Source: Fusobacterium necrogenes (GTDB lineage: Bacteria; Fusobacteriota; Fusobacteriia; Fusobacteriales; Fusobacteriaceae). Taken from it: a stretch of 64,000 bases of DNA. The number at the start of each line of letters is the position of its first letter. The first letter of the stretch is position 1. Under the pieces are notes generated by a model. That model searched no databases. It saw only the letters and a program-made list of their open reading frames with translations, and was not told where the DNA came from. This document shows positions 1 through 64,000 of this stretch, one piece after another. Both the position numbers and the translations under genes were made by a program. The stretch lies in the NCBI RefSeq assembly GCF_900450765.1, contig NZ_UGGU01000003.1, positions 186,001-250,000 on the forward strand, read 5' to 3'.

Positions 1-1067
1 ATTTCATTTTTTTCTTCTAATAATTCTTCAATGAATGTATTAAGTTCCTCTATATTTCTATTTTTAAAAACTTTTACATATTTTTTTTCTAAATTATTAT
101 ATCCTATTACAGAATGCTCACTTGCTATAATTGGTAATCCGTAAAATAATGCTTCAATAACTTTTGTTTTCATTCCACTTCCTTCAAATACAGGAGATAT
201 ATATATCAAACTTTCTCTTAGAAGTATTTCCATTTCTTCTTTTGTTGGATTAGCTATCAATTCGATTTTAGTTTCTATTTTTAATTCTTTTATTTTTTTA
301 ATCAATCTATTATTAGGATTTCTTCCAGCTAAAACTAACTTTAACCTTTTTTTTTCTAAAATTTTTTTATAATTTTCAACTAAAAATAATCCAGCTTCTA
401 TGTTAGCTTCCATATCTAAGCTTCCAGTAAATATAACTTGTTTCTTTTTCTTTATATACTTTTCTTCTGTAAAGATATTATTATAAATAATAGGGATTAT
501 TTTATATTTCTTGCATTTTATTTTATAAAATTCTTCTACACTTTTTTTATCTTTTTCAGTTAAAAAGATCCCATAATCCATATTCTGTAAAGCTTTTTTT
601 TCAGACTTTTTAACATTATACTTTTCTATAACCTGAATTGTTTTATTCATATTTTTAGTAAACATTGTTGAAAATTCGTATTCAAAGTTATCAAAATTTT
701 GAATTATTTTAATTTTTGGAAAATTTTTCTTAATTTTTTCAGAAATACTTCCTAATCTTGAGTTTTGTAAAATTACTATATTTATATTTTTTTCTTTAAT
801 TGCTTTTAATATTTTTTTACTTGCTAATTCTAGTTGTTCTGAATATCCTAATATTCTAGATAAAAGTGCTTTTTTCTTATTTCTCTCTATTTCTAATAAA
901 TATTTTCCCTTATTTTGATTTTTTATTTCTTTATTAATTATTCCATACCATTTTATTTTTTCATTTCTCTCTAACTCTTCTAAAATACCTATTATTTTTT
1001 TTGTACCTATAGCACCACCATTTGAATATTCTGGATTAGTAGAACTTATATATAATATATTTTTCAT
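1..1067 (-). CDS. glycosyltransferase (GT4-like), 3' end cut by window edge
   Basis: The frame is open from the ATG at 1067 to the left edge, about 355 residues with no stop, so the C-terminus lies outside the window. An AAAGGA Shine-Dalgarno precedes the start. The C-terminal half looks like a GT-B nucleotide-sugar binding domain: FTGSLDMEANIEAGL near residue 225, then EGSGMKTKVIEA, which matches the E-x7-E region of glycosyltransferase family 4, and GLPIIAS. It would add a sugar to a surface polysaccharide on the cytoplasmic face. It follows another glycosyltransferase on the same strand. Donor and acceptor cannot be read from sequence. Confidence 0.8.
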   Translation of the reverse strand, partial: MKNILYISSTNPEYSNGGAIGTKKIIGILEELERNEKIKWYGIINKEIKNQNKGKYLLEIERNKKKALLSRILGYSEQLELASKKILKAIKEKNINIVILQNSRLGSISEKIKKNFPKIKIIQNFDNFEYEFSTMFTKNMNKTIQVIEKYNVKKSEKKALQNMDYGIFLTEKDKKSVEEFYKIKCKKYKIIPIIYNNIFTEEKYIKKKKQVIFTGSLDMEANIEAGLFLVENYKKILEKKRLKLVLAGRNPNNRLIKKIKELKIETKIELIANPTKEEMEILLRESLIYISPVFEGSGMKTKVIEALFYGLPIIASEHSVIGYNNLEKKYVKVFKNRNIEELNTFIEELLEEKNE

Positions 1068-1211
1068 TTTTAATTCCTTTCTACAATTTTTACTGTATCT
1101 AATTTTTAAATAATACTTACTGAGTTTTTTTGAAAGTAGCTTCCAATTTTTTATTGTTTTTTAATATTAAATTTTTTCATATTTATAATATACCTTTTTT
1201 ACTTTTTTATA

Positions 1212-2300
1212 TTACTGCAAATATTTTATTTTAGACTTTAATTCTTCTATATTTCCTACTTCAAATAATTCTCCATACTTTCCATTTGCTAAAATTTCTT
1301 TTGGTCCTACTGGGCAATTACTTGAAATTACTTTTGTACCTACTAGTAAAGCTTCTAATAAAACTAATCCAAATCCTTCATATTTAGAGCTTAAAACAAA
1401 TAATTTTGAATTTTTCATCCAAATGTATGGATTTAATTTTTTTCCTAAAAATATTACATCTTTTATTTTTAGATCTTCCACTAATTTTTCTAATTTTCTT
1501 CTATCTGGACCATCTCCTACTATTATTAATTTTTCTTTTATTTTTTCTTCAATTTTTAATTCTCCAAAAGCTTTTATTAGCGTTGTAAAATCTTTATCTA
1601 CTTCGTCTAGTCTTCCTACGCTACAAATATATTTACTTTTAATTAATACTCTTTCTTCTTCTGTTAATTCGCTATCATCTAAAGCCTTTTTTTGTATTTC
1701 ATCAACATCTATTGGATTATATACAGTCTTTTGTTTTTCTTTTAAATATGGTGCTAATTTAATTAGTTCATTTCCCATCTCTTGACTTACTGTGCATATT
1801 TCATCAAATTTTTCTAATTTTTTAAAAAAACTCTTTTTAAAATATTTTCTTATTCCATCAAAAAATCTAGTTACAGAACCATGTAAATAAATTTGATGCT
1901 TTGGCCCTTTTATTTTTGTTATATAACTTGGTAAATACTGAAAAAAAGTTATAGTGATATCATAATTTGCTTTTTCTACTACTTTTATTTCTTTTTTCCA
2001 TACTAAATAGTCACTTAAAACTATCAACAAATACATTGGAATATTATATATTTTATAAGCTTTACCTAATGTTCTTAATCTATATATCAATTTTGATAAT
2101 TTTTCAGATTTTAAATACTTTATTTTTATTTTTTTATCTATCTCTTTTTCTCGAATATTTTCTTCTCCCATATTGTAATCAACATATAAATCAACTTCAT
2201 ATCCTTCTTTAAGAAATTTTTTCATATATCTTACTGTTACTACTTCTATTCCTCCACCTTGAGTCAAAAAAGTAGTATAGAACAGTATCTTTTTTTTCAT
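1212..2300 (-). CDS. glycosyltransferase family 4 protein
   Basis: A 362-residue GT-B glycosyltransferase. The N-terminal Rossmann half carries a glycine-rich loop (FLTQGGGIEVV, residues 12-22). The C-terminal half has VGRLDEVDKDF, LIIVGDGPDRRKL and the E-x7-E element EGFGLVLLE, the usual donor-binding signature of family 4. It begins 2 bases after the stop of the sugar-phosphate transferase gene, so the two are almost certainly co-transcribed and probably act in sequence on the same lipid-linked sugar. The specific sugar is unknown. Confidence 0.88.
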   Translation of the reverse strand: MKKKILFYTTFLTQGGGIEVVTVRYMKKFLKEGYEVDLYVDYNMGEENIREKEIDKKIKIKYLKSEKLSKLIYRLRTLGKAYKIYNIPMYLLIVLSDYLVWKKEIKVVEKANYDITITFFQYLPSYITKIKGPKHQIYLHGSVTRFFDGIRKYFKKSFFKKLEKFDEICTVSQEMGNELIKLAPYLKEKQKTVYNPIDVDEIQKKALDDSELTEEERVLIKSKYICSVGRLDEVDKDFTTLIKAFGELKIEEKIKEKLIIVGDGPDRRKLEKLVEDLKIKDVIFLGKKLNPYIWMKNSKLFVLSSKYEGFGLVLLEALLVGTKVISSNCPVGPKEILANGKYGELFEVGNIEELKSKIKYLQ

Positions 2301-2302
2301 TT

Positions 2303-3631
2303 CTACATTCCCTTCCCAAATAGTACTATCTTACTTGTCTTAAATAGTATAATCATATCTAATACTAAGCCATTATTCTTTACATAGTACAGATCATATT
2401 CTAACTTTATCTTTGCATCATCTACTGATGCTCCATAGGTAAACATTGTCTGCGCCCATCCTGTTATACCTGGTTGTACTGCATATCTTAAATGATAATT
2501 TCTTATCTTCTTTTCATACTCTTTTCCTAGTACATTCCATTCTGGCCGTGGTCCAACAAAGGACATATCTCCCTTAAGTACATTTATTACTTGGGGTAGT
2601 TCATCCAATCTTGTTTTTCTAATAAAATGTCCTACCTTAGTTATCCTATCGTCATGTTCAGAAGCATACTTTGAATACTTATCTGGATCATGTACTTTCA
2701 TACTTCTAAACTTAATAATTTCGAATTCTTTTCCTCTAAAGCCTATTCTCTTTTGTTTAAAAAAAGCTGGATTTTCCCATATTTTCTTTGGATTAGTAAA
2801 TAAATATTTAACTCCTATATCAAGCTTCACTATCACATATGTCACTAACATAAATGGGATAAAACAGATAAAAAGTATAAATGATAGCGCTACATCAAAT
2901 GATCTTTTAAGTTTTTTCTCAAAATCATTATTTAAGGTATCAAAGCCATTACTCATAAGTACCCACATGCTATCTACCTTATCTACATCTATTTTTCCCT
3001 CTATACTTTCTAAAAAGCTTAAGTAATCTACAACTTCCACTCCGCGCAACTTTACCTCTAGTATCAAATCTGAATACAGCTTAAGTGTTTTATCTTTTAC
3101 AAAAATTATTGTATCTATCTTATCTGCCTCAACTATCTTTTTGATATCTTCAAATCTTCCAAGATAATTATTTCCATCTACTACGTCATTAGCTAAATAT
3201 CCACAGCATATATATTTGTTATCTCTTAATCCTAAACTATCTTCAATTATTCCAACATAACTATTTTCATTATCTAGAATAAGGACTCTACTCTCCTTTT
3301 CTTCCTTCTTATATAGCAAATAATTCAAGGTAGTTTGTATAATCGTATAAAATGCAAAAGTGAAGATAAGTGTTTCTCTTTTGTAAAAAAGAAAAAAGAT
3401 CATAAACGTAAAAAAATTCAAGATAATAGAGTAAATAATATTTCCCCTCTGATATCTTGAGTCAAAATTCATTGTATTAGCTAAGTAATATGAAAAAAAT
3501 AGTATGCTAAATAGTCCATACATTGCTAGATTAAGACTTAAATTTTGAATTACAAAACTTTGTCTGTATACTATAAACAGTAGAATAAAATAGATTAATC
3601 TCATTCTGATGTTTCTTGTATGCCTTACCAT
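2303..3631 (-). CDS. polyprenyl-phosphate sugar-1-phosphate transferase (WcaJ/WbaP type)
   Basis: A 442-residue initiating enzyme of surface polysaccharide synthesis, which moves a sugar-1-phosphate from a nucleotide sugar to undecaprenyl phosphate. The N-terminus has several hydrophobic segments (about residues 10-100), followed by a soluble nucleotide-binding-like region and another membrane segment near 250-270. The C-terminal bacterial sugar transferase domain shows FKQKRIGFRGKEFEIIKFRSM, RKTRLDELPQ and FVGPRPE, all hallmarks of the family. It heads the visible glycosyltransferase genes, as expected for the first step of a capsule or O-antigen unit. The sugar is unknown. Confidence 0.92.
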   Translation of the reverse strand: MVRHTRNIRMRLIYFILLFIVYRQSFVIQNLSLNLAMYGLFSILFFSYYLANTMNFDSRYQRGNIIYSIILNFFTFMIFFLFYKRETLIFTFAFYTIIQTTLNYLLYKKEEKESRVLILDNENSYVGIIEDSLGLRDNKYICCGYLANDVVDGNNYLGRFEDIKKIVEADKIDTIIFVKDKTLKLYSDLILEVKLRGVEVVDYLSFLESIEGKIDVDKVDSMWVLMSNGFDTLNNDFEKKLKRSFDVALSFILFICFIPFMLVTYVIVKLDIGVKYLFTNPKKIWENPAFFKQKRIGFRGKEFEIIKFRSMKVHDPDKYSKYASEHDDRITKVGHFIRKTRLDELPQVINVLKGDMSFVGPRPEWNVLGKEYEKKIRNYHLRYAVQPGITGWAQTMFTYGASVDDAKIKLEYDLYYVKNNGLVLDMIILFKTSKIVLFGKGM

Positions 3632-3808
3632 AGTATTTCTTCAACTCCCAATTTATTTTTTATATTATTTAACAAATGAAAAGTACTGACACTTCTTACT
3701 CCTCACTACTCAAGACTTTCTATCTCTCTCTAAAGAGTGATAGCCCAATCTCTTTCATTTGAAGTTTTCACTATTACTAGTTAGGTTCATGTCAAAACCT
3801 AATTTTAA

Positions 3809-4798
3809 TTAAAGTCCAAAAATATATTTCAAAAACTTTACTTTTGAATATTTTTGAATAACATTTTTTATATATAGATTTATTAAAACAGGAATGTATA
3901 TTCCCATTATTAATGATATTGGCATTACTATAATCATTGATAAATTCAAAATCTGATAGCCTAAGATTCTTACAAATACTTGCGGAAACCATGAAAATAA
4001 ATATATTGAAAATGATTTCCCTTTTAAATGCTCTAAAAAACTATAATCTGAATTTAAGTATATTCTTGAACAACTCAATGAAAATATTATTCCTATTCCA
4101 GCTATAAAAATATTATATATTTTTATAACTGGAAGTATTATTACAGCATTAATTATCAAAATTGTAAAAGTTATAATAAACACAAAAGTATTTCTTTTTA
4201 AAATTTCATCAAATTTATTTTCGTTTTCTAAATAGTAAACTCCTAATATAAAAAATATTAGATAATTTAAAACTCCATTTATATTTAAAAATCTTATATC
4301 TAAAAATTTACTTGAAACTATATTAATTATTAGTGATAATAATAAAATTATTTTTGTTTTATTTTTTAAAACTCTATATAACACGATTGTGAGTAACATT
4401 ATTAAAAATATAGTAGGTAGAAACCAAAAGAAAATAATTGGATTATCCCATGGATATAACATATTCAAAATATAATCTTTTATTGATAATTCTAGTGGTC
4501 TTAAAGCAAATTTACCTAAAAGATACTTAGGTACATATGCTAAAGATGATATTAAAAAATATGGAATTATCAATCTTTTAATCTTTTTTATTACAAAAGT
4601 ATTTAATTGAATATCTCCTATTCTTCCCTCAGTAGTAAATTTTAATAAATATCCAGATATGAATATAAATAATGGCATATGAAAACTGTAAATCCATCTA
4701 TGCAGATTAGATACTATTCCATTAGTATTTTCTGCATGTCCTAATACTACCAATATTATTCCAAATATTTGTAAAAAACTTATTTTCTTATTTTCCAT
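3809..4798 (-). CDS. acyltransferase 3 family membrane protein (probable O-acetyltransferase)
   Basis: About 329 residues with roughly ten hydrophobic segments. VVLGHAE near the N-terminus and FHMPLFIFISGYL match acyltransferase family 3 (OafA/NodX type), which transfers acetyl groups to surface sugars from the membrane. The ATG at 4798 is chosen over a TTG at 4810; an AAAGG lies about 12 bases upstream of the ATG. The start overlaps the end of the TnpB-like gene by 11 bases (ATGGAAAATAA), so translation of the two may be coupled. A 177-base gap, with only a short TTAGGTT/AACCTAA hairpin near 3781-3802, separates it from the next gene. Confidence 0.85.
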   Translation of the reverse strand: MENKKISFLQIFGIILVVLGHAENTNGIVSNLHRWIYSFHMPLFIFISGYLLKFTTEGRIGDIQLNTFVIKKIKRLIIPYFLISSLAYVPKYLLGKFALRPLELSIKDYILNMLYPWDNPIIFFWFLPTIFLIMLLTIVLYRVLKNKTKIILLLSLIINIVSSKFLDIRFLNINGVLNYLIFFILGVYYLENENKFDEILKRNTFVFIITFTILIINAVIILPVIKIYNIFIAGIGIIFSLSCSRIYLNSDYSFLEHLKGKSFSIYLFSWFPQVFVRILGYQILNLSMIIVMPISLIMGIYIPVLINLYIKNVIQKYSKVKFLKYIFGL

Positions 4799-5894
4799 TC
4801 TTATATTCAACCTTTCTATTTAAAATTTCAACCAACATTCTAGGAGCTCTATTTCCTCTTTTCCCACTCCTAGTTATCTTTACTCTTTTTTCTTTACCCT
4901 TAGAGTAAATCTCTTCTTGTACACTCTCTAACTCCTCTATCTCTACCTTATCCCCTAGTTTTAATATCTCGTTACTTAAGCACTCATGTTGGTACTTTCT
5001 CACATCACTTTGTTTCCTATATATCTCCTTTAATTCCTCTACTAGCTTTCTATGTCTTACACTGAGTATTGATAATCCCTCTTTTTTTCTTCTATTTATT
5101 TTCTCTATTAGCTCTTTTCTTCTAAGCTCTAGTAGATATATCTTATCTGCTAATTCAACCTCTTTTACTTTTCCATCTTTTTCATAGATGAGATACTCTT
5201 TCCCTATCTTTAATCTAATCTCACCACTTCCAACTCTATTTCTATACTCTCCAGTTTTCTTATCTACCTCTCTAGGTGGAATACCTTTAAAAACTAACTG
5301 TGTATAGTATTTGAGTTTCCCTCGAATATTTTTTCTCACAATACGACAATAAGCTATCTCACTCTTAAGCGCTTCTTTTTCATAGTAGTTTTCCTCATCA
5401 ATTAGAACTTTTAACTTAAGACCTTTCCAATCTATATATCCATCTATATATCTAATCCCTGTTCCATTAGATTTTCCCTCTAAGGATTTGAAATCATCTT
5501 CCTGTTTAAAATGAACCTTCTGTCCACTTCCATACATCATTTTTTCAAAAGCTCTCCATACTTGTGAAGCTATCTTTTGAGCAGTAAATGAATCTATATT
5601 CTTTTTAAAAAATTTCTGCATATTCTTTACTTCTTTGTGGAAAGAATACTCAGTAAAGCCATTTTCTTTCCTAATCTCTTCTAATTTCTTGTAAAGAATT
5701 TTCTTTCCTTCGCTATTAGCTATTTCATGTAGTAGTTCTCTGTACTCTTTTCTTTTTGTCATCTCACCATATTTTTTTAACATTTTTCCTAAAAGTGAAT
5801 TATATATATCTCTGCCTATCCTAAATCTTTTCTCTAAGATATCCTCTTGATATTTTTCCACTTTCAAAGGAAATTGGACTATATAGTTAGACAC
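4788..5894 (-). CDS. TnpB-like protein, C-terminally truncated, lacking the first RuvC Asp
   Basis: A 368-residue relative of IS200/IS605-family TnpB (OrfB). The N-terminal helical/WED-like part is complete, with motifs such as TAQKIAS and SLEGKSN. Where TnpB proteins of this type read GIDIG (RuvC-I), this one reads RLKIG at 227-231, so the catalytic Asp is Lys229. About 25 residues of the following coil seem deleted. IYRKQSDVRKYQHECLSNEIL and the RuvC-II glutamate region VEIEEL (318-322) remain, but the protein ends just after NRAPRMLVEILNRKVEY, before the zinc ribbon and RuvC-III. It should be nuclease-dead. GTG start with a GGAGGA site 9 bases upstream. The frame is intact over 1.1 kb. Confidence 0.85.
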   Translation of the reverse strand: MSNYIVQFPLKVEKYQEDILEKRFRIGRDIYNSLLGKMLKKYGEMTKRKEYRELLHEIANSEGKKILYKKLEEIRKENGFTEYSFHKEVKNMQKFFKKNIDSFTAQKIASQVWRAFEKMMYGSGQKVHFKQEDDFKSLEGKSNGTGIRYIDGYIDWKGLKLKVLIDEENYYEKEALKSEIAYCRIVRKNIRGKLKYYTQLVFKGIPPREVDKKTGEYRNRVGSGEIRLKIGKEYLIYEKDGKVKEVELADKIYLLELRRKELIEKINRRKKEGLSILSVRHRKLVEELKEIYRKQSDVRKYQHECLSNEILKLGDKVEIEELESVQEEIYSKGKEKRVKITRSGKRGNRAPRMLVEILNRKVEYKNGK

Positions 5895-5924
5895 TTTTAA
5901 AATTCCTCCTCATTCGAGTTCTTC

Positions 5925-5955
5925 TTTTGATGAAAAGGCGTATTTTTCATCAAAA
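5925..5955. repeat. perfect 12-bp inverted repeat upstream of the TnpB-like gene
   Basis: TTTTGATGAAAA at 5925-5936 and its exact complement at 5944-5955, with a GGCGTAT loop. It sits about 30 bases upstream of the GTG start of the TnpB-like gene, just before its ribosome binding site, so it would fold in that mRNA's leader. The AAAAGGCGTA-TTTT and TTTTTCATCAAAA parts recur in the hairpin at 6062-6095. It could be an operator, a relic of a transposon end hairpin or an RNA structure. Confidence 0.8.
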
Positions 5956-6013
5956 AATAACTCTAAAATTAGTACTTTTTTAAAAAAAATTCTAATTAAT
6001 AAACTTAATCTCC

Positions 6014-6042
6014 TTGACATATGCTTAAAAAAAGGGTAAAAT
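6014..6042 (+). promoter_or_regulatory. sigma-70-type promoter for a divergent small RNA
   Basis: TTGACA at 6014-6019, a 17-base spacer and TAAAAT at 6037-6042, one mismatch from consensus. It points right, away from the TnpB-like gene. No protein gene follows on this strand; the downstream sequence folds into hairpins and ends in a terminator, so the product is most likely an RNA. Confidence 0.75.
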
Positions 6043-6048
6043 AGGTTA

Positions 6049-6184
6049 TTCACGAGTAAAAGAAAGTACGCTTTTTCATCAAAAGGCGTACTTTTCCAAA
6101 AAATAAAAAAAGGTAGTCAGTCTCTCAAAACCAAAACTACCTTTTCCCAAGCTATTCAATTATATAATTGAATAGCTTTTTTAA
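6049..6184 (+). ncRNA. candidate structured small RNA (about 135 nt)
   Basis: Predicted to run from about 7 bases after the promoter at 6014-6042 to a terminator. Three hairpins are visible: 6062-6076 with 6081-6095 (15 pairs including G-U, CATC loop); 6108-6117 with 6136-6145 (10 perfect pairs); and a perfect 15+15 palindrome at 6149-6178 followed by T residues, a good intrinsic terminator on this strand. No convincing reading frame or start site lies inside. The first hairpin shares sequence with the inverted repeat in the leader of the TnpB-like gene and, as transcribed, would be complementary to that leader over about 15 bases. Its function is unknown. Confidence 0.55.
6100..6145 (-). terminator. 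terminator for the leftward small-gene cluster
   Basis: On the minus strand AAAAGGTAGT (6145-6136) pairs with ACTACCTTTT (6117-6108), and a long T run continues leftward. It would stop transcripts leaving the gene at 6181-6492 and separate this cluster from the TnpB-like gene. Confidence 0.7.
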
Positions 6185-6492
6185 TCGTTAATTTCTTCTA
6201 ACAGCAGTACCAAACTCTTTGTATAAATCACATATTTATTTCCTAATTTCCTTGCTAAAATCTCCTTTGAATTTATTTTGTCATAAATTGTAGATATATA
6301 CTTTGTCAAATATTCAGCTGCCTCCTTTGGATTAGTCCACTCCCCCAAACTTTTTACCATATCCTTAGCTAATGCCTTATTCACATTAGAAAGCTTAGAT
6401 AACTTATAGAGGATATATTCCTCATGATTCATTCCAGCCTTAATTTTTTCTACCTTCTTTTCATTTTTTGTAAACTTAGTTGTACAGTCCAT
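6181..6492 (-). CDS. small hypothetical protein in phage-like cluster
   Basis: 103 residues, not recognised. Mostly helical and rich in Lys/Glu, with NPKEAAEYLTKYISTIYD and a hydrophobic end (SLVLLLEEIND). An upstream TTG would give 109 residues, but a GAGGAGG ribosome site lies at 6508-6502, nine bases before the ATG at 6492, so the ATG is preferred. The middle section (TNPKEAAEYL, then KLGNKYVIYTKSL) hints at an excisionase-like DNA-binding fold, a guess only. It is the last gene of the module. Confidence 0.6.
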   Translation of the reverse strand: MDCTTKFTKNEKKVEKIKAGMNHEEYILYKLSKLSNVNKALAKDMVKSLGEWTNPKEAAEYLTKYISTIYDKINSKEILARKLGNKYVIYTKSLVLLLEEIND

Positions 6493-6564
6493 CAACCTGA
6501 TCCTCCTCAATATTTTATCTTATCAATTCTTCTTCAATTTTTATTATTTTCTCCTTTATTCTTC

Positions 6565-6759
6565 TTACCCCCTCTCATTTTTTCTTTTTTCTATCCCTTC
6601 AAATACTGATTGGTAGATTTTATCATCTAATTTACTATCAGTTCTTTTAACTAACTCTTCTAGGAGTAGTATCACTATCTTTTCTATTGCTGGTGTTACA
6701 AACCACTTACAGATAAAGTATTTGATAAATTTTATTATTACTTCTAATATTTTCCCCAT
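6565..6759 (-). CDS. small membrane-associated protein, possibly phage related
   Basis: 64 residues. The first 35 are strongly hydrophobic (ILEVIIKFIKYFICKWFV, then IVILLLEELV), followed by a charged tail. Proteins of this size and shape occur near phage holins, but there is no diagnostic motif and no endolysin beside it, so the role is unknown. It starts 17 bases after the stop of the preceding small gene and clearly belongs to the same transcript. Confidence 0.5.
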   Translation of the reverse strand: MGKILEVIIKFIKYFICKWFVTPAIEKIVILLLEELVKRTDSKLDDKIYQSVFEGIEKRKNERG

Positions 6760-6776
6760 TGTCTCACCCTATGACC

Positions 6777-7079
6777 TTAAATTCCTTCAGGATGTTCGGC
6801 AATATATGTTTCTAATGCTACTAGTATATGCTTATTTTCAGCTATTGTAGCTAGTGAAGCTTGATATCCTCTAAGCTCTTTTTCTGCTGCTACTTGCCAC
6901 TCTTCATATGATGTATAAGGACTCTCCTCTGCCATAGGTTCTGAAGCCTCTTTTAATTCAGCTATATGTTGTATCACTGCTGTCATATCAAAGATATTTG
7001 ACTCCACAGCCTTCTCCCTTTTAATAGAATTTTTTAAACTTTCAATCTCCTTTTGAACTGTTATTACTACTGCTGACAT
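6777..7079 (-). CDS. small acidic hypothetical protein
   Basis: 100 residues, predominantly helical, with an acidic middle (ASEPMAEESPYTSYEEWQ) and probable coiled-coil ends. A GGAGGAG ribosome site lies 5-6 bases before the ATG. No family is recognised. Small acidic proteins like this often sit near the end of phage structural or lysis regions. A 126-base gap to the DnaC-like gene upstream shows no clear promoter or terminator. Confidence 0.55.
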   Translation of the reverse strand: MSAVVITVQKEIESLKNSIKREKAVESNIFDMTAVIQHIAELKEASEPMAEESPYTSYEEWQVAAEKELRGYQASLATIAENKHILVALETYIAEHPEGI

Positions 7080-7205
7080 ATAAACTCCTCCCTTTACTTT
7101 TTATTTTTTTAGAAAATCATGATCCTCTATGAAAATATAGTATCATTTTTTATTTTCAAATACTAGTATCTCTAACTCATTACAACTCACTACAACACAG
7201 TTTTC

Positions 7206-8012
7206 TTATTCTTTTAAAAGCTCATAAAATCGTCTTTGATTGAATTCTCTTCTACTTTTTCCTTCCACTTTTAATGGATAACACATCTCAACTATTCTAT
7301 CTCTTATTCTACTTTTCCCTTCAACTGAGAATTTTTTAGCTATCTCACATCTATTTTCATCTTTATCAAATTCTAAATTAGTAGAGATAATAAGAGGTTT
7401 TTCAGATCTATACCTTGTGTCAATGAGATTATATATCTTTTCTGCTCTCCAACTTCTACTCTTACTCTCAATAGATTTTTCTACACCAAAGTCATCTATA
7501 ATAAGCAGGTCACAATTTTCAACTACATTTAGAATTTTATTTTCTGCTTCTCCCCACTCTCTAGTTAATTTTAATAAATAAAGTCCAAGATTTATCACGA
7601 GGACATTCTTTCCTCTATTCATCAGATAGTTAGCAATACAAGCGGTGGCAAATGTTTTTCCAGTTCCAACATCACCATAGAAAAGTATCCCTACATCCAT
7701 CTCTTTTTCCATAAAGCGTTTAGCATAACGAAGAGAGGCTTGCATATGCCTTTGACTCATATCTGCTACTTCAAAACTACTTTTTAAGAATTTCTTATCT
7801 ATTACAGAGATATCTTTATACTTTTTAACTCTATTTTTTATAGATTCAGTTTCCTGTTTTCTTATCTCTTCTTGTTTTTCCTTTTCTTTAATTTTCTCTA
7901 AACAATTACAATCTGGTATATATTCTATATGTTTTCTAATAAATTCTGGCAAATATTCTATCCCATTAGCCTCATTTTTTATATATTCTTTCCCACAATA
8001 TTTACATTTCAT
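7206..8012 (-). CDS. DnaC-like helicase-loading AAA+ ATPase
   Basis: 268 residues. The N-terminus has four cysteines in a CxxC (3, 6) and CxC (35, 37) arrangement that could hold zinc. A charged coil follows, then an AAA+ ATPase with Walker A GDVGTGKT (113-120) and Walker B LLIIDDFG (169-176), and an ISTN sensor. Proteins of this family load the replicative helicase in phage, plasmid or chromosomal replication (DnaC/DnaI/IstB group). IstB of IS21 is an alternative, but no IS21 transposase is adjacent, and the neighbouring HTH replication protein favours a replication loader. GGAGG ribosome site before the ATG. Confidence 0.85.
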   Translation of the reverse strand: MKCKYCGKEYIKNEANGIEYLPEFIRKHIEYIPDCNCLEKIKEKEKQEEIRKQETESIKNRVKKYKDISVIDKKFLKSSFEVADMSQRHMQASLRYAKRFMEKEMDVGILFYGDVGTGKTFATACIANYLMNRGKNVLVINLGLYLLKLTREWGEAENKILNVVENCDLLIIDDFGVEKSIESKSRSWRAEKIYNLIDTRYRSEKPLIISTNLEFDKDENRCEIAKKFSVEGKSRIRDRIVEMCYPLKVEGKSRREFNQRRFYELLKE

Positions 8013-8023
8013 ATCCTTTCCTC

Positions 8024-8527
8024 CTATTTTTTCCCAAAGATCTCTTTTGTATTAAATAATTCTGGGATCTCTTCTTGTGTATCTAAATTATTTTTTAAAA
8101 TCTCATCTAAGTTATCACTTTTATCTTGTTCTAATAAATTTGTATGTAATATATAATCATCTTGTAATAATCTACTTGTATTATTCTTCTCACAATTTAC
8201 GTTGAGGGGGATTAAATGATTTTGCTGAGTGTCCCTCACTTTTTCCGTTAAGTATATTCGTCTTTCCTGTCTCTTTTTTCCCTGGCTTTCATATACTCTA
8301 TAATTTGTTTTTAAGTATCCATATTTTACAAGGCTAGCTATCCAAAGACTGATCGTATTTTCATGTGTTTCATATAGACTTGCAAAAAATGAATTACTAG
8401 CATAACAAAATCCCTTATGATGTATTAAAGTTGCTATCTCCCCATACAAAATTTTTTCCGAGAACTTTAATCTTTTATCATATCTTACCTCAGCTGGTAG
8501 TATAATATAATAGCTTGGTTTTTCCAT
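8024..8527 (-). CDS. HTH replication initiation/organizer protein (HTH_36-like)
   Basis: 167 residues. The N-terminal 90 match the helix-turn-helix domain of phage and plasmid replication organizers: YYIILPAEVRYDKRL, KILYGEIATL, a CYASNSFFASLYETHENTIS recognition region and a wing (LVKYGYLKTNYRVYES). The tail is polar and low-complexity, as is common where such proteins contact the helicase loader. It lies 11 bases upstream of the DnaC-like gene, the usual order. Ribosome site GGAGGT. A 12-bp palindrome TGTATATATACA lies just upstream at 8558-8569 and could be part of its promoter or operator. Confidence 0.75.
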   Translation of the reverse strand: MEKPSYYIILPAEVRYDKRLKFSEKILYGEIATLIHHKGFCYASNSFFASLYETHENTISLWIASLVKYGYLKTNYRVYESQGKKRQERRIYLTEKVRDTQQNHLIPLNVNCEKNNTSRLLQDDYILHTNLLEQDKSDNLDEILKNNLDTQEEIPELFNTKEIFGKK

Positions 8528-8640
8528 AACTCTTACCTCCTAAATATTTTTTATTACTGTATATATACACTATCACTTTTTTTAAAACTATTCCACTAGC
8601 TAAAACTTACTACTACTTTCTTCTACTAAGTTTAAATTTT

Positions 8641-8690
8641 ACAAAAAATAAAAAATAGGAGTGTCATAAATTTACAACACTCCCATTTTT
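8641..8690 (-). terminator. terminator after mglC
   Basis: On the minus strand GGAGTGT (8683-8677) pairs with ACACTCC (8664-8658), followed by a T-rich run. It lies directly after the mglC stop at 8709 and ends the mgl operon. Confidence 0.75.
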
Positions 8691-8708
8691 AGATGTTTTT
8701 ATAGGTTA

Positions 8709-9728
8709 TTATTTTTTCTTAGCATATTTAATAGAGTCAAATGCAACTGCTACTATTATAATAAGTCCTTTGATTATATATTGCCAGTAAGGATTTACTC
8801 CAATATATGTAAGTCCATAGTTGATAACTGTAAGTAAGATAACTCCTGTTACAACTCCAGAGATTTTTCCAACTCCTCCATAGAATGAAACCCCTCCAAT
8901 TACACAAGCTGCAATTGCGTCCATCTCATACATATTTCCTAAGTTATTAGTAGCTGAACCGATACGTCCTGCCTCTAAAAATCCTCCAAAAGCATAGAAA
9001 ATACCAGATAGTGCATAAAGTTTTACTAATGTCCAATGAACGTTTACTCCTGATACCTTAGCGGCTTCAATATTTCCTCCAACGGCAAAGACATTTTTAC
9101 CAAATTTAGTCTTATTCCATAATATCCACATGATAATTGTAGCTATTAGAGCATAAAAGATTAGATAAGATATAGTAAAGCCACCAATATCAATATATCC
9201 TTGAGCAAAAGAACTGTACTTTTCAGCAAATCCAGCTATTGGAGAACCACCTGCAAAATCATAATAAAGTGAGTTAATACCATAAACTATAGTCATACTT
9301 CCCATAGTAACAATGAAGGGATGTAGATTAAGTTTTGCAACTGCAAGTCCATTTAGACCTCCAATTACCATACCAACTAACATTACAATAGCTATTGCTC
9401 CAAAAAGTGGGAAGTCTTTCATATCAGGATAAACTTTATGAGCAGTAGTAGCTGCTTGTAAAAGTGTAGCTGAGATAACTGCAGAAAATCCAACCTGTCT
9501 ACCTACTGAAAGGTCAGTACCTGTTGTAACAATAAGTCCTGCAACTCCTAAAGCTATAATAAGTCTTACTGATGATTGTGTTAAGATATTTTTGAAGTTT
9601 CTTATACTCAAGAATGAAGGCTCTTTAATAATTATAGCTATTAACATTATTAATAAAACTAAATATAGTCCACTTTGAATTAAAAGTTTTTTGTAATCAA
9701 TATTTCCATCTTTTGTACGTATACTCAT
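8709..9728 (-). CDS. mglC: galactose/methylgalactoside ABC transporter permease
   Basis: A 339-residue inner-membrane permease of the ribose/galactose (CUT2) family, with about eight to ten hydrophobic segments. Family signatures include LGVAGLIVTTGTDLSVGR near residue 60, the GGLNGLAVAKLNLHPFIVTMG stretch near 125-145 and AIAACVIGGVSFYGGVG near the C-terminus. It pairs with MglA and MglB to import galactose or glucose. It is the last gene of mglBAC, 34 bases after mglA, followed by a terminator. Confidence 0.93.
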   Translation of the reverse strand: MSIRTKDGNIDYKKLLIQSGLYLVLLIMLIAIIIKEPSFLSIRNFKNILTQSSVRLIIALGVAGLIVTTGTDLSVGRQVGFSAVISATLLQAATTAHKVYPDMKDFPLFGAIAIVMLVGMVIGGLNGLAVAKLNLHPFIVTMGSMTIVYGINSLYYDFAGGSPIAGFAEKYSSFAQGYIDIGGFTISYLIFYALIATIIMWILWNKTKFGKNVFAVGGNIEAAKVSGVNVHWTLVKLYALSGIFYAFGGFLEAGRIGSATNNLGNMYEMDAIAACVIGGVSFYGGVGKISGVVTGVILLTVINYGLTYIGVNPYWQYIIKGLIIIVAVAFDSIKYAKKK

Positions 9729-9762
9729 TTTTTTCTCCTCTTTCTCTCATTATATTTTAATT

Positions 9763-11274
9763 CTATAGATATTTTGCAGATAGTGTCATTATCTCCTCTT
9801 GTGTAGTTTCAGAAGTTTTAACTATTCCTGCAACTTTTCCGTTACTCATTACTAAAATTCTATCAGTAACACCTAATAACTCTGGCATTTCAGAGGATAT
9901 CATAATAATTGCCTTATCTTTTTTAGCAAGATCTATCATAAGTTGATAAATTTCATATTTAGCTAAAACATCTATACCTCTTGTAGGTTCATCTAGCATT
10001 AAAACATCTGGTTCAGTTAGAAGCCATCTTCCAAGAATAACCTTTTGTTGATTTCCTCCAGATAAAGAGCCTATTGAAGTATTTTGTGAAGGTGTCTTAA
10101 CATGCATACTATCTATTACCCATTGAGTATCATCTTTCATTCCTTTGTCATTTAATAATGCTAGAAGTGGATTTTTAACTTTATATCTATCTAAGTTTGA
10201 AATAGTAGAGTTGAAATTTATATCTAACATTCCATATATTCCTGTAGCTCTACGCTCTTCAGTAACAAGAGCAAATCCATTGGCAATTGCCTCGTTTGGA
10301 TTATGATTTTTTACTTCTTTCCCTTTAATAATTATTTTCCCTTTTTCTTTTTCTCTCATTCCAAAAATTGTTTCAACGATCTCTGTTCTTTTTGAACCAA
10401 CTAGTCCAGCAATTCCAAGTATTTCACCTTTATGTAAATCAAAGGTTATATCTTGTATTGATGGTTGATGAAGAGCTGTTAACCCCTCTACTTTTAAAAT
10501 TTCTTCTTTTACAACGTTATCTTTTGGTGGGAAACGATTAGTTAGATCTCTTCCTACCATCATATTAATAATCTCTTCTGTAGTTAACTCTTTTACAGAT
10601 TCTGTTGCTATCCATTTTCCGTCTCTCATTATTGTAATATCATCTGATATAGCTTTTATCTCTTCCATCTTGTGTGAAATATATACTATTCCACAACCTC
10701 TATCTCTTAATTTATTAATAATTTTAAAGAGGTGTTCAACTTCTTTTTCAGTAAGAGAAGATGTAGGTTCGTCCATAACTATTATTTTAGAGTTGTATGA
10801 TACAGCCTTTGCTATTTCTACCATTTGTCTTTCAGATACTGCAAGATCTCCCATCTTAGAACGAGGATCGATATTTATATCCAAATCTTCAAAGATTTTT
10901 TTAGTATCTTCATACATCTTCTTTTCATCTATAAAAAACCCCTTTTTAGGGTATCTTCCTAACCAAATATTATCTAATATATTTCTTTGCAGAACTTGGT
11001 TCAACTCTTGGTGTACCATTGAAACCCCATTATCTAAGGCTTCTTTAGCTGATTTAAAGTTTATCTCTTTACCTTCAAACATAATACTACCTGAGTCTTT
11101 TTCATAAATTCCAAATAAGCATTTCATTAAAGTTGATTTTCCAGCCCCGTTCTCACCCATCAGTGCATGAACTGAGTGAGGTCTTACTTTTAAATTAGCA
11201 CCATCTAGTGCTTTAACTCCGGGAAACTCTTTTGTTATGTTGCTCATTTCTAATAAGTATTTAGTGTTTTCCAT
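9763..11274 (-). CDS. mglA: galactose/methylgalactoside ABC transporter ATP-binding protein
   Basis: 503 residues with two fused ABC ATPase domains, as in all CUT2 sugar importers. The first has Walker [10 protein letters not shown] (about 40-48), signature LAVSERQ and Walker B IIVMDEP. The second has a degenerate P-loop (GLVGSKRTE), signature [14 protein letters not shown] and [12 protein letters not shown]. It energises MglC at the cytoplasmic membrane. GGAG ribosome site before the ATG. It is separated from mglB by 77 bases holding a terminator-like hairpin, which would lower its expression relative to the binding protein. Confidence 0.94.
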
Positions 11275-11292
11275 AATGTTCTCCTTCTTTTA

Positions 11293-11325
11293 TAAAAAAG
11301 GGGAAATTGTAATACAATTCCCCTT
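11293..11325 (-). terminator. intercistronic attenuator hairpin between mglB and mglA
   Basis: On the minus strand AAGGGGAATTGT pairs with ACAATTTCCCCTT (one bulged base), followed by a T run. It stands just after the mglB stop. Partial termination here would leave more binding protein than ATPase, as is common in binding-protein operons. Confidence 0.65.
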
Positions 11326-11351
11326 GTTAACATTAGATTTACTAATTAATC

Positions 11352-12368
11352 CTATTTGAATTGTGCTGCATTTTCTTTATCTATTCCGATACTTGGAATT
11401 AATAATTCTTTTTCTACTAATTGATATGTAGTTCCTTCTGTTGCTGCTTTACCTTGAGCTAAGTTTACAACCATATCCCAAGTTCCTTTTCCTTGTCCTT
11501 GAGCATCGTTAAGAACTGTTCCTGCCATTTCTCCAGCTTCAATTTTAACAATTGCTTCTGGTAATGCGTCTACTCCATATACAGGTAAGATTTTTCCAGC
11601 TGCTTTTAATGATTCGATAGCTCCTAAAGCCATTCCATCATTGTTACAAATTACAACTTCAATTTTATCTCCATTAGGTCCTGATAACCAAGCGTCCATT
11701 TTATCTTTTGCCATAGCAGTATCCCACATAGCAGTATCTAGATGTAACTCTTCAGTTTGGATTCCCATATCATTTAAAGTTTTGATAGAATAAATAGTTC
11801 TTGCTTCAGCATCTGGATGTCCAGGCTCTCCTTTTATCATAACATATTGGATAACTCCATCTCCATTAAGGTCTAATTGTGGATTATTCATCCAAGCTTT
11901 AGCTATTAATTCACCTTGAGCTATTCCTTGTTCATTTGGGTCAATTCCAACATAATATGCTTTATCATATGCATCTATAACAGATTTAGCTGGTTTTTTG
12001 TTGTAGAAAACAACTGGTACATTTTCAGCTTTAATTTTTTCCATTACAGTTTGTCCTGCTGCTGGGTCAACTAGATTAATTGCTAATGCATCTACACCTT
12101 TTGATAACATAACATCTATTTGGTCATTTTGAGTTTGTTGGCTGTTTTGTGAGTCATTCATTGTTAACTCAACCTTATCTTGTACTTTTTCAGCTTCTCC
12201 TAATACAACTTTTCTATATAAAGCTATAAAATTATCGTCATATTTGTAAGCTGTAAAACCAATTCTTAATTTTTCTGGTGCATTTGCTGTTGTGTCTTTC
12301 TCCCCACCACATCCTGTTAATCCTGCTGCTAAAAGTAGTGCTCCTAAGATTATTCCTGTTTTCTTCAT
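11352..12368 (-). CDS. mglB: galactose/glucose-binding lipoprotein
   Basis: A 338-residue substrate-binding protein. It begins with a lipoprotein signal peptide ending in a lipobox (AAGLTGC), so the mature protein starts at Cys20 and is membrane anchored. The periplasmic-binding-protein type 1 fold is seen in [32 protein letters not shown] and [32 protein letters not shown] resembles the calcium-binding loop of E. coli MglB. It delivers galactose or glucose to MglA/MglC. First gene of the operon, with a strong promoter upstream. Confidence 0.93.
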
Positions 12369-12462
12369 ATTCTAATTCCCTCCTACAGTGTGCACTGTTT
12401 GTTTAATGAACTTTTAATCTATCTTTCAAGATATAAAGAACGTTTTTAATTCTCTATAATCA

Positions 12463-12491
12463 ATAATAATCTTTTATTCAGCTTTTGTCAA
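12463..12491 (-). promoter_or_regulatory. promoter of the mglBAC operon
   Basis: On the minus strand TTGACA (12491-12486), a 17-base spacer and TATTAT (12468-12463), about 95 bases upstream of mglB. The long leader holds no recognised riboswitch. No clear operator could be assigned. Confidence 0.65.
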
Positions 12492-12549
12492 GCCTCTAAT
12501 TTAAAAATTCAAAAACTTTTTTTAGTGCGTGAAAAAAGTTTTCAAAGCA

Positions 12550-13497
12550 TTAATTAAAGAGAGCTACAGCTCCTTTTATTCCAGCTTCATTTCCTAGTAT
12601 TCCCTGTACAATTTCTATATTTTTAAGTGTAACAGGAAGAGCATATTTTTTCAATTTTTCCTTCATAGGATTTAGGAGAATTTCTCCAGACATTGCTACT
12701 CCACCACCTAGAACGATCTTTTCTGGATTGATTATATTTAGAATATTGCCTATTCCCATTGCTAAATATTCAGCTTCATAGTCTACTAAATCTAAAGAAA
12801 ATTTATCTCCCTCTTTTGCTGCATCAAATATATCTTTTGCTTCTAGGGTGTCTAACTTTCCTTCTATCATCGTATAAAGTAAATTTTGTTTATTAACAAT
12901 TAATCTTGAAGTGGCTTCTCTTATAAGTCCTGTAGCTGAAGCATAAGCCTCAAAACATCCCTTTTGTCCACAACCACAAAGCTTACCATCCATAACTAGC
13001 TTCATATGTCCAATCTCTCCACCAGCACCCATAAATCCAGATATAAGTTTTCCATCCACATAGATTCCTCCACCTATACCAGTGCCTAATGCTACAGTTA
13101 CACTTGTTTTACTTCCTCTAGCTGCTCCATATTTAGCTTCACCAAGAGCTATAATATTGACATCATTATCAAGTTTAGTTTCCACTCCAGATATCTCTTC
13201 CATCATAGATTTTATATCTATATTTTCTCCCCAAGGAAAATTTGCAAAAAAAGCCACAACACTCTGATTGATAACAGGACCAGGAATTCCTATTCCTATT
13301 CCCTTAATTTTTTTTATATCTATTTTTAATTCTTCGCCTAACTCTTTAGTAGCTTCCCAAATTCTAGTTAAAGTTTTTTGAGCCCCCTCTGAAGAAAGAG
13401 TCTTTATTACTGTACTTTTAAAAATCTCCCCATCGATATTTAAAATTCCAATTTTCGTATTAGTTCCACCTAGATCAATTCCAACATAATAATCCAT
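12550..13497 (-). CDS. ROK family sugar kinase (probable glucokinase)
   Basis: 315 residues. The N-terminal phosphate loop GIDLGGTNTK, the GTGIGGG motif and the ROK zinc site CGCGQKGCFEAYASATGL identify a ROK kinase; DNDVNIIALGEAKYG carries the catalytic Asp region. The likely role is cytoplasmic phosphorylation of glucose, or of a related hexose brought in by the neighbouring Mgl system. An ATG at 13512 overlaps a GGAGGT ribosome site, so the ATG at 13497 is taken as the true start. It is transcribed in the same direction as mgl from its own region. A ROK repressor role is unlikely, because no N-terminal HTH is present. Confidence 0.87.
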   Translation of the reverse strand: MDYYVGIDLGGTNTKIGILNIDGEIFKSTVIKTLSSEGAQKTLTRIWEATKELGEELKIDIKKIKGIGIGIPGPVINQSVVAFFANFPWGENIDIKSMMEEISGVETKLDNDVNIIALGEAKYGAARGSKTSVTVALGTGIGGGIYVDGKLISGFMGAGGEIGHMKLVMDGKLCGCGQKGCFEAYASATGLIREATSRLIVNKQNLLYTMIEGKLDTLEAKDIFDAAKEGDKFSLDLVDYEAEYLAMGIGNILNIINPEKIVLGGGVAMSGEILLNPMKEKLKKYALPVTLKNIEIVQGILGNEAGIKGAVALFN

Positions 13498-13634
13498 TTT
13501 TAGTACCTCCATAATTTTTGATAATTTTATTATACTATATGTTTTTTTATTTTACACATTATTTTTCTTTTATTATAAAAAGTTTAAGAAATAGAGTTTC
13601 TATTCTGATAACTATAGAAAGAAAACTTGTATTA

Positions 13635-13643
13635 TGTTATAAT
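13635..13643 (+). promoter_or_regulatory. extended -10 promoter of trpS
   Basis: TGTTATAAT at 13635-13643, an extended -10 box, about 35 bases before the trpS ATG. There is no good -35. No T-box leader was seen in the short upstream region. Confidence 0.45.
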
Positions 13644-13678
13644 ATTATGAAATTATAATACTATTTAGGAGGGACATA

Positions 13679-14668
13679 ATGAAAAGAAGTTTATCAGGTA
13701 TTCAACCTAGTGGAATACTTCATCTTGGGAACTATTTTGGAGCTATGAAACAATTTATAGATGCCCAAAATAGTGGAGAGTATGATGGATTTTATTTTAT
13801 AGCTGACTATCACTCTCTGACATCACTTACTGATCCAAAATCTTTAAAGGACAATACATACAATATAGTTTTAGACTATTTAGCACTTGGACTTGATCCT
13901 AACAAATCAACTATATTTTTACAATCAGATGTTCCAGAGCATGTTGAACTTTCTTGGCTATTATCTAATGTAACACCGGTTGGTCTATTAGAAAGAGGAC
14001 ATTCATATAAAGATAAAATAGCTAAAGGAATTTTTCCTAACACAGGATTACTTACTTATCCAGTTCTTATGGCTGCTGATATACTCATGTATGATGCTGA
14101 TGTTGTGCCTGTAGGGAAAGATCAAAAACAACATCTAGAAATGACTAGAGATATTGCTATGAAATTTAATCAACAATATGGAGTGGAGCTATTTAAACTT
14201 CCAGAACCTCTTATCTTAGATGATTCAGCTGTAGTTCCTGGAATAGATGGACAAAAGATGAGTAAGTCTTATGGAAATACTATTAATATGTTTGCCAGTA
14301 AAAAAGAATTGAAAAAACAAATTATGAGTATTGTAACTGATTCTACTCCACTTGAAGAGCCAAAAGATCCAAATAATAATATAGCTAAGTTATATACTTT
14401 ATTCGCCTCTATTGAAAAACAAAATGAGATGAAAGAAAAATTTTTAGCTGGAAATTATGGGTATGGGCATGCTAAAGCAGAGTTATTAGATGCAGTGCTT
14501 GAATATTTTGGAGAGGCTAGAGAAAGAAGAGAAAAATTAGCTCAAGATATGGATTATATTCATACAGTATTATTTGAAGGTGGAAAAAAAGCTAGAGCTA
14601 TAGCTCAAGAAAAAATTATGAAAGCTAAAGAAGCTGTTGGTATCATAGGAAATATGTATAAATACTAA
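13679..14668 (+). CDS. trpS: tryptophan--tRNA ligase
   Basis: A 329-residue class I aminoacyl-tRNA synthetase that charges tRNA-Trp. The HIGH-like element is HLGN (15-18) and the KMSKS loop is at 193-197 in GQKMSKSYGN. The opening SGIQPSGILHLGNYFGAMKQ is characteristic of bacterial TrpRS, as is the length. AGGAGGG ribosome site before the ATG. It stands at the head of a rightward gene group, but functional linkage to the following hydrolase is not apparent. Confidence 0.97.
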   Translation: MKRSLSGIQPSGILHLGNYFGAMKQFIDAQNSGEYDGFYFIADYHSLTSLTDPKSLKDNTYNIVLDYLALGLDPNKSTIFLQSDVPEHVELSWLLSNVTPVGLLERGHSYKDKIAKGIFPNTGLLTYPVLMAADILMYDADVVPVGKDQKQHLEMTRDIAMKFNQQYGVELFKLPEPLILDDSAVVPGIDGQKMSKSYGNTINMFASKKELKKQIMSIVTDSTPLEEPKDPNNNIAKLYTLFASIEKQNEMKEKFLAGNYGYGHAKAELLDAVLEYFGEARERREKLAQDMDYIHTVLFEGGKKARAIAQEKIMKAKEAVGIIGNMYKY

Positions 14669-14710
14669 AAACCAAAATATTGTAAAATTTTAAATAATAA
14701 AAGGTGGTAA

Positions 14711-16966
<2,256 letters not shown>

Positions 16967-17000
16967 TTATGATTAAATATAAAATTAGAAGGAGGTAGTA

Positions 17001-17825
17001 ATGGCAAAAATTGATAAAATATACAGAGATATAGTAGAAACAATTGATAAACATGGAGTATGGAGTGAGGGAAATGTAAGAACTAAATATGCCGATGGAA
17101 CTCCTGCCTACTATAAAAGCTATATTGGATATCAGTTTAGATTAGATAATTCAACTGATGAAGCACATCTTATTACTACAAGATTTGCTCCAAATAAAGC
17201 TCCTATTAGAGAGCTATATTGGATATGGATAATGCAATCTAATAATGTAGATGAATTAAATAAATTAAAATGTAAATTTTGGGATGAATGGAAAATGGCT
17301 GATGGAACTATAGGTAAGGCCTATGGCTATCAAATTGCTAAAAAAACTTTTGGTTATAAAAGTCAACTTGATTATATAATAAATGAAATCAAAAAAAATC
17401 CTAACAGTAGAAGAATAATGACTGAAATTTGGGTACCTGAAGAACTTCATAAAATGGCACTTACTCCATGTGTCCATCTCACTCAGTGGAGCGTAATAGG
17501 AAATAAGCTTTATCTTGAAGTTAGACAAAGAAGCTGTGATGTTGCACTAGGACTTGTAGCTAATGTTTTTCAATACTCTATACTTCACAAATTAGTAGCT
17601 ATGGAGTGTGGTCTTGAAGCTGCAGATATCATATGGAATATTCATAATGTACATATCTATGATAGACATATGCCAGTACTTTTAGAACAAATTAAAAGAG
17701 AAGAGTTTGAGGGAGCAACTTTGAAAATAGAAAATTTTACTTCTATATATGATTTTAAACCTGATGATGTAGTCATAGAAAACTATAGATATGGGGATAA
17801 AATTTCTTATGAGGTGGCTATATAA
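17001..17825 (+). CDS. thyA: thymidylate synthase
   Basis: 274 residues. It converts dUMP to dTMP using methylene-tetrahydrofolate. The catalytic cysteine is Cys157 in LTPCVHLTQW, and the phosphate and pyrimidine sites are QRSCDVALGL (176-185) and Asn188. HNVHIYDRH near the C-terminal third matches the family's NxHxYxxH. The sequence diverges from enteric ThyA (VHL after the catalytic Cys). GGAGG ribosome site. The stop is immediately followed by the folA ATG, forming a tight folate-cycle pair. Confidence 0.93.
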   Translation: MAKIDKIYRDIVETIDKHGVWSEGNVRTKYADGTPAYYKSYIGYQFRLDNSTDEAHLITTRFAPNKAPIRELYWIWIMQSNNVDELNKLKCKFWDEWKMADGTIGKAYGYQIAKKTFGYKSQLDYIINEIKKNPNSRRIMTEIWVPEELHKMALTPCVHLTQWSVIGNKLYLEVRQRSCDVALGLVANVFQYSILHKLVAMECGLEAADIIWNIHNVHIYDRHMPVLLEQIKREEFEGATLKIENFTSIYDFKPDDVVIENYRYGDKISYEVAI

Positions 17826-18311
17826 ATGAAAAGACCTGAAGTAAATATAATAGTTTGTGTTGCTAAAAACAATCTTATTGGAGATAAGACACCAACAGGA
17901 AATGGACTTCTTTGGCACTCTAAAGAAGAACTGGCCTATTATAAAGAAAAGACTGTTGGAAATGTCGTTATCTTTGGAAAAAATACTGCTAAATATGTTC
18001 CAATTGAGCTTATGAAAAAAAACAGGGATGTCATTGTTATCTCTTCTAAAGATAATTTTGATGAAATTATAGATAAATACAAAAATACAGATAAAAAAAT
18101 TTTTATCTGTGGAGGAGCTACTGTATATAAAGCTTATCTTGAAAAATATCCAGTAGATAATATTTATATTTCTAAATTAAAACCTCATGTAGAGGTAAGT
18201 ATTCCAAGTAATCCTCTCTATTTCCCTAAAGTAGAAGATTTTGGCTATACTGTTTTTGAAACTAAGGAGTATCAAGATTTTATAGCTTATACTTATAAGA
18301 AAAAAAGATAG
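17826..18311 (+). CDS. folA: dihydrofolate reductase
   Basis: 161 residues. It regenerates tetrahydrofolate from the dihydrofolate released by ThyA. GLLWHSKEELAYYKEKT contains the conserved W and acidic region, VVIFGKNTAKY replaces the usual GRKTW stretch, and IFICGGATVYKAYL matches the IGG-x-x-Y NADPH motif. The N-terminus NIIVCVAKNNLIG matches the family opening. It begins directly after the thyA stop with no gap, so translation is probably coupled. It is somewhat divergent, but no key residue is obviously lost. Confidence 0.88.
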   Translation: MKRPEVNIIVCVAKNNLIGDKTPTGNGLLWHSKEELAYYKEKTVGNVVIFGKNTAKYVPIELMKKNRDVIVISSKDNFDEIIDKYKNTDKKIFICGGATVYKAYLEKYPVDNIYISKLKPHVEVSIPSNPLYFPKVEDFGYTVFETKEYQDFIAYTYKKKR

Positions 18312-18330
18312 CAAAATGCTATCTTTTTCT
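18302..18330 (+). terminator. terminator after folA
   Basis: AAAAAGATAGC (18302-18312) pairs with GCTATCTTTTT (18318-18328), followed by more pyrimidines. The A-rich left arm makes it usable from both strands, which suits the convergent genes here. Confidence 0.75.
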
Positions 18331-18343
18331 TTTACCAAAATTA

Positions 18344-18640
18344 CTATTTTGTTTCAGCTACTTCACAAGCTTCACAAGTAGCTCCATTTAATTCTCTTTC
18401 AGCTAGGATATCTTCAATGTGCTCTTTTGTTTCTGTTAAAGCTTCTACTGACATAGCTTCATAATTAACAGAGTCACAAGATTTTATATTGATACCTTGA
18501 TTTCTTAAAAAAGCATCAACCTTAGTTTTATTTTTTTTGTATAGATAGTATCCTGCTACTGTTACTCCTATACCTACTGCAGCTCCTACTACATGGGCTT
18601 TTGTTATTTTTCCATTTCCACCAAATCCAAATCCGAACAT
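18344..18640 (-). CDS. small membrane protein of fez-like locus (DUF6110-like)
   Basis: 98 residues. A glycine-rich N-terminus (GFGFGGNG) precedes one transmembrane segment ([18 protein letters not shown]) with small-residue packing. The soluble tail contains HIEDILAERE, resembling the EDILAE stretch I associate with DUF6110 proteins that accompany HMA-like proteins and P-type ATPases in anaerobes. Three cysteines lie near the end. It is the last gene of the five-gene operon. By analogy it may be a ferrosome membrane component, an inference from context rather than homology I can test here. Confidence 0.6.
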   Translation of the reverse strand: MFGFGFGGNGKITKAHVVGAAVGIGVTVAGYYLYKKNKTKVDAFLRNQGINIKSCDSVNYEAMSVEALTETKEHIEDILAERELNGATCEACEVAETK

Positions 18641-18654
18641 GGTAATACCTCCTA

Positions 18655-19410
18655 TTATTTATTTATTGTAATATACTTTTCTGTATTTTTAGACATATTT
18701 TTATTTTTTCTGAAGAAGATATGATAGATTAAATCACCAATGTTATCTATGCTATTATCTTCACAAACATTTGCTATATAGTAATCTTTATTTTCCTGTT
18801 TGTTTTTTATTCTAAAAAATTTCACTTCTTTTGCATCATTATTAGTAGAAATAATATGTCTACCAAATGTAGTAAGCCAAATCATAGCTACTAATGAAAG
18901 TTTTGGAGTATCTAAAAATGATTTAACAAGATATACTGCAGGGAGTATTTCTAAATCAAATACGCCTTTTCTATTAGTTTCTATACAAGCGTGTTCTAAT
19001 ATGGCAGTTGATGTTAAAGAAATAGAAAACCAATTCATCATATTTTGTAGTTGAGTGTCTTCTCTGTTTATTAGCATATTTAATCCTGACATCAATATAG
19101 AAGCTCCTGAATAGATAGCAAAACTTTCTATCGCTTTTTGTTCTATACCATCTAAAAGTTTAACTGGCATCATTCCGTTTTCAATAGAAAAAGCCGTGAG
19201 TATCTTATAGATAGCTTCTTGGAGATTTATTTTTTCAGGATTGAATGTAGCTACTACACTTTTAGTTATAGGGCTATATTTTAATTCTATACTTTCGTTA
19301 TCTTTAGTAACATTATCCTTAAAAGCCTCTAAAGATTTTATTGGTTCAGATAGTTTTAATCTCACTCTATTTGGCAACTTATGCATTATTATTACACTAA
19401 GTTTTTTCAT
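18655..19410 (-). CDS. HMA-like (R-rich) membrane protein of fez-like locus
   Basis: 251 residues. The N-terminal 90 fold like an HMA domain but lack CxxC; instead the first strand ends in MHKLPNRVRLKL, an R-rich motif shared by the other proteins of the operon. The remainder has two or three hydrophobic segments (about 95-115 and 150-185) and a polar C-terminus. It belongs to the HMA_2-type proteins found beside P1B ATPases. It may help build the membrane of an iron-storage body. Nine bases separate it from the ATPase gene. Confidence 0.65.
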   Translation of the reverse strand: MKKLSVIIMHKLPNRVRLKLSEPIKSLEAFKDNVTKDNESIELKYSPITKSVVATFNPEKINLQEAIYKILTAFSIENGMMPVKLLDGIEQKAIESFAIYSGASILMSGLNMLINREDTQLQNMMNWFSISLTSTAILEHACIETNRKGVFDLEILPAVYLVKSFLDTPKLSLVAMIWLTTFGRHIISTNNDAKEVKFFRIKNKQENKDYYIANVCEDNSIDNIGDLIYHIFFRKNKNMSKNTEKYITINK

Positions 19411-19419
19411 TTTTTCTCC

Positions 19420-21615
19420 TTAATTTTTTAATTTGTATTTTAGAAGTTTTAAAGAATTTCCTACAACTAAGATTGTACTCATATTATGTATTATAGAACT
19501 ATAAATTGCAGGAAGTATTCCAGTAGCTCCTAAAACTAGAGCAAAAGAGTTAATACCTATTGCCATAGCAAAATTTTCTTTTATTGTCTTAACAGTTTTT
19601 TTAGAAAGGCCGATTACTTCTGGAACTAATAAAGGGTCATCTTTTGTAATAGTTATATCAGCTGCTTCCATAGCTACATCTGTTCTTGTGCTTCCTAGCG
19701 CTACACCTATATTTGCATATGATAGAGCAGGAGCATCATTTATTCCATCTCCTATCATAACTACATTGCTTCCTCTTGACTGTAAAGCTAAAATATTTCT
19801 TGCTTTATCTTCAGGAAGTAGCTCTGATTCATAGCTATCTATTGACATTCTAGAAGCTATAGTTTGAGCTTGTTGTTCTAAATCACCTGTAAGTAATACT
19901 ATTTCATCTATTCCCTGTCCTCTTAATCTATTTATAGTCCTTTTTATATTTTCTCTAGGTGGATCTGTAACTCCAATAAGTCCTATCAACTTGTCATTTT
20001 TAGCTACATATATTAGTATTTCTCCTCTACCTAAGATAAACTTCATTTCATCATGGGAGTTTTCTGTAGTAATACCGCTTTCTTCCATGAACTTTTTATT
20101 TCCTACTCTTATTATACTATTTTCTACTTCAGTTTCAATACCTCTTGCAACAACAATTTTATTTTCAGTATGATTAGGTATTTCTATACCTCTTTCTTTT
20201 ACTTCATTTAAAATTGCTATTGCTAAGGGATGAGTAGAGGTTTCTTCTGCTGCAGCTGCGTATGCGAGCATCATATTTTCACTTAGGCTTTTATCAAGTA
20301 GTTTTATGGTTTGAACTCTAGGTTTTCCCTCTGTGATTGTTCCAGTTTTATCAAAGATAATTGTATCTGCTTTAGATATCTCTTCTATATAGTTACTTCC
20401 CTTGATAAGTATTCCATTTTTTGCTGCTGTATTAATAGCTGCTGAAAAGGCTGCTGCTGTTGATAATCTTATTCCACAAGAGTAATCTATAACTAGCATA
20501 CTCATAGCTTTTTGAATATTTTTTGTAGCCCCATAGACTATACCAGCTAGTAAAAAGTTTAGAGGTATGAGTTGTGCTGAGAAATTATCAGCATAGTTTT
20601 GAATTTGAGCTTTATTAAAATTAGCATCTTCTACTAGTTTTATAATTCTTGAAACAGTTCTCTCATCTCCAACTTTTTCAGCTTCTATTGTGATATTTCC
20701 ACTTTTTATAATTGTTCCTGCGAAAACATTTTCACCGACTTTTTTAGTTACAGGCATGTATTCACCTGTTATAGAAGATTGGTCAATATAAGCTTCTCCT
20801 TTGGTTATTATACCGTCAACACTTATTTTTTCTCCGGTTTGGACAACTATTTTGTCTCCTTTATTGATTTCTTCGATTGCTACCTTTTGGATACTTCCAT
20901 TATCTGTCACTTTCCAAACATAGTTTTCACCAACGCTTAGCATATCTTTTATAGCTCCTCTGGTTTTTTTCATTGTATATACTGTAAGAAGTTCAGCAAA
21001 CTCTTCCATTATCATGATAGTAAGAGCTGTTTTTTCTTTACCAAGTAATAAACTACTTATTATGGCGCTAGAGCTTAATGTATCAGCATTAGGTCTTTTA
21101 TTTTTAACTAGACATCCCAGTCCATTTGATATAACAGGAGCAGCAAGAGAAAGTACTACTAAAGTGTTGGGATTAAGCAATCTTTTTATTCCTATAACTG
21201 GAGCTACAGGAGCTTTTTTAAATATGTTATATAGTAAAAGTATACCAGCAGCTGCCATTTTTTTTATAATTTCTTCAGGAGATTCCTCTTGTAACTTTCT
21301 TTCTATGACTATATTTTTATTACTTTCTATTTTTTCATTTTTGTATATCTCCACTAGATAAACATTTAAAGTGTTTTGGATAAAGGCTATCAAGTTATCA
21401 TCAGTGACGTTTATATCGTCAAAATAAATAACTACTGTTCCTGTGATACTACTAATTTTAGCACTTTTTATATATTTTACCTGTTCTAGTTGATTTTCTA
21501 TTTCAGTTTTCAATCTTCCCAAATATTTTAAAGACTTAGATTTTATACGAATTCTACCTCTTATCTTATGAACTACTTCACAATATAAGAGATGCCCATC
21601 ACTTCTACCATTCAT
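19420..21615 (-). CDS. P1B-type metal ATPase with R-rich N-terminus and SCG motif (FezB-like)
   Basis: 731 residues. The N-terminus carries VHKIRGRIRIKS (15-26) instead of a CxxC metal site. Actuator TGEYMP (283-288), phosphorylation DKTGT (422-426) and hinge GDGIND are intact, so it is a working P-type ATPase. The membrane metal motif is SCG (379-381), not CPC or CPH. As I recall, an R-rich N-terminus with a non-CPx SC motif characterises P1B-6 ATPases such as FezB, which are needed to form iron-containing ferrosomes. The neighbours (HMA-like, DUF6110-like) support this. The metal is inferred as iron but not shown. Confidence 0.85.
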   Translation of the reverse strand: MNGRSDGHLLYCEVVHKIRGRIRIKSKSLKYLGRLKTEIENQLEQVKYIKSAKISSITGTVVIYFDDINVTDDNLIAFIQNTLNVYLVEIYKNEKIESNKNIVIERKLQEESPEEIIKKMAAAGILLLYNIFKKAPVAPVIGIKRLLNPNTLVVLSLAAPVISNGLGCLVKNKRPNADTLSSSAIISSLLLGKEKTALTIMIMEEFAELLTVYTMKKTRGAIKDMLSVGENYVWKVTDNGSIQKVAIEEINKGDKIVVQTGEKISVDGIITKGEAYIDQSSITGEYMPVTKKVGENVFAGTIIKSGNITIEAEKVGDERTVSRIIKLVEDANFNKAQIQNYADNFSAQLIPLNFLLAGIVYGATKNIQKAMSMLVIDYSCGIRLSTAAAFSAAINTAAKNGILIKGSNYIEEISKADTIIFDKTGTITEGKPRVQTIKLLDKSLSENMMLAYAAAAEETSTHPLAIAILNEVKERGIEIPNHTENKIVVARGIETEVENSIIRVGNKKFMEESGITTENSHDEMKFILGRGEILIYVAKNDKLIGLIGVTDPPRENIKRTINRLRGQGIDEIVLLTGDLEQQAQTIASRMSIDSYESELLPEDKARNILALQSRGSNVVMIGDGINDAPALSYANIGVALGSTRTDVAMEAADITITKDDPLLVPEVIGLSKKTVKTIKENFAMAIGINSFALVLGATGILPAIYSSIIHNMSTILVVGNSLKLLKYKLKN

Positions 21616-21616
21616 C

Positions 21617-22000
21617 TTATTTTCCTTTCTTTAATTCTTTACATAAAATTTCATAAAATTTATCTAAGTTTTTCTCTATCTCCTCAACTGACATTTTATT
21701 GTAAACATCTTCATTTTCAACTATTTTTTTCCATACAAAATTTAACCAATCTAGAATCTTTTTTTCGTTTGTAAGTTGTGGATTATATGTTACAAGTACT
21801 TTACTTGTAATATATGAATAGGTGATCTCTTCTATTCCTTTTTCCATTTTGATTATACTTGTAGTATAATGTTCATATTTTTTCATATCTTCAGGAACTT
21901 TATCTAATCCAGGAAATTGTAATCTTAGTCTCCCTGGAATACTATGAATTACCTTTATTTTATTAAAGTATAAAAAAGCTGATTTTAAGAGACTATTCAC
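21617..22000 (-). CDS. HMA-like R-rich protein of fez-like locus
   Basis: 127 residues. IHSIPGRLRLQF (19-30) is the R-rich motif shared across the operon, followed by an HMA-like strand-helix pattern without cysteine ligands and a helical C-terminus. There is no strong membrane segment. GTG start at 22000 with a GGAGGA site; it overlaps the stop of the upstream gene by one base (TAGTG) and lies one base from the ATPase start. It is probably an accessory partner of the P1B ATPase. Confidence 0.65.
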   Translation of the reverse strand: MNSLLKSAFLYFNKIKVIHSIPGRLRLQFPGLDKVPEDMKKYEHYTTSIIKMEKGIEEITYSYITSKVLVTYNPQLTNEKKILDWLNFVWKKIVENEDVYNKMSVEEIEKNLDKFYEILCKELKKGK

Positions 22001-22494
22001 TATTTTCCTCCTTTAGATATAATGTTGTATCCCCACCATAACAAATTGACACCATTTGGCATTATAGGATTTTGTCTAACTTTTCTTATTCCGTATATTA
22101 TAAATAAAAGAGCTATCGAAGTCTTTAAATCTAATATGCCTTTTGTTTTGTTATAAATCATGAAATCTATACTCTCAAGCATCTCATTCATAAAAGAGAA
22201 AATTTTTCCATTTTTCTTTTCAAAAACCTCATCTTCTAAGCCTAGAACATTGAGCACAGCACCCATAAGTGTTATAGGATCAATAAGTTCTTCAGAAAAC
22301 TTTATAAGAACACTTCCTATTAAGGTATTTACAGTCATATCCTCTATCCCATCAAAAGTAGAAAATTTTTCAATTAAAGATTTTGCTTTTTCCTCATCAC
22401 CTATGAGGATGTTAACTTTTAATCTTAATCTACCTTTTATATAATGTTGTACTTCTAATATTCCATAAAAGTCTGGGAGCATATTTTTGTTCAT
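22000..22494 (-). CDS. HMA-like R-rich membrane protein, first gene of fez-like locus
   Basis: 164 residues. It opens with an HMA-like domain containing QHYIKGRLRLKV, the same R-rich motif, then a hydrophobic segment near 127-140 (SIALLFIIYGI) and a short second one. It lacks CxxC. As the first gene it is preceded by a strong promoter. Together the four R-rich proteins of this operon share one motif at the same place in each, suggesting a common binding surface. The specific role is unknown. Confidence 0.65.
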   Translation of the reverse strand: MNKNMLPDFYGILEVQHYIKGRLRLKVNILIGDEEKAKSLIEKFSTFDGIEDMTVNTLIGSVLIKFSEELIDPITLMGAVLNVLGLEDEVFEKKNGKIFSFMNEMLESIDFMIYNKTKGILDLKTSIALLFIIYGIRKVRQNPIMPNGVNLLWWGYNIISKGGK

Positions 22495-22541
22495 TTGATC
22501 ACCTTTTATTTATAATTTATACTTATTTAGTTTATTGTCAT

Positions 22542-22570
22542 AGTATACACTTTTTTTTTTAATAATTCAA
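22542..22570 (-). promoter_or_regulatory. promoter of the fez-like operon
   Basis: On the minus strand TTGAAT (22570-22565), a 17-base spacer rich in A, and TATACT (22547-22542), about 48 bases upstream of the first gene. An AT-rich region upstream (GATAATTCTGATATTTTATAT) might hold a Fur-like site, but no clean palindrome could be fixed. Confidence 0.6.
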
Positions 22571-22611
22571 TACGTTTTAAGATAATTCTGATATTTTATA
22601 TCGGATATGAA

Positions 22612-22650
22612 ATATAAAAAGCAGACCTTATATTGGACTGCTTTTCACAT
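22612..22650 (-). terminator. terminator after the DUF2023 gene
   Basis: On the minus strand AAAAGCAG and CTGCTTTT form a hairpin between about 22617 and 22646, with a T run leftward. It separates the flavodoxin unit from the fez-like operon. Confidence 0.65.
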
Positions 22651-22995
22651 TTAACTAACTTTTTTTCTGCTTATGTATCTTTTACATTGTTGTTGTATAT
22701 TGTAACCTAGTAATACTCCTAGTATAAAATCCTCTTCTGCCGAATATTCTCTAAGTGAACTTTTTTTGAATTTTTTTAAAACTTCTATACATTCAGATGT
22801 ACCAAAGAAAATATTAACATAATTAGATTTTAGAGACTCTAAAATATATGTATAACTAGATTTATCTAATCTTTCTTTAATTATTTCAAAATTTTCAGTA
22901 GTAGTAGTTAAAAGAGCCAAACTTCTAAGACCTTTATTCAATTCATATATCATATGAAAAAATACACCAAGTTCATTTCTCTTTTGTTCACTCAT
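22651..22995 (-). CDS. DUF2023-like protein next to flavodoxin
   Basis: 114 residues, soluble and helical. Features include LGVFFHMIYELNKGLRSLALLT near the start, a NIFFG segment and LGVLLGYNIQQQCKRY near the end. It matches my memory of DUF2023, a small family repeatedly found beside flavodoxin in Fusobacteria and Campylobacterota. It starts one base after the flavodoxin stop, so the two are co-translated. No function is established; a role in handling flavodoxin is inference. Confidence 0.65.
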   Translation of the reverse strand: MSEQKRNELGVFFHMIYELNKGLRSLALLTTTTENFEIIKERLDKSSYTYILESLKSNYVNIFFGTSECIEVLKKFKKSSLREYSAEEDFILGVLLGYNIQQQCKRYISRKKVS

Positions 22996-22996
22996 A

Positions 22997-23473
22997 TTAT
23001 TTTACCATTTCTACCCAAGCATTTATTCTTTCGTCTGTAAGTTCACTTTGGTTGTTTTCATCGATTACTAGTCCTACAAACTCATCATCTACTACTGCTC
23101 TTGAACTACTAAAAGAATAACCATCAGTTGAAGTTTTTCCTACTAAAGTTATTCCCATATCTTTAATTTCTTCATAGATAGCACCTATTGCATCTACGAA
23201 TGTATCTCCAAATCCAGCTTGGTCTCCTACACCAATAAGAGCTATTTTTTTCCCAGATAAGTTTTTAGTTTTTAATTTATCTAATGCATCATACCAATCA
23301 TCTTGTAAGTCACCCATTCCCCAAGTAGAAGTAGCAAATATAGCAAAATCATAATCCTCTACTTTATCTATTTCAGTAGCTGGTAAAACCTCAGCTCCTA
23401 ATAACTCTCCTACTTTTCCTGCTATCATCTCAGTTGTTCCTGTTGTACTTCCAAAGAAAATTGCTGTTTTCAT
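22997..23473 (-). CDS. fldA: flavodoxin
   Basis: 158 residues, the usual length of long-chain flavodoxins. The FMN phosphate loop is GSTTGTTEMIA (8-18). STWGMGDLQDDW supplies the 50s-loop tryptophan and VGDQAGFGDTF the second flavin loop. It is a soluble low-potential electron carrier that replaces ferredoxin when iron is scarce. A near-perfect consensus promoter lies upstream. Its position beside a fez-like locus fits an iron-starvation role. Confidence 0.95.
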   Translation of the reverse strand: MKTAIFFGSTTGTTEMIAGKVGELLGAEVLPATEIDKVEDYDFAIFATSTWGMGDLQDDWYDALDKLKTKNLSGKKIALIGVGDQAGFGDTFVDAIGAIYEEIKDMGITLVGKTSTDGYSFSSSRAVVDDEFVGLVIDENNQSELTDERINAWVEMVK

Positions 23474-23506
23474 AATTAACCTCCTCTAAACTTCTAATCT
23501 AACACA

Positions 23507-23535
23507 ATTATACTATCTTTTATTTTGTTTGTCAA
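23507..23535 (-). promoter_or_regulatory. consensus promoter of fldA
   Basis: On the minus strand TTGACA (23535-23530), a 17-base spacer and TATAAT (23512-23507), both boxes perfect. The start site would lie about 25-30 bases before the AGGAGG site of fldA. Confidence 0.85.
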
Positions 23536-23547
23536 ATTATTTATAAA

Positions 23548-23593
23548 AAAAATAAAAAGAGAAGTATAGTAATCCAAACTATACTCTCTTTTA
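23548..23593 (-). terminator. terminator of the MerR-flavoprotein operon
   Basis: On the minus strand AAAAGAGAGTATAGT (23592-23578) pairs with ACTATACTTCTCTTTT (23570-23555, one bulge), followed by a T-rich run. It lies after the cyclophilin-like gene and before the fldA promoter. Confidence 0.8.
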
Positions 23594-23610
23594 TCTCTTG
23601 AAAAATATCT

Positions 23611-24069
23611 TTAATTTTTTATATATTTTGTAAAAATTATTTCTAGATTATGGTCAGTTTCACTAATATTTTTTTGTAATCTATCTTTTTCAACTATCCT
23701 TCCTAGTTTTGTATAACTATATGAAGTATAAAAACTTTTATAAAATAGCACTATACAATCATCGCCATATAACATTAAATCTCCAACTTCTATATTTCCA
23801 CTATAACTTCTATCACTGGGAATTTTTTTAGAGATTATTCCATATTTTTCATTTCCATTTAATTCCTTTACTTTAATTTTTAAAGGTAATCTTTCTAAAA
23901 ATATATCAGCACTTTTATTATCTTCTAACTCTACTTTGTAATGTTCATTTTTTATAATAACTTCTATAATTCTCATATTACTTTCCTCTATATTAACAGC
24001 TTTACATATAAAATGAAAACTTAAAAATAAAATTATATAAATTTTTCTAAACATTTTTTCCAAGTTCAT
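23611..24069 (-). CDS. exported cyclophilin-like fold protein
   Basis: 152 residues with an N-terminal signal sequence (IYIILFLSFHFICKAV). The rest resembles the bacterial cyclophilin-like family (PF18050 type): LEDNKSADIFLERLPLKIKV, then YSGNIEVGDLMLYGDDCIVLFYKSF and a final KLGRI. The function of that family is unsettled. The start overlaps the flavoprotein gene by 23 bases; an inner ATG at 24054 overlapping by 8 bases (ATGTTTAG) is equally possible. It is the last gene of the MerR-headed operon. Confidence 0.65.
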   Translation of the reverse strand: MNLEKMFRKIYIILFLSFHFICKAVNIEESNMRIIEVIIKNEHYKVELEDNKSADIFLERLPLKIKVKELNGNEKYGIISKKIPSDRSYSGNIEVGDLMLYGDDCIVLFYKSFYTSYSYTKLGRIVEKDRLQKNISETDHNLEIIFTKYIKN

Positions 24070-24589
24070 AAGCCTCTCTTAACTTTTCTTCATATCTCTT
24101 TATAGAGCCTACTACATCAGCTCCAACACCTCTTACTACTCCTTTTAATCTGCTATTTTCAAAACATTCAATCCAACCTTCCAATCCCATTATTGCTCTA
24201 TCGATAGCTCTTTCATCTGTATCTGCTGCAGTTGCTAAAAGATAGATATCTTTAAATTGGTATTCACTTGGAAATAGAGGATTTGTTCTATCTAATAGAG
24301 TCTTCATCTGTCCTGCCATCTCATAAAAATATATTGGAGTGGAAAAAACTACTACATCAGAATTTTTTATTTTTTCTATAATCTCATTAGCATCATCTTT
24401 TATTATACATTTTCCTGTATTTTGACAACTTAAACAACCTTTACAAAATTCTATTTTTTTATTTACTAAAGATACTTTCTCCACAATATTTTGGCTTTCC
24501 TCTGCTCCCTTTAAAAAATAGTCAGCTAAAATATCCGAATTTCCTTTCTTTCTAAGAGTAGTTGATATTACTAAAACTTTTTTATTCAT
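24047..24589 (-). CDS. NAD(P)H-dependent FMN reductase / flavoprotein
   Basis: 180 residues of flavodoxin-like fold. The N-terminal ISTTLRKKGNSDILA is the FMN phosphate loop of the NADPH-dependent FMN reductase family. FCKGCLSCQNTGKCIIKDD holds four cysteines in the CxxCxxCx5C pattern of iron-sulfur flavoproteins and their relatives, and STPIYFYEMAGQMKTLLDR is the conserved flavin-edge segment. It overlaps the metallophosphoesterase stop by 4 bases. It probably reduces quinones or other electrophiles under the control of the MerR gene of the same operon. Confidence 0.82.
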   Translation of the reverse strand: MNKKVLVISTTLRKKGNSDILADYFLKGAEESQNIVEKVSLVNKKIEFCKGCLSCQNTGKCIIKDDANEIIEKIKNSDVVVFSTPIYFYEMAGQMKTLLDRTNPLFPSEYQFKDIYLLATAADTDERAIDRAIMGLEGWIECFENSRLKGVVRGVGADVVGSIKRYEEKLREAYELGKNV

Positions 24590-25673
24590 ATTTCTCCTTC
24601 CTTTCTCAAAATATTTATAATAACATACTCTGAATTTCCTGCTGTTCTAATAGGATAACCCCAACCACTCAATCCAGATGTTACTATTACATTAAAATTC
24701 TCAAACTCCTTTTGTCCATAAATTAACTCTGCTAAATTAAAAAATTTTATTAATAGATTAAAAGGAAAAATCTGTCCATTGTGAGTATGCCCAGATATTT
24801 GAAGATTATATCCTAATTTACTATTTTTTTCTAAATCTGTAGGTTGATGACTTGCTACTATTATATATTTATTTTTATCCACTTCTTTTATAAGCTCTTC
24901 ACTATCTTTTTTATTTTTAAATATTCTATCCTTTCTTCCTACAAGATTAATATCTTTATTAATATCAATACCTTTATCTTCTAATATATAAATATTTTCC
25001 TTTTCTATTGCTTCTTTTAACTCCTTTAAAGTATAATTAGGTTTTTTAGTATATCTAGACATATCGTGATTTCCATATATAAAATACAGTCCATATCTAT
25101 TTTTTATCTTCCCTAAAATTTTAAATACCTCTTTTACTCCTTGTAGAGTAGTTCCTTCATCTACTATATCTCCACCTAATATTAAAAAATCTAAATTTTC
25201 TTTATTTAATTTCTCTACAACTTTTTCTAATTTTTCCATATTTAAAGAGTTCCCATAGTGTATATCACTTATAAATCCTATTTTATATCCTTTTTCTGAA
25301 ATATTTTTTTCTGTAAATATATTATACTCTACTCTCTTTATATTATTGATATTATAATATCCATAACAAAATAATAAGAAAGTTAATAAAATTGGTAAAG
25401 AAAAACTATTATAGAGAAAACTCCAACCTTTTAAATCTATTTTTTTAATATTAAATTTAAAATTTCTATTACTATTCCTATTTCAAAAAGATGAAGTAGT
25501 ATTAAAAACCACATTCCAAAAATATTTATTCCTGGAATCATTATTAATAATAAAATTATAATTACTACTAATTTACTAAAATTAAATTCTCCCCAACTAT
25601 TTATTCTCAATAACACTGTATAAAAATACATTGTCATTATTCCTAATAATATAATAGGGATTATTCTAAACAA
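24586..25673 (-). pseudogene. membrane metallophosphoesterase split by a frameshift
   Basis: Two reading frames make one protein of about 362 residues, the length usual for YkuE/YkoQ-type enzymes. Segment one (25673-25437, 78 residues) gives the first membrane helices and stops at TAG. Segment two continues in the -1 frame: a further helix, then GFISDIHYGNS (the DxH metal motif), GGDIVDE, YGNHD and SGHTHNGQIFP, a complete calcineurin-like phosphoesterase. A start at the internal Met (25239) would lose DxH. The break lies on seven A residues (25446-25440) read as TTA AAA AAA TAG, an A AAA AAA slip site. Indel, sequencing error or real -1 shifting are all possible. Confidence 0.75.
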
Positions 25674-26050
25674 TCTTTTTCCTCCTTTATACTTTTTTCT
25701 ATATCTATTGTATAAACTCTCTCTATTTTTTTATTTAAATATTCTAAAGTCTCTTTTAACTCCTCTATTTTACTTACCAACTCTTCTCTTTGCTCAATAA
25801 GTAAATTTTTTCTTGACTCTTTAGTAGAATCTCCTAATTGATATAAAGTTACATATTCTATTAAAACCTCTATTGGAAGTCCAGCTTTCCTCATACATTT
25901 TATAAAATTTATCCATCCAATAGAGTTTTCATCATAATCTCTTATTCCACTTTTATTTCTTGGTACTGGTGGAATAAGTCCTATTCTCTCATAATATCTT
26001 AAAGTATCTGCACTTAACTCAAGCTTTTTACTTACTTCTGCTATTGTCAT
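25661..26050 (-). CDS. MerR family transcriptional regulator (AdhR/NmlR-like)
   Basis: 129 residues. The winged HTH opens with TIAEVSKKLELSADTLRYYERIGLIPP, the MerR signature, followed by a dimerisation coiled coil (about 85-120). FIKCMRKAGLPIE carries a single cysteine near 52, as in AdhR/NmlR aldehyde-responsive regulators. It has no metal-binding tail. It heads the operon that continues with the phosphoesterase, flavoprotein and cyclophilin-like genes and overlaps the next gene by 13 bases. A palindromic operator lies in its own 19-base-spaced promoter, so autoregulation is likely. Confidence 0.88.
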   Translation of the reverse strand: MTIAEVSKKLELSADTLRYYERIGLIPPVPRNKSGIRDYDENSIGWINFIKCMRKAGLPIEVLIEYVTLYQLGDSTKESRKNLLIEQREELVSKIEELKETLEYLNKKIERVYTIDIEKSIKEEKDCLE

Positions 26051-26080
26051 ATTAACCTCTCCTTTTATTCTCTTTCTTCT

Positions 26081-26111
26081 ACAATAACATTTAGAGTATA
26101 CTCTAAGTCAA
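26081..26111 (-). promoter_or_regulatory. MerR-type promoter and operator
   Basis: On the minus strand TTGACT (26111-26106), a 19-base spacer and TATTGT (26086-26081). The 16-bp palindrome TTAGAGTATACTCTAA (26091-26106) fills the spacer. A long 19-base spacer with a centred dyad is the hallmark of MerR-activated promoters. Confidence 0.85.
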
Positions 26112-26123
26112 GTATTTTTTATA

Positions 26124-26157
26124 AAAAAAATGCTGGCATATTCTACCAACATTTCTT
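26124..26157 (-). terminator. terminator after the gltP-like gene
   Basis: On the minus strand AAATGTTGG pairs with CCAGCATTT (one G-U pair) around a 9-base loop, followed by a T8 run. It ends transcription of the symporter gene before the MerR promoter. Confidence 0.75.
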
Positions 26158-26165
26158 TAAAGATT

Positions 26166-27410
26166 TTATATAGCTTCTTTTAGTTGTTCTCCCTCTGTTT
26201 TAGCAATGACTAAAGTACAAACTGCATCTCCAGTGATATTTATCATTGTTCTAAACATATCAACAAATCTATCTATTCCCATTACTAGTCCTATTCCTTC
26301 AAGTGGAAGACCTACTTGTACTAATACCATTCCTAGCATTATAACTCCAACTCCAGGAACACCTGCAGTTCCTATTGAAGCTAAAGTTGCTGTAAGTATT
26401 ATTGTAATATAATTTCCCATTGTTAAATCTACTCCATATATCTGTGCTATAAATATTGTTGCAACTCCTTGCATTACTGCTGTACCATCCATATTTATTG
26501 TATTTCCTAATGGGATAGTAAATGATGAAATTGCTTTTGATACCCCAAATGTCTCTTGCATTGATTTTAAAGATGATGGAAGACAAGCACTACTTGAAGC
26601 AGTAGAGAAACCAACCATCATAGTAGGAGCAAAATTTTTAAAGAATTTTATAGGGTTATATTTTCCAAATAATACTAGAATTCCTTGATATGTAACTAAG
26701 CAATGAATAAATAGTATTATTACAACACCTATAAAATATTTAAATAGAGGTAATAGTGCTACATATCCTAATGTTGTAAATGTCTTAGCTATCAATCCAT
26801 AAACTCCAAATGGTGCAAATATCATTATTATTTCTACTAATTTTAAACTTAAAGAATTTCCCTCTTCAAATACTTTTTTTATGTTACTAGCTTTATCTCC
26901 TAAAAGAGAGAGTGAAATTCCCACAAGGATAGCAAAAACTATAATTTGTAACATATTTCCAGTTGCCATAGCTTCTGCAGGATTTATTGGGATCATCTCA
27001 AGTAATATATCAACAAAGGGCTTAGTTTCAGAAACAGTTACCTCAGATACAGCAATATCACCTATTCTAACACCTTTACCAGGATTTATTATATTTCCTC
27101 CAACTAAAGCTAAAATAACAGCAAAAGCAGTTGTAGAAAGATAGAATACTAAGGTTTTTATTCCTATTCTTCCTAATTTAGTAACATCTTCTATACCGGC
27201 TGCACCTATGACTAAAGAGCATAAAACTAAAGGTACTACTACCATTCTTATAGCTCTTACAAATCCATTACCTAAAAGATTGAAAACAAAATTAAGTAAA
27301 TATTTACTTACAAATGGATTATCTTTTAATGGATGTAAAACTAATCCTGTAATTACTCCTAATATTAAAGCTATAAAAATTTTTGTAGTTAAACTTAATT
27401 TTTTACTCAT
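26166..27410 (-). CDS. Na+ (or H+):dicarboxylate/glutamate symporter
   Basis: 414 residues of the DAACS family (GltP/GltT/DctA), an inner-membrane importer of glutamate, aspartate or C4-dicarboxylates. About eight hydrophobic spans are visible. Family hallmarks are the serine-rich reentrant loop FSTASSSACLPSS, NTINMDGTAVMQG (cation/substrate site) and the GVPGVGVIML loop with its glycines. Single gene with promoter upstream and terminator downstream. Substrate cannot be fixed; fusobacteria use amino acids heavily, so glutamate or aspartate is a reasonable inference. Confidence 0.9.
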   Translation of the reverse strand: MSKKLSLTTKIFIALILGVITGLVLHPLKDNPFVSKYLLNFVFNLLGNGFVRAIRMVVVPLVLCSLVIGAAGIEDVTKLGRIGIKTLVFYLSTTAFAVILALVGGNIINPGKGVRIGDIAVSEVTVSETKPFVDILLEMIPINPAEAMATGNMLQIIVFAILVGISLSLLGDKASNIKKVFEEGNSLSLKLVEIIMIFAPFGVYGLIAKTFTTLGYVALLPLFKYFIGVVIILFIHCLVTYQGILVLFGKYNPIKFFKNFAPTMMVGFSTASSSACLPSSLKSMQETFGVSKAISSFTIPLGNTINMDGTAVMQGVATIFIAQIYGVDLTMGNYITIILTATLASIGTAGVPGVGVIMLGMVLVQVGLPLEGIGLVMGIDRFVDMFRTMINITGDAVCTLVIAKTEGEQLKEAI

Positions 27411-27472
27411 TGTCCTCTCCCTTGAAAATTATTTTCTTTTTTTTATCATTTTAAAAAAATATTACAAAATTA

Positions 27473-27504
27473 ATTATATCATATTTGATGAAAAAATCAA
27501 ATAT
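27473..27504 (-). promoter_or_regulatory. promoter and inverted repeat upstream of the symporter
   Basis: On the minus strand TTGATT (27500-27495), a 16-base spacer and TATAAT (27478-27473). ATATTTGAT (27481-27489) and ATCAAATAT (27496-27504) form a perfect 9-bp inverted repeat overlapping the -35 and spacer. It could be an operator, or on the plus strand, with its T run, a terminator remnant. Confidence 0.55.
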
Positions 27505-27539
27505 TTTTTGAGAAATTTAAAAAATTATTTTCTTTAAGT

Positions 27540-28934
27540 TTAGATAATACTTAATAAAATCTTATCTCCTACTTTTAATACAACATCTCCTGAAGGAATG
27601 ATATCTTTATCTCCTCTTCTTATGGAGATAATATGCATACTTTTAGGTAAAGTAAGTTCTTTTATAGCTTTGTTTACATATTCAGAGTCTTTTTCTACAA
27701 ATAATCTCTTAATGGATAGTTCTTCTAGTTCTTCTAAATTTATTTCAGTAAGACCATTATCCTTCTCTTTTTCAAAAAGATTAAAAAATTTAGCTAGAGG
27801 TTTTAAAGTCATTCCTTGAATAATAACTGAAAATACAACTATATAAAATACCATATTAAACATCGATTGAGATTTTCTAAGTCCCTCAGTAATTGCCATC
27901 GTTGAAAATATTATTGGGACAGCTCCTTTTAATCCTGCCCATGAAATAAATAATTTTTCTTTTAAATTATAATTAAATTTTTCTAGTAGTAAAAATACGA
28001 CTGCTGTTCTTGAAACTATAGTAATTAAGATTGCCAAAATACTTCCACTTATCATAACTTTACCTAGTTGACTTGGAAAAACTAGAAGTCCTAATAAAAC
28101 GAACATCATTATCTGCATGAGCCAAGATAGTACTCTCATATTCCTAAAACTATTTATTTTAAAGCTAAATCTTTCGTTCCCTATCAGTATTCCCATAAGA
28201 TAAATAGCTAAAAATCCATTTCCTCCTAATATTGAAGTGAGAGAAAAACATATAAAAAGAAAGGCTATTAGGTGTATTGTTAAAAATTCTTCTCTTTCTA
28301 TTTTCAAGAACTTTCCAATAGGTAGAGTTATTTTTCCAAATACTACACCTAAGGCTCCTCCTATAACTATTTGCTTTATTAGAAAAAAAATTCCACCTAA
28401 GATTGATGGACCATCAGTTTTAAACATAGAGATTATAAAAAGTATTAAAGCATAAGCCATAGGATCATTACTTCCTGATTCTATTTCTATTACTGTTTTC
28501 ACTTTTTTCTTTAAATTTGAATCTCCTAAAACAGAAACAACTGCAGCTGCATCTGTTGATGAAACTATTGCTCCAAAAAGTAAAGCTTCTTTAGGTGTGA
28601 AATCTGTAAGAATAAAAGCAAAAAAAGCTGCAAAAAGAGTTGTTAAAAATACTCCTAGTGTTGCTAATATTCCACTTGGGTATAAGGATGAGAGTGCATC
28701 ACTTTTCTTAGTTTCTAAGGCACTTGAAAAAAGAATAAATAGTAATGCAAAATTTCCTATCTGTTGTGTAAGTTCTGCATCATCAAAATATATACCACCT
28801 ATTCCCTCTGAACCTGCTAGTATTCCTATAAATAAGAACATAATAAGCAATGGAACTTGTACCTTTTTTGATAATCTAATTGAAAACAAACTGATAAAAA
28901 GTAGAATCCCTGCTGTCAAAACTTTGTATTCCAT
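27540..28934 (-). CDS. K+(or Na+)/H+ antiporter, NhaP2/CvrA-like
   Basis: 464 residues. An N-terminal CPA1 exchanger with about 12 hydrophobic segments includes FSSALETKK, GAIVSSTDAAAVVSVL, ESGSNDPMAYALILF (the paired N-D ion site of CPA1 exchangers) and SWAGLKGAVPIIFS. A cytoplasmic TrkA-C-like domain (about 390-464) ends in SGDVVLKVGDKILL. This layout matches NhaP2/CvrA potassium/proton antiporters. The final TrkA-C domain suggests nucleotide-regulated potassium export, an inference from the family. Confidence 0.85.
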   Translation of the reverse strand: MEYKVLTAGILLFISLFSIRLSKKVQVPLLIMFLFIGILAGSEGIGGIYFDDAELTQQIGNFALLFILFSSALETKKSDALSSLYPSGILATLGVFLTTLFAAFFAFILTDFTPKEALLFGAIVSSTDAAAVVSVLGDSNLKKKVKTVIEIESGSNDPMAYALILFIISMFKTDGPSILGGIFFLIKQIVIGGALGVVFGKITLPIGKFLKIEREEFLTIHLIAFLFICFSLTSILGGNGFLAIYLMGILIGNERFSFKINSFRNMRVLSWLMQIMMFVLLGLLVFPSQLGKVMISGSILAILITIVSRTAVVFLLLEKFNYNLKEKLFISWAGLKGAVPIIFSTMAITEGLRKSQSMFNMVFYIVVFSVIIQGMTLKPLAKFFNLFEKEKDNGLTEINLEELEELSIKRLFVEKDSEYVNKAIKELTLPKSMHIISIRRGDKDIIPSGDVVLKVGDKILLSII

Positions 28935-28945
28935 CTCTCCTCCTT

Positions 28946-29836
28946 TTAAAATTTATAGATCTCTTTCATGAAGTTATACCACTTTTTATATTCTTCTTCA
29001 TGGATACTATTTTTTAAAAATACAAAATTAAACTCTCTTTCTTCAAAAAAATTCTCTAGATTAATAATTGCTAATTTTCTCATTAAAATTTCTTTTTCTA
29101 CTGCTCTTTCATAAATAAAGGATATCCCCTTATTTTCCTTTACTAACTCCTTTATTATATTTATATTTTCTATTTCATATTTCTTATCGAAATCATTTAA
29201 TGATAAATTGTTATCATATAATATTTTTTCAAATATATCTCTTGTTCCAGATCCATTTTCTCTTAGAATAATTCTTTCTCTTACGATATCATCAAATTTT
29301 GTAATTTCAGTAGCAATAGGATTATTTGCTGCACATATTCCTACAAATCGCTCTTTAGAAAAAAGATAATTTTCATACTCAGTTTTTTCAAAAAATCCTT
29401 CTATAAATGCAAAATCTATATTACCTTTTTTCAATTCTTCTAAGAGTTCACTAGTATCTCTTATAATAAAAGATATATTTATTTCAGGATATCTTGTAGA
29501 AATCTCAGAGATAATTTTAGGGATAATAAACTCTCCTATAGTAAAGGTAGCACCAAAATATAGATTTTTTTTACTCATATCTATGTTTTTTATCTCCTCT
29601 TTAATCTTATTGGCATCTGAACTCATTGTTAAAAGATAGTTATACAGTGCCTTTCCTTGTTCTGTTATAGATAAAACTTTTTTATTGTAATTAAAAAGTT
29701 TACATCCATAAAATTCTTCTAAATATTTTATATGTTGACTTACTGCAGGTTGTGTCATATGTAAATTTTCAGCTGTCTTTGTATAATTTTTAGTCCTACA
29801 TAACTCTATAAATGTTTCAACTCTAAAATCTAACAT
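28946..29836 (-). CDS. LysR family transcriptional regulator
   Basis: 296 residues. The N-terminal winged helix shows the LysR pattern FIELCRTKNYTKTAENLHMT then QPAVSQHIKYLE, followed by the substrate-binding domain (about 90-296) with FGATFTIGEFIIPKI, similar to CysL-type regulators. It is divergent to the acyl-CoA dehydrogenase gene, with 135 A+T-rich bases between, so it may control that gene, itself or both. The ligand is unknown. Confidence 0.88.
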   Translation of the reverse strand: MLDFRVETFIELCRTKNYTKTAENLHMTQPAVSQHIKYLEEFYGCKLFNYNKKVLSITEQGKALYNYLLTMSSDANKIKEEIKNIDMSKKNLYFGATFTIGEFIIPKIISEISTRYPEINISFIIRDTSELLEELKKGNIDFAFIEGFFEKTEYENYLFSKERFVGICAANNPIATEITKFDDIVRERIILRENGSGTRDIFEKILYDNNLSLNDFDKKYEIENINIIKELVKENKGISFIYERAVEKEILMRKLAIINLENFFEEREFNFVFLKNSIHEEEYKKWYNFMKEIYKF

Positions 29837-29971
29837 TTAATATCCCCTCTCTTTTAAATTTATAATTTTTTATTATCTTTTAATAAAAATACATAATTTT
29901 ATTTTATAATTTTTTTATGGTAAAATCAAGACATAAATAAGAAATAAAATAAATATTTTTAGGAGGCTTTT

Positions 29972-31093
29972 ATGAATTTCAAATTTTCTAATGAACAAGA
30001 AGTATTTTTATCAAAAGTGAGAGAGATAAGTGTAAAAGAGGTTGCTCCTATTGCAGCTGAAATAGATAAAGAAGCATCATTCCCTGTTAATACTATTAAA
30101 TTATTAGGAGAAAATGGTATTATGGGAATACCTTTTGAAAAAAAATATGGTGGACTTGAAATGGATAACTTAACTTATGTAGCAGCTGTTGAAGAGTTAT
30201 CAAAAGCTTGTGCCTCTACTGGTGTTATTATGTCAGCACACACTTCGTTATGTTCATGGCCAATAGCTACTTATGGTAATGAGGAGCAAAAAAATAAATA
30301 TTTAACTCAGCTAGCTAGTGGGGAAAAGTTAGGAGCTTTTGGTTGGACAGAAGCTGAAGCTGGAACTAAAATGACTGCAATAAAAGATGGTGATAAATAT
30401 ATATTAAATGGAAAAAAAGTTTTAATTACTAATTCACATGAAGCTGATATCTTTGTTGTATTTGCGAAAACAGATTTAGAAAAAGGAGATCTTTCAGCTT
30501 TTATTATAGAAAAAGGAACTAAGGGATTTTCTGTTGGAGAAGCAGAAGATAAAATGGGAGTAAGAGGTTCTTCTACGGCTGCACTTTTCTTTGATAATTG
30601 TGCTATTCCAGAAGAAAATTTACTTGGAAGCTTAGGAGAGGGATTAAAAATAGCTATGTCTACACTCAATGGTGGAAGAATAGGTGTAGCAGCTCAAGCT
30701 GTAGGACTTGCACAAGGAGCTTTAGATGCTGCAATAAATTATGTAAAAAATAGAATACAACTTGGTAAACCTATATCACACCATCAAAATACTCAATTTG
30801 TAATAGCTGATTTACAAACAAAAATAGATGCTGCTAGACTTATGACTTATAGAGCTGCTAATATGAAAGATTTAGGAGAGGATTACGGATATATGGCATC
30901 TATGGCAAAATTATTTGCTTCAGAAATAGCTATGGAAGTTACAACTAAGGCAGTTCAATTATTTGGTGGAAATGGATATTCTAAAAGATTCCCAGTAGAG
31001 AGAATGATGAGAGATGCCAAAGTTACTGAAATCTATGAAGGAACTTCAGAAGTTCAAAAAGTAGTTATTGCTTCTCATATGGGAATCAAATAA
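29972..31093 (+). CDS. short-chain acyl-CoA dehydrogenase
   Basis: 373 residues, the standard length. It oxidises short acyl-CoA, or in fermentation reduces butenoyl-CoA to butyryl-CoA with electron-transfer flavoprotein. GAFGWTEAEAGTKM binds flavin, MGVRGSSTAALFF is conserved, and IYEGTSEVQKVVIASHMG holds the catalytic glutamate near residue 356. In a butyrate-forming anaerobe a butyryl-CoA dehydrogenase role is likely. No etfAB genes adjoin it here. AGGAGG ribosome site; followed by a terminator. Confidence 0.9.
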   Translation: MNFKFSNEQEVFLSKVREISVKEVAPIAAEIDKEASFPVNTIKLLGENGIMGIPFEKKYGGLEMDNLTYVAAVEELSKACASTGVIMSAHTSLCSWPIATYGNEEQKNKYLTQLASGEKLGAFGWTEAEAGTKMTAIKDGDKYILNGKKVLITNSHEADIFVVFAKTDLEKGDLSAFIIEKGTKGFSVGEAEDKMGVRGSSTAALFFDNCAIPEENLLGSLGEGLKIAMSTLNGGRIGVAAQAVGLAQGALDAAINYVKNRIQLGKPISHHQNTQFVIADLQTKIDAARLMTYRAANMKDLGEDYGYMASMAKLFASEIAMEVTTKAVQLFGGNGYSKRFPVERMMRDAKVTEIYEGTSEVQKVVIASHMGIK

Positions 31094-31122
31094 AAAATAT
31101 GCAGATAAAATTAAAATTTAAT

Positions 31123-31167
31123 AAAGAAGTCATTGTAAATTTTTAAGTTCTAATGGCTTCTTTTTTT
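31123..31167 (+). terminator. terminator after the acyl-CoA dehydrogenase
   Basis: AAAGAAGTCATT (31123-31134) pairs with AATGGCTTCTTT (31152-31163) with one G-T, followed by T7. Confidence 0.75.
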
Positions 31168-31184
31168 ATTTGATATCTAATAGA

Positions 31185-31775
31185 CTAAAGTTTTACAGAA
31201 ACATATTTACTTTCTGGAATATAAAAACGCCAAAGTTTATCTTTATACTCCTCAGCATAATCTATACCTATTCTTTTAGCTTGAGTGATACTACTAATAC
31301 TATAGTCATCATTTTCTAACCAAATATAGTTATTTTTAGTTATATCGAGAGTATTAAAAGTTTTATCGATGGACAATGCTTTTGCAAGTTTTCCTGGACC
31401 ATTTGATAGATCTTTATCTTTTTTTATATTTCTTAATTGCTTCATATACTCTATATTTTTTAGAGGTTCAACTGCCCTAATAAGAACAGCTTCAGGAATA
31501 TCTTTTTTATTAGCACTGATATTAAAACAGTAATACATCCCATAAATTAGATAGATATATATATGTCCTCCTTCAAGAAACATAGCCTCAGTTCTTTTAG
31601 TACGACGGTTTTGATAAGAATGAGCTGCTTTATCTAAGGGCCCCATATAAGCTTCGGTTTCTACTATTCTAGCTTTTAAAATTTTATTATCTATTTTTCT
31701 AACAAGTACTTTTCCTAGAAGATTTTTAGCCAGAGTTATTCCATCAACTAAGAAAAAATTTTTCTCTAATTTCAT
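31185..31775 (-). CDS. DNA-3-methyladenine glycosylase (AAG/MPG family)
   Basis: 196 residues. It removes alkylated purines in base-excision repair. The family's core LLGKVLVRK, ETEAYMGPLDKAAHSY (the catalytic glutamate region), FLEGGHIYIYLIYGMYYCFNI and LSNGPGKLAKALSID are all present. It lies downstream of a GNAT gene that ends one base into it, suggesting co-transcription with that gene and the small lysine-rich gene. Confidence 0.93.
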   Translation of the reverse strand: MKLEKNFFLVDGITLAKNLLGKVLVRKIDNKILKARIVETEAYMGPLDKAAHSYQNRRTKRTEAMFLEGGHIYIYLIYGMYYCFNISANKKDIPEAVLIRAVEPLKNIEYMKQLRNIKKDKDLSNGPGKLAKALSIDKTFNTLDITKNNYIWLENDDYSISSITQAKRIGIDYAEEYKDKLWRFYIPESKYVSVKL

Positions 31776-32302
31776 TATATTACCAATCCCATTATATAAT
31801 TATCAAAATATTTATCTTTAATAAACATAGCATTTTTTAATCTACCTTCTATTTCAAATCCTAGTTTATTATATAGAGCTATAGCATTTTTATTATCTGT
31901 TCTCACTGTTAATTCAAAACGTGTTATACCAGTTTTTTTACCTCTTTTAATAGCAGAATTTAAGAGATTTTTTCCTATTCCAATTCCCCAATATTCTTTT
32001 AAAATAGTAATTCCCAAAAGAGCAATATGCTTTAATCTCATTCTACTTTCATTAGTTCTAAGACTACAACTTCCTACTATCTTATTATCAACTAGAGCAA
32101 CTAGCATAAAGTTTTTATCAGTGGAATTTTTAATTTGTTTCTCCTCATCTTCAAGAGTCAATCCTATTCCTTCTTCTCCAAAACCTAAAAAGTCAGTTTC
32201 TTTTCCACATTGATTAATATAGTTTAAAAATTCTTGTACTTCTTCAATTTTAACTAATCTAATAGTAAGTTCTTTTCCATTTTTTAAAAGGTGTTTTTCC
32301 AT
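31775..32302 (-). CDS. GNAT family N-acetyltransferase
   Basis: 175 residues. The acetyl-CoA loop is GIGKNLLNSAIKRG preceded by the LLGITILKEYWG strand, and the C-terminal ELTVRTDNKNAIALYNKLGFEIEGR is the standard GNAT end. The target is unknown; such proteins acetylate amino acids, antibiotics or ribosomal proteins. It is packed between the small lysine-rich gene and the glycosylase. Confidence 0.88.
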   Translation of the reverse strand: MEKHLLKNGKELTIRLVKIEEVQEFLNYINQCGKETDFLGFGEEGIGLTLEDEEKQIKNSTDKNFMLVALVDNKIVGSCSLRTNESRMRLKHIALLGITILKEYWGIGIGKNLLNSAIKRGKKTGITRFELTVRTDNKNAIALYNKLGFEIEGRLKNAMFIKDKYFDNYIMGLVI

Positions 32303-32317
32303 AGTATCCTCCTCAAA

Positions 32318-32728
32318 TTATAATGATTCAGAAATTTCCCAAATTAATTGTTCTTTGATATTTTCATATCCCTCTAATATAGATATTTTCCAGTTACTTC
32401 CGTAGAGTTTTATTTCAAAATTATCTATCTCATCTTTAATATTTTTCTTAGTAATTTTTTTTCTATCAAATAGAGGAGCTCTTTTTTTTTCTTTTCCTTC
32501 TATTAAAATTATTAACATTCCTTTAGAATATCCTTTTAGTATAACTTCTGAAGCTCTTTCAGCTTCAGCTCGCTCTATAGCTCTTTCTTTCCTATTTTCA
32601 GCATTTTTTCTTTTATTTTCAGTAAGTCTTCTAAATTTTTTCTCTTCTTTTAATCTCTTTGCCTTTTTTATTTTTTTATTTATAGAAAAAGCTTTTCCTT
32701 TAGCTTTATCCTTACTTATTACTTCCAT
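32318..32728 (-). CDS. hypothetical lysine/arginine-rich protein
   Basis: 136 residues. The first 75 are a very basic helical stretch (KKIKKAKRLKEEKKFRRL, then charged coils); the remainder looks like a small folded domain ending in LIWEISESL. No family is recognised. Such basic helices suggest RNA or ribosome contact, but that is inference. GGAG ribosome site; the first of three co-oriented genes. Confidence 0.65.
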   Translation of the reverse strand: MEVISKDKAKGKAFSINKKIKKAKRLKEEKKFRRLTENKRKNAENRKERAIERAEAERASEVILKGYSKGMLIILIEGKEKKRAPLFDRKKITKKNIKDEIDNFEIKLYGSNWKISILEGYENIKEQLIWEISESL

Positions 32729-32914
32729 TTTTAACTCCTTTAATATTTTAAAATTATATATGTTAGTATTATATCATATTTGTCAGAAAATATGTATTTT
32801 CAATACTTTTTTTATATTGGAAATATTTAAAATAAATATATAAATCTACTAGATTTTTTTTGAAAAAAATTATAGAATAAAGGGATGTGAGATATGTTAA
32901 TATGAGGAGGATAA

Positions 32915-34246
32915 ATGGGTAATATAAAAGTAAAATCTTTAGTTTCTTTAACTATTCCTATATTTTTTGAGTTGCTTCTCGTAACAATAGTAGGGAACAT
33001 TGATACTATTATGTTAGGACACTACAGTGATAAGGCAGTAGGGGCAGTAGGGGGAATAAGTCAGGTATTAAATATTCAGAATGTTATATTTGGATTTGTA
33101 AACCTAGCTACTAGTATTCTATGTGCTCAATTTATAGGGGCGAAGAATAATAAAAAAGTACAGGAAGTAATAACAGTTTCTTTAATAGTAAATCTTATAC
33201 TTGGATTTTTATTGGGTGCTAGTTATTTTATATTTTGGGAATTTATTTTAGAGAAGATAAAACTTCCAATAGAGCTTATAGATATAGGAAAAGGTTATTT
33301 TAAGCTTGTTGGAGGGCTTTGTGTATTTCAAGCTATAACGCTTACTTGTGGAGCTGTGATGAAAAGTCATGGAAATCCAAAGCAAATGCTTTTTGTGAAC
33401 ATTGGCGTAAATCTTTTAAATATTTTTGGTAATGGAATGTTTATTTTTGGATGGTTTGGGATGCCAGTACTTGGAGCAACAGGAGTTGGGATATCTACAG
33501 TTGTTTCAAGAGCAATAGGTTGCGTGGTTGGATTTTTAGTTATGAGTCACTATTGTAGATTTAAGTTCAGAAGAAAATTTTTAAAACCTTTTCCTTTCCA
33601 TGTGATAAAAAATATATTATCCATTGGAATTCCAACGGCTGGTGAAAATTTAGCTTGGAATGTGGGACAGCTTATGATAATGGCCATGGTAAATACGATG
33701 GGAACAACTATGATAGCTTCACGAACATATTTAATGTTAATAGCTAGCTTTGTGATGACTTTTTCAATAGCACTAGGTCATGGAACAGCTATACAAGTAG
33801 GGCAACTGGTTGGAGCTAAAGAGATGGATGAAGCTTATGAAAAATGTTTAAAAAGTTTAAAGCTTTCAATAGTACTTGCGTTTTTTGTAACAGTTTTAGT
33901 GTGGATTATGAAAAGTCAGATAATGAGTATTTTTACAAAAGATGTTGAAATTTTAGATATTTCTTTAAAAGTTTTTCCATTAATGATACTGTTAGAGGTA
34001 GGAAGAGTATTTAATATTGTGATTATAAACTCATTGCATGCTGCTGGAGATATAAAATTTCCTATGTTTATGGGAATAGTATTTATATTTATTGTAGCAG
34101 TTCCATTCTCATATATATTTGGATTGAAATTTGGATGGGGACTTGTTGGAATTTGGATAGCTAATGCTGCAGATGAATGGTTTAGAGGAATAGCTATGTT
34201 TTTAAGATGGAAAAATAAAAAATGGCAAACTAAAAGTTTTGTTTAG
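32915..34246 (+). CDS. MATE family efflux transporter
   Basis: 443 residues, about twelve transmembrane segments, a Na+- or H+-coupled exporter of drugs or metabolites. LTIPIFFELLLVTIVGNIDTIMLGHYSD is typical of the first helices of NorM/DinF-type MATE proteins, and the repeated half begins at IPTAGENLAWNVGQL. Substrate unknown. GAGGAGG ribosome site, no adjacent regulator. Confidence 0.9.
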   Translation: MGNIKVKSLVSLTIPIFFELLLVTIVGNIDTIMLGHYSDKAVGAVGGISQVLNIQNVIFGFVNLATSILCAQFIGAKNNKKVQEVITVSLIVNLILGFLLGASYFIFWEFILEKIKLPIELIDIGKGYFKLVGGLCVFQAITLTCGAVMKSHGNPKQMLFVNIGVNLLNIFGNGMFIFGWFGMPVLGATGVGISTVVSRAIGCVVGFLVMSHYCRFKFRRKFLKPFPFHVIKNILSIGIPTAGENLAWNVGQLMIMAMVNTMGTTMIASRTYLMLIASFVMTFSIALGHGTAIQVGQLVGAKEMDEAYEKCLKSLKLSIVLAFFVTVLVWIMKSQIMSIFTKDVEILDISLKVFPLMILLEVGRVFNIVIINSLHAAGDIKFPMFMGIVFIFIVAVPFSYIFGLKFGWGLVGIWIANAADEWFRGIAMFLRWKNKKWQTKSFV

Positions 34247-34303
34247 AAAGAATTTTCTAAATTATATAATTTTAGTATATAGAATAGTTATTAATTTAGC
34301 TAT

Positions 34304-34350
34304 AAAAAAATTACACCCTCAATCTCAGAACTCTAGAGATAAGGGTGTAA
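34304..34350 (-). terminator. terminator after guaB
   Basis: On the minus strand TTACACCCT (34350-34342) pairs with AGGGTGTAA (34319-34311), with further pairing inside, then T7. It ends guaB and faces the MATE gene. Confidence 0.8.
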
Positions 34351-34397
34351 TATGTTATAATAGCTTTTTTATAAAAATATTTATAGTTCTCAAATTG

Positions 34398-35864
<1,467 letters not shown>

Positions 35865-36011
35865 TTAAAAATATAGATTAATCTTAATTTGCGAACTTAG
35901 TTATTAAAATATAGTTTGGATTTCAGATATTATAGCATAAGACTTTGGAAATTGTATAGAGTTTTTTCAATAAAATAATGTGATATTAAACACGAAATTT
36001 TTAATTTTTTT

Positions 36012-36827
36012 TTATTTCTTATAAATATCAATTTTTTGATATGGTATTTCTATATTATTAGCATCAAATTCAGCTTTTACCATCTCTGTAAAATCAAATT
36101 TAGAATCCCAATAGTCTTCCTTTTTTACCCATACTCTAAATATAAAATCAAGAGAGCTAGCATTTTGTACGCTCATTCTAATATTGATAGGTTTATCTTT
36201 TAAAACATTTGGATGAGAGTTAGCTATCTTTGTTAAAATTTCTTTTACTTTTTCAGTAGGGGTATCATATGATACAGAAAATACAAGATCTAATCTTCTT
36301 TCTGGATTTCTACTAACATTAGTTATGGCATTATTAGCTAACTGACTATTAGGTACTATAACAACTTTATTATCCGGAGTAGTAAGTATAGTGTAAAGAA
36401 TTTGTATTTTATTAACTATCCCCTCAACACCAGTACTTGCTATTATATATTCATCTTTTGTAAAAGGTTTGAAAAAAAGTATTAACATACCTCCAGCTAA
36501 GTTTGCTAAACTTCCCTGTAAAGCTAAACCTACAGCTAATCCAGCCGTACCTAATACAGTTACAAGAGATGTAGCTTTAACACCTGCTATTCCTACTATT
36601 AAGAAAAATAAAATTACATATAAAAGAGTTTTTAACATTGAGCTTGTAAAACTTTCAAGTAATGGATCAACACTCTTTTTTCTTAAAGCTTTCTTATAGC
36701 CTTTAATTATGAAGGCTGTCAATTTTGGCCAAAAACTGAATAGAACAATAACAATTATTCCTCTAGTTACAATCATTGGGAGTAGCTCAAGAGCTTTTTG
36801 TAAAAAATTTGTTACAATTGGGTGCAT
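36012..36827 (-). CDS. mscS: small-conductance mechanosensitive channel
   Basis: 271 residues. Three N-terminal membrane segments include the glycine/alanine pore helix GLAVGLALQGSLANLAGGM, the MscS signature, followed by a beta domain with VEGIVNKIQILYT and PNSQLANNAITNVS. It opens under membrane tension and releases solutes during osmotic downshock. Monocistronic by spacing. Homologue count in the genome cannot be judged here. Confidence 0.9.
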   Translation of the reverse strand: MHPIVTNFLQKALELLPMIVTRGIIVIVLFSFWPKLTAFIIKGYKKALRKKSVDPLLESFTSSMLKTLLYVILFFLIVGIAGVKATSLVTVLGTAGLAVGLALQGSLANLAGGMLILFFKPFTKDEYIIASTGVEGIVNKIQILYTILTTPDNKVVIVPNSQLANNAITNVSRNPERRLDLVFSVSYDTPTEKVKEILTKIANSHPNVLKDKPINIRMSVQNASSLDFIFRVWVKKEDYWDSKFDFTEMVKAEFDANNIEIPYQKIDIYKK

Positions 36828-36979
36828 TTTATATCTCCTTTTAAAATTTTTTCTTGCAATAGCAATAAATTAACATTTTTACATTATACAGTTTTTTATC
36901 TAATATATCAATATTTTTTAGAAATATTTATAAAAATGTTATATACTATATTCAAATGAAATTAAAAAGGAGAATAATT

Positions 36980-37177
36980 ATGGAAATAAAGGAAAACTCA
37001 ATCTGGATTAATAAGAAAAATGGAAGAGAATATGAAGTTATAAGAGAGGCTATTGATTGTACTAATGAAAGAGATGGGCTTATAGTAGTAGTTTATATCT
37101 CTAGAGAGGTTACAGGTAAATTATTTGTAAGAGAAAAGATGGAATTTATGAATAAATTTTATTTAAAAAAAGAATAA
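36980..37177 (+). CDS. small protein, DUF1653-like
   Basis: 65 residues from the ATG at 36980, preceded by AAAAGGAG; an earlier ATG at 36956 lacks a ribosome site. The pattern IWINKKNGREYEVIREAIDC and KLFVREKMEFMNKFY resembles the short DUF1653 beta-domain family, but the match is from memory and weak. Monocistronic. Function unknown. Confidence 0.55.
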   Translation: MEIKENSIWINKKNGREYEVIREAIDCTNERDGLIVVVYISREVTGKLFVREKMEFMNKFYLKKE

Positions 37178-37283
37178 AAATTTAGCTTAAAGTTTTATAA
37201 CTCCATTTATTAACTATTTTTTTATTGAAAAATATAGTATAATATGACAAATTAACTAAAATGTATTATAATTAGGAGAATAG

Positions 37284-38138
37284 ATGAATATAAGAAGCAT
37301 GGAGAAAATTAATAAATGGGGGTATATGTTCTATATAAAATATGATGGAACAAAGTTTCATTCTTTTGATGAAATGAGTGGGAAAAAAACTGTTAAGGGT
37401 AAATTTAAGGAGATAATGGCTAAGTTAGATTTTACTTGGGCAAAGGGAATACAGCAAGGTGGGAGAACTGATGCAAAGGTGAGTGCTATTGAAAATATTC
37501 TCTATGTGAGTAGTAAATTTGATGGAGATGTGAAGGGTTTACAGAGAAGTTTTAACTCTTTATCAGATGATAGTTTGAAAGTAACAATGATAAAAAAGAC
37601 ATTCCCAAATTTAATGTTTCCAGAGTTAATATCTAAAAGAGAGTATATATATGAATATCCTAGGAAAAGGATAAAAAATAGCTTAGAAGAGATTGAAAGG
37701 CTTTGTATGGAATTATCTGGAAAATATGACGTGAGTGAATTTACAGATAAAAAGGGTTTAGAGCTAAAAGAACATATAAGAGAGGTAGAGATAAGTTATA
37801 GAAAAGATAAACTTTATTTTTTAGGAAATTCTTTCATGCCAAAGCAAGTAAGAACCATGTCGGGATATATTTTAATCGGTAAGAAGGAGCCACTTGAGGG
37901 GAGATATTTAACTTTATCTAAGATAGTTTTAACCAAAGAGTTAAAAGATATGATTCTTGAAGAAGTAAAAGATATAGTTATAGATGGGGTAGAAAAGATA
38001 GAGAGGAATTTAGGTAAAACTCTTTATATTTTTTATATAAAAAATTCTAAAAAGGGAGAATTAATAGGAAAAAATGGAAAAAATATTAAAGCCCTTAAAA
38101 AAATTTATGGAGATATAGTGGTAAAAGAGATATGTTAG
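37284..38138 (+). CDS. TruA-like pseudouridine synthase fused to a KH domain
   Basis: 284 residues. The front two-thirds resemble TruA: IKYDGTKFHSF, then QGGRTDAKVSA with the catalytic Asp near 61, and a weaker second half with FLGNSFMPKQVRTMSGYI. The last 50 residues contain GELIGKNGKNIKALKKIYG, the GxxG loop of a KH RNA-binding domain. TruA itself has no KH domain, so this is an unusual fusion that may modify a different RNA. AGGAGA site 6-7 bases before the ATG. The stop overlaps the next gene by 7 bases. Confidence 0.75.
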   Translation: MNIRSMEKINKWGYMFYIKYDGTKFHSFDEMSGKKTVKGKFKEIMAKLDFTWAKGIQQGGRTDAKVSAIENILYVSSKFDGDVKGLQRSFNSLSDDSLKVTMIKKTFPNLMFPELISKREYIYEYPRKRIKNSLEEIERLCMELSGKYDVSEFTDKKGLELKEHIREVEISYRKDKLYFLGNSFMPKQVRTMSGYILIGKKEPLEGRYLTLSKIVLTKELKDMILEEVKDIVIDGVEKIERNLGKTLYIFYIKNSKKGELIGKNGKNIKALKKIYGDIVVKEIC

Positions 38139-38551
38139 AAAGAATAAAGCAAGGACTCACTTTTTTATTTGGAAAATATAGAACAGAATGGGATATAGAG
38201 GTAAAAGAAGTGCTTTCAGATAAAGAATTTGAAATTTTTAACCAGATGAGTGAATACGATAAAATACATTCATATAGACTATACAAATTAGTGATAGAAG
38301 ATAGTATTTTAAAAGAGGAAGCTATATTTAGAAAATTAGCTTTACTTCATGATTGTGGAAAATATCACGCCTCTTTATATAGGAGAGTAAAAAAAGTTTG
38401 GATAGGAGAGAAAAGCTTAGATAACCATAGTATTGATTCTTATCACAAATTAAAAGAGATAAATCTTGAATTGGCAGAATTAGCTAGGCTACATCATCAT
38501 TATATAGATGATATTTATATGCAAAGATTCCAAGAGTTAGATGATAAATAA
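38132..38551 (+). CDS. HD domain protein
   Basis: 139 residues. FRKLALLHDCGKYHASLYRR is the HD metal motif, and DNHSIDSYHKL and LARLHHHYIDD supply the other histidines. It is a small metal-dependent phosphohydrolase of unknown substrate, perhaps a nucleotide or tRNA-related. It overlaps the TruA-KH gene by 7 bases, so the two are translationally coupled. Confidence 0.82.
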   Translation: MLERIKQGLTFLFGKYRTEWDIEVKEVLSDKEFEIFNQMSEYDKIHSYRLYKLVIEDSILKEEAIFRKLALLHDCGKYHASLYRRVKKVWIGEKSLDNHSIDSYHKLKEINLELAELARLHHHYIDDIYMQRFQELDDK

Positions 38552-38654
38552 AAAATATTGAGGATAATAGAATTTAAATTCTAAGCGAATATTAAGTAAT
38601 CTTAAAAAGTTTAAAATATAGAAGTTAGAAGGGTTTCTAGAGAAAGAGGAGAAA

Positions 38655-40412
38655 ATGAGAGTAAATTTAGATAAATATTTATTGAAAGTTGAAAAACCAG
38701 GTCAGTATTTAGGAAATGAGATCAACAGTATCCATAAGGAGAATTCAGTAGCTAAAATGTGTTTATTTTTTCCAGATATATATGAAGTAGGAATGTCCAA
38801 TCTTGGAATTAGAATATTGTATAGTCTTATGAATAGAGTAGAAGGGTTTTCTTTAGAGAGAGGATTTGCTCCAATGGAGGATATGGAAAGATTTATGAGA
38901 GAAAACAATATACCAATGTTTTCATTAGAAAGTAAGACACCTCTTAAGGAGTTTGATGTAGTAGGTTTTTCATTATCATATGAAATGTGCTATCCAAATG
39001 TTTTAAATGCTCTTGATTTAGCTGGGATACCAGTGAAAAGAGAGGAAAGAAAAGAAGGAGATCCGCTTATAATGGCTGGTGGAACTTGTATGATGAATCC
39101 TGTACCTATGGAGAGATTTTTAGATTTTATAGTTATAGGTGATGGGGAAGAGGTAATGGTAGAGATTGCTAAAATCCTAGTGGCTCATAAAGATAAAACT
39201 AAAATGGAAAAGTTACAGCTTATAGAACATTTAGATGGGGTATATGTTCCAGTTCTTCATAAGGGGAAAAAAAGAATAAAAAGAGCAATAGTTGCAGATT
39301 TAAATAATACAGAATATTATGAGGATCAGATAGTACCATATATAAATATAGTACATGATAGAGCCACTGTAGAGATACAAAGAGGTTGTTCAAGAGGATG
39401 TAGATTTTGTCAAGCAGGGATAGTGTATAGACCGGTTAGAGAGAGAAGCCTAGAAAAAAATTTGGAGTTAATAGAGAGAATGATAAAAAAAACAGGATAT
39501 ACAGAGGTATCATTATCTTCTTTAAGTAGCAGTGATTATACAAGGATAGATGATCTCATTAAGGGTGTAAAAAGTAAGTATGATTATAGGAATTTGGGGG
39601 TTTCACTCCCATCACTTAGAATGAATACACATTCTGTTGAGGTAGCTAAAGATATCAGTGGAGGAAAAAGAACTGGATTTACTTTTGCACCAGAAGCTGG
39701 CTCTCAAAGAATGAGAGATATTATCAATAAAGGGGTAGAGGAAAAAGATGTATTAGAAACAGCTGAAGCTGCTGTAAGAAATGGATGGGAAAGTTTGAAA
39801 TTTTACTTTATGATAGGCCTTCCATTTGAGACTGATGAAGATGTGAAGGGGATATATGATTTAGCAAAGAAAGTAGTAGATAGATGTAGACCAATAAATA
39901 AAAGACTTAATGTAACAGTTAGTGTATCCAATTTTGTACCTAAACCCCATACACCTTTTCAATGGGCACAACAGATGAATTTTGATGAGATGAAAAGAAA
40001 ACATACACTTTTAAGAGAGCTTTTTAAAGGACAAAAAGGTTGTAGTTTGAGAATCCATGATATGAAAAAGTCTTATTTAGAAGGCTTTCTCTCAAGAGGA
40101 GATGAAAAAACAGGAGAACTTATAGAACTAGCTTGGAAAAGTGGAGCAAAACTTGATGACTATAAGGATAATTTTAATATTTGGAAAAAAGCTATAGATG
40201 ACTTAAAATTTGGAGAAGATGAGTACCTAAGAGCTAGAGATATAGATGAGAAGTTACCTTGGGATATAGTAGAGATAAGTGTGGATAAAGAGTTTTTAAA
40301 AAAAGAATTAGAACAAGCTAGGAATGCTGCTCTTACACCAGAGTGTAGAACTAGATGTTCTAATTGTGGCATAAGAAAAAGATTTCCAAATTGTATGGTG
40401 ATAGCGGAATAA
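38655..40412 (+). CDS. B12-binding-type radical SAM protein (TIGR03960-like)
   Basis: 585 residues. An N-terminal Rossmann-like cobalamin-binding-type domain ([24 protein letters not shown]) precedes a radical SAM domain with the cluster motif [12 protein letters not shown] (about 246-257, CxxxCxxC). This matches the TIGR03960 family, often encoded with a DUF2344-type partner and thought to act on tRNA or the ribosome; the exact reaction is unknown. The C-terminus holds CRTRCSNCG, a possible extra metal site. GAGGAG ribosome site. Confidence 0.85.
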
Positions 40413-40432
40413 TTTTTGGAGGGAAGAAGGAA

Positions 40433-41107
40433 ATGGTAAACTTAGGAAATGATTGGGATGAGATATTAGAAGGAGAGTTTGCTAAGGAGTATTATCAAAA
40501 GTTAAGGAAGTTTTTGATAAATGAGTATAGAACAAAGGTTATTTATCCTAAAATGGAAAATATATTTTCGGCTCTGAAATTTACATCATACAAAGATACC
40601 AGAGTATTAATTTTAGGACAAGACCCCTATCATGGTCCTGGTCAAGCTCATGGATTAGCATTTTCAGTAAATCCTGGAATAAAAACTCCTCCTTCACTTC
40701 TTAATATGTATAAAGAGTTAAAGGATGAATTAGAAGTATATATTCCAAATAATGGATATTTAGTTCCGTGGGCAAAGCAAGGTGTACTTCTATTAAATAC
40801 TGCTCTCACTGTAAGAGCTGGAGAAGCTAACTCTCATTCAGGAATTGGATGGGAAATTTTTACCGATAATATTATAAAACATTTAAATGATAGGATAGAA
40901 CCAGTGATTTTTGTGTTATGGGGAAATAATGCTAGGAAGAAAAAAGATTATATAACTGGAAGACAACATTTTATATTAGAAGCTCCACATCCTAGTCCAC
41001 TTTCAGCAAGTAAAGGTTTTTTTGGTTGTGGTCATTTTAAAAAAATAAATGAACTGTTAAAAAAAATAGGTGAAAATGAAATAAATTGGCAGATTGAAAA
41101 TATATAA
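40433..41107 (+). CDS. ung: uracil-DNA glycosylase
   Basis: 224 residues. It excises uracil from DNA in base-excision repair. The catalytic loop [17 protein letters not shown] (Asp near 64) and the leucine loop [17 protein letters not shown] are complete. The start is ATG 40433 after GGAGGGAAGAAGG; a longer frame from 40364 overlaps the radical SAM gene and lacks a ribosome site. Confidence 0.95.
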
Positions 41108-41197
41108 AACAGGATAAAGCTATAGGACACAAATATGCCACACTGTTTTAATATAATAATTAAGAGTAGTAAAAATAAAGTACAGTGGAGGTTAGTG

Positions 41198-41548
41198 ATG
41201 AGATATTTATATATGTATATATTCATATTTATATCTACACTAAATATTTTTGGGGATGAAGAATTATTGAAACATGAAGGGGTTATTTTTATTGACTCAT
41301 TGACTATTGAGCAGCAAGAGGAAGTTACGGAGATGAGAACTGAATTTTTAGAAGGATTTAATGAGTTAAAAAGTAAACTTATAACGATAAGATTGGAAAC
41401 TCAAAATGAGATGAGAAAAGATAATCCAGACTGGGAAGAAATAAAAAAATTAAATAGTGAGTATTATAATCTTCAAAAAAGTTTAGACGATGGAATGGAA
41501 GAGTATAAAAAAAAGGTACAAAATATTCAATTGAAAATTGAAGATTAA
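41198..41548 (+). CDS. exported Spy/CpxP-like protein
   Basis: 116 residues. A signal peptide (YLYMYIFIFISTLNIFG) is followed by a helical mature part: LTIEQQEEVTEMRTEFLEGFNELKSK resembles the LTxEQ region of Spy/CpxP periplasmic chaperones, though sequence identity is low. GGAGG site before ATG 41198; the earlier ATG at 41135 has none. It would act in the periplasm, perhaps as a stress chaperone or metal sensor partner. Confidence 0.55.
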   Translation: MRYLYMYIFIFISTLNIFGDEELLKHEGVIFIDSLTIEQQEEVTEMRTEFLEGFNELKSKLITIRLETQNEMRKDNPDWEEIKKLNSEYYNLQKSLDDGMEEYKKKVQNIQLKIED

Positions 41549-41559
41549 AGGAGAGAAAA

Positions 41560-43005
41560 ATGGAAGAACTATTGCTTGGGCTAGATTATGAGATATTACA
41601 AAAAGGAAAAACTGAGATAGAATTTAAAGGAATGGAGTACGATTCAAGAAAAATAAAAGATGGAGATATATTTGTAGCATTAGAAGGATCTATATCTGAT
41701 GGGCATAAGTATATTAAACAAGCAATAGAAAATGGAGCTAAGGGAGTATTAGTATCAAAAAAAGTAGAGTTAGAATTTCCTGTTGAATATATTTTAGTTA
41801 AGGACTTGAGAAAAAATTTAGGAAAGATAGCTTCTAATTTTTATAGTTATCCTCAAAAAAAATTAAAGATAATAGGTATTACTGGAACAAATGGAAAAAC
41901 TACTTCTACTTATCTTTTGGAATCTATTTTAGGGAAGGAAAAAGTAGCTAGGATAGGAACTGTTGAATATAAAATAGGAGATGAAGTAATAGAAGCTTCT
42001 AATACTACTCCGGAATCTTTAGATATAGTAAAGATGTGTAAAAAAGCAGTAGAAAAAGGATTGGAATACTTAGTTATGGAAGTGAGTTCTCATGCTCTTT
42101 CATTGGGAAGAGTAGATATGTTAGAATTTGATGTTGCATCATTTACTAATTTAACTTTAGATCACTTAGATTATCATGAGAATATGGATAATTATTTCCA
42201 AGCTAAAAGAAAAATTTTTACAATGTTAAAAGATAGTCAAAAAAGTTCTATCAATATAGATGATGTCTATGGAGATAGGCTCTATAAAGAGTTTGGTGGA
42301 TATTCTTATTCTTTAATTAAGTCAGCAGATTTAACAGGAGAGATAGTAGAGTTCCATAGTGATGGCCAACTTGTAAGATTAAATCTTATGGGAGAGATGT
42401 TTGAAGAGAAATTAGCTATATTAGGAAGATACAACTTGTATAATGTTTTAGGAGTAATAGGAATAGCACTTCAATTGGGGATAGAAAAAAATATAATTTT
42501 AGAAAGATTAAAAGATATAAAAGGGGCACCAGGAAGATTTGAGTTAGTAAACTGTGGACAGGAGTATATTGTTGTAGTAGATTATGCTCATACTGGAGAT
42601 GCTCTAGAGAATATTTTAAAAAGTATAAATGAATTGAAAAAAGCTAGAGTAATTACTGTATTTGGTTGTGGTGGAGATAGAGATGCTACTAAAAGACCAA
42701 TTATGGGGGAAATTGCTCAAAGACTTAGTGATATAGCAATACTTACATCTGATAATCCAAGAACAGAAGATCCACATCTTATAATTGAAGATGTAAAAAG
42801 AGGAATGAATGGAGATAATTATCTTATAGAAGAGGATAGAGAGCATGCTATAGTAAGAGCTATTAAGATAGCTAAGAAAAATGACATAATTCTAATTGCT
42901 GGAAAAGGACATGAAACCTATCAGATACTTGGAAGGAGAAAAATTCATTTTGATGATAGAGAGATAGCAAGAAGGGAGATAGTCAAAAGAAAGATGAGAG
43001 GATAA
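41560..43005 (+). CDS. murE: UDP-N-acetylmuramoyl-tripeptide synthetase
   Basis: 481 residues. It adds the third amino acid to UDP-MurNAc-L-Ala-D-Glu in the cytoplasm. The ATP loop GITGTNGKTTSTY is near 105-117, and the carbamylated-lysine and C-terminal domains are complete. The amino-acid motif is DNPRTEDP (398-405), the DNPR form found in enzymes for meso-diaminopimelate; fusobacteria are known to use meso-lanthionine instead, so the substrate should be checked. It begins 11 bases after the Spy-like gene. Confidence 0.95.
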   Translation: MEELLLGLDYEILQKGKTEIEFKGMEYDSRKIKDGDIFVALEGSISDGHKYIKQAIENGAKGVLVSKKVELEFPVEYILVKDLRKNLGKIASNFYSYPQKKLKIIGITGTNGKTTSTYLLESILGKEKVARIGTVEYKIGDEVIEASNTTPESLDIVKMCKKAVEKGLEYLVMEVSSHALSLGRVDMLEFDVASFTNLTLDHLDYHENMDNYFQAKRKIFTMLKDSQKSSINIDDVYGDRLYKEFGGYSYSLIKSADLTGEIVEFHSDGQLVRLNLMGEMFEEKLAILGRYNLYNVLGVIGIALQLGIEKNIILERLKDIKGAPGRFELVNCGQEYIVVVDYAHTGDALENILKSINELKKARVITVFGCGGDRDATKRPIMGEIAQRLSDIAILTSDNPRTEDPHLIIEDVKRGMNGDNYLIEEDREHAIVRAIKIAKKNDIILIAGKGHETYQILGRRKIHFDDREIARREIVKRKMRG

Positions 43006-43014
43006 GGGGGAAAA

Positions 43015-43851
43015 ATGATAGATAAAGTGAGAGTTGTAAAAGTAGGAAATAAGGTAGAAATTGGAGGAAATAAAAGATTTGCTTTAATAGCTGGGCCCTG
43101 TGTAATAGAAACAGAAGAGTTAGTTATGGAGGTAGCTGGAAAAATAAAAGATATCTGTGATAGACTTGGAATTCAATATATTTTTAAGGCTTCATTTGAT
43201 AAGGCTAACAGATCGTCTATACACTCTTTTAGAGGACCAGGGCTTGAAAAAGGATTGGAGATTTTAAAAAAAGTTAAAGAAAAATATAATGTACCTGTAA
43301 TAACTGATGTACACGAAACTTGGCAATGTAAAAAAGCTGCAGAAGTAGTAGATATTTTACAAATTCCAGCTTTTTTATGTAGACAGACAGATTTACTTTT
43401 AGCAGCAGCAGAAACAGGGCTTCCAGTAAATATTAAAAAAGGACAATTTTTAGCTCCTTGGGATATGAAAAATGTTGTAACTAAAATGGAAGAGAGTAAT
43501 AATCAAAATATACTACTTTGTGAAAGAGGAAGTACTTTTGGATATAATAATATGGTAGTAGATATGAGAAGCTTTATGGAAATGAGAAAATTTGGATATC
43601 CAATAGTATTTGATGTGACTCATGCTGTACAAAGGCCAGGAGGACTAGGAACAGCTACATCTGGAGATAGAGAGTATGTATTCCCACTTATGAGAGCAGG
43701 ACTTGCAATAGGTGTAGATGCTATATTTGCTGAGGTACATCCTAATCCAAATGAAGCTAAATCAGATGGACCGAATATGTTATTTTTAAATGATTTAGAG
43801 GAGATATTAAAAGTAGCTATAAAAATAGATGATTTAGTAAAAGAAAGATAG
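43015..43851 (+). CDS. kdsA: 3-deoxy-8-phosphooctulonate synthase
   Basis: 278 residues. It condenses phosphoenolpyruvate with arabinose-5-phosphate to make KDO-8-phosphate, the precursor of lipopolysaccharide inner core. The family signatures FALIAGPCVIETEE, FKASFDKANRSSIHSFRGPG and FDVTHAVQRPGGLG are present, plus AEVHPNPNEAKSDGPN. A GPCVIE cysteine is present, as in metal-dependent forms. It lies between murE and kdsD in the same orientation with 9-base gaps, a clear envelope operon. Confidence 0.96.
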   Translation: MIDKVRVVKVGNKVEIGGNKRFALIAGPCVIETEELVMEVAGKIKDICDRLGIQYIFKASFDKANRSSIHSFRGPGLEKGLEILKKVKEKYNVPVITDVHETWQCKKAAEVVDILQIPAFLCRQTDLLLAAAETGLPVNIKKGQFLAPWDMKNVVTKMEESNNQNILLCERGSTFGYNNMVVDMRSFMEMRKFGYPIVFDVTHAVQRPGGLGTATSGDREYVFPLMRAGLAIGVDAIFAEVHPNPNEAKSDGPNMLFLNDLEEILKVAIKIDDLVKER

Positions 43852-43860
43852 GGGATAGTT

Positions 43861-44829
43861 ATGGAATTTAATGAAGTGGATTATGCAAGAAGTGTATTTG
43901 AAGCAGAGATAGAGGAATTAGGAAGAGTAAAGAACTCTTTAGATGGAGATATAACAAAAGTTGTAGAACTAATATTAGGAATGAAAGGAAAAGTTGTAGT
44001 TACAGGTATAGGAAAATCTGGCCTTATTGGTAAGAAGATTGCTGCAACATTAGCCTCAACAGGGACAACAGCTATATTTATGAACTCTGCCGAAGGATTG
44101 CATGGAGATCTTGGAATGATAGCTCAAAATGATGTGGTACTAGCTATATCTAACAGTGGAAATAGTGATGAGATAGTATCTCTTCTCCCATCTATTCAAA
44201 AGATAGGAGCCAAACTTGTAGCTATGACAGGAAATAGAAATTCAAAACTAGGAAAAGCAGCCGACTATGTTTTAAATATAGGAGTAAGTAGAGAAGGATG
44301 TCCACTTAATTTAGCTCCTATGTCATCAGCAACAGCTACTTTAGTTATGGGAGATGCTCTTGCAGCAATACTTATAAAGAGAAGAGATTTTAGAGCAGAA
44401 AATTTTGCGTTGTATCACCCGGGTGGAAGTCTAGGAAAAAGACTTCTAATGAAAGTAAGAGATATAATGAAAAAAGGTGATGAAATACCTATTTGTGATA
44501 AAGAGAGTCCAATAAAAAATGTAATACTTACTATGACAGATAAAAGTCTTGGTGCTGTATGTGTTATGAATAGAGATCTAATGGTAGGGATTATTACAGA
44601 GGGAGATATTAGAAGGGCTTTAACAAAAGAAGGAGAATTTTTTACTTTTAAAGCTAAAGATATAATGACAAGAAATTTTATAAGAACAAATTCAAATAGT
44701 ATGGCAATAGATGCCTTAGAACTTATGGAAAATAGACCGAGCCAGATAACTGTATTACCAGTAATAGATGACACTAAATTAGTAGGAATACTAAGAGTAC
44801 ATGACCTACTAAATGTAGTTGGAAAATAA
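43861..44829 (+). CDS. kdsD: arabinose-5-phosphate isomerase
   Basis: 322 residues. It converts ribulose-5-phosphate to arabinose-5-phosphate for KdsA. The N-terminal SIS domain has VVVTGIGKSGLIGKKIAATLAS and ISNSGNSDEIVSLLPSIQK, and two CBS domains follow (about 205-322). It directly follows kdsA, so the pathway steps are encoded side by side. KpsF and GutQ have the same layout; the position next to kdsA favours KdsD. Confidence 0.94.
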   Translation: MEFNEVDYARSVFEAEIEELGRVKNSLDGDITKVVELILGMKGKVVVTGIGKSGLIGKKIAATLASTGTTAIFMNSAEGLHGDLGMIAQNDVVLAISNSGNSDEIVSLLPSIQKIGAKLVAMTGNRNSKLGKAADYVLNIGVSREGCPLNLAPMSSATATLVMGDALAAILIKRRDFRAENFALYHPGGSLGKRLLMKVRDIMKKGDEIPICDKESPIKNVILTMTDKSLGAVCVMNRDLMVGIITEGDIRRALTKEGEFFTFKAKDIMTRNFIRTNSNSMAIDALELMENRPSQITVLPVIDDTKLVGILRVHDLLNVVGK

Positions 44830-44843
44830 TTATATAATAAAAG

Positions 44844-44872
44844 TTGACATAGAAAGTAAATTTTATTATAAT
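44844..44872 (+). promoter_or_regulatory. consensus promoter of the DUF1858 gene
   Basis: TTGACA (44844-44849), a 17-base spacer and TATAAT (44867-44872), both perfect, about 40 bases before the gene. It lies just after kdsD, so the small gene has its own strong promoter. Confidence 0.85.
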
Positions 44873-44912
44873 AATAGTGTAATATAATTTTATTTTGTAG
44901 GAGTGATAAGGT

Positions 44913-45113
44913 ATGGTAACAAGAGATACAAATATTTTAGTAGCAGTTCAAAATTATCCAGTAATTAGAGATGTATTTAATAAATATGGACTTGGATGTG
45001 TAGGATGTATGATAGCATCTGGAGAAACTTTAGGAGAAGGAATTTCTGCTCATGGTTTAGATGCAGATGTTGTAATAGCTGAGATCAATAAAGTTATAGC
45101 TGAAACTAAATAA
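44913..45113 (+). CDS. DUF1858 redox-disulfide domain protein
   Basis: 66 residues, the whole protein being one DUF1858 domain. YGLGCVGCMIASGETLGEG holds the CxxC pair of the hybrid-cluster-protein-associated redox disulfide family, and the preceding NYPVIRDVFNKYG is typical. It probably carries electrons or senses redox state in the cytoplasm. No hybrid-cluster protein gene is visible nearby. Strong own promoter and terminator, so it is likely abundant. Confidence 0.85.
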   Translation: MVTRDTNILVAVQNYPVIRDVFNKYGLGCVGCMIASGETLGEGISAHGLDADVVIAEINKVIAETK

Positions 45114-45140
45114 TTTATTATCTGAATATAAGGATGCTTA

Positions 45141-45204
45141 AAGAGGAAAATTGTTATCTAAACTTTATAATCAATATATGGTTAGATAACTTTTCCTCTT
45201 TTTC
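45141..45204 (+). terminator. terminator after the DUF1858 gene
   Basis: AGAGGAAAATTGTTATCTAA (about 45142-45161) pairs with GTTAGATAACTTTTCCTCTT (45181-45200) with small mismatches, followed by a T-rich stretch. A long stable stem. Confidence 0.8.
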
Positions 45205-45212
45205 ACATATAA

Positions 45213-45241
45213 TTGAAAAAATATTATTTTTATGATAAAAT
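45213..45241 (+). promoter_or_regulatory. promoter of the DUF445-ruvB gene group
   Basis: TTGAAA (45213-45218), a 17-base spacer ending in TGA, and TAAAAT (45236-45241), with an extended -10 TG. It precedes a long run of closely packed plus-strand genes. Confidence 0.65.
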
Positions 45242-45308
45242 AGTTTACTGAAGTACTAAAAAATGATAGAAAATTAAAATGATAAATGCAAGGGTAAGGA
45301 GTAGAGAA

Positions 45309-45923
45309 TTGAATACAGAGTTAATTATTAAGTTATTACTAATAGTTGGAATAGGAGCGGGTATCGGTTGGATAACAAATTATGTAGCAATAAAGATGTT
45401 ATTTAGACCATATAAGGAGATAAATTTAGGTTTATTTAAGTTGCAAGGTCTTCTTCCTAAAAGAAAACATGAAATTGGAGAAAATATAGCTGAAGTTATT
45501 CAAACGGAACTAGTATCTTTACAAGAGATTTTGAAATCTTTAGATGGAAGTAAGCTTGAAGAAAAAATGAGTGAGATTATCGATGGAATATTAGAGGAGA
45601 AACTTCAGAGTGAGATAACAAAAAATTTTCCTATGTTAGCTATGTTTTTAAGTAATGATATGTTAGATAAAATAAAAAAAATAATAAAGAACTCAATTTT
45701 AGAAAAGAGAGAAAATATAGTATTTATGTTCTCTAATTACTTAGAAAAAAATGTTGATTTTAAAGGAATTATTGTGAAAAATGTAGATTCTTTTTCTTTA
45801 GAAAAGTTAGAAGAGGTAACATATAGTTTGGCGAAAAAAGAATTTAAACATATTGAGGTAGTTGGGGCTATATTGGGAGCAATTATAGGTTTTATTCAAT
45901 TTATCATTGGAATGATGATGTAA
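45309..45923 (+). CDS. DUF445 family membrane protein
   Basis: About 204 residues from the TTG at 45309, whose AAGGAG site lies 7 bases upstream; an ATG at 45279 would add ten residues but has no ribosome site. The N-terminal helix GIGAGIGWITNYVAIKMLFRPY and the C-terminal membrane segment (IEVVGAILGAIIGFIQFIIGMMM) flank helical soluble repeats, as in DUF445 (YheB-like) proteins. Function is unknown. First in a group leading to ruvB. Confidence 0.8.
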   Translation: MNTELIIKLLLIVGIGAGIGWITNYVAIKMLFRPYKEINLGLFKLQGLLPKRKHEIGENIAEVIQTELVSLQEILKSLDGSKLEEKMSEIIDGILEEKLQSEITKNFPMLAMFLSNDMLDKIKKIIKNSILEKRENIVFMFSNYLEKNVDFKGIIVKNVDSFSLEKLEEVTYSLAKKEFKHIEVVGAILGAIIGFIQFIIGMMM

Positions 45924-45934
45924 GGAGAAGTTAG

Positions 45935-46939
45935 GTGGATAGAGTAGTTGCAAATGAAGAGTTTGAAAATGAGATAGAGATACAAAAGAGTTTAAGGCCA
46001 AAAAGTTTTAGAGAGTATATAGGACAGGAATCGTTAAAGGATAAGATGTCGATTTATATAGAGGCAGCTAAAAGAAGAGGGAGTTCTGTAGATCATATAC
46101 TTCTATATGGACCACCTGGTCTTGGAAAGACTACTCTAGCTGGAGTTATAGCTAATGAGATGGGAGCAAATCTGAAAATAACATCTGGTCCTGTACTTGA
46201 AAGAGCAGGGGACTTAGCTGCTATCTTAACATCTTTAGAAGAAAATGATATACTATTTATAGATGAGATACATAGGCTTAATAATACAGTTGAGGAGATA
46301 CTATACCCAGCTATGGAAGATAAAGAACTAGATATTATAATAGGAAAGGGCCCATCAGCTCGCTCAATAAGAATAGAATTACCAAATTTTACTTTAATAG
46401 GTGCAACTACAAGAGCTGGACTTTTGAGCTCGCCACTTAGAGATAGATTTGGAGTTACACATAGAATGGAATACTATACAGAGGATGAGCTAGCTCAGAT
46501 TATACTTCGTGGGGGAAAGATTCTAGGTGTAAAAGTAGAAAAAGATGGGGCATTAGAGCTTGCAAGTAGAAGTCGTGGAACACCTAGAATAGCTAACCGG
46601 CTTTTAAAAAGGGTAAGAGATTATTGTGAGATAAGAGCAAATGGAGTGATAACTAAGGAGATATCAATGAAAGCTCTAGATATCTTGGGTATCGATTCAA
46701 TGGGGCTTGATGATTTGGATAGAGATATAATAAATGCTGTTATAGATAACTATAGTGGGGGACCTGTTGGAATAGAAACGTTATCACTACTTTTAGGTGA
46801 AGATAGAAGAACTCTAGAGGAGGTTTATGAACCATATTTAGTAAAGATAGGATATATCAAAAGGACAAATAGAGGAAGAGTTGTAACAGAGAAAGCTTAC
46901 GAACATTTTAAAAGAGCGAAGGAGCAGGATAAGGGATGA
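45935..46939 (+). CDS. ruvB: Holliday junction DNA helicase RuvB
   Basis: 334 residues. It is the hexameric motor that drives branch migration with RuvA. Walker [12 protein letters not shown] (about 55-65), Walker [12 protein letters not shown], sensor [17 protein letters not shown] and the C-terminal winged helix ([20 protein letters not shown]) are present. GTG start with AAGGAG upstream. ruvA is not adjacent. The stop overlaps the next gene by 4 bases. Confidence 0.97.
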
Positions 46940-47358
46940 AAATAAGTACAAGAGTAAGATATGGACTGAAGGCGCTAGTATATATAGCGGATAAAAGTAG
47001 TGAGAATAAGCTTATAAGAATAAAAGAGATATCTGATGAGCAAGGAGTTTCTGTTCAATATTTAGAACAGATACTTTTTAGATTAAAAAACGAGAATATA
47101 ATAGAGGGAAAAAGAGGACCAAATGGTGGTTACAAATTAGCAAAAGAACCTAAAGAAATAACTCTACATCAGCTTTATAAAATACTTGATGAAGAGGAAA
47201 AGGTCATAGATTGTAACGAGAGTGAGGAACATAAAGCAGTGTGTAGCGATGGAACTTGTTCAGGAAAATGTATTTGGGGGAAATTAGATAGTGCTATGAC
47301 TAAGATACTAGAAGAAACAACCTTAGAAGAATTTATAAAAAATAAAGATATGATCTAG
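46936..47358 (+). CDS. Rrf2 family transcriptional regulator with cysteine cluster
   Basis: 140 residues. A winged helix opens with [16 protein letters not shown], and [22 protein letters not shown] is the recognition region of Rrf2 proteins. Four cysteines lie at the C-terminal side ([12 protein letters not shown], then [11 protein letters not shown]), which could hold an iron-sulfur cluster as in IscR or NsrR, although spacing differs from IscR. It overlaps ruvB by 4 bases (ATGA). Targets are unknown; iron-sulfur or cysteine metabolism is the usual theme. Confidence 0.85.
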
Positions 47359-47367
47359 GAGAATCCT

Positions 47368-48081
47368 ATGATAAGTGTTATAATATCAGAAAAGAATATT
47401 TTTGAAAATAAAATCGTGGTAGATGATAAAGCTGATATCAATCATTTAAAAAATGTTTTTAGAGTGAAAGTAAATGAGAAAATAAGGGCAGTAGATGGGA
47501 AAAAAGAATATTTTTGTAGAGTAGAGGAGTTAGATAAAAAAAGCATAACCTTGATTATAGATGAAGTTTTTGAAGATAGATTTTCTACAAAAATAAAAAT
47601 AGATGCTGCCATTGGAATTTTAAAAAATGATAAAATGGATTTAACTATTCAAAAACTTACTGAAATAGGTATAAATAAGTTAATACCTCTAAATACTAAA
47701 AGAGGTGTGGCGAAAGTAAGTGAAAAGAAGGAAAAATGGGATTTGATAGTAAAAGAGGCTTTAAAACAATGTCAAGCAGTGAGGCCTTTAATTATCAGTG
47801 ATGTATTGAAAATAGAGAATTTGAAGTTGGAAGAGTATGACCTAGTGATTGTACCCTATGAATGTGAAGAGGAATATACTTTGAAAAATCTTTTAATTAA
47901 AAGAAAAGATATGATAGAAAAAATACTCTACATAATAGGACCAGAAGGTGGTTTTGATGAATCTGAAATAGAATATTTAAAAAATAATGGTGCTAATATA
48001 GTGACGTTAGGGAAAAGAATCCTAAGGGCAGAAACAGCTTCTATTGTGGTAGGAGGAGTTTTAATTAATGAATTTCAATAA
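47368..48081 (+). CDS. rsmE: 16S rRNA m3U1498 methyltransferase
   Basis: 237 residues. SPOUT-class methyltransferase acting on U1498 of 16S rRNA. N-terminal PUA-like beta domain (NHLKNVFRVKVNEKIRAVDG), then the knotted domain with IIGPEGGFDESEIEYLK and LGKRILRAETASIVVGGVLI, the conserved SAM-binding loops. It overlaps mtaB by 14 bases. Confidence 0.93.
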   Translation: MISVIISEKNIFENKIVVDDKADINHLKNVFRVKVNEKIRAVDGKKEYFCRVEELDKKSITLIIDEVFEDRFSTKIKIDAAIGILKNDKMDLTIQKLTEIGINKLIPLNTKRGVAKVSEKKEKWDLIVKEALKQCQAVRPLIISDVLKIENLKLEEYDLVIVPYECEEEYTLKNLLIKRKDMIEKILYIIGPEGGFDESEIEYLKNNGANIVTLGKRILRAETASIVVGGVLINEFQ

Positions 48082-49366
48082 AAGAGTGGCTTTTTATACT
48101 TTAGGATGTAAGGTAAATCAATATGAAACGGAGAGTATAAAAAACCAACTTATTCAAAAGGGATATACAGAAACAGCTTTTGAAGATGAGGCTGATATCT
48201 ATATAGTTAATTCTTGTACTGTTACAAGTGTAGCAGATAGAAAGACAAGAAATATGTTAAGAAGAGCTAAAAAAGTAAATCCAAATAGTAAAGTAATAGT
48301 TACAGGGTGCTATGCACAAACTAATAGTAAAGAGCTATTAGAAATGGAAGATATAGATTATGTTATAGGAAATAAGTATAAAAAGGGAATAGTAAATTTT
48401 GTTGATGATATTGAAAATCGAACAATGGAAAGATTAAAAAATGATAATATTTTTGATGAATATGAGTATACGGAGTATGAATTTGCAACTTTAAGGGAGA
48501 TGTCAAGAGCATATGTAAAGATACAAGATGGGTGCAATAATTTTTGCTCATATTGTAAAATACCATTTGCAAGAGGAAGAAGTAGATCAAGGAAAAAAGA
48601 AAGTATCTTAAAAGAGATAAAAAGGCTTGTGAGCGAAGGATTTAAAGAAGTAATTTTAATAGGAATAAATCTTGGAGCTTATGGAGAAGATTTAGAGGAT
48701 GAGATAGGATTTGAAGATTTATTAGAAGAGGTTCTACAGATAGAAAATTTAGAAAGGGTTAGAATAGGATCTGTATACCCAGATAAAATTTCAGATAGAT
48801 TTATAGAGATGTTTAAATATAAAAAGCTCATGCCACATCTTCATATATCTCTTCAATCGTGTGATGATACAATTTTGAAGATGATGAAGAGAAATTATGG
48901 AAGTAATTTAATAGATGAAAGGCTTTCAAAGTTGAAAAATAATGTAGAAGGAATGGAGTACACAGCTGATATTATAGTTGGTTTCCCAGGAGAAACACAA
49001 GAGATGTTTCAAAATTCTTATGACTTAATAAATAAGATTGGATTTTCAGGACTACATATTTTTCAGTATTCAGATAGAGAGAAGACAATAGCAAGTAAGT
49101 TAGAAAATAAGGTAGACCCAAAGATAAAAAAAGAAAGAGCAGATAAATTAGAAGAATTAAAAAAAGAAATGTCTACAAAGGAAAGAAAAAAATATATAGG
49201 ACACAGTTTAAAAGTTTTAATAGAGGAGGAAATAGATGGATATTTATATGGATATAGTGATAACTATTTAAGAGTGAAAGTAAAAGGAGAGAAAGAGAAA
49301 ATAAATGAGATAGTAGAGGTGAAAATTGCCTCACTAGAAAAGGAGTTGTTGTTGGCAGATGAATAG
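48068..49366 (+). CDS. mtaB: tRNA t6A37 methylthiotransferase
   Basis: 432 residues. Radical SAM enzyme that methylthiolates t6A at tRNA position 37. Three-part layout: N-terminal UPF0004 domain with TLGCKVNQYETE, NSCTV and TGCYAQ (second cluster cysteines), the radical SAM core with QDGCNNFCSYCKIPFARGRSRSR, and a C-terminal TRAM-like domain. TLGCKVN rather than MiaB-type TYGCQMN supports MtaB. Overlaps its neighbours on both sides. Confidence 0.93.
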   Translation: MNFNKRVAFYTLGCKVNQYETESIKNQLIQKGYTETAFEDEADIYIVNSCTVTSVADRKTRNMLRRAKKVNPNSKVIVTGCYAQTNSKELLEMEDIDYVIGNKYKKGIVNFVDDIENRTMERLKNDNIFDEYEYTEYEFATLREMSRAYVKIQDGCNNFCSYCKIPFARGRSRSRKKESILKEIKRLVSEGFKEVILIGINLGAYGEDLEDEIGFEDLLEEVLQIENLERVRIGSVYPDKISDRFIEMFKYKKLMPHLHISLQSCDDTILKMMKRNYGSNLIDERLSKLKNNVEGMEYTADIIVGFPGETQEMFQNSYDLINKIGFSGLHIFQYSDREKTIASKLENKVDPKIKKERADKLEELKKEMSTKERKKYIGHSLKVLIEEEIDGYLYGYSDNYLRVKVKGEKEKINEIVEVKIASLEKELLLADE

Positions 49367-50327
49367 AAGAGTAAGGGCAATATTTACAGTGATTTTTATA
49401 ATAATTGTACTAGGAGGTTTTCTATTTTTAAACTCTATGAGAAAAAATCCAGAATTGGATAAAAATAGTAGTTATCTCATAATAGGAAAAGAAAATTTAA
49501 TAGCTGTTTATCAAGATAAATTAGCATTGAGAATACCTTATGAGATAAATATAGATAAAGAAAAAACTTTTGGCGAATTAGTCAATAGAAAAAATGAAGA
49601 AGAGGTTTTAAAAATAGTAAATAAAGTTTTACCAGTTCCTTTAAGTAATTATGTAAGAGTAAAATTTGGAAAAGTCAATTTAAATGTAAAAAATGCTAAA
49701 AATATACCTGAAACAACAGTAGATAATAAAAGATATATAGTTACATCTAGTTTACATTCATTGTATGAGACATTGTATAATGAGCAAGGAAATAAAAATG
49801 AGTTAAATGAAAATATTATAGTAGATGTATTGAATGCCAACGGAATAAATGGTTATGCTAGAAGAACTGGGGAAAATTTAAAAAATAAGTTAGGAATGAA
49901 ATATAATGCTGCTAACTACGAAAAAAATCTAGAAGAAAGTTATATTATTTTAAATGATATTTCAATTGAAAAAGCTGAGGATATAGTTATGCAACTAAAT
50001 GAGAAGTATTTTAAAATTCAACAAGTACCTACTATACCTACTTTAGCTAATATTGTGGTAGTTTTAGGACAGGAAAAAAATATAGATTTTGTTGTAGAAG
50101 TACTAGGTGATGATATTTCAAATGTTCAAAATGTAGGAAATGAATTAAAAAGAGAAGGTTATAAGAAAGTTGAAATTGAAAAAGAAAAAACTAAGGCTGA
50201 TAACTCAATAATAGAGTATGTTGCCGAAGATTATTTCATTGCTTATAAAATTTCTAAAATATTAAATATAGATAATTTGATTGAAAATAATAATTTAAAA
50301 AATAAAATAAGAGTGATAATAAAGTAG
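49359..50327 (+). CDS. membrane-anchored protein with LytR_C-like domains
   Basis: 322 residues. An N-terminal signal anchor (IFTVIFIIIVLGGFLFL) is followed by an extracytoplasmic region. IIVDVLNANGINGYARRTGE and the later LANIVVVLGQEK with ELKREGYKKVEIE resemble the C-terminal domain of LytR-type proteins, perhaps twice. It overlaps mtaB by 8 bases and sits upstream of the MreD-like and PBP2 genes, so a role in the cell wall is plausible. Not assigned. Confidence 0.6.
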   Translation: MNRRVRAIFTVIFIIIVLGGFLFLNSMRKNPELDKNSSYLIIGKENLIAVYQDKLALRIPYEINIDKEKTFGELVNRKNEEEVLKIVNKVLPVPLSNYVRVKFGKVNLNVKNAKNIPETTVDNKRYIVTSSLHSLYETLYNEQGNKNELNENIIVDVLNANGINGYARRTGENLKNKLGMKYNAANYEKNLEESYIILNDISIEKAEDIVMQLNEKYFKIQQVPTIPTLANIVVVLGQEKNIDFVVEVLGDDISNVQNVGNELKREGYKKVEIEKEKTKADNSIIEYVAEDYFIAYKISKILNIDNLIENNNLKNKIRVIIK

Positions 50328-50337
50328 TGAGTTAATT

Positions 50338-50751
50338 ATGGTATATCTATTTTCTTATTTTATCGTGCTATTTGAAGTAAGCTTACCTCTTTCAGGAGGA
50401 ATATATGGGGTAACTCTTACATTTATGACATATTTAGTAAATTTAAAAAGAGAAAGGGGAATTTGGCCATTTGCTATAATAATTCTCATTCACTCTTTTC
50501 AGAGAAAGGATTTTATAGAGGTATCTCTTATATTAATAGGAGGGTACTATCTAATTTATTATTTGTTGAGATATCTAAACTATAGTAAAAGTAATATTAT
50601 AGTGATTACTCTTTTTCAAATAATTATATATCTTATTCTTTCTATTGGAGATTTTAAAAGAGAGTATCTTATTATAAATAGTAGTAGTTTTCTAATTTTA
50701 AATTATATATATATGAGAATTTCAAAAAAGAAGGATAGTATTAAAGGATAG
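50338..50751 (+). CDS. small membrane protein, MreD-like position
   Basis: 137 residues with about four or five hydrophobic segments and few motifs. Its size, topology and place two bases before the PBP2 gene match MreD, the membrane partner of MreC and PBP2, but sequence similarity cannot be judged. mreB and mreC are not in this window. Hypothetical otherwise. Confidence 0.55.
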   Translation: MVYLFSYFIVLFEVSLPLSGGIYGVTLTFMTYLVNLKRERGIWPFAIIILIHSFQRKDFIEVSLILIGGYYLIYYLLRYLNYSKSNIIVITLFQIIIYLILSIGDFKREYLIINSSSFLILNYIYMRISKKKDSIKG

Positions 50752-50753
50752 TT

Positions 50754-52601
50754 ATGAAAAAGATGAAGAGAAGGAATATTAATATAAAACTTGGTGAGGA
50801 TAATAGTGCTAGAGATATAATATTGAAGTTCTTTATATTGCTAGTTTTTTTTCTTATTGCTTTTAGAATGTTTTATCTACAAGTTTTAATGGGAGATAAA
50901 TATTCCTATCTCTCTCAAAGAAATAGAATCAAGATAAAAGAGGTAGAAGCCCCTAGAGGAAAGATATATGATAGAAAAGGAAGGCTTGTTGTAACAAATG
51001 GGTCTGGGTATAGATTGGTATATCTCCAAGAGAGAAAACAAACACCTGAGATTTTAAAAGAAATTAGTGAAGTAACTGGTTACAGTGAAGAGTATATTTC
51101 AAAAAGAATAAAATATGGAGAAATTTTTCCATATACTAGGGAAAATGTAATAATTGATGATTTGAAGCCAGAGATAGCTCATAAATTGGTTGAACAATTG
51201 ATGGATTATCCATATCTTCAAGTACAAACTTATTCAAAGAGAAGATATCTATATGATGATGTAGCGGCACATAGTATAGGTTATGTAAAGAAAATTTCTG
51301 AAAAGGAGTATGAAAGGCTAAAGGATCAAGGATATGGGCCGAGGGATATCATTGGTAAAGATGGACTTGAGAGTGAGTATGATAAGGAACTTCAAGGGGA
51401 AGATGGCTATGAATACATAGAAGTAAATGCACTTAATAGACTTCAAAGAAAAATAGAGGAAAAAAAGAATCCAATTCCAGGTAAAGATATATATATAACG
51501 TTGGATATGGAGCTTCAAGAATATATGGAAAAACAATTTGAAGCGGATGGAAGATCAGGAGCTTTCATAGCTTTAAATCCTAAAAATGGGGAGATACTTA
51601 CAATGGTAAGTTATCCTACATATTCATTAAATATGTTTAGTTCACAAATATCCTATGATGAATGGGATAAAATAATAAATGATCCTAGAAAACCACTTTC
51701 TAATAAGGCAATAGCAGGAGAGTATCCACCAGGATCAGTATTTAAAGTAGTATCAGCAATAGCCTTTTTAGAAAATGGAATAGATCCAAAAGAGCAATAT
51801 TATGATAAAAATGGATATTATCAGATAGGAAAATGGAGATGGAGAGCATGGAAAGCTGGAGGACATGGGTATACAGATATGAGAAAATCCATTATTGAGT
51901 CTGCTAACCCATATTACTATAAAAATTCAGATAAGATTGGACATAAGCCAATCATAGATGTAGCTGCATCTTTTGGATTAGGAGATAGAACTGGGATAGA
52001 TATTCCAGGAGAGAAAAAAGGTTTACTTCCTGACGTAGTTTGGAAAAAGAAAATGATAGGAAGTGGTTGGTTTAAGGGAGATACTATTTTGTTATCAATA
52101 GGACAAGGGTATCTTTTAACAACACCATTACAAATAGCAAATCTTTATACTGCAATTGCAAATAGAGGAGAGGTATATACTCCACATCTAGTAAAAGAAT
52201 TTCAAGATTTTAAAGGAAATATATATCCAGTAGAACCACAAAAGGAGAAGATAAAACAGTATCCTAAATCTTATTATAATATTTTAAATGATGCTTTGGT
52301 AGCAACTGTATCAGAAGATAATGGGACAACGAAGATTTTGAGAACAAAGGGAATAGATGTAGCTGCAAAGAGTGGTTCAGCTCAAAATGCTCATTCAAAG
52401 ATAACTCATGCTTGGGTAGCTGGATATTTCCCTGCTGAAAATCCGGAGATAGTCTTTGCTACTATTTTAGAAGGAGCTGGAGGAGGAGGGGCTGTAGCTG
52501 GTGGAATGACTAGGAAATTTATTGATAAGTACCTAGAAATAAAAAACAGACCTGAAGCTGATCTTGAAAAGAATAAAGAATTTGAAAATGAAAAGTCGTA
52601 A
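50754..52601 (+). CDS. mrdA: penicillin-binding protein 2 (transpeptidase)
   Basis: 615 residues. Elongation-specific peptidoglycan transpeptidase, anchored by one N-terminal helix (about 22-42). The dimerisation domain begins VEAPRGKIYDRKGRLVVTN. The catalytic SxxK is in YPPGSVFKV (Ser near 328), the SxN is ESANPYYY, and the KSG is AAKSGSAQN near 538. Follows the MreD-like gene, forming the usual elongasome pair. Confidence 0.95.
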   Translation: MKKMKRRNINIKLGEDNSARDIILKFFILLVFFLIAFRMFYLQVLMGDKYSYLSQRNRIKIKEVEAPRGKIYDRKGRLVVTNGSGYRLVYLQERKQTPEILKEISEVTGYSEEYISKRIKYGEIFPYTRENVIIDDLKPEIAHKLVEQLMDYPYLQVQTYSKRRYLYDDVAAHSIGYVKKISEKEYERLKDQGYGPRDIIGKDGLESEYDKELQGEDGYEYIEVNALNRLQRKIEEKKNPIPGKDIYITLDMELQEYMEKQFEADGRSGAFIALNPKNGEILTMVSYPTYSLNMFSSQISYDEWDKIINDPRKPLSNKAIAGEYPPGSVFKVVSAIAFLENGIDPKEQYYDKNGYYQIGKWRWRAWKAGGHGYTDMRKSIIESANPYYYKNSDKIGHKPIIDVAASFGLGDRTGIDIPGEKKGLLPDVVWKKKMIGSGWFKGDTILLSIGQGYLLTTPLQIANLYTAIANRGEVYTPHLVKEFQDFKGNIYPVEPQKEKIKQYPKSYYNILNDALVATVSEDNGTTKILRTKGIDVAAKSGSAQNAHSKITHAWVAGYFPAENPEIVFATILEGAGGGGAVAGGMTRKFIDKYLEIKNRPEADLEKNKEFENEKS

Positions 52602-52635
52602 TGGTGGAGGTAAGATTTAAAAAGAAGGAGAGAAG

Positions 52636-54540
52636 ATGTTAAGGACAGAAAAAGGTAGTATAAGTCAAGAAAAGAAAAAAAGATTAGAAAGAAAGATTAA
52701 AATGGCAACAAAATCAACTGAAGTAGTTGAGATAAAAGAAAAAATAAAAGCTATAAAGGATGAGATTAAGGATTTAAAAAATGAAAAACCTAAGAAATCT
52801 ACTTTAAAACTGAATAAGGAAAAAAAGATAGAAAAAGTAGTGGTAGTTGAAACAAAAGAGGCTAAGGCACAAAAAGAGGAAAAAATGTATGTAATTCCCC
52901 TTGGTGGATTAGAAGAAGTTGGAAAAAATAGTACTGTGGTTCAATATAGAGATGAGATAATAATAATTGACTCAGGAGTTATTTTTCCAGATGATAATTT
53001 ATTAGGAATAGATTTAGTTATTCCGGATTTTAGTTTTTTAGAGAATAATAAAGATAAAATAAAAGGTCTTTTTGTAACTCATGGACATGAAGATCATATA
53101 GGCTCTATTCCATATCTTTATCAAAAGATAGATAAATCAGTTCCTATGTTTGGTGGAAAATTGACACTTGCTTTAGCTAAGTCAAAATTTGAAAATGGGT
53201 TTGGAAAAGATATTCCGAAAATGAAAGAAGTAAAGGGTCGAACAAAGATAAAAGTAGGAAAATATTTCACTGTAGAGTTTATAAAAGTTACTCATTCTAT
53301 AACTGATGCTTACTCTATATTGGTAACTACTCCAGCTGGAACAGTTTTTCATACTGGGGATTTTAAAATAGATTTGACTCCTGTAGATGGAGATGGAGTA
53401 GATTTTGCAAGACTTTCTCAAATAGGAGAACAAGGAGTGGATCTTATGTTATCTGACTCTACTAACTCTGAAGTTGATGGATTTACTCCGTCTGAAAGAA
53501 GTGTAGGAGAGGCTTTTAAAGTTGAATTTTCAAAGGCTAAAGGTAGAATTATAGTTGCAGCATTTGCATCTCATGTACATAGATTACAACAGATAGTGAA
53601 TGTGTCAAAGGAATATGGAAGGAAGATTGCAATAGATGGAAGAAGTTTAGTAAAAGTGTTTGAAATAGCTGGAAGTTTAGGTTATTTAAAAGTACCTAAT
53701 GATATGATGGTACCACTTTCTGAAGTAGATGCTTTGAAAGATAATAAAGTGGTAATACTTTGTACTGGAACACAGGGAGAGCCGATGGCTGCTCTATCAA
53801 GAATAGCTAAAAATATGCATAAACACATAAAGATAAAAGAAGGAGATACAGTAATTATATCGGCTACGCCTATTCCTGGAAATGAAAGAGCAGTATCTAA
53901 TAATATAAATAATCTATTAAAATATGATGCAGAGGTTGTATTTAAAAAAATAGCTGGAATACACGTATCTGGACATGGAAGTAAGGAAGAACAAAAACTT
54001 ATGTTAAATCTTATTAAGCCAAAATATTTTATGCCAGTACATGGAGAGCATAAGATGTTAAAAGCTCATCAAGACACAGCTATGGAGACAGGGATCCCTA
54101 AGAATAATATAATTATAGCTCAAAATGGTAGTAAGATAGAGGTTACAAAATCAGGAGCTAGAATAAAAGGTAAAGTAAATGCAGGATGTACTTTAGTAGA
54201 TGGTTTAGGTGTTGGAGATATTGGAAATATAGTATTAAAAGATAGACAACAATTATCACAAGATGGAGTTGTAGTAATAGTGTTTACTTTAGATAGAGAA
54301 ACAGGAAGAATAGTAGCAGGACCAGATATTGTAACTAGAGGATTTGTGTATTCTAAAGAATCTGATGATATAATAAAAGAGGCTATAGAGAATATAAAAG
54401 AAAAAATAGGAAATACCTCTAATTATTATTCGAAAGATTGGGGAATGCTAAAAAATACAACAAAAGATATAGCAGCTAGATTTTTCTATAATAAAACTAA
54501 GAGAAATCCAATGATTTTACCAATAGTTATGGAAGTATAA
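52636..54540 (+). CDS. rnj: ribonuclease J
   Basis: 634 residues. Metallo-beta-lactamase/beta-CASP nuclease that degrades and matures RNA. The metal site THGHEDHIGSIPY is near 148-160, SDSTNSEVDGFTPSE and GTQGEPMAALSRIA belong to the beta-CASP region, and HVSGHGSKEEQKLML the closing histidine. A lysine/glutamate-rich N-terminal extension of about 80 residues precedes the core. AAGGAG site before ATG supports the long start. Confidence 0.93.
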   Translation: MLRTEKGSISQEKKKRLERKIKMATKSTEVVEIKEKIKAIKDEIKDLKNEKPKKSTLKLNKEKKIEKVVVVETKEAKAQKEEKMYVIPLGGLEEVGKNSTVVQYRDEIIIIDSGVIFPDDNLLGIDLVIPDFSFLENNKDKIKGLFVTHGHEDHIGSIPYLYQKIDKSVPMFGGKLTLALAKSKFENGFGKDIPKMKEVKGRTKIKVGKYFTVEFIKVTHSITDAYSILVTTPAGTVFHTGDFKIDLTPVDGDGVDFARLSQIGEQGVDLMLSDSTNSEVDGFTPSERSVGEAFKVEFSKAKGRIIVAAFASHVHRLQQIVNVSKEYGRKIAIDGRSLVKVFEIAGSLGYLKVPNDMMVPLSEVDALKDNKVVILCTGTQGEPMAALSRIAKNMHKHIKIKEGDTVIISATPIPGNERAVSNNINNLLKYDAEVVFKKIAGIHVSGHGSKEEQKLMLNLIKPKYFMPVHGEHKMLKAHQDTAMETGIPKNNIIIAQNGSKIEVTKSGARIKGKVNAGCTLVDGLGVGDIGNIVLKDRQQLSQDGVVVIVFTLDRETGRIVAGPDIVTRGFVYSKESDDIIKEAIENIKEKIGNTSNYYSKDWGMLKNTTKDIAARFFYNKTKRNPMILPIVMEV

Positions 54541-54569
54541 TCTAAGTACATTAAAGTAAGGAGATAAAT

Positions 54570-54875
54570 ATGGAGTTAACAAGTAAAAAAAGAGCGTACT
54601 TGAGGAAGAAAGCACATGGTTTAGATGCTTTGGTAAGAATAGGAAAGGATGGGGTCACAACTAATTTAATTCAAAGTATATTGGATGCTATAGAATCAAG
54701 AGAGTTATTAAAAGTAAAGATTCTTCAAAATTGTGAAGAGGAAAAGGAAGAGGTATTAGTACAACTTTCTAAATATAAGGAATTTGAAGTAGTTGGAATG
54801 ATAGGAAGAACTATTATTTTGTTTAAGGAGAATAAAGATAAGCCAGTTGTGTCTTTAGAGCTGAAAAATATTTAA
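54570..54875 (+). CDS. yhbY: YhbY-type CRM-domain RNA-binding protein
   Basis: 101 residues. LTSKKRAYLRKKAHGLDALVRIGKDGVT then VKILQNCEEEKEEV form the CRM (CRS1-YhbY) domain, which binds pre-50S ribosomal subunits. The standard GLxxxVRIGKxG loop is present. It sits between RNase J and the DUF212 gene. Confidence 0.9.
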   Translation: MELTSKKRAYLRKKAHGLDALVRIGKDGVTTNLIQSILDAIESRELLKVKILQNCEEEKEEVLVQLSKYKEFEVVGMIGRTIILFKENKDKPVVSLELKNI

Positions 54876-54894
54876 ATGAAAGGGGATGTGAGCT

Positions 54895-55380
54895 ATGAAT
54901 CATGGTATAATTTTTGGAAATAGAATATTAGATATAGTTTTTATAGCTTGGTTTATAGCTCAATTCTATAAAGTTTTATCTACATTTTTTATAGATAAAA
55001 AATTTGATATAAAAAGGATGTGGGAAACTGGTGGAATGCCTAGTTCTCATAGCTCAACTGTTTCTTGTTTAACAACTTGTATAGGTATTTGTTATGGTGT
55101 AAGTAGTGATATATTTGCTATAGCAATAGTATTCTCGGTTATAGTTATGTATGATGCTACTGGAATAAGAAGAGCAGCAGGAAAACAAGCCGGAGTAATT
55201 AATCAATTTATTGAAAAAATACCCCTCATGTTAGGAGAAAAGAGGTATGAAAGATATTTTGGAAAAGAAAAAAGTGAAAAATTGAAAGAGCTTTTAGGAC
55301 ACACACCTTTTGAAGTATTAATAGGGTGTATTTTAGGAATAGTGGTAGCTTTAATTTTTACTGATTATTTACAGGGGTAG
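54895..55380 (+). CDS. divergent PAP2 family protein (DUF212)
   Basis: 161 residues. Several membrane helices, with TGGMPSSHSSTVSCLTT, the conserved region of DUF212 (YuiD) proteins related to PAP2 phosphatases, and YDATGIRRAAGKQAGVIN. Likely acts on a lipid phosphate in the membrane, but activity is unproven. It is four bases from dxs, which supplies isoprenoid precursors for lipid carriers. Confidence 0.85.
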   Translation: MNHGIIFGNRILDIVFIAWFIAQFYKVLSTFFIDKKFDIKRMWETGGMPSSHSSTVSCLTTCIGICYGVSSDIFAIAIVFSVIVMYDATGIRRAAGKQAGVINQFIEKIPLMLGEKRYERYFGKEKSEKLKELLGHTPFEVLIGCILGIVVALIFTDYLQG

Positions 55381-55383
55381 AAG

Positions 55384-57207
55384 ATGGAAGAAATATTTAA
55401 AATGAGTATAGATGAGATGAATAAGAAAGTATACGAGATTAGAGAGATTTTGATAGAAACAGTAAGTAGAAATGGTGGACATCTATCTTCAAATTTAGGA
55501 ATAGTAGAGTTAACTCTAGCCTTACATAAGGTTTTTGATTTTTCAAAAGACAGATTAATATTTGATGTAGGGCATCAATCTTATGTTCATAAATTACTTA
55601 CTGGTAGAGATAAAGAGTTCTCAACCTTAAGACAAAGAGGTGGTATAGGTCCGTTTAGTGATCCTAAAGAGAGTAATACTGATCCTTTTATTTCTGGACA
55701 TGCAGGAACTGGACTTTCAGCTGGTGCTGGAATAGCTATGGCTTCTCCAGAAAAAAAAGTAGTTGTAGTAGTAGGAGATGCCGCTATATCTAATGGACAC
55801 TCATTAGAGGCCTTAAATAATATAGGTGGAAATAAATTAAAAAATATGATAGTTATCTTAAACGATAATGAGATGTCAATAGGAGAAAATGTAGGTTCAC
55901 TTTCAAAATTTTTTGGTAAGTTTATGGTAAGTGAAAAGTATATGAATTTTAGAGATGATATAAAAGGGTTAATTAAAAAATTAAAGGCTGATAAATTTTC
56001 AGATACCTTAGAGAGAGTAGAATTTTCTGTAAAGAATTTCTTTTTACCTTTGAACATGTTAGAAAGTTTAGGATTTAAATTTTTTGGAGTTTTAGATGGT
56101 CATAATCTAGAGGAATTAATATCAACTTTTAATAAGATAAAAAATATAAATGGACCAATATTTATACATATAAAAACTCAAAAAGGAAAAGGGTACTCTT
56201 ATGCTGAGAAGGATAAAGAGAAATTTCATGGGATTTCTCCTTTTGATATGAAAACTGGAAATACTGCTTCAAGTGTAAAAACTTATTCAAGTATATTTGG
56301 AAGTGAAATAGTAAGATTGGCTCAAGAAGATGAAAAGATATATACTATATGTTCTGGTATGGTAAAAGGAACAGGACTTGGAGATTTTTTTAAAAAATTT
56401 CCAGAGCGAGCTATAGACACTGGTATAGCTGAAGGGCATGCTGTCACATTTGCTGGTGGTCTTGCCACTCAAGGAAAAAAACCATATGTGGCTATATATT
56501 CTACATTTTTACAAAGAGCTTATAGTCAACTCATTCATGATATCTCCTTACAAAAATTACCTGTTAGATTTATAGTTGATAGGGCTGGAATAGTTGGAGA
56601 AGATGGAAAAACTCATAATGGACTCTATGATTTATCGATATTTTTAACTATTCCAAATTATACAGTTTTAGTTCCTTCTACATCGAAAGAATTAGTTGAA
56701 ATGTTAGAATTTTCTAGAGATTTTGAATCTGGACCTTTAGTTATAAGAATTCCAAGAGAGGTAGAATATAATGTGGAAGATGCCAAAGAGTTTAAGTTTG
56801 GAAAATGGACGGAATTAAGAAAAGGTAAAGATAATCTTTTTATAGCTATAGGAAGTATGGTTAAAGAGATTCTTGATATAGAAGATAATTTGAAAGCTAG
56901 AGGAATAGAAGGTACGATTGTTAATGCTTCTACCGTAAGACCACTAGATGAAAAATATCTTTTAGAGTCTGTAAAAGAGTATAAAAATATATTTGTTTTA
57001 GAAGAAGCCTATGAGAAAAACTCTTTTGGAAGTAGTATAATAGAATTTTTTAATGAAAGAAATATAGGTGTATTGGTAAGAAAAATAGCTTTAAAGGAGG
57101 GAGCTATTCCTCATGGAAAAAGAAGTGAGCTTTTGGAAGAGTTTGGATTGAGAGGCGAAAATTTAATAAAAAGAATTGAGGAAAAAATAAATGGAGGAAA
57201 AAAATAG
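55384..57207 (+). CDS. dxs: 1-deoxy-D-xylulose-5-phosphate synthase
   Basis: 607 residues, the usual length. First enzyme of the non-mevalonate isoprenoid pathway, condensing pyruvate and glyceraldehyde-3-phosphate on thiamine diphosphate. SRNGGHLSSNLGIVELTLALH, VFDFSKDRLIFDVGHQSYVHK, the thiamine loop VGDAAISNGHSLEALNN and DTGIAEGHAVTFAGG are present. Its end overlaps the next gene by 17 bases. Confidence 0.96.
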   Translation: MEEIFKMSIDEMNKKVYEIREILIETVSRNGGHLSSNLGIVELTLALHKVFDFSKDRLIFDVGHQSYVHKLLTGRDKEFSTLRQRGGIGPFSDPKESNTDPFISGHAGTGLSAGAGIAMASPEKKVVVVVGDAAISNGHSLEALNNIGGNKLKNMIVILNDNEMSIGENVGSLSKFFGKFMVSEKYMNFRDDIKGLIKKLKADKFSDTLERVEFSVKNFFLPLNMLESLGFKFFGVLDGHNLEELISTFNKIKNINGPIFIHIKTQKGKGYSYAEKDKEKFHGISPFDMKTGNTASSVKTYSSIFGSEIVRLAQEDEKIYTICSGMVKGTGLGDFFKKFPERAIDTGIAEGHAVTFAGGLATQGKKPYVAIYSTFLQRAYSQLIHDISLQKLPVRFIVDRAGIVGEDGKTHNGLYDLSIFLTIPNYTVLVPSTSKELVEMLEFSRDFESGPLVIRIPREVEYNVEDAKEFKFGKWTELRKGKDNLFIAIGSMVKEILDIEDNLKARGIEGTIVNASTVRPLDEKYLLESVKEYKNIFVLEEAYEKNSFGSSIIEFFNERNIGVLVRKIALKEGAIPHGKRSELLEEFGLRGENLIKRIEEKINGGKK

Positions 57208-58015
57208 GAGAGCACTTGCTTTTATCACCTCTTTATTAGAACTAGAGATGGTACAAGACTTAGAACTTTTTGATGACCAAGGGGTAAAGGTTTCTACTCA
57301 TACATATGATGTTTTAAAAATTTCAATAGATGAGTTAAAAAGAGATTATAAAACATTTTTAGAGGCTAAAGAAAGAGTTGATTTTTTTGCTTTAACAGTT
57401 GGAATAATAATACATGATTTGAGTAAGGGAAGTATAAGGAAAACTGAAGAGAAATTTTCACATTCACAGATGATGTTGAAAAAACCCGAATATATAACAA
57501 AAGAAGCGGAAAGAGTCTTAGAGGAGATAGAAGAAAAAATAGGAGTGGAATTAAAGGATAATGTTAGGAAAAATATTATTCATATAGTTCTATCTCATCA
57601 TGGAAAATGGGGGAAGGTCCAACCTAATACTAAAGAGGCTCATATTGTTCATAGAGCCGATATGTATTCGGCTAAATATCATCGAATAAACCCAATAGGA
57701 GCGGATAAAATTTTAGAGCTTTTAGCAAAAGGGATACAATTAGATGATATTCCAGAAAGGCTCAATTGTACTCAAGGTGTTGTCAAAGACAGATTAAAAA
57801 GAGCAAAACAGGAATTGAATGTAAAGACGACAAAACAACTTTTAAACTATTATAAAAAGAATAAAAAGATTCCAATAGGAGATAATTTCTTTATTCAAAG
57901 AGTTAGAGAAACTGAAAAATTAAAAAGAGTGGTGGATAAAAAAGGTTTTAAAAATATAATGCTAGAGAGTCCACTATTACCATATATGATAGATGAGGAA
58001 ATATTTAAAGTCTGA
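57191..58015 (+). CDS. HD domain protein with C-terminal HTH-like segment
   Basis: 274 residues. The HD motif is IIIHDLSKGS (about 77-86) with later LSHHGKWG and HRADMYSAKYHRI, so a metal-dependent phosphohydrolase. Residues about 183-215 (LLAKGIQLDDIPERLNCTQGVVKDRLKRAKQEL) look like a sigma-factor region 4-type helix-turn-helix. Combining hydrolase and HTH is unusual. Substrate and DNA role are unknown. ATG 57191 overlaps dxs; GAGG site 9 bases upstream. Confidence 0.72.
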   Translation: MEEKNRRALAFITSLLELEMVQDLELFDDQGVKVSTHTYDVLKISIDELKRDYKTFLEAKERVDFFALTVGIIIHDLSKGSIRKTEEKFSHSQMMLKKPEYITKEAERVLEEIEEKIGVELKDNVRKNIIHIVLSHHGKWGKVQPNTKEAHIVHRADMYSAKYHRINPIGADKILELLAKGIQLDDIPERLNCTQGVVKDRLKRAKQELNVKTTKQLLNYYKKNKKIPIGDNFFIQRVRETEKLKRVVDKKGFKNIMLESPLLPYMIDEEIFKV

Positions 58016-58020
58016 GGTGT

Positions 58021-58833
58021 ATGATGAAAGAAAGATTAGATGTACTACTGGTAAAAAGAGGCTTTTTTCCTGATAAAGAGAAAGCTCAGCGGGCTATTAT
58101 GGCTGGACTTGTTATGGTGAATGAAAAAAAACTAGATAAAAGTGGGACTTTAATAAAATTAGATAAAGAACCCAATATAAGAGTAAGGGGAGAGTCTTTA
58201 AAATATGTGAGCCGTGGAGGATTTAAATTAGAAAAAGCCATATCGATTTTTGAATTAAATTTTAAAGGGAAAAAAGTTTTAGATGTAGGAGCATCGACAG
58301 GAGGATTTACAGATTGTGCTTTGCAAAATGGAGCGGAATTTGTATACTCAGTTGATGTGGGGACTAATCAATTAGATTGGAGATTAAGAAATAATCCTCG
58401 GGTAAAATCTCTAGAAAATATGCATATAAGAGATTTGACTTTAAATGATATAGATGGTAATTTAGTAGATTATATAGTTATGGATGTTTCATTTATCTCT
58501 ATAAAAAAAATAATTAGAGATTTAGTTAAATTTTTTAAAGCTGAAACTAAACTTATGGCTCTTATAAAACCACAATTTGAAGTTGAAAAAGGACATATAA
58601 CAAAAGGTGGAATAGTTAAAGATAGGGCTAGACATATAGAGGTAATAAAAGATATAATAGAATATGGGAGAAAAGAGGGACTTTATTTGGAAGGATTAGA
58701 TTTTTCTCCAATTACAGGAACAAAAGGAAATGTCGAGTATATATCTCTTTTTGGACGTAATTTTTTTAGAGAGGTAAACATAGATGTAGAAGAGATTGTA
58801 GAAAGAGGGAAAAGTTTAGGAGGGACAGTATGA
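58021..58833 (+). CDS. tlyA: TlyA family rRNA methyltransferase/hemolysin
   Basis: 270 residues. An S4 RNA-binding domain at the N-terminus (ERLDVLLVKRGFFPDKEKAQRAIMAGLVMVN) precedes an FtsJ-like methyltransferase with KVLDVGASTGGFTDCALQNGA and IKPQFEVEKGHI. Relatives methylate 16S and 23S rRNA ribose, and the family was first named as hemolysin. The second ATG at 58024 is better spaced from GAGG. It overlaps ctpA by 4 bases. Confidence 0.9.
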   Translation: MMKERLDVLLVKRGFFPDKEKAQRAIMAGLVMVNEKKLDKSGTLIKLDKEPNIRVRGESLKYVSRGGFKLEKAISIFELNFKGKKVLDVGASTGGFTDCALQNGAEFVYSVDVGTNQLDWRLRNNPRVKSLENMHIRDLTLNDIDGNLVDYIVMDVSFISIKKIIRDLVKFFKAETKLMALIKPQFEVEKGHITKGGIVKDRARHIEVIKDIIEYGRKEGLYLEGLDFSPITGTKGNVEYISLFGRNFFREVNIDVEEIVERGKSLGGTV

Positions 58834-60143
58834 AAGGAATACTAAAAAGTAAATTATTAATAGTATTACTATCAGTTTTAATATTTATTAATTGTTTTGG
58901 AAAACAAGAAAATAAAGCAAGTGCTACTAAAAATACTGAAGAATCGGTAGGTTTTTTATCTAATATTAGACAGTTAAAAGAACTATCAGATATAATGGAT
59001 GTCATTAATCAAAACTATGTAGGAGAAAAAGAAGTAGATAGAAAATCCCTTATGCAGGGAGCTTTAAAAGGAATGATAGAATCTTTAGGAGATCCACACT
59101 CTAATTATTTTACAAAAGAGCAATTAGAAAATTTTAAAGAAGATATAAAAGGAAAGTATGTAGGAGTTGGAATGGTAGTGCAAAAAAGAGTAAACGAACC
59201 ATTAATAGTAGTATCCCCTATTGAGGATGGACCTGCATATAAAGCTGGAATGAAGCCAAAAGACAAAATAATAGCAATAGATGGAGAGTCTACTTATAAT
59301 CTTACAAGTGAAGAGGCTGTAGATAAATTAAAAGGAAAAGAAAATACTAAAGTAAAAGTTACAGTTGTAAGAGATGGAGTAAAAGAACCTAAGGAAGTTG
59401 AAATAACAAGAGCAGTTGTAGAACTTAAATATGTAAAAAGTAAGATGATAGACGAGAAAAATAAAATAGGATATTTAAGACTTACTCAATTTGGAGAAAA
59501 TGTGTATCCAGATACTGTAAAAGCTTTGGAAGAGTTGCAAAAACAAGGTATGAGGGCTTTAGTTCTTGACTTAAGAAGTAATCCAGGAGGAGCTTTAGAT
59601 CAAGCTATTAAAATATCTTCTATATTTCTAAAAGAGGGAAGAGTAGTAAGTGTAAAGTCTAAAAATGGCGAGGAAGAAGTTTCGAATAGAGAAGGAAAAT
59701 ATTATGGAGATTTTCCACTTGTAGTTCTTATAAATGGAGGAAGTGCTTCAGCTTCTGAAATTGTTGCTGGAGCTGTAAAAGATAATAAAAGAGGTATTTT
59801 AGTTGGAGAGAAAAGTTTTGGAAAGGGAAGTGTACAAACTTTAGTTACTTTACCAGATGGAGATGGGATAAAACTTACAATTGCTAAATATTATACACCT
59901 AGTGGGGTATGTATCCACGGAATAGGAATAGAACCAGACGTTAAGGTAGAGGAAAAAAATGGATATATGCTATTTGATAGTGTTGTAACAAATATAGATG
60001 AAAAAGGAACAAAAGAGAATAAGAAAGAATTAATAAAAGAAGTAGTAGGAGAAAAAGAAGCAAAAGAGTATGAAAATCATCAAGATATTCAGCTGGATAC
60101 TGCTATTGGAATTTTAAAAGGGATACTACTAAAGAATAAATAG
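58830..60143 (+). CDS. ctpA: C-terminal processing peptidase (S41)
   Basis: 437 residues. Exported or lipid-anchored serine protease: signal peptide (KLLIVLLSVLIFINCF, with a possible lipid cysteine), PDZ domain (about 110-190), and the S41 core with NGGSASASEIVAGAVKD (catalytic Ser near 305) and GEKSFGKGSVQTLVTLPDG (catalytic Lys). It trims proteins at their C-terminus in the envelope. ATGA overlap with tlyA. Confidence 0.92.
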   Translation: MKGILKSKLLIVLLSVLIFINCFGKQENKASATKNTEESVGFLSNIRQLKELSDIMDVINQNYVGEKEVDRKSLMQGALKGMIESLGDPHSNYFTKEQLENFKEDIKGKYVGVGMVVQKRVNEPLIVVSPIEDGPAYKAGMKPKDKIIAIDGESTYNLTSEEAVDKLKGKENTKVKVTVVRDGVKEPKEVEITRAVVELKYVKSKMIDEKNKIGYLRLTQFGENVYPDTVKALEELQKQGMRALVLDLRSNPGGALDQAIKISSIFLKEGRVVSVKSKNGEEEVSNREGKYYGDFPLVVLINGGSASASEIVAGAVKDNKRGILVGEKSFGKGSVQTLVTLPDGDGIKLTIAKYYTPSGVCIHGIGIEPDVKVEEKNGYMLFDSVVTNIDEKGTKENKKELIKEVVGEKEAKEYENHQDIQLDTAIGILKGILLKNK

Positions 60144-60153
60144 GAGAAAAAAT

Positions 60154-60819
60154 ATGTTATATATAGTAGCAACACCTATTGGAAATCTTGAAGATATGAC
60201 TTTGAGAGGAATTCGTATTTTAAAAGAGGTAAATTATATTTTTGCTGAAGATACAAGAGTTACTAAAAAATTATTAAATCATTTTGAAATAGAAAATGTT
60301 GTATACAGATACGATGAATTTACAAAAATGCATCAGATAACTAATATAATAAATCTTTTAAAAGAAGGAAAGGATATAGCATTAGTTACGGATGCAGGTA
60401 CACCTTGCATATCTGATCCAGGATATGAGTTAGTAGATGCAGCACATAAAGAGGGATTAAAAGTAGTTCCAATACCTGGAGCAAGTGCTCTTACAGCTTC
60501 TGCTTCAGTAGCTGGACTTAGTATGAGAAGATTTTGTTTTGAAGGTTTTTTACCTAAGAAAAAAGGGAGACAAACTTTGTTAAAGTCATTAGCTCATGAA
60601 GAAAGAACAATAATTATATATGAGTCTCCATTTAGAATTGAAAAAACGTTAAGAGATATAGAAGAGTTTATAGGTATAAGAGAAATAGTAATTATTCGAG
60701 AAATAACTAAAATATATGAAGAGATAATGAGAGGGAGTACCACTGAACTTATTGAAAGATTATCTAAAAATCCTATCAAAGGAGAGATAGTTCTTTTAGT
60801 TAAAGGTCTAGAGGATTAG
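60154..60819 (+). CDS. rsmI: 16S rRNA (cytidine-1402-2'-O)-methyltransferase
   Basis: 221 residues. SAM-dependent tetrapyrrole-methylase-fold enzyme that methylates ribose of C1402 in 16S rRNA. VATPIGNLEDMTLRGIRIL at the start, EDTRVTKKLLNHF, TDAGTPCISDPGYELV and PIPGASALTASASVAGL are family hallmarks. Ten bases follow ctpA. Confidence 0.94.
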   Translation: MLYIVATPIGNLEDMTLRGIRILKEVNYIFAEDTRVTKKLLNHFEIENVVYRYDEFTKMHQITNIINLLKEGKDIALVTDAGTPCISDPGYELVDAAHKEGLKVVPIPGASALTASASVAGLSMRRFCFEGFLPKKKGRQTLLKSLAHEERTIIIYESPFRIEKTLRDIEEFIGIREIVIIREITKIYEEIMRGSTTELIERLSKNPIKGEIVLLVKGLED

Positions 60820-60830
60820 AGGAGTAAATT

Positions 60831-61694
60831 ATGTCAATGACAAAGATTAATTGGTATCCTGGACATATGAAAAAGACAAAAGACTTAATAAAGGAGAATA
60901 TGCAACTTATAGATATTGTTCTTGAAGTTGTAGATGCAAGAATACCTTTATCTAGTAAAAATCCAGATATTACAGTTTTTGCAAAGAATAAAAAAAGAGT
61001 AATAGTTTTAAATAAGTCAGATCTTGTAGATAAAAAAGAGTTGATTTATTGGAAAAATTATTTTAAAGAGAATAATTTTGCTGATGAAGTATTAGAAATA
61101 AGTGCTGAAACAGGTTTTAATATAAAAGAATTATATTCAATAATAGATAAGGTATCAGCAGAGAAAAAAGAGAGAATGCAAGCTAAAGGCCTTAGAAAAG
61201 TGAATACAAGGCTTATGGTTGTAGGGATACCAAATGTTGGAAAATCTAGACTTATTAATAGAATTGTTGGAAAAAATAGTGCTGGAGTAGGTAATAAACC
61301 AGGATTTACTAAAGGAAAACAATGGGTAAGAATAAAGGATGGACTAGAACTTTTGGATATGCCAGGAATACTTTGGCCTAAATTTGAAAGTGAAGAAGTT
61401 GGACAGAATTTAGCTATTAGTGGAGCTATAAAAGATGAGATATTACCAATAGAAGAGATTGCTGGAATATTAATTTCTAAGATGATAAAATATGAAATGT
61501 GGAGGATACTAAAAGAAAGATATAAGCTTTTAGATGAAGATAAAAGTGAAATAATGGGAGAAATTTTAGAGAAAATAGCTTTCAGATGTAAGATGCTTAA
61601 TAAAGGAGAGAGTCTAAATATACAACAAGCAGCTTATACAGTACTCAGGGATTATAGAAGCTGTAAACTTGGGAAATTTGGATTGGATAGATAA
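60831..61694 (+). CDS. ylqF: ribosome biogenesis GTPase YlqF/RbgA
   Basis: 287 residues. Circularly permuted GTPase: NKSD (G4) near 61-64 comes before [14 protein letters not shown] (G1) near 129-142 and DMPG (G3). Needed for late 50S assembly. [17 protein letters not shown] opens the family. It lies 11 bases after rsmI; a small cluster of ribosome-maturation genes. Confidence 0.93.
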
Positions 61695-61707
61695 TTGTGG
61701 AGGAGTT

Positions 61708-62529
61708 ATGGAGAAGCTGAGTATAGATTTAAATGTATTAGAAGAGATACTTGTAAATTTTTTAAATGAAGAAGCTGGTAAGGTAGGATTTAAGAAGGTA
61801 GTACTTGGACTTTCTGGTGGGATAGATTCAGCTCTAGTAGCTTTTTTGGCAGCTAAGGCTTTTAAGCCAGAAAATGTACTAGGAATAATGATGCCATATA
61901 AAACATCTAGTAAAGAGAGTATTGAACATGCTAAACTTGTGATAGAAAAAATAGGAATAAGAAGTAAGATAGTAGAAATAACTCCTATGGTAGATGCATA
62001 CATTACTATGAATCCAGATATGAGTAGTTTAAGAAAAGGAAATAAAATGGCAAGGGAGAGAATGTCGATATTATTTGATCACTCAGCAGCAGAGTCTGCA
62101 CTTGTATTGGGAACTTCTAATAAAACTGAGTTATTACTAGGTTATGGGACACAGTTTGGAGATGCAGCATCAGCTATCAATGCTATAGGAGACTTATATA
62201 AAACTCATGTGTGGGCCTTATCAAGACATATGGGTGTACCTAATGAGATTATAGATAAAAAACCAAGTGCTGATCTTTGGGAAGGCCAAACTGATGAACA
62301 AGAATTAGGGTATTCTTATAAAATGGCAGATGAGATATTATATAAATATGTAGAAGAAAGAAAAAATATTGATGAAATAGTTAAAGATGGATATTCTCAG
62401 GAAGTGGTAAAAAAGATAATCAAAAGAACTAAGATTATGCAATATAAAAGAGTTATGCCTATAATTGCAAAGGTTTTTTCAAGAGGAATAGGAACAGGAT
62501 TTAAATATCCAAGAGATTGGGAAGTATAG
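61708..62529 (+). CDS. nadE: NAD+ synthase (ammonia-dependent)
   Basis: 273 residues from ATG 61708, with GGAGGAG immediately upstream; an earlier in-frame ATG at 61669 overlaps ylqF and has no site. [20 protein letters not shown] is the ATP-pyrophosphatase P-loop (SGGxDS), and [33 protein letters not shown] matches bacterial NadE. No glutaminase domain, so it uses ammonia. Final step of NAD synthesis. Confidence 0.95.
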
Positions 62530-62569
62530 AGATAGTTAAGAATATATTGATATAAGGGGTTGAATTTAT

Positions 62570-62941
62570 ATGAGTAGGGATGAGCAATTAAGGCAAGAAT
62601 TAGATGAATTTAAAAAAGAAAAAGAAAGAATAAGAAATATTGTGGGTGAAATAGGGGGAAAAAATAATAAACAACATAAGATAGTGAGTTCTATATTTGT
62701 TCTACTTATTGCTATTTTGCTAATATTAGGTGTTGTACTAGAAAAAATAACCTTATTTTTGACATTAGAAATTGTTATTATATTAGCTATATTTAAAGTT
62801 ATATGGATGTTTTATGAATTTCAAAGAGCTAACCATTTTCAATTTTGGATACTTAATTCTTTAGAATTTAGATTAAACGAGATAGATAAAAGAGTAAGAA
62901 AAATTGAAAAAATGGTCAGAGATAAGAATATGAAAATTTAA
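62570..62941 (+). CDS. small coiled-coil membrane protein
   Basis: 123 residues: an N-terminal charged coil (about 1-40), two hydrophobic segments (IFVLLIAILLILGVVLE and LTLEIVIILAIFKVIWMF) and a basic C-terminal coil. No family recognised. It is followed by a strong terminator, so it ends the nadE group. Function unknown. Confidence 0.65.
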   Translation: MSRDEQLRQELDEFKKEKERIRNIVGEIGGKNNKQHKIVSSIFVLLIAILLILGVVLEKITLFLTLEIVIILAIFKVIWMFYEFQRANHFQFWILNSLEFRLNEIDKRVRKIEKMVRDKNMKI

Positions 62942-62956
62942 AAAGTAATTAAGATG

Positions 62957-63007
62957 ACTCGAGAATGATTTTTATTGTTTAATAAAATTTATCATTCTTG
63001 AGTTTTT
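62957..63007 (+). terminator. terminator after the nadE group
   Basis: ACTCGAGAATGAT (62957-62969) pairs with ATCATTCTTGAGT (62991-63003) with one G-T, then a T run. Confidence 0.8.
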
Positions 63008-63057
63008 ATATATTTGTCTAAAATATAGGGAGATACTATGATCTAGTAGGAGAGATT

Positions 63058-63885
63058 ATGAAGATTAAGTATAGAATTTCTGAAGTGGCAAAAATATTTA
63101 ATATTTCAAGGCAAACTTTGATATTTTATCATAAAAAAATATTCTAGTTCCTTTTGAAGTGGATAATGAAAATGGATATAGATATTACTCAAAAGATCAA
63201 ATATGGGAGTTAATGTTTATACTTATATTGAAAAGAGCTGGATTTTCTTTAGAAGAGGTAAAAAGTTTTAGTGAGCTTAGAAGTCCAAAAGAGAATATAA
63301 AATTTCTAGAAAAAAATAAAAAATATAGATACTAGAATAAATGAGTTACAAAGAGTAAAAAGTAGAATAAGTAATAGAATAAAAAATCTACAAGATTATC
63401 TTCTAGAAAATAAAAATGATGCAATATTTGAAATGAGAGAAGAAATATTATGGTATTATATTTCAATGAAAAATCCAAAAGATGAGAAAGAGATGATTGA
63501 AATTTATGAAAAGTTAGATGAGGTAGCGAGGAAAAATAAGATAGAGGATACAAAATATATAAATATAGTGGATCTTAGGAAATTAGAATTAGTGGTTGAT
63601 GAAGAGATGATACCAGTGTTAAAATTAGGAATTCTAATACCTAAGGAGAAAAGATTCAATGGTTGTGAGTATTTAAAAATAGGAGAGTGTTTTAGGGTTA
63701 ATCATCAAGATTCTTATATATCTTTGAACACTACTTATAAAAATATAGATAGATATATAAAGAAAACAAAATATAGGAAATTGGGATATTCTATAGAGTT
63801 TATGAAAGAATTAGCTATACCAACAGAAAATGGAATAGGTGGTATTATTGAAATAGTGATACCAGTAACTAAAATAAATAACTAA
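63058..63885 (+). pseudogene. MerR family regulator with two compensating frameshifts
   Basis: The three parts together are about 275 residues. Part one (ATG 63058, GGAG site) has YRISEVAKIFNISRQTLIFYHKK, a MerR HTH, but reaches TAG at 63145 after an A7 run (63133-63139). A -1 shift continues NILVPFEVDNENGYRYYSKDQ and the rest of the DNA-binding domain until TAG at 63333. A +1 shift in the A7/A6 runs at 63310-63323 then restores the first frame for the coiled coil and the GyrI-like effector-binding tail. Fragments remain readable, but no single full-length frame exists. Reading errors are possible. Confidence 0.75.
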
Positions 63886-63963
63886 CTTCCCTTTAAATTG
63901 ATTTTTTTAGATAAATATGCTATAATTGTTAAGTTATAGTGTAGAAAAGGAGATGAGAAGATA

Positions 63964-64000
63964 GTGTTCGCTAAGTTAGAAGAAGTTGTAAGAAGATTTA
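63964..64000 (+). CDS. prfA: peptide chain release factor 1, 5' end only
   Basis: The last 37 bases start at GTG 63964 after an AAAGGAG site and read MFAKLEEVVRRF, which matches the opening of bacterial RF1 (M-F-x-K-L-E/D-x-V). Only 12 residues are visible, so the call rests on the start pattern. It would release finished proteins at UAG and UAA. Confidence 0.6.
   Translation, partial: MFAKLEEVVRRF

Follow-up and report, generated by a model that had tools for sequence, protein, structure and literature searches.

A candidate fez-type operon of distinct five-gene form, with a FezB-type P1B-6 ATPase, in Fusobacterium necrogenes

Does an operon of Fusobacterium necrogenes that combines a P-type ATPase with several arginine-rich proteins encode a ferrosome system? 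C. difficile needs FezA and FezB, which are Fur-repressed, to form ferrosomes (review PMC12574912); CD630_05920 and CD630_05910 have been called fezAB (PMC11651100), and both the ATPase CD630_05910 and the hypothetical protein CD630_05920 are found in iron/Fur response tables (PMC6311696). The operon studied here lies in a 64,000-nucleotide stretch of contig NZ_UGGU01000003.1 (the window), for which an initial annotation had proposed a candidate ferrosome locus. Judged from sequence, the view that the five genes constitute a distinct form of operon around a FezB-type P1B-6 pump is well supported. We lean, with some reserve, towards the reading that it would encode a fez-type metal compartment system, and we infer the iron cargo and the organelle by analogy with C. 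difficile, across a pump identity of about 33%.

The five ORFs lie nearly end to end on the minus strand between positions 22494 and 18344, in the order E-D-C-B-A (Table 1). Since the gaps E/D, D/C, C/B and B/A measure −1, 1, 9 and 14 bases, respectively, co-transcription is likely, as had been supposed. By its sequence, the TTGAAT-17-TATACT element is the probable operon promoter, and a TTGAATT...TATACT-like arrangement is kept upstream of the orthologs in L006, L046 and L048.

Table 1. The five genes of the operon and its putative promoter (window coordinates).
Feature	Position	Strand	Description
gene E, 164 aa	22000..22494	-	stand-alone HMA_2 protein, R-rich strand HYIKGRLRLKV, then three helices
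gene D, 127 aa	21617..22000	-	stand-alone HMA_2 domain, R-rich strand HSIPGRLRLQF; GTG start overlaps stop of E
gene C, 731 aa	19420..21615	-	FezB-type P1B-6 ATPase, R-rich HMA_2 at residues 13-85
gene B, 251 aa	18655..19410	-	R-rich HMA_2 domain and four helices; without A, P or N domain
gene A, 98 aa	18344..18640	-	a single membrane helix rich in Gly, together with an acidic helix
putative operon promoter TTGAAT-17-TATACT	22542..22570	-	9/12 consensus matches, within shuffle background

The catalytic motifs DKTGT, TGE, HP and GDGIND are intact in the protein encoded by gene C, and the ATPase should therefore be active. At the M4 site, VIDYSCGIRLST takes the place of the CPx of Cu and Zn pumps; the SCG that the initial annotation had noted in place of CPx was found at residues 379-381 (DYSCG, with Cys380), and M6 contains H710-N711. 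The M4 signature and the HN of M6 are present in all 44 five-gene ATPases, none of which has CPx or CxxC, and an R-rich HMA_2 N-terminus without CxxC is found in 41 of the 44, the rest being broken or variant. The ATPase of the window is 92% identical to that of strain An814, which places the host close to F. mortiferum. From its sequence, the classification of gene C as a P1B-6 ATPase of the FezB type is well supported. The proposal that all five genes are free of CxxC held for the ATPase but not for gene A, which carries CEAC at residues 89-92; this tetrapeptide is not conserved, and a CxxC of any kind occurs in 6/44 orthologs of A. Two orthologous ATPase genes are split into two ORFs with intact neighbours (L050 4702-6896 in genome G027 and L062 5056-7238 in G075), and their sequences would fit either natural breakage or sequencing error.

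A tree of 47 proteins was built with IQ-TREE (supports are given as bootstrap/SH-aLRT). The SCx pumps, which comprise those of the five-gene type, of pBM400 and of the C. difficile type, fell on one side of a branch supported at 99/95, and the CPC R-rich, Cu and Zn/Cd pumps fell on the other. When pumps from Vibrio, Deinococcus and Gloeothece were added, the SCx group was recovered at 96/93 with the Gloeothece pump (FGTGIRVS) inside it, and a C. difficile/Deinococcus/Vibrio/Gloeothece side was set apart from a five-gene/pBM400 side, each at 100/99; a constraint uniting the strictly C-containing pumps without Gloeothece was not rejected (p-AU 0.076). The ATPase thus groups with C. difficile-type FezB and apart from the Cu and Zn/Cd pumps, as had been guessed, rather than in a clade of transporters for another metal. 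The suggestion of a distinct lineage is borne out as well, the five-gene clusters and the pBM400 cluster forming a subclade of their own. The Gloeothece pump, which sits beside the Vibrio pump on long branches, is encoded on a Gloeothece verrucosa plasmid (L206 4878-10381); it is R-rich with FGTGIRVS in M4, and a 522-aa HMA2 protein and a DUF5132 protein are encoded close by.

We then considered the arginine-rich domains. The motif H-x-x-x-[GN]-R-x-R-x is present in four of the five operon proteins (HYIKGRLRL, HSIPGRLRL, HKIRGRIRI and HKLPNRVRL) and in none of the other ORFs of the window (77 ORFs of at least 90 aa were scanned). The four N-terminal domains are homologous according to hhalign (probability 97-99%, with 99% for the gene D domain against the ATPase N-terminus). 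Because the motif is confined to these ORFs and the profile comparison reaches 97-99%, its fourfold occurrence reflects real homology and not chance, which upholds the earlier description of four HMA-like proteins or domains with a common R-rich motif. Pfam HMA_2 (PF19991) matches E over its full length with an E-value of 5e-54, and also D (3e-7) and the beginning of the ATPase (4e-13); for gene B, the family was reached via orthologs only (20/31). The HMA fold in the model of E (pLDDT 87) matches an ATP7B domain with Z 9.1 over 65 residues at 1.4 A. Read at the level of sequence, the operon carries four R-rich HMA_2 modules: one by itself, one followed by three helices, one by four, and one as part of a full pump. 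The possibility that the helical tail of E is a piece of a pump was rejected, as the profile-comparison test gave nothing better than controls.

The initial annotation had allowed that the R-rich motif might be missing from known Fez proteins; C. difficile-type FezB has an R-rich HMA_2 N-terminus. The motif is also present in the CPC pumps of L116-L118 and in a Rhodococcus pump (L068), and on this sequence evidence it is a marker of a wider pump group that is not diagnostic of ferrosomes. Two of these loci contain tandem pairs of R-rich pumps with CPK and CPC in M4 and a small helix protein between them (L116 1996-7092 and L117 2188-7287). Just upstream of the five-gene cluster in genome G154, a 619-aa R-rich P-type-ATPase-like protein is encoded (L101 7952-9811) that keeps DKTGT, has GTGQ in place of TGE and CPT in M4, and may, by these motifs, be an inactive pump relative.

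The R-rich CPC pumps of L116-L118 and L068 belong near the CtpC/DUF1490 kind, which has been described as P1B6-like (PMC9374683). In CtpC/PacL1, a mycobacterial zinc efflux platform for which no organelle has been reported, M6 contains HN and the pump gene is accompanied by one for a small helix partner (PMC9374683). An R-rich HMA_2 domain and a small helix protein are common to both systems, and the neighbouring branch outside the SCx clade has pumps with a DUF1490 partner (L068 and L207), among which the Rhodococcus pump has GRIRV near its N-terminus. The five-gene operon might by the same token form a plasma-membrane efflux platform without an organelle, the ATPase exporting Fe(II) (or Mn/Zn) while the small and HMA_2 proteins cluster and stabilise it. 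We regard this alternative as unlikely, though a serious one: the ATPase has SCG and not CPC in M4 and groups with C. difficile-type FezB, whereas CtpC has CPC, falls in another clade and exports zinc. A topology in which the five-gene pumps joined the R-rich CPC pumps was disfavoured at p-AU 0.018, a value not to be taken at face value because the alternative was named after a quick tree and long branches are present.

The AlphaFold model of gene B (mean pLDDT 79.5, pTM 0.59) has an HMA-like fold followed by four helices. A fold search returned the MA-M2 part of the cadmium pump 7qbz as its top row (Z 8.4) and the same part of ATP7B at Z 7.0, with unrelated bundles scoring up to 8.1; by itself this search proves nothing, and the half-pump claim is founded on profile comparison. 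In that comparison the helical part of B aligned with the ATPase over 67 collinear columns covering MB-M1-M2 with a score of 23.6, which was never reached by 60 column shuffles (maximum 19.7) or 60 reversed rotations (maximum 15.4); the probability that hhalign itself assigns to the helical part is 8%. Homology of the helices of B to MA-MB-M1-M2 of the ATPase is likely, not proven, from these profiles, and gene B looks like the N-terminal half of a pump (HMA_2 plus MA-M2) without the catalytic domains, a feature that is new here. His140 and His185 (numbering of the window protein) are invariant in 31-32 gene B orthologs. The idea that gene B is a FezC-like haem protein is kept only as a lead: it has the two invariant histidines in its favour, but Pfam DUF4405 matched none of the five operon proteins or 31 gene B orthologs.

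In the gene A product, a glycine-rich helix and an acidic one, the latter ending in E-x-I-E-D-I-x-A-E, are strongly conserved among orthologs. The initial annotation had called this last gene DUF6110-like, and as a family claim this fails: Pfam DUF6110 (PF19605) matched 0/24 gene A orthologs, and a profile comparison with hhalign gave a probability of 6-7%, similar to that of the best-scoring column shuffles. What the two have in common is the layout, DUF6110 members (FezA) carrying E-D-I-x-A-E-A-K.

Conservation of the operon across fusobacteria was confirmed. Among 98 Fusobacteriota genomes searched, 30 from two families have a close ATPase (at least 56% identity, the window's own included), and in all 24 distinct fusobacterial genomes that were read the five genes occur in the order E-D-C-B-A, with E cut by a contig end in two. 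The identical order was found in 18/18 Firmicutes loci, that of Acetoanaerobium pronyense and 17 from its order. Across 247 genomes from the latter order, 21 have a five-gene-type ATPase, 32 have DUF6110 and none has both; with about 2.7 co-occurrences expected by chance, mutual exclusion is suggestive only. Gene E was found in none of the phage records. A 2.1-Mb record named Fusobacterium vincentii plasmid pSB055A (L066, NZ_CP084075.1) also has the operon, and appears to be a chromosome that was deposited as a plasmid.

The iron context was examined next. Flavodoxin and DUF2023 genes adjoin the operon in the window and had been taken as consistent with iron starvation. The adjacency is real but local: flavodoxin is a neighbour in L006, L046 and L048 and DUF2023 in L046 and L048, all within the F. 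mortiferum group, and flavodoxin is preceded by a perfect-consensus promoter of its own. A hairpin with a T run (AAAAGCAG...CTGCTTTTT, at about 22615-22650), read from the sequence, lies between DUF2023 and E. No 15-mer with 12/14 matches to the Fur-box consensus occurs anywhere in the window, the best upstream of the operon having 10/14, and nothing convincing was seen upstream of flavodoxin; the consensus may not fit this phylum, since the feoAB upstream region also lacks a clear box by eye or by palindrome scan. The single Fur-family gene found in the organism's own genome (L173 478-1293, contig C3, about 1863.9-1864.7 kb) is followed by a superoxide-reductase-like gene, and because of this neighbour its product may be PerR-like rather than Fur. 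We also tried the idea that the operon replaces ferritin. A strong ferritin match was present in 0/14 operon-bearing genomes of one family (f1) but in 14/16 of the other (f4), and replacement is no general rule. With no Fur box and no conserved iron-gene neighbour, the pump could carry a different divalent metal (Mn, Co, Ni or Zn) while belonging to the P1B-6 branch; metal specificity is unreadable from sequence, and the change from CPx to SCx does not name a metal. Such a cargo nevertheless seems improbable to us, for the one placed member of the branch that has been studied genetically, C. difficile-type FezB, is an iron protein (PMC12574912), and no neighbour from another metal pathway is conserved.

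The fez-type reading thus draws on synteny (24 genomes and 18 loci), on the clade at 99/95 and 96/93 and on the M4/M6 signature in 44/44 ATPases. It is weakened by the mismatch of gene A with DUF6110, by the lack of a DUF4405/FezC match and of a Fur box upstream, by the transfer of function over about 33% identity from a C. difficile relative without the three extra HMA_2 proteins, and by the zinc-exporting CtpC-like CPC branch with its similar small partner and no reported organelle (PMC9374683). Literature searches found no report of granules in Fusobacteria, and no granule, iron or expression data for any five-gene cluster. If the operon does act in the fez manner, the ATPase would carry cytosolic Fe(II) across a membrane by way of the DYSCG site of M4 and the HN site of M6. 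The HMA_2 modules, having lost the metal-binding CxxC and carrying paired arginines on their first strand, would probably serve in docking or regulation (binding each other, phospholipid or phosphate) and not as metal carriers. The half-pump encoded by gene B, which lacks catalytic domains, would probably sit beside the ATPase in the membrane, and gene A would probably gather the pumps in a patch, in the way that PacL1 clusters CtpC; upon iron limitation or iron return, this patch might bud or fill as an iron-phosphate ferrosome.

A bolder version, which we consider doubtful, is that of a distinct ferrosome machine of Fusobacteriota and anaerobic Firmicutes, in which the P1B-6 pump and catalytically dead relatives of its own N-terminal half (the half-pump with His140/His185, HMA_2 alone, and HMA_2 with three helices) would assemble into a hetero-oligomeric membrane coat with two tasks, iron loading and the shaping of the organelle. 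Should the operon make ferrosomes, Fusobacteriota would join the groups with iron organelles, a second pump lineage would be tied to such organelles, and the five genes would offer a compact set in which to learn which parts make the compartment. The presence of a half-pump and of stand-alone HMA_2 partners suggests docking on proteins or lipids, and not metal carriage, as the role of the R-rich domain.

How does the five-gene form compare with known systems? In the D. magneticus-type fezABC locus, FezC is a DUF4405-like ferrosome cytochrome; gene B is likewise helical with two invariant histidines, but lacks a DUF4405 match and has helices that resemble MA-M2 of the ATPase. A DUF4405-like cytochrome is missing from the C. 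difficile-type loci read too, and FezC is thus not universal. It is possible that the five-gene form is already in the gene lists of the primary ferrosome papers (Grant 2022, Pi 2023).

For the C. difficile type we used genome G198, phage phiC2 DNA having pointed to G198, G155 and G213. Its ATPase gene, at 711.6-713.7 kb on the minus strand, follows that of a 131-aa DUF6110 protein, and the product has GRIRF at the N-terminus, SCALKLS in M4 and HN in M6. Because this position and the preceding DUF6110 protein fit the listing in PMC6311696, we infer that the ATPase is CD630_05910 and the locus CD630_05920/05910 (fezAB), and with it the species name of G198. Both systems encode, in one operon, a P1B-6 ATPase (R-rich HMA_2 N-terminus without CxxC, SC[A/G] in M4, HN in M6) and a small single-helix protein that also carries an acidic EDI[L/V]AE helix. 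The C. difficile-type loci read have two genes only, with the small gene upstream and matching Pfam DUF6110 (80 bits); the window operon has three extra HMA_2 proteins, its small gene comes last and is not DUF6110, and ATPase identity is ~33%.

An unannotated cluster on the megaplasmid of Vibrio sp. THAF190c (L205 4286-8049) is a candidate gammaproteobacterial fez-type locus. Its SCA P1B-6 ATPase is likewise accompanied by small helix proteins and by an HMA_2-like protein that contains GRVRL; the cluster differs in having only one stand-alone R-rich protein and three small proteins, without a half-pump protein. The six-gene operons of Shewanella or Rhodopseudomonas, reportedly treated by Grant in 2022, might be its equivalents. 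The Priestia megaterium plasmid pBM400 has the arrangement HMA2-HMA2-ATPase-HMA2-small, with R-rich motifs and an ATPase in the same subclade (100/99). Its ATPase is 38.7% identical and has ICG instead of SCG in M4, and its 74-aa protein is matched by the gene A profile (E-value 9e-9).
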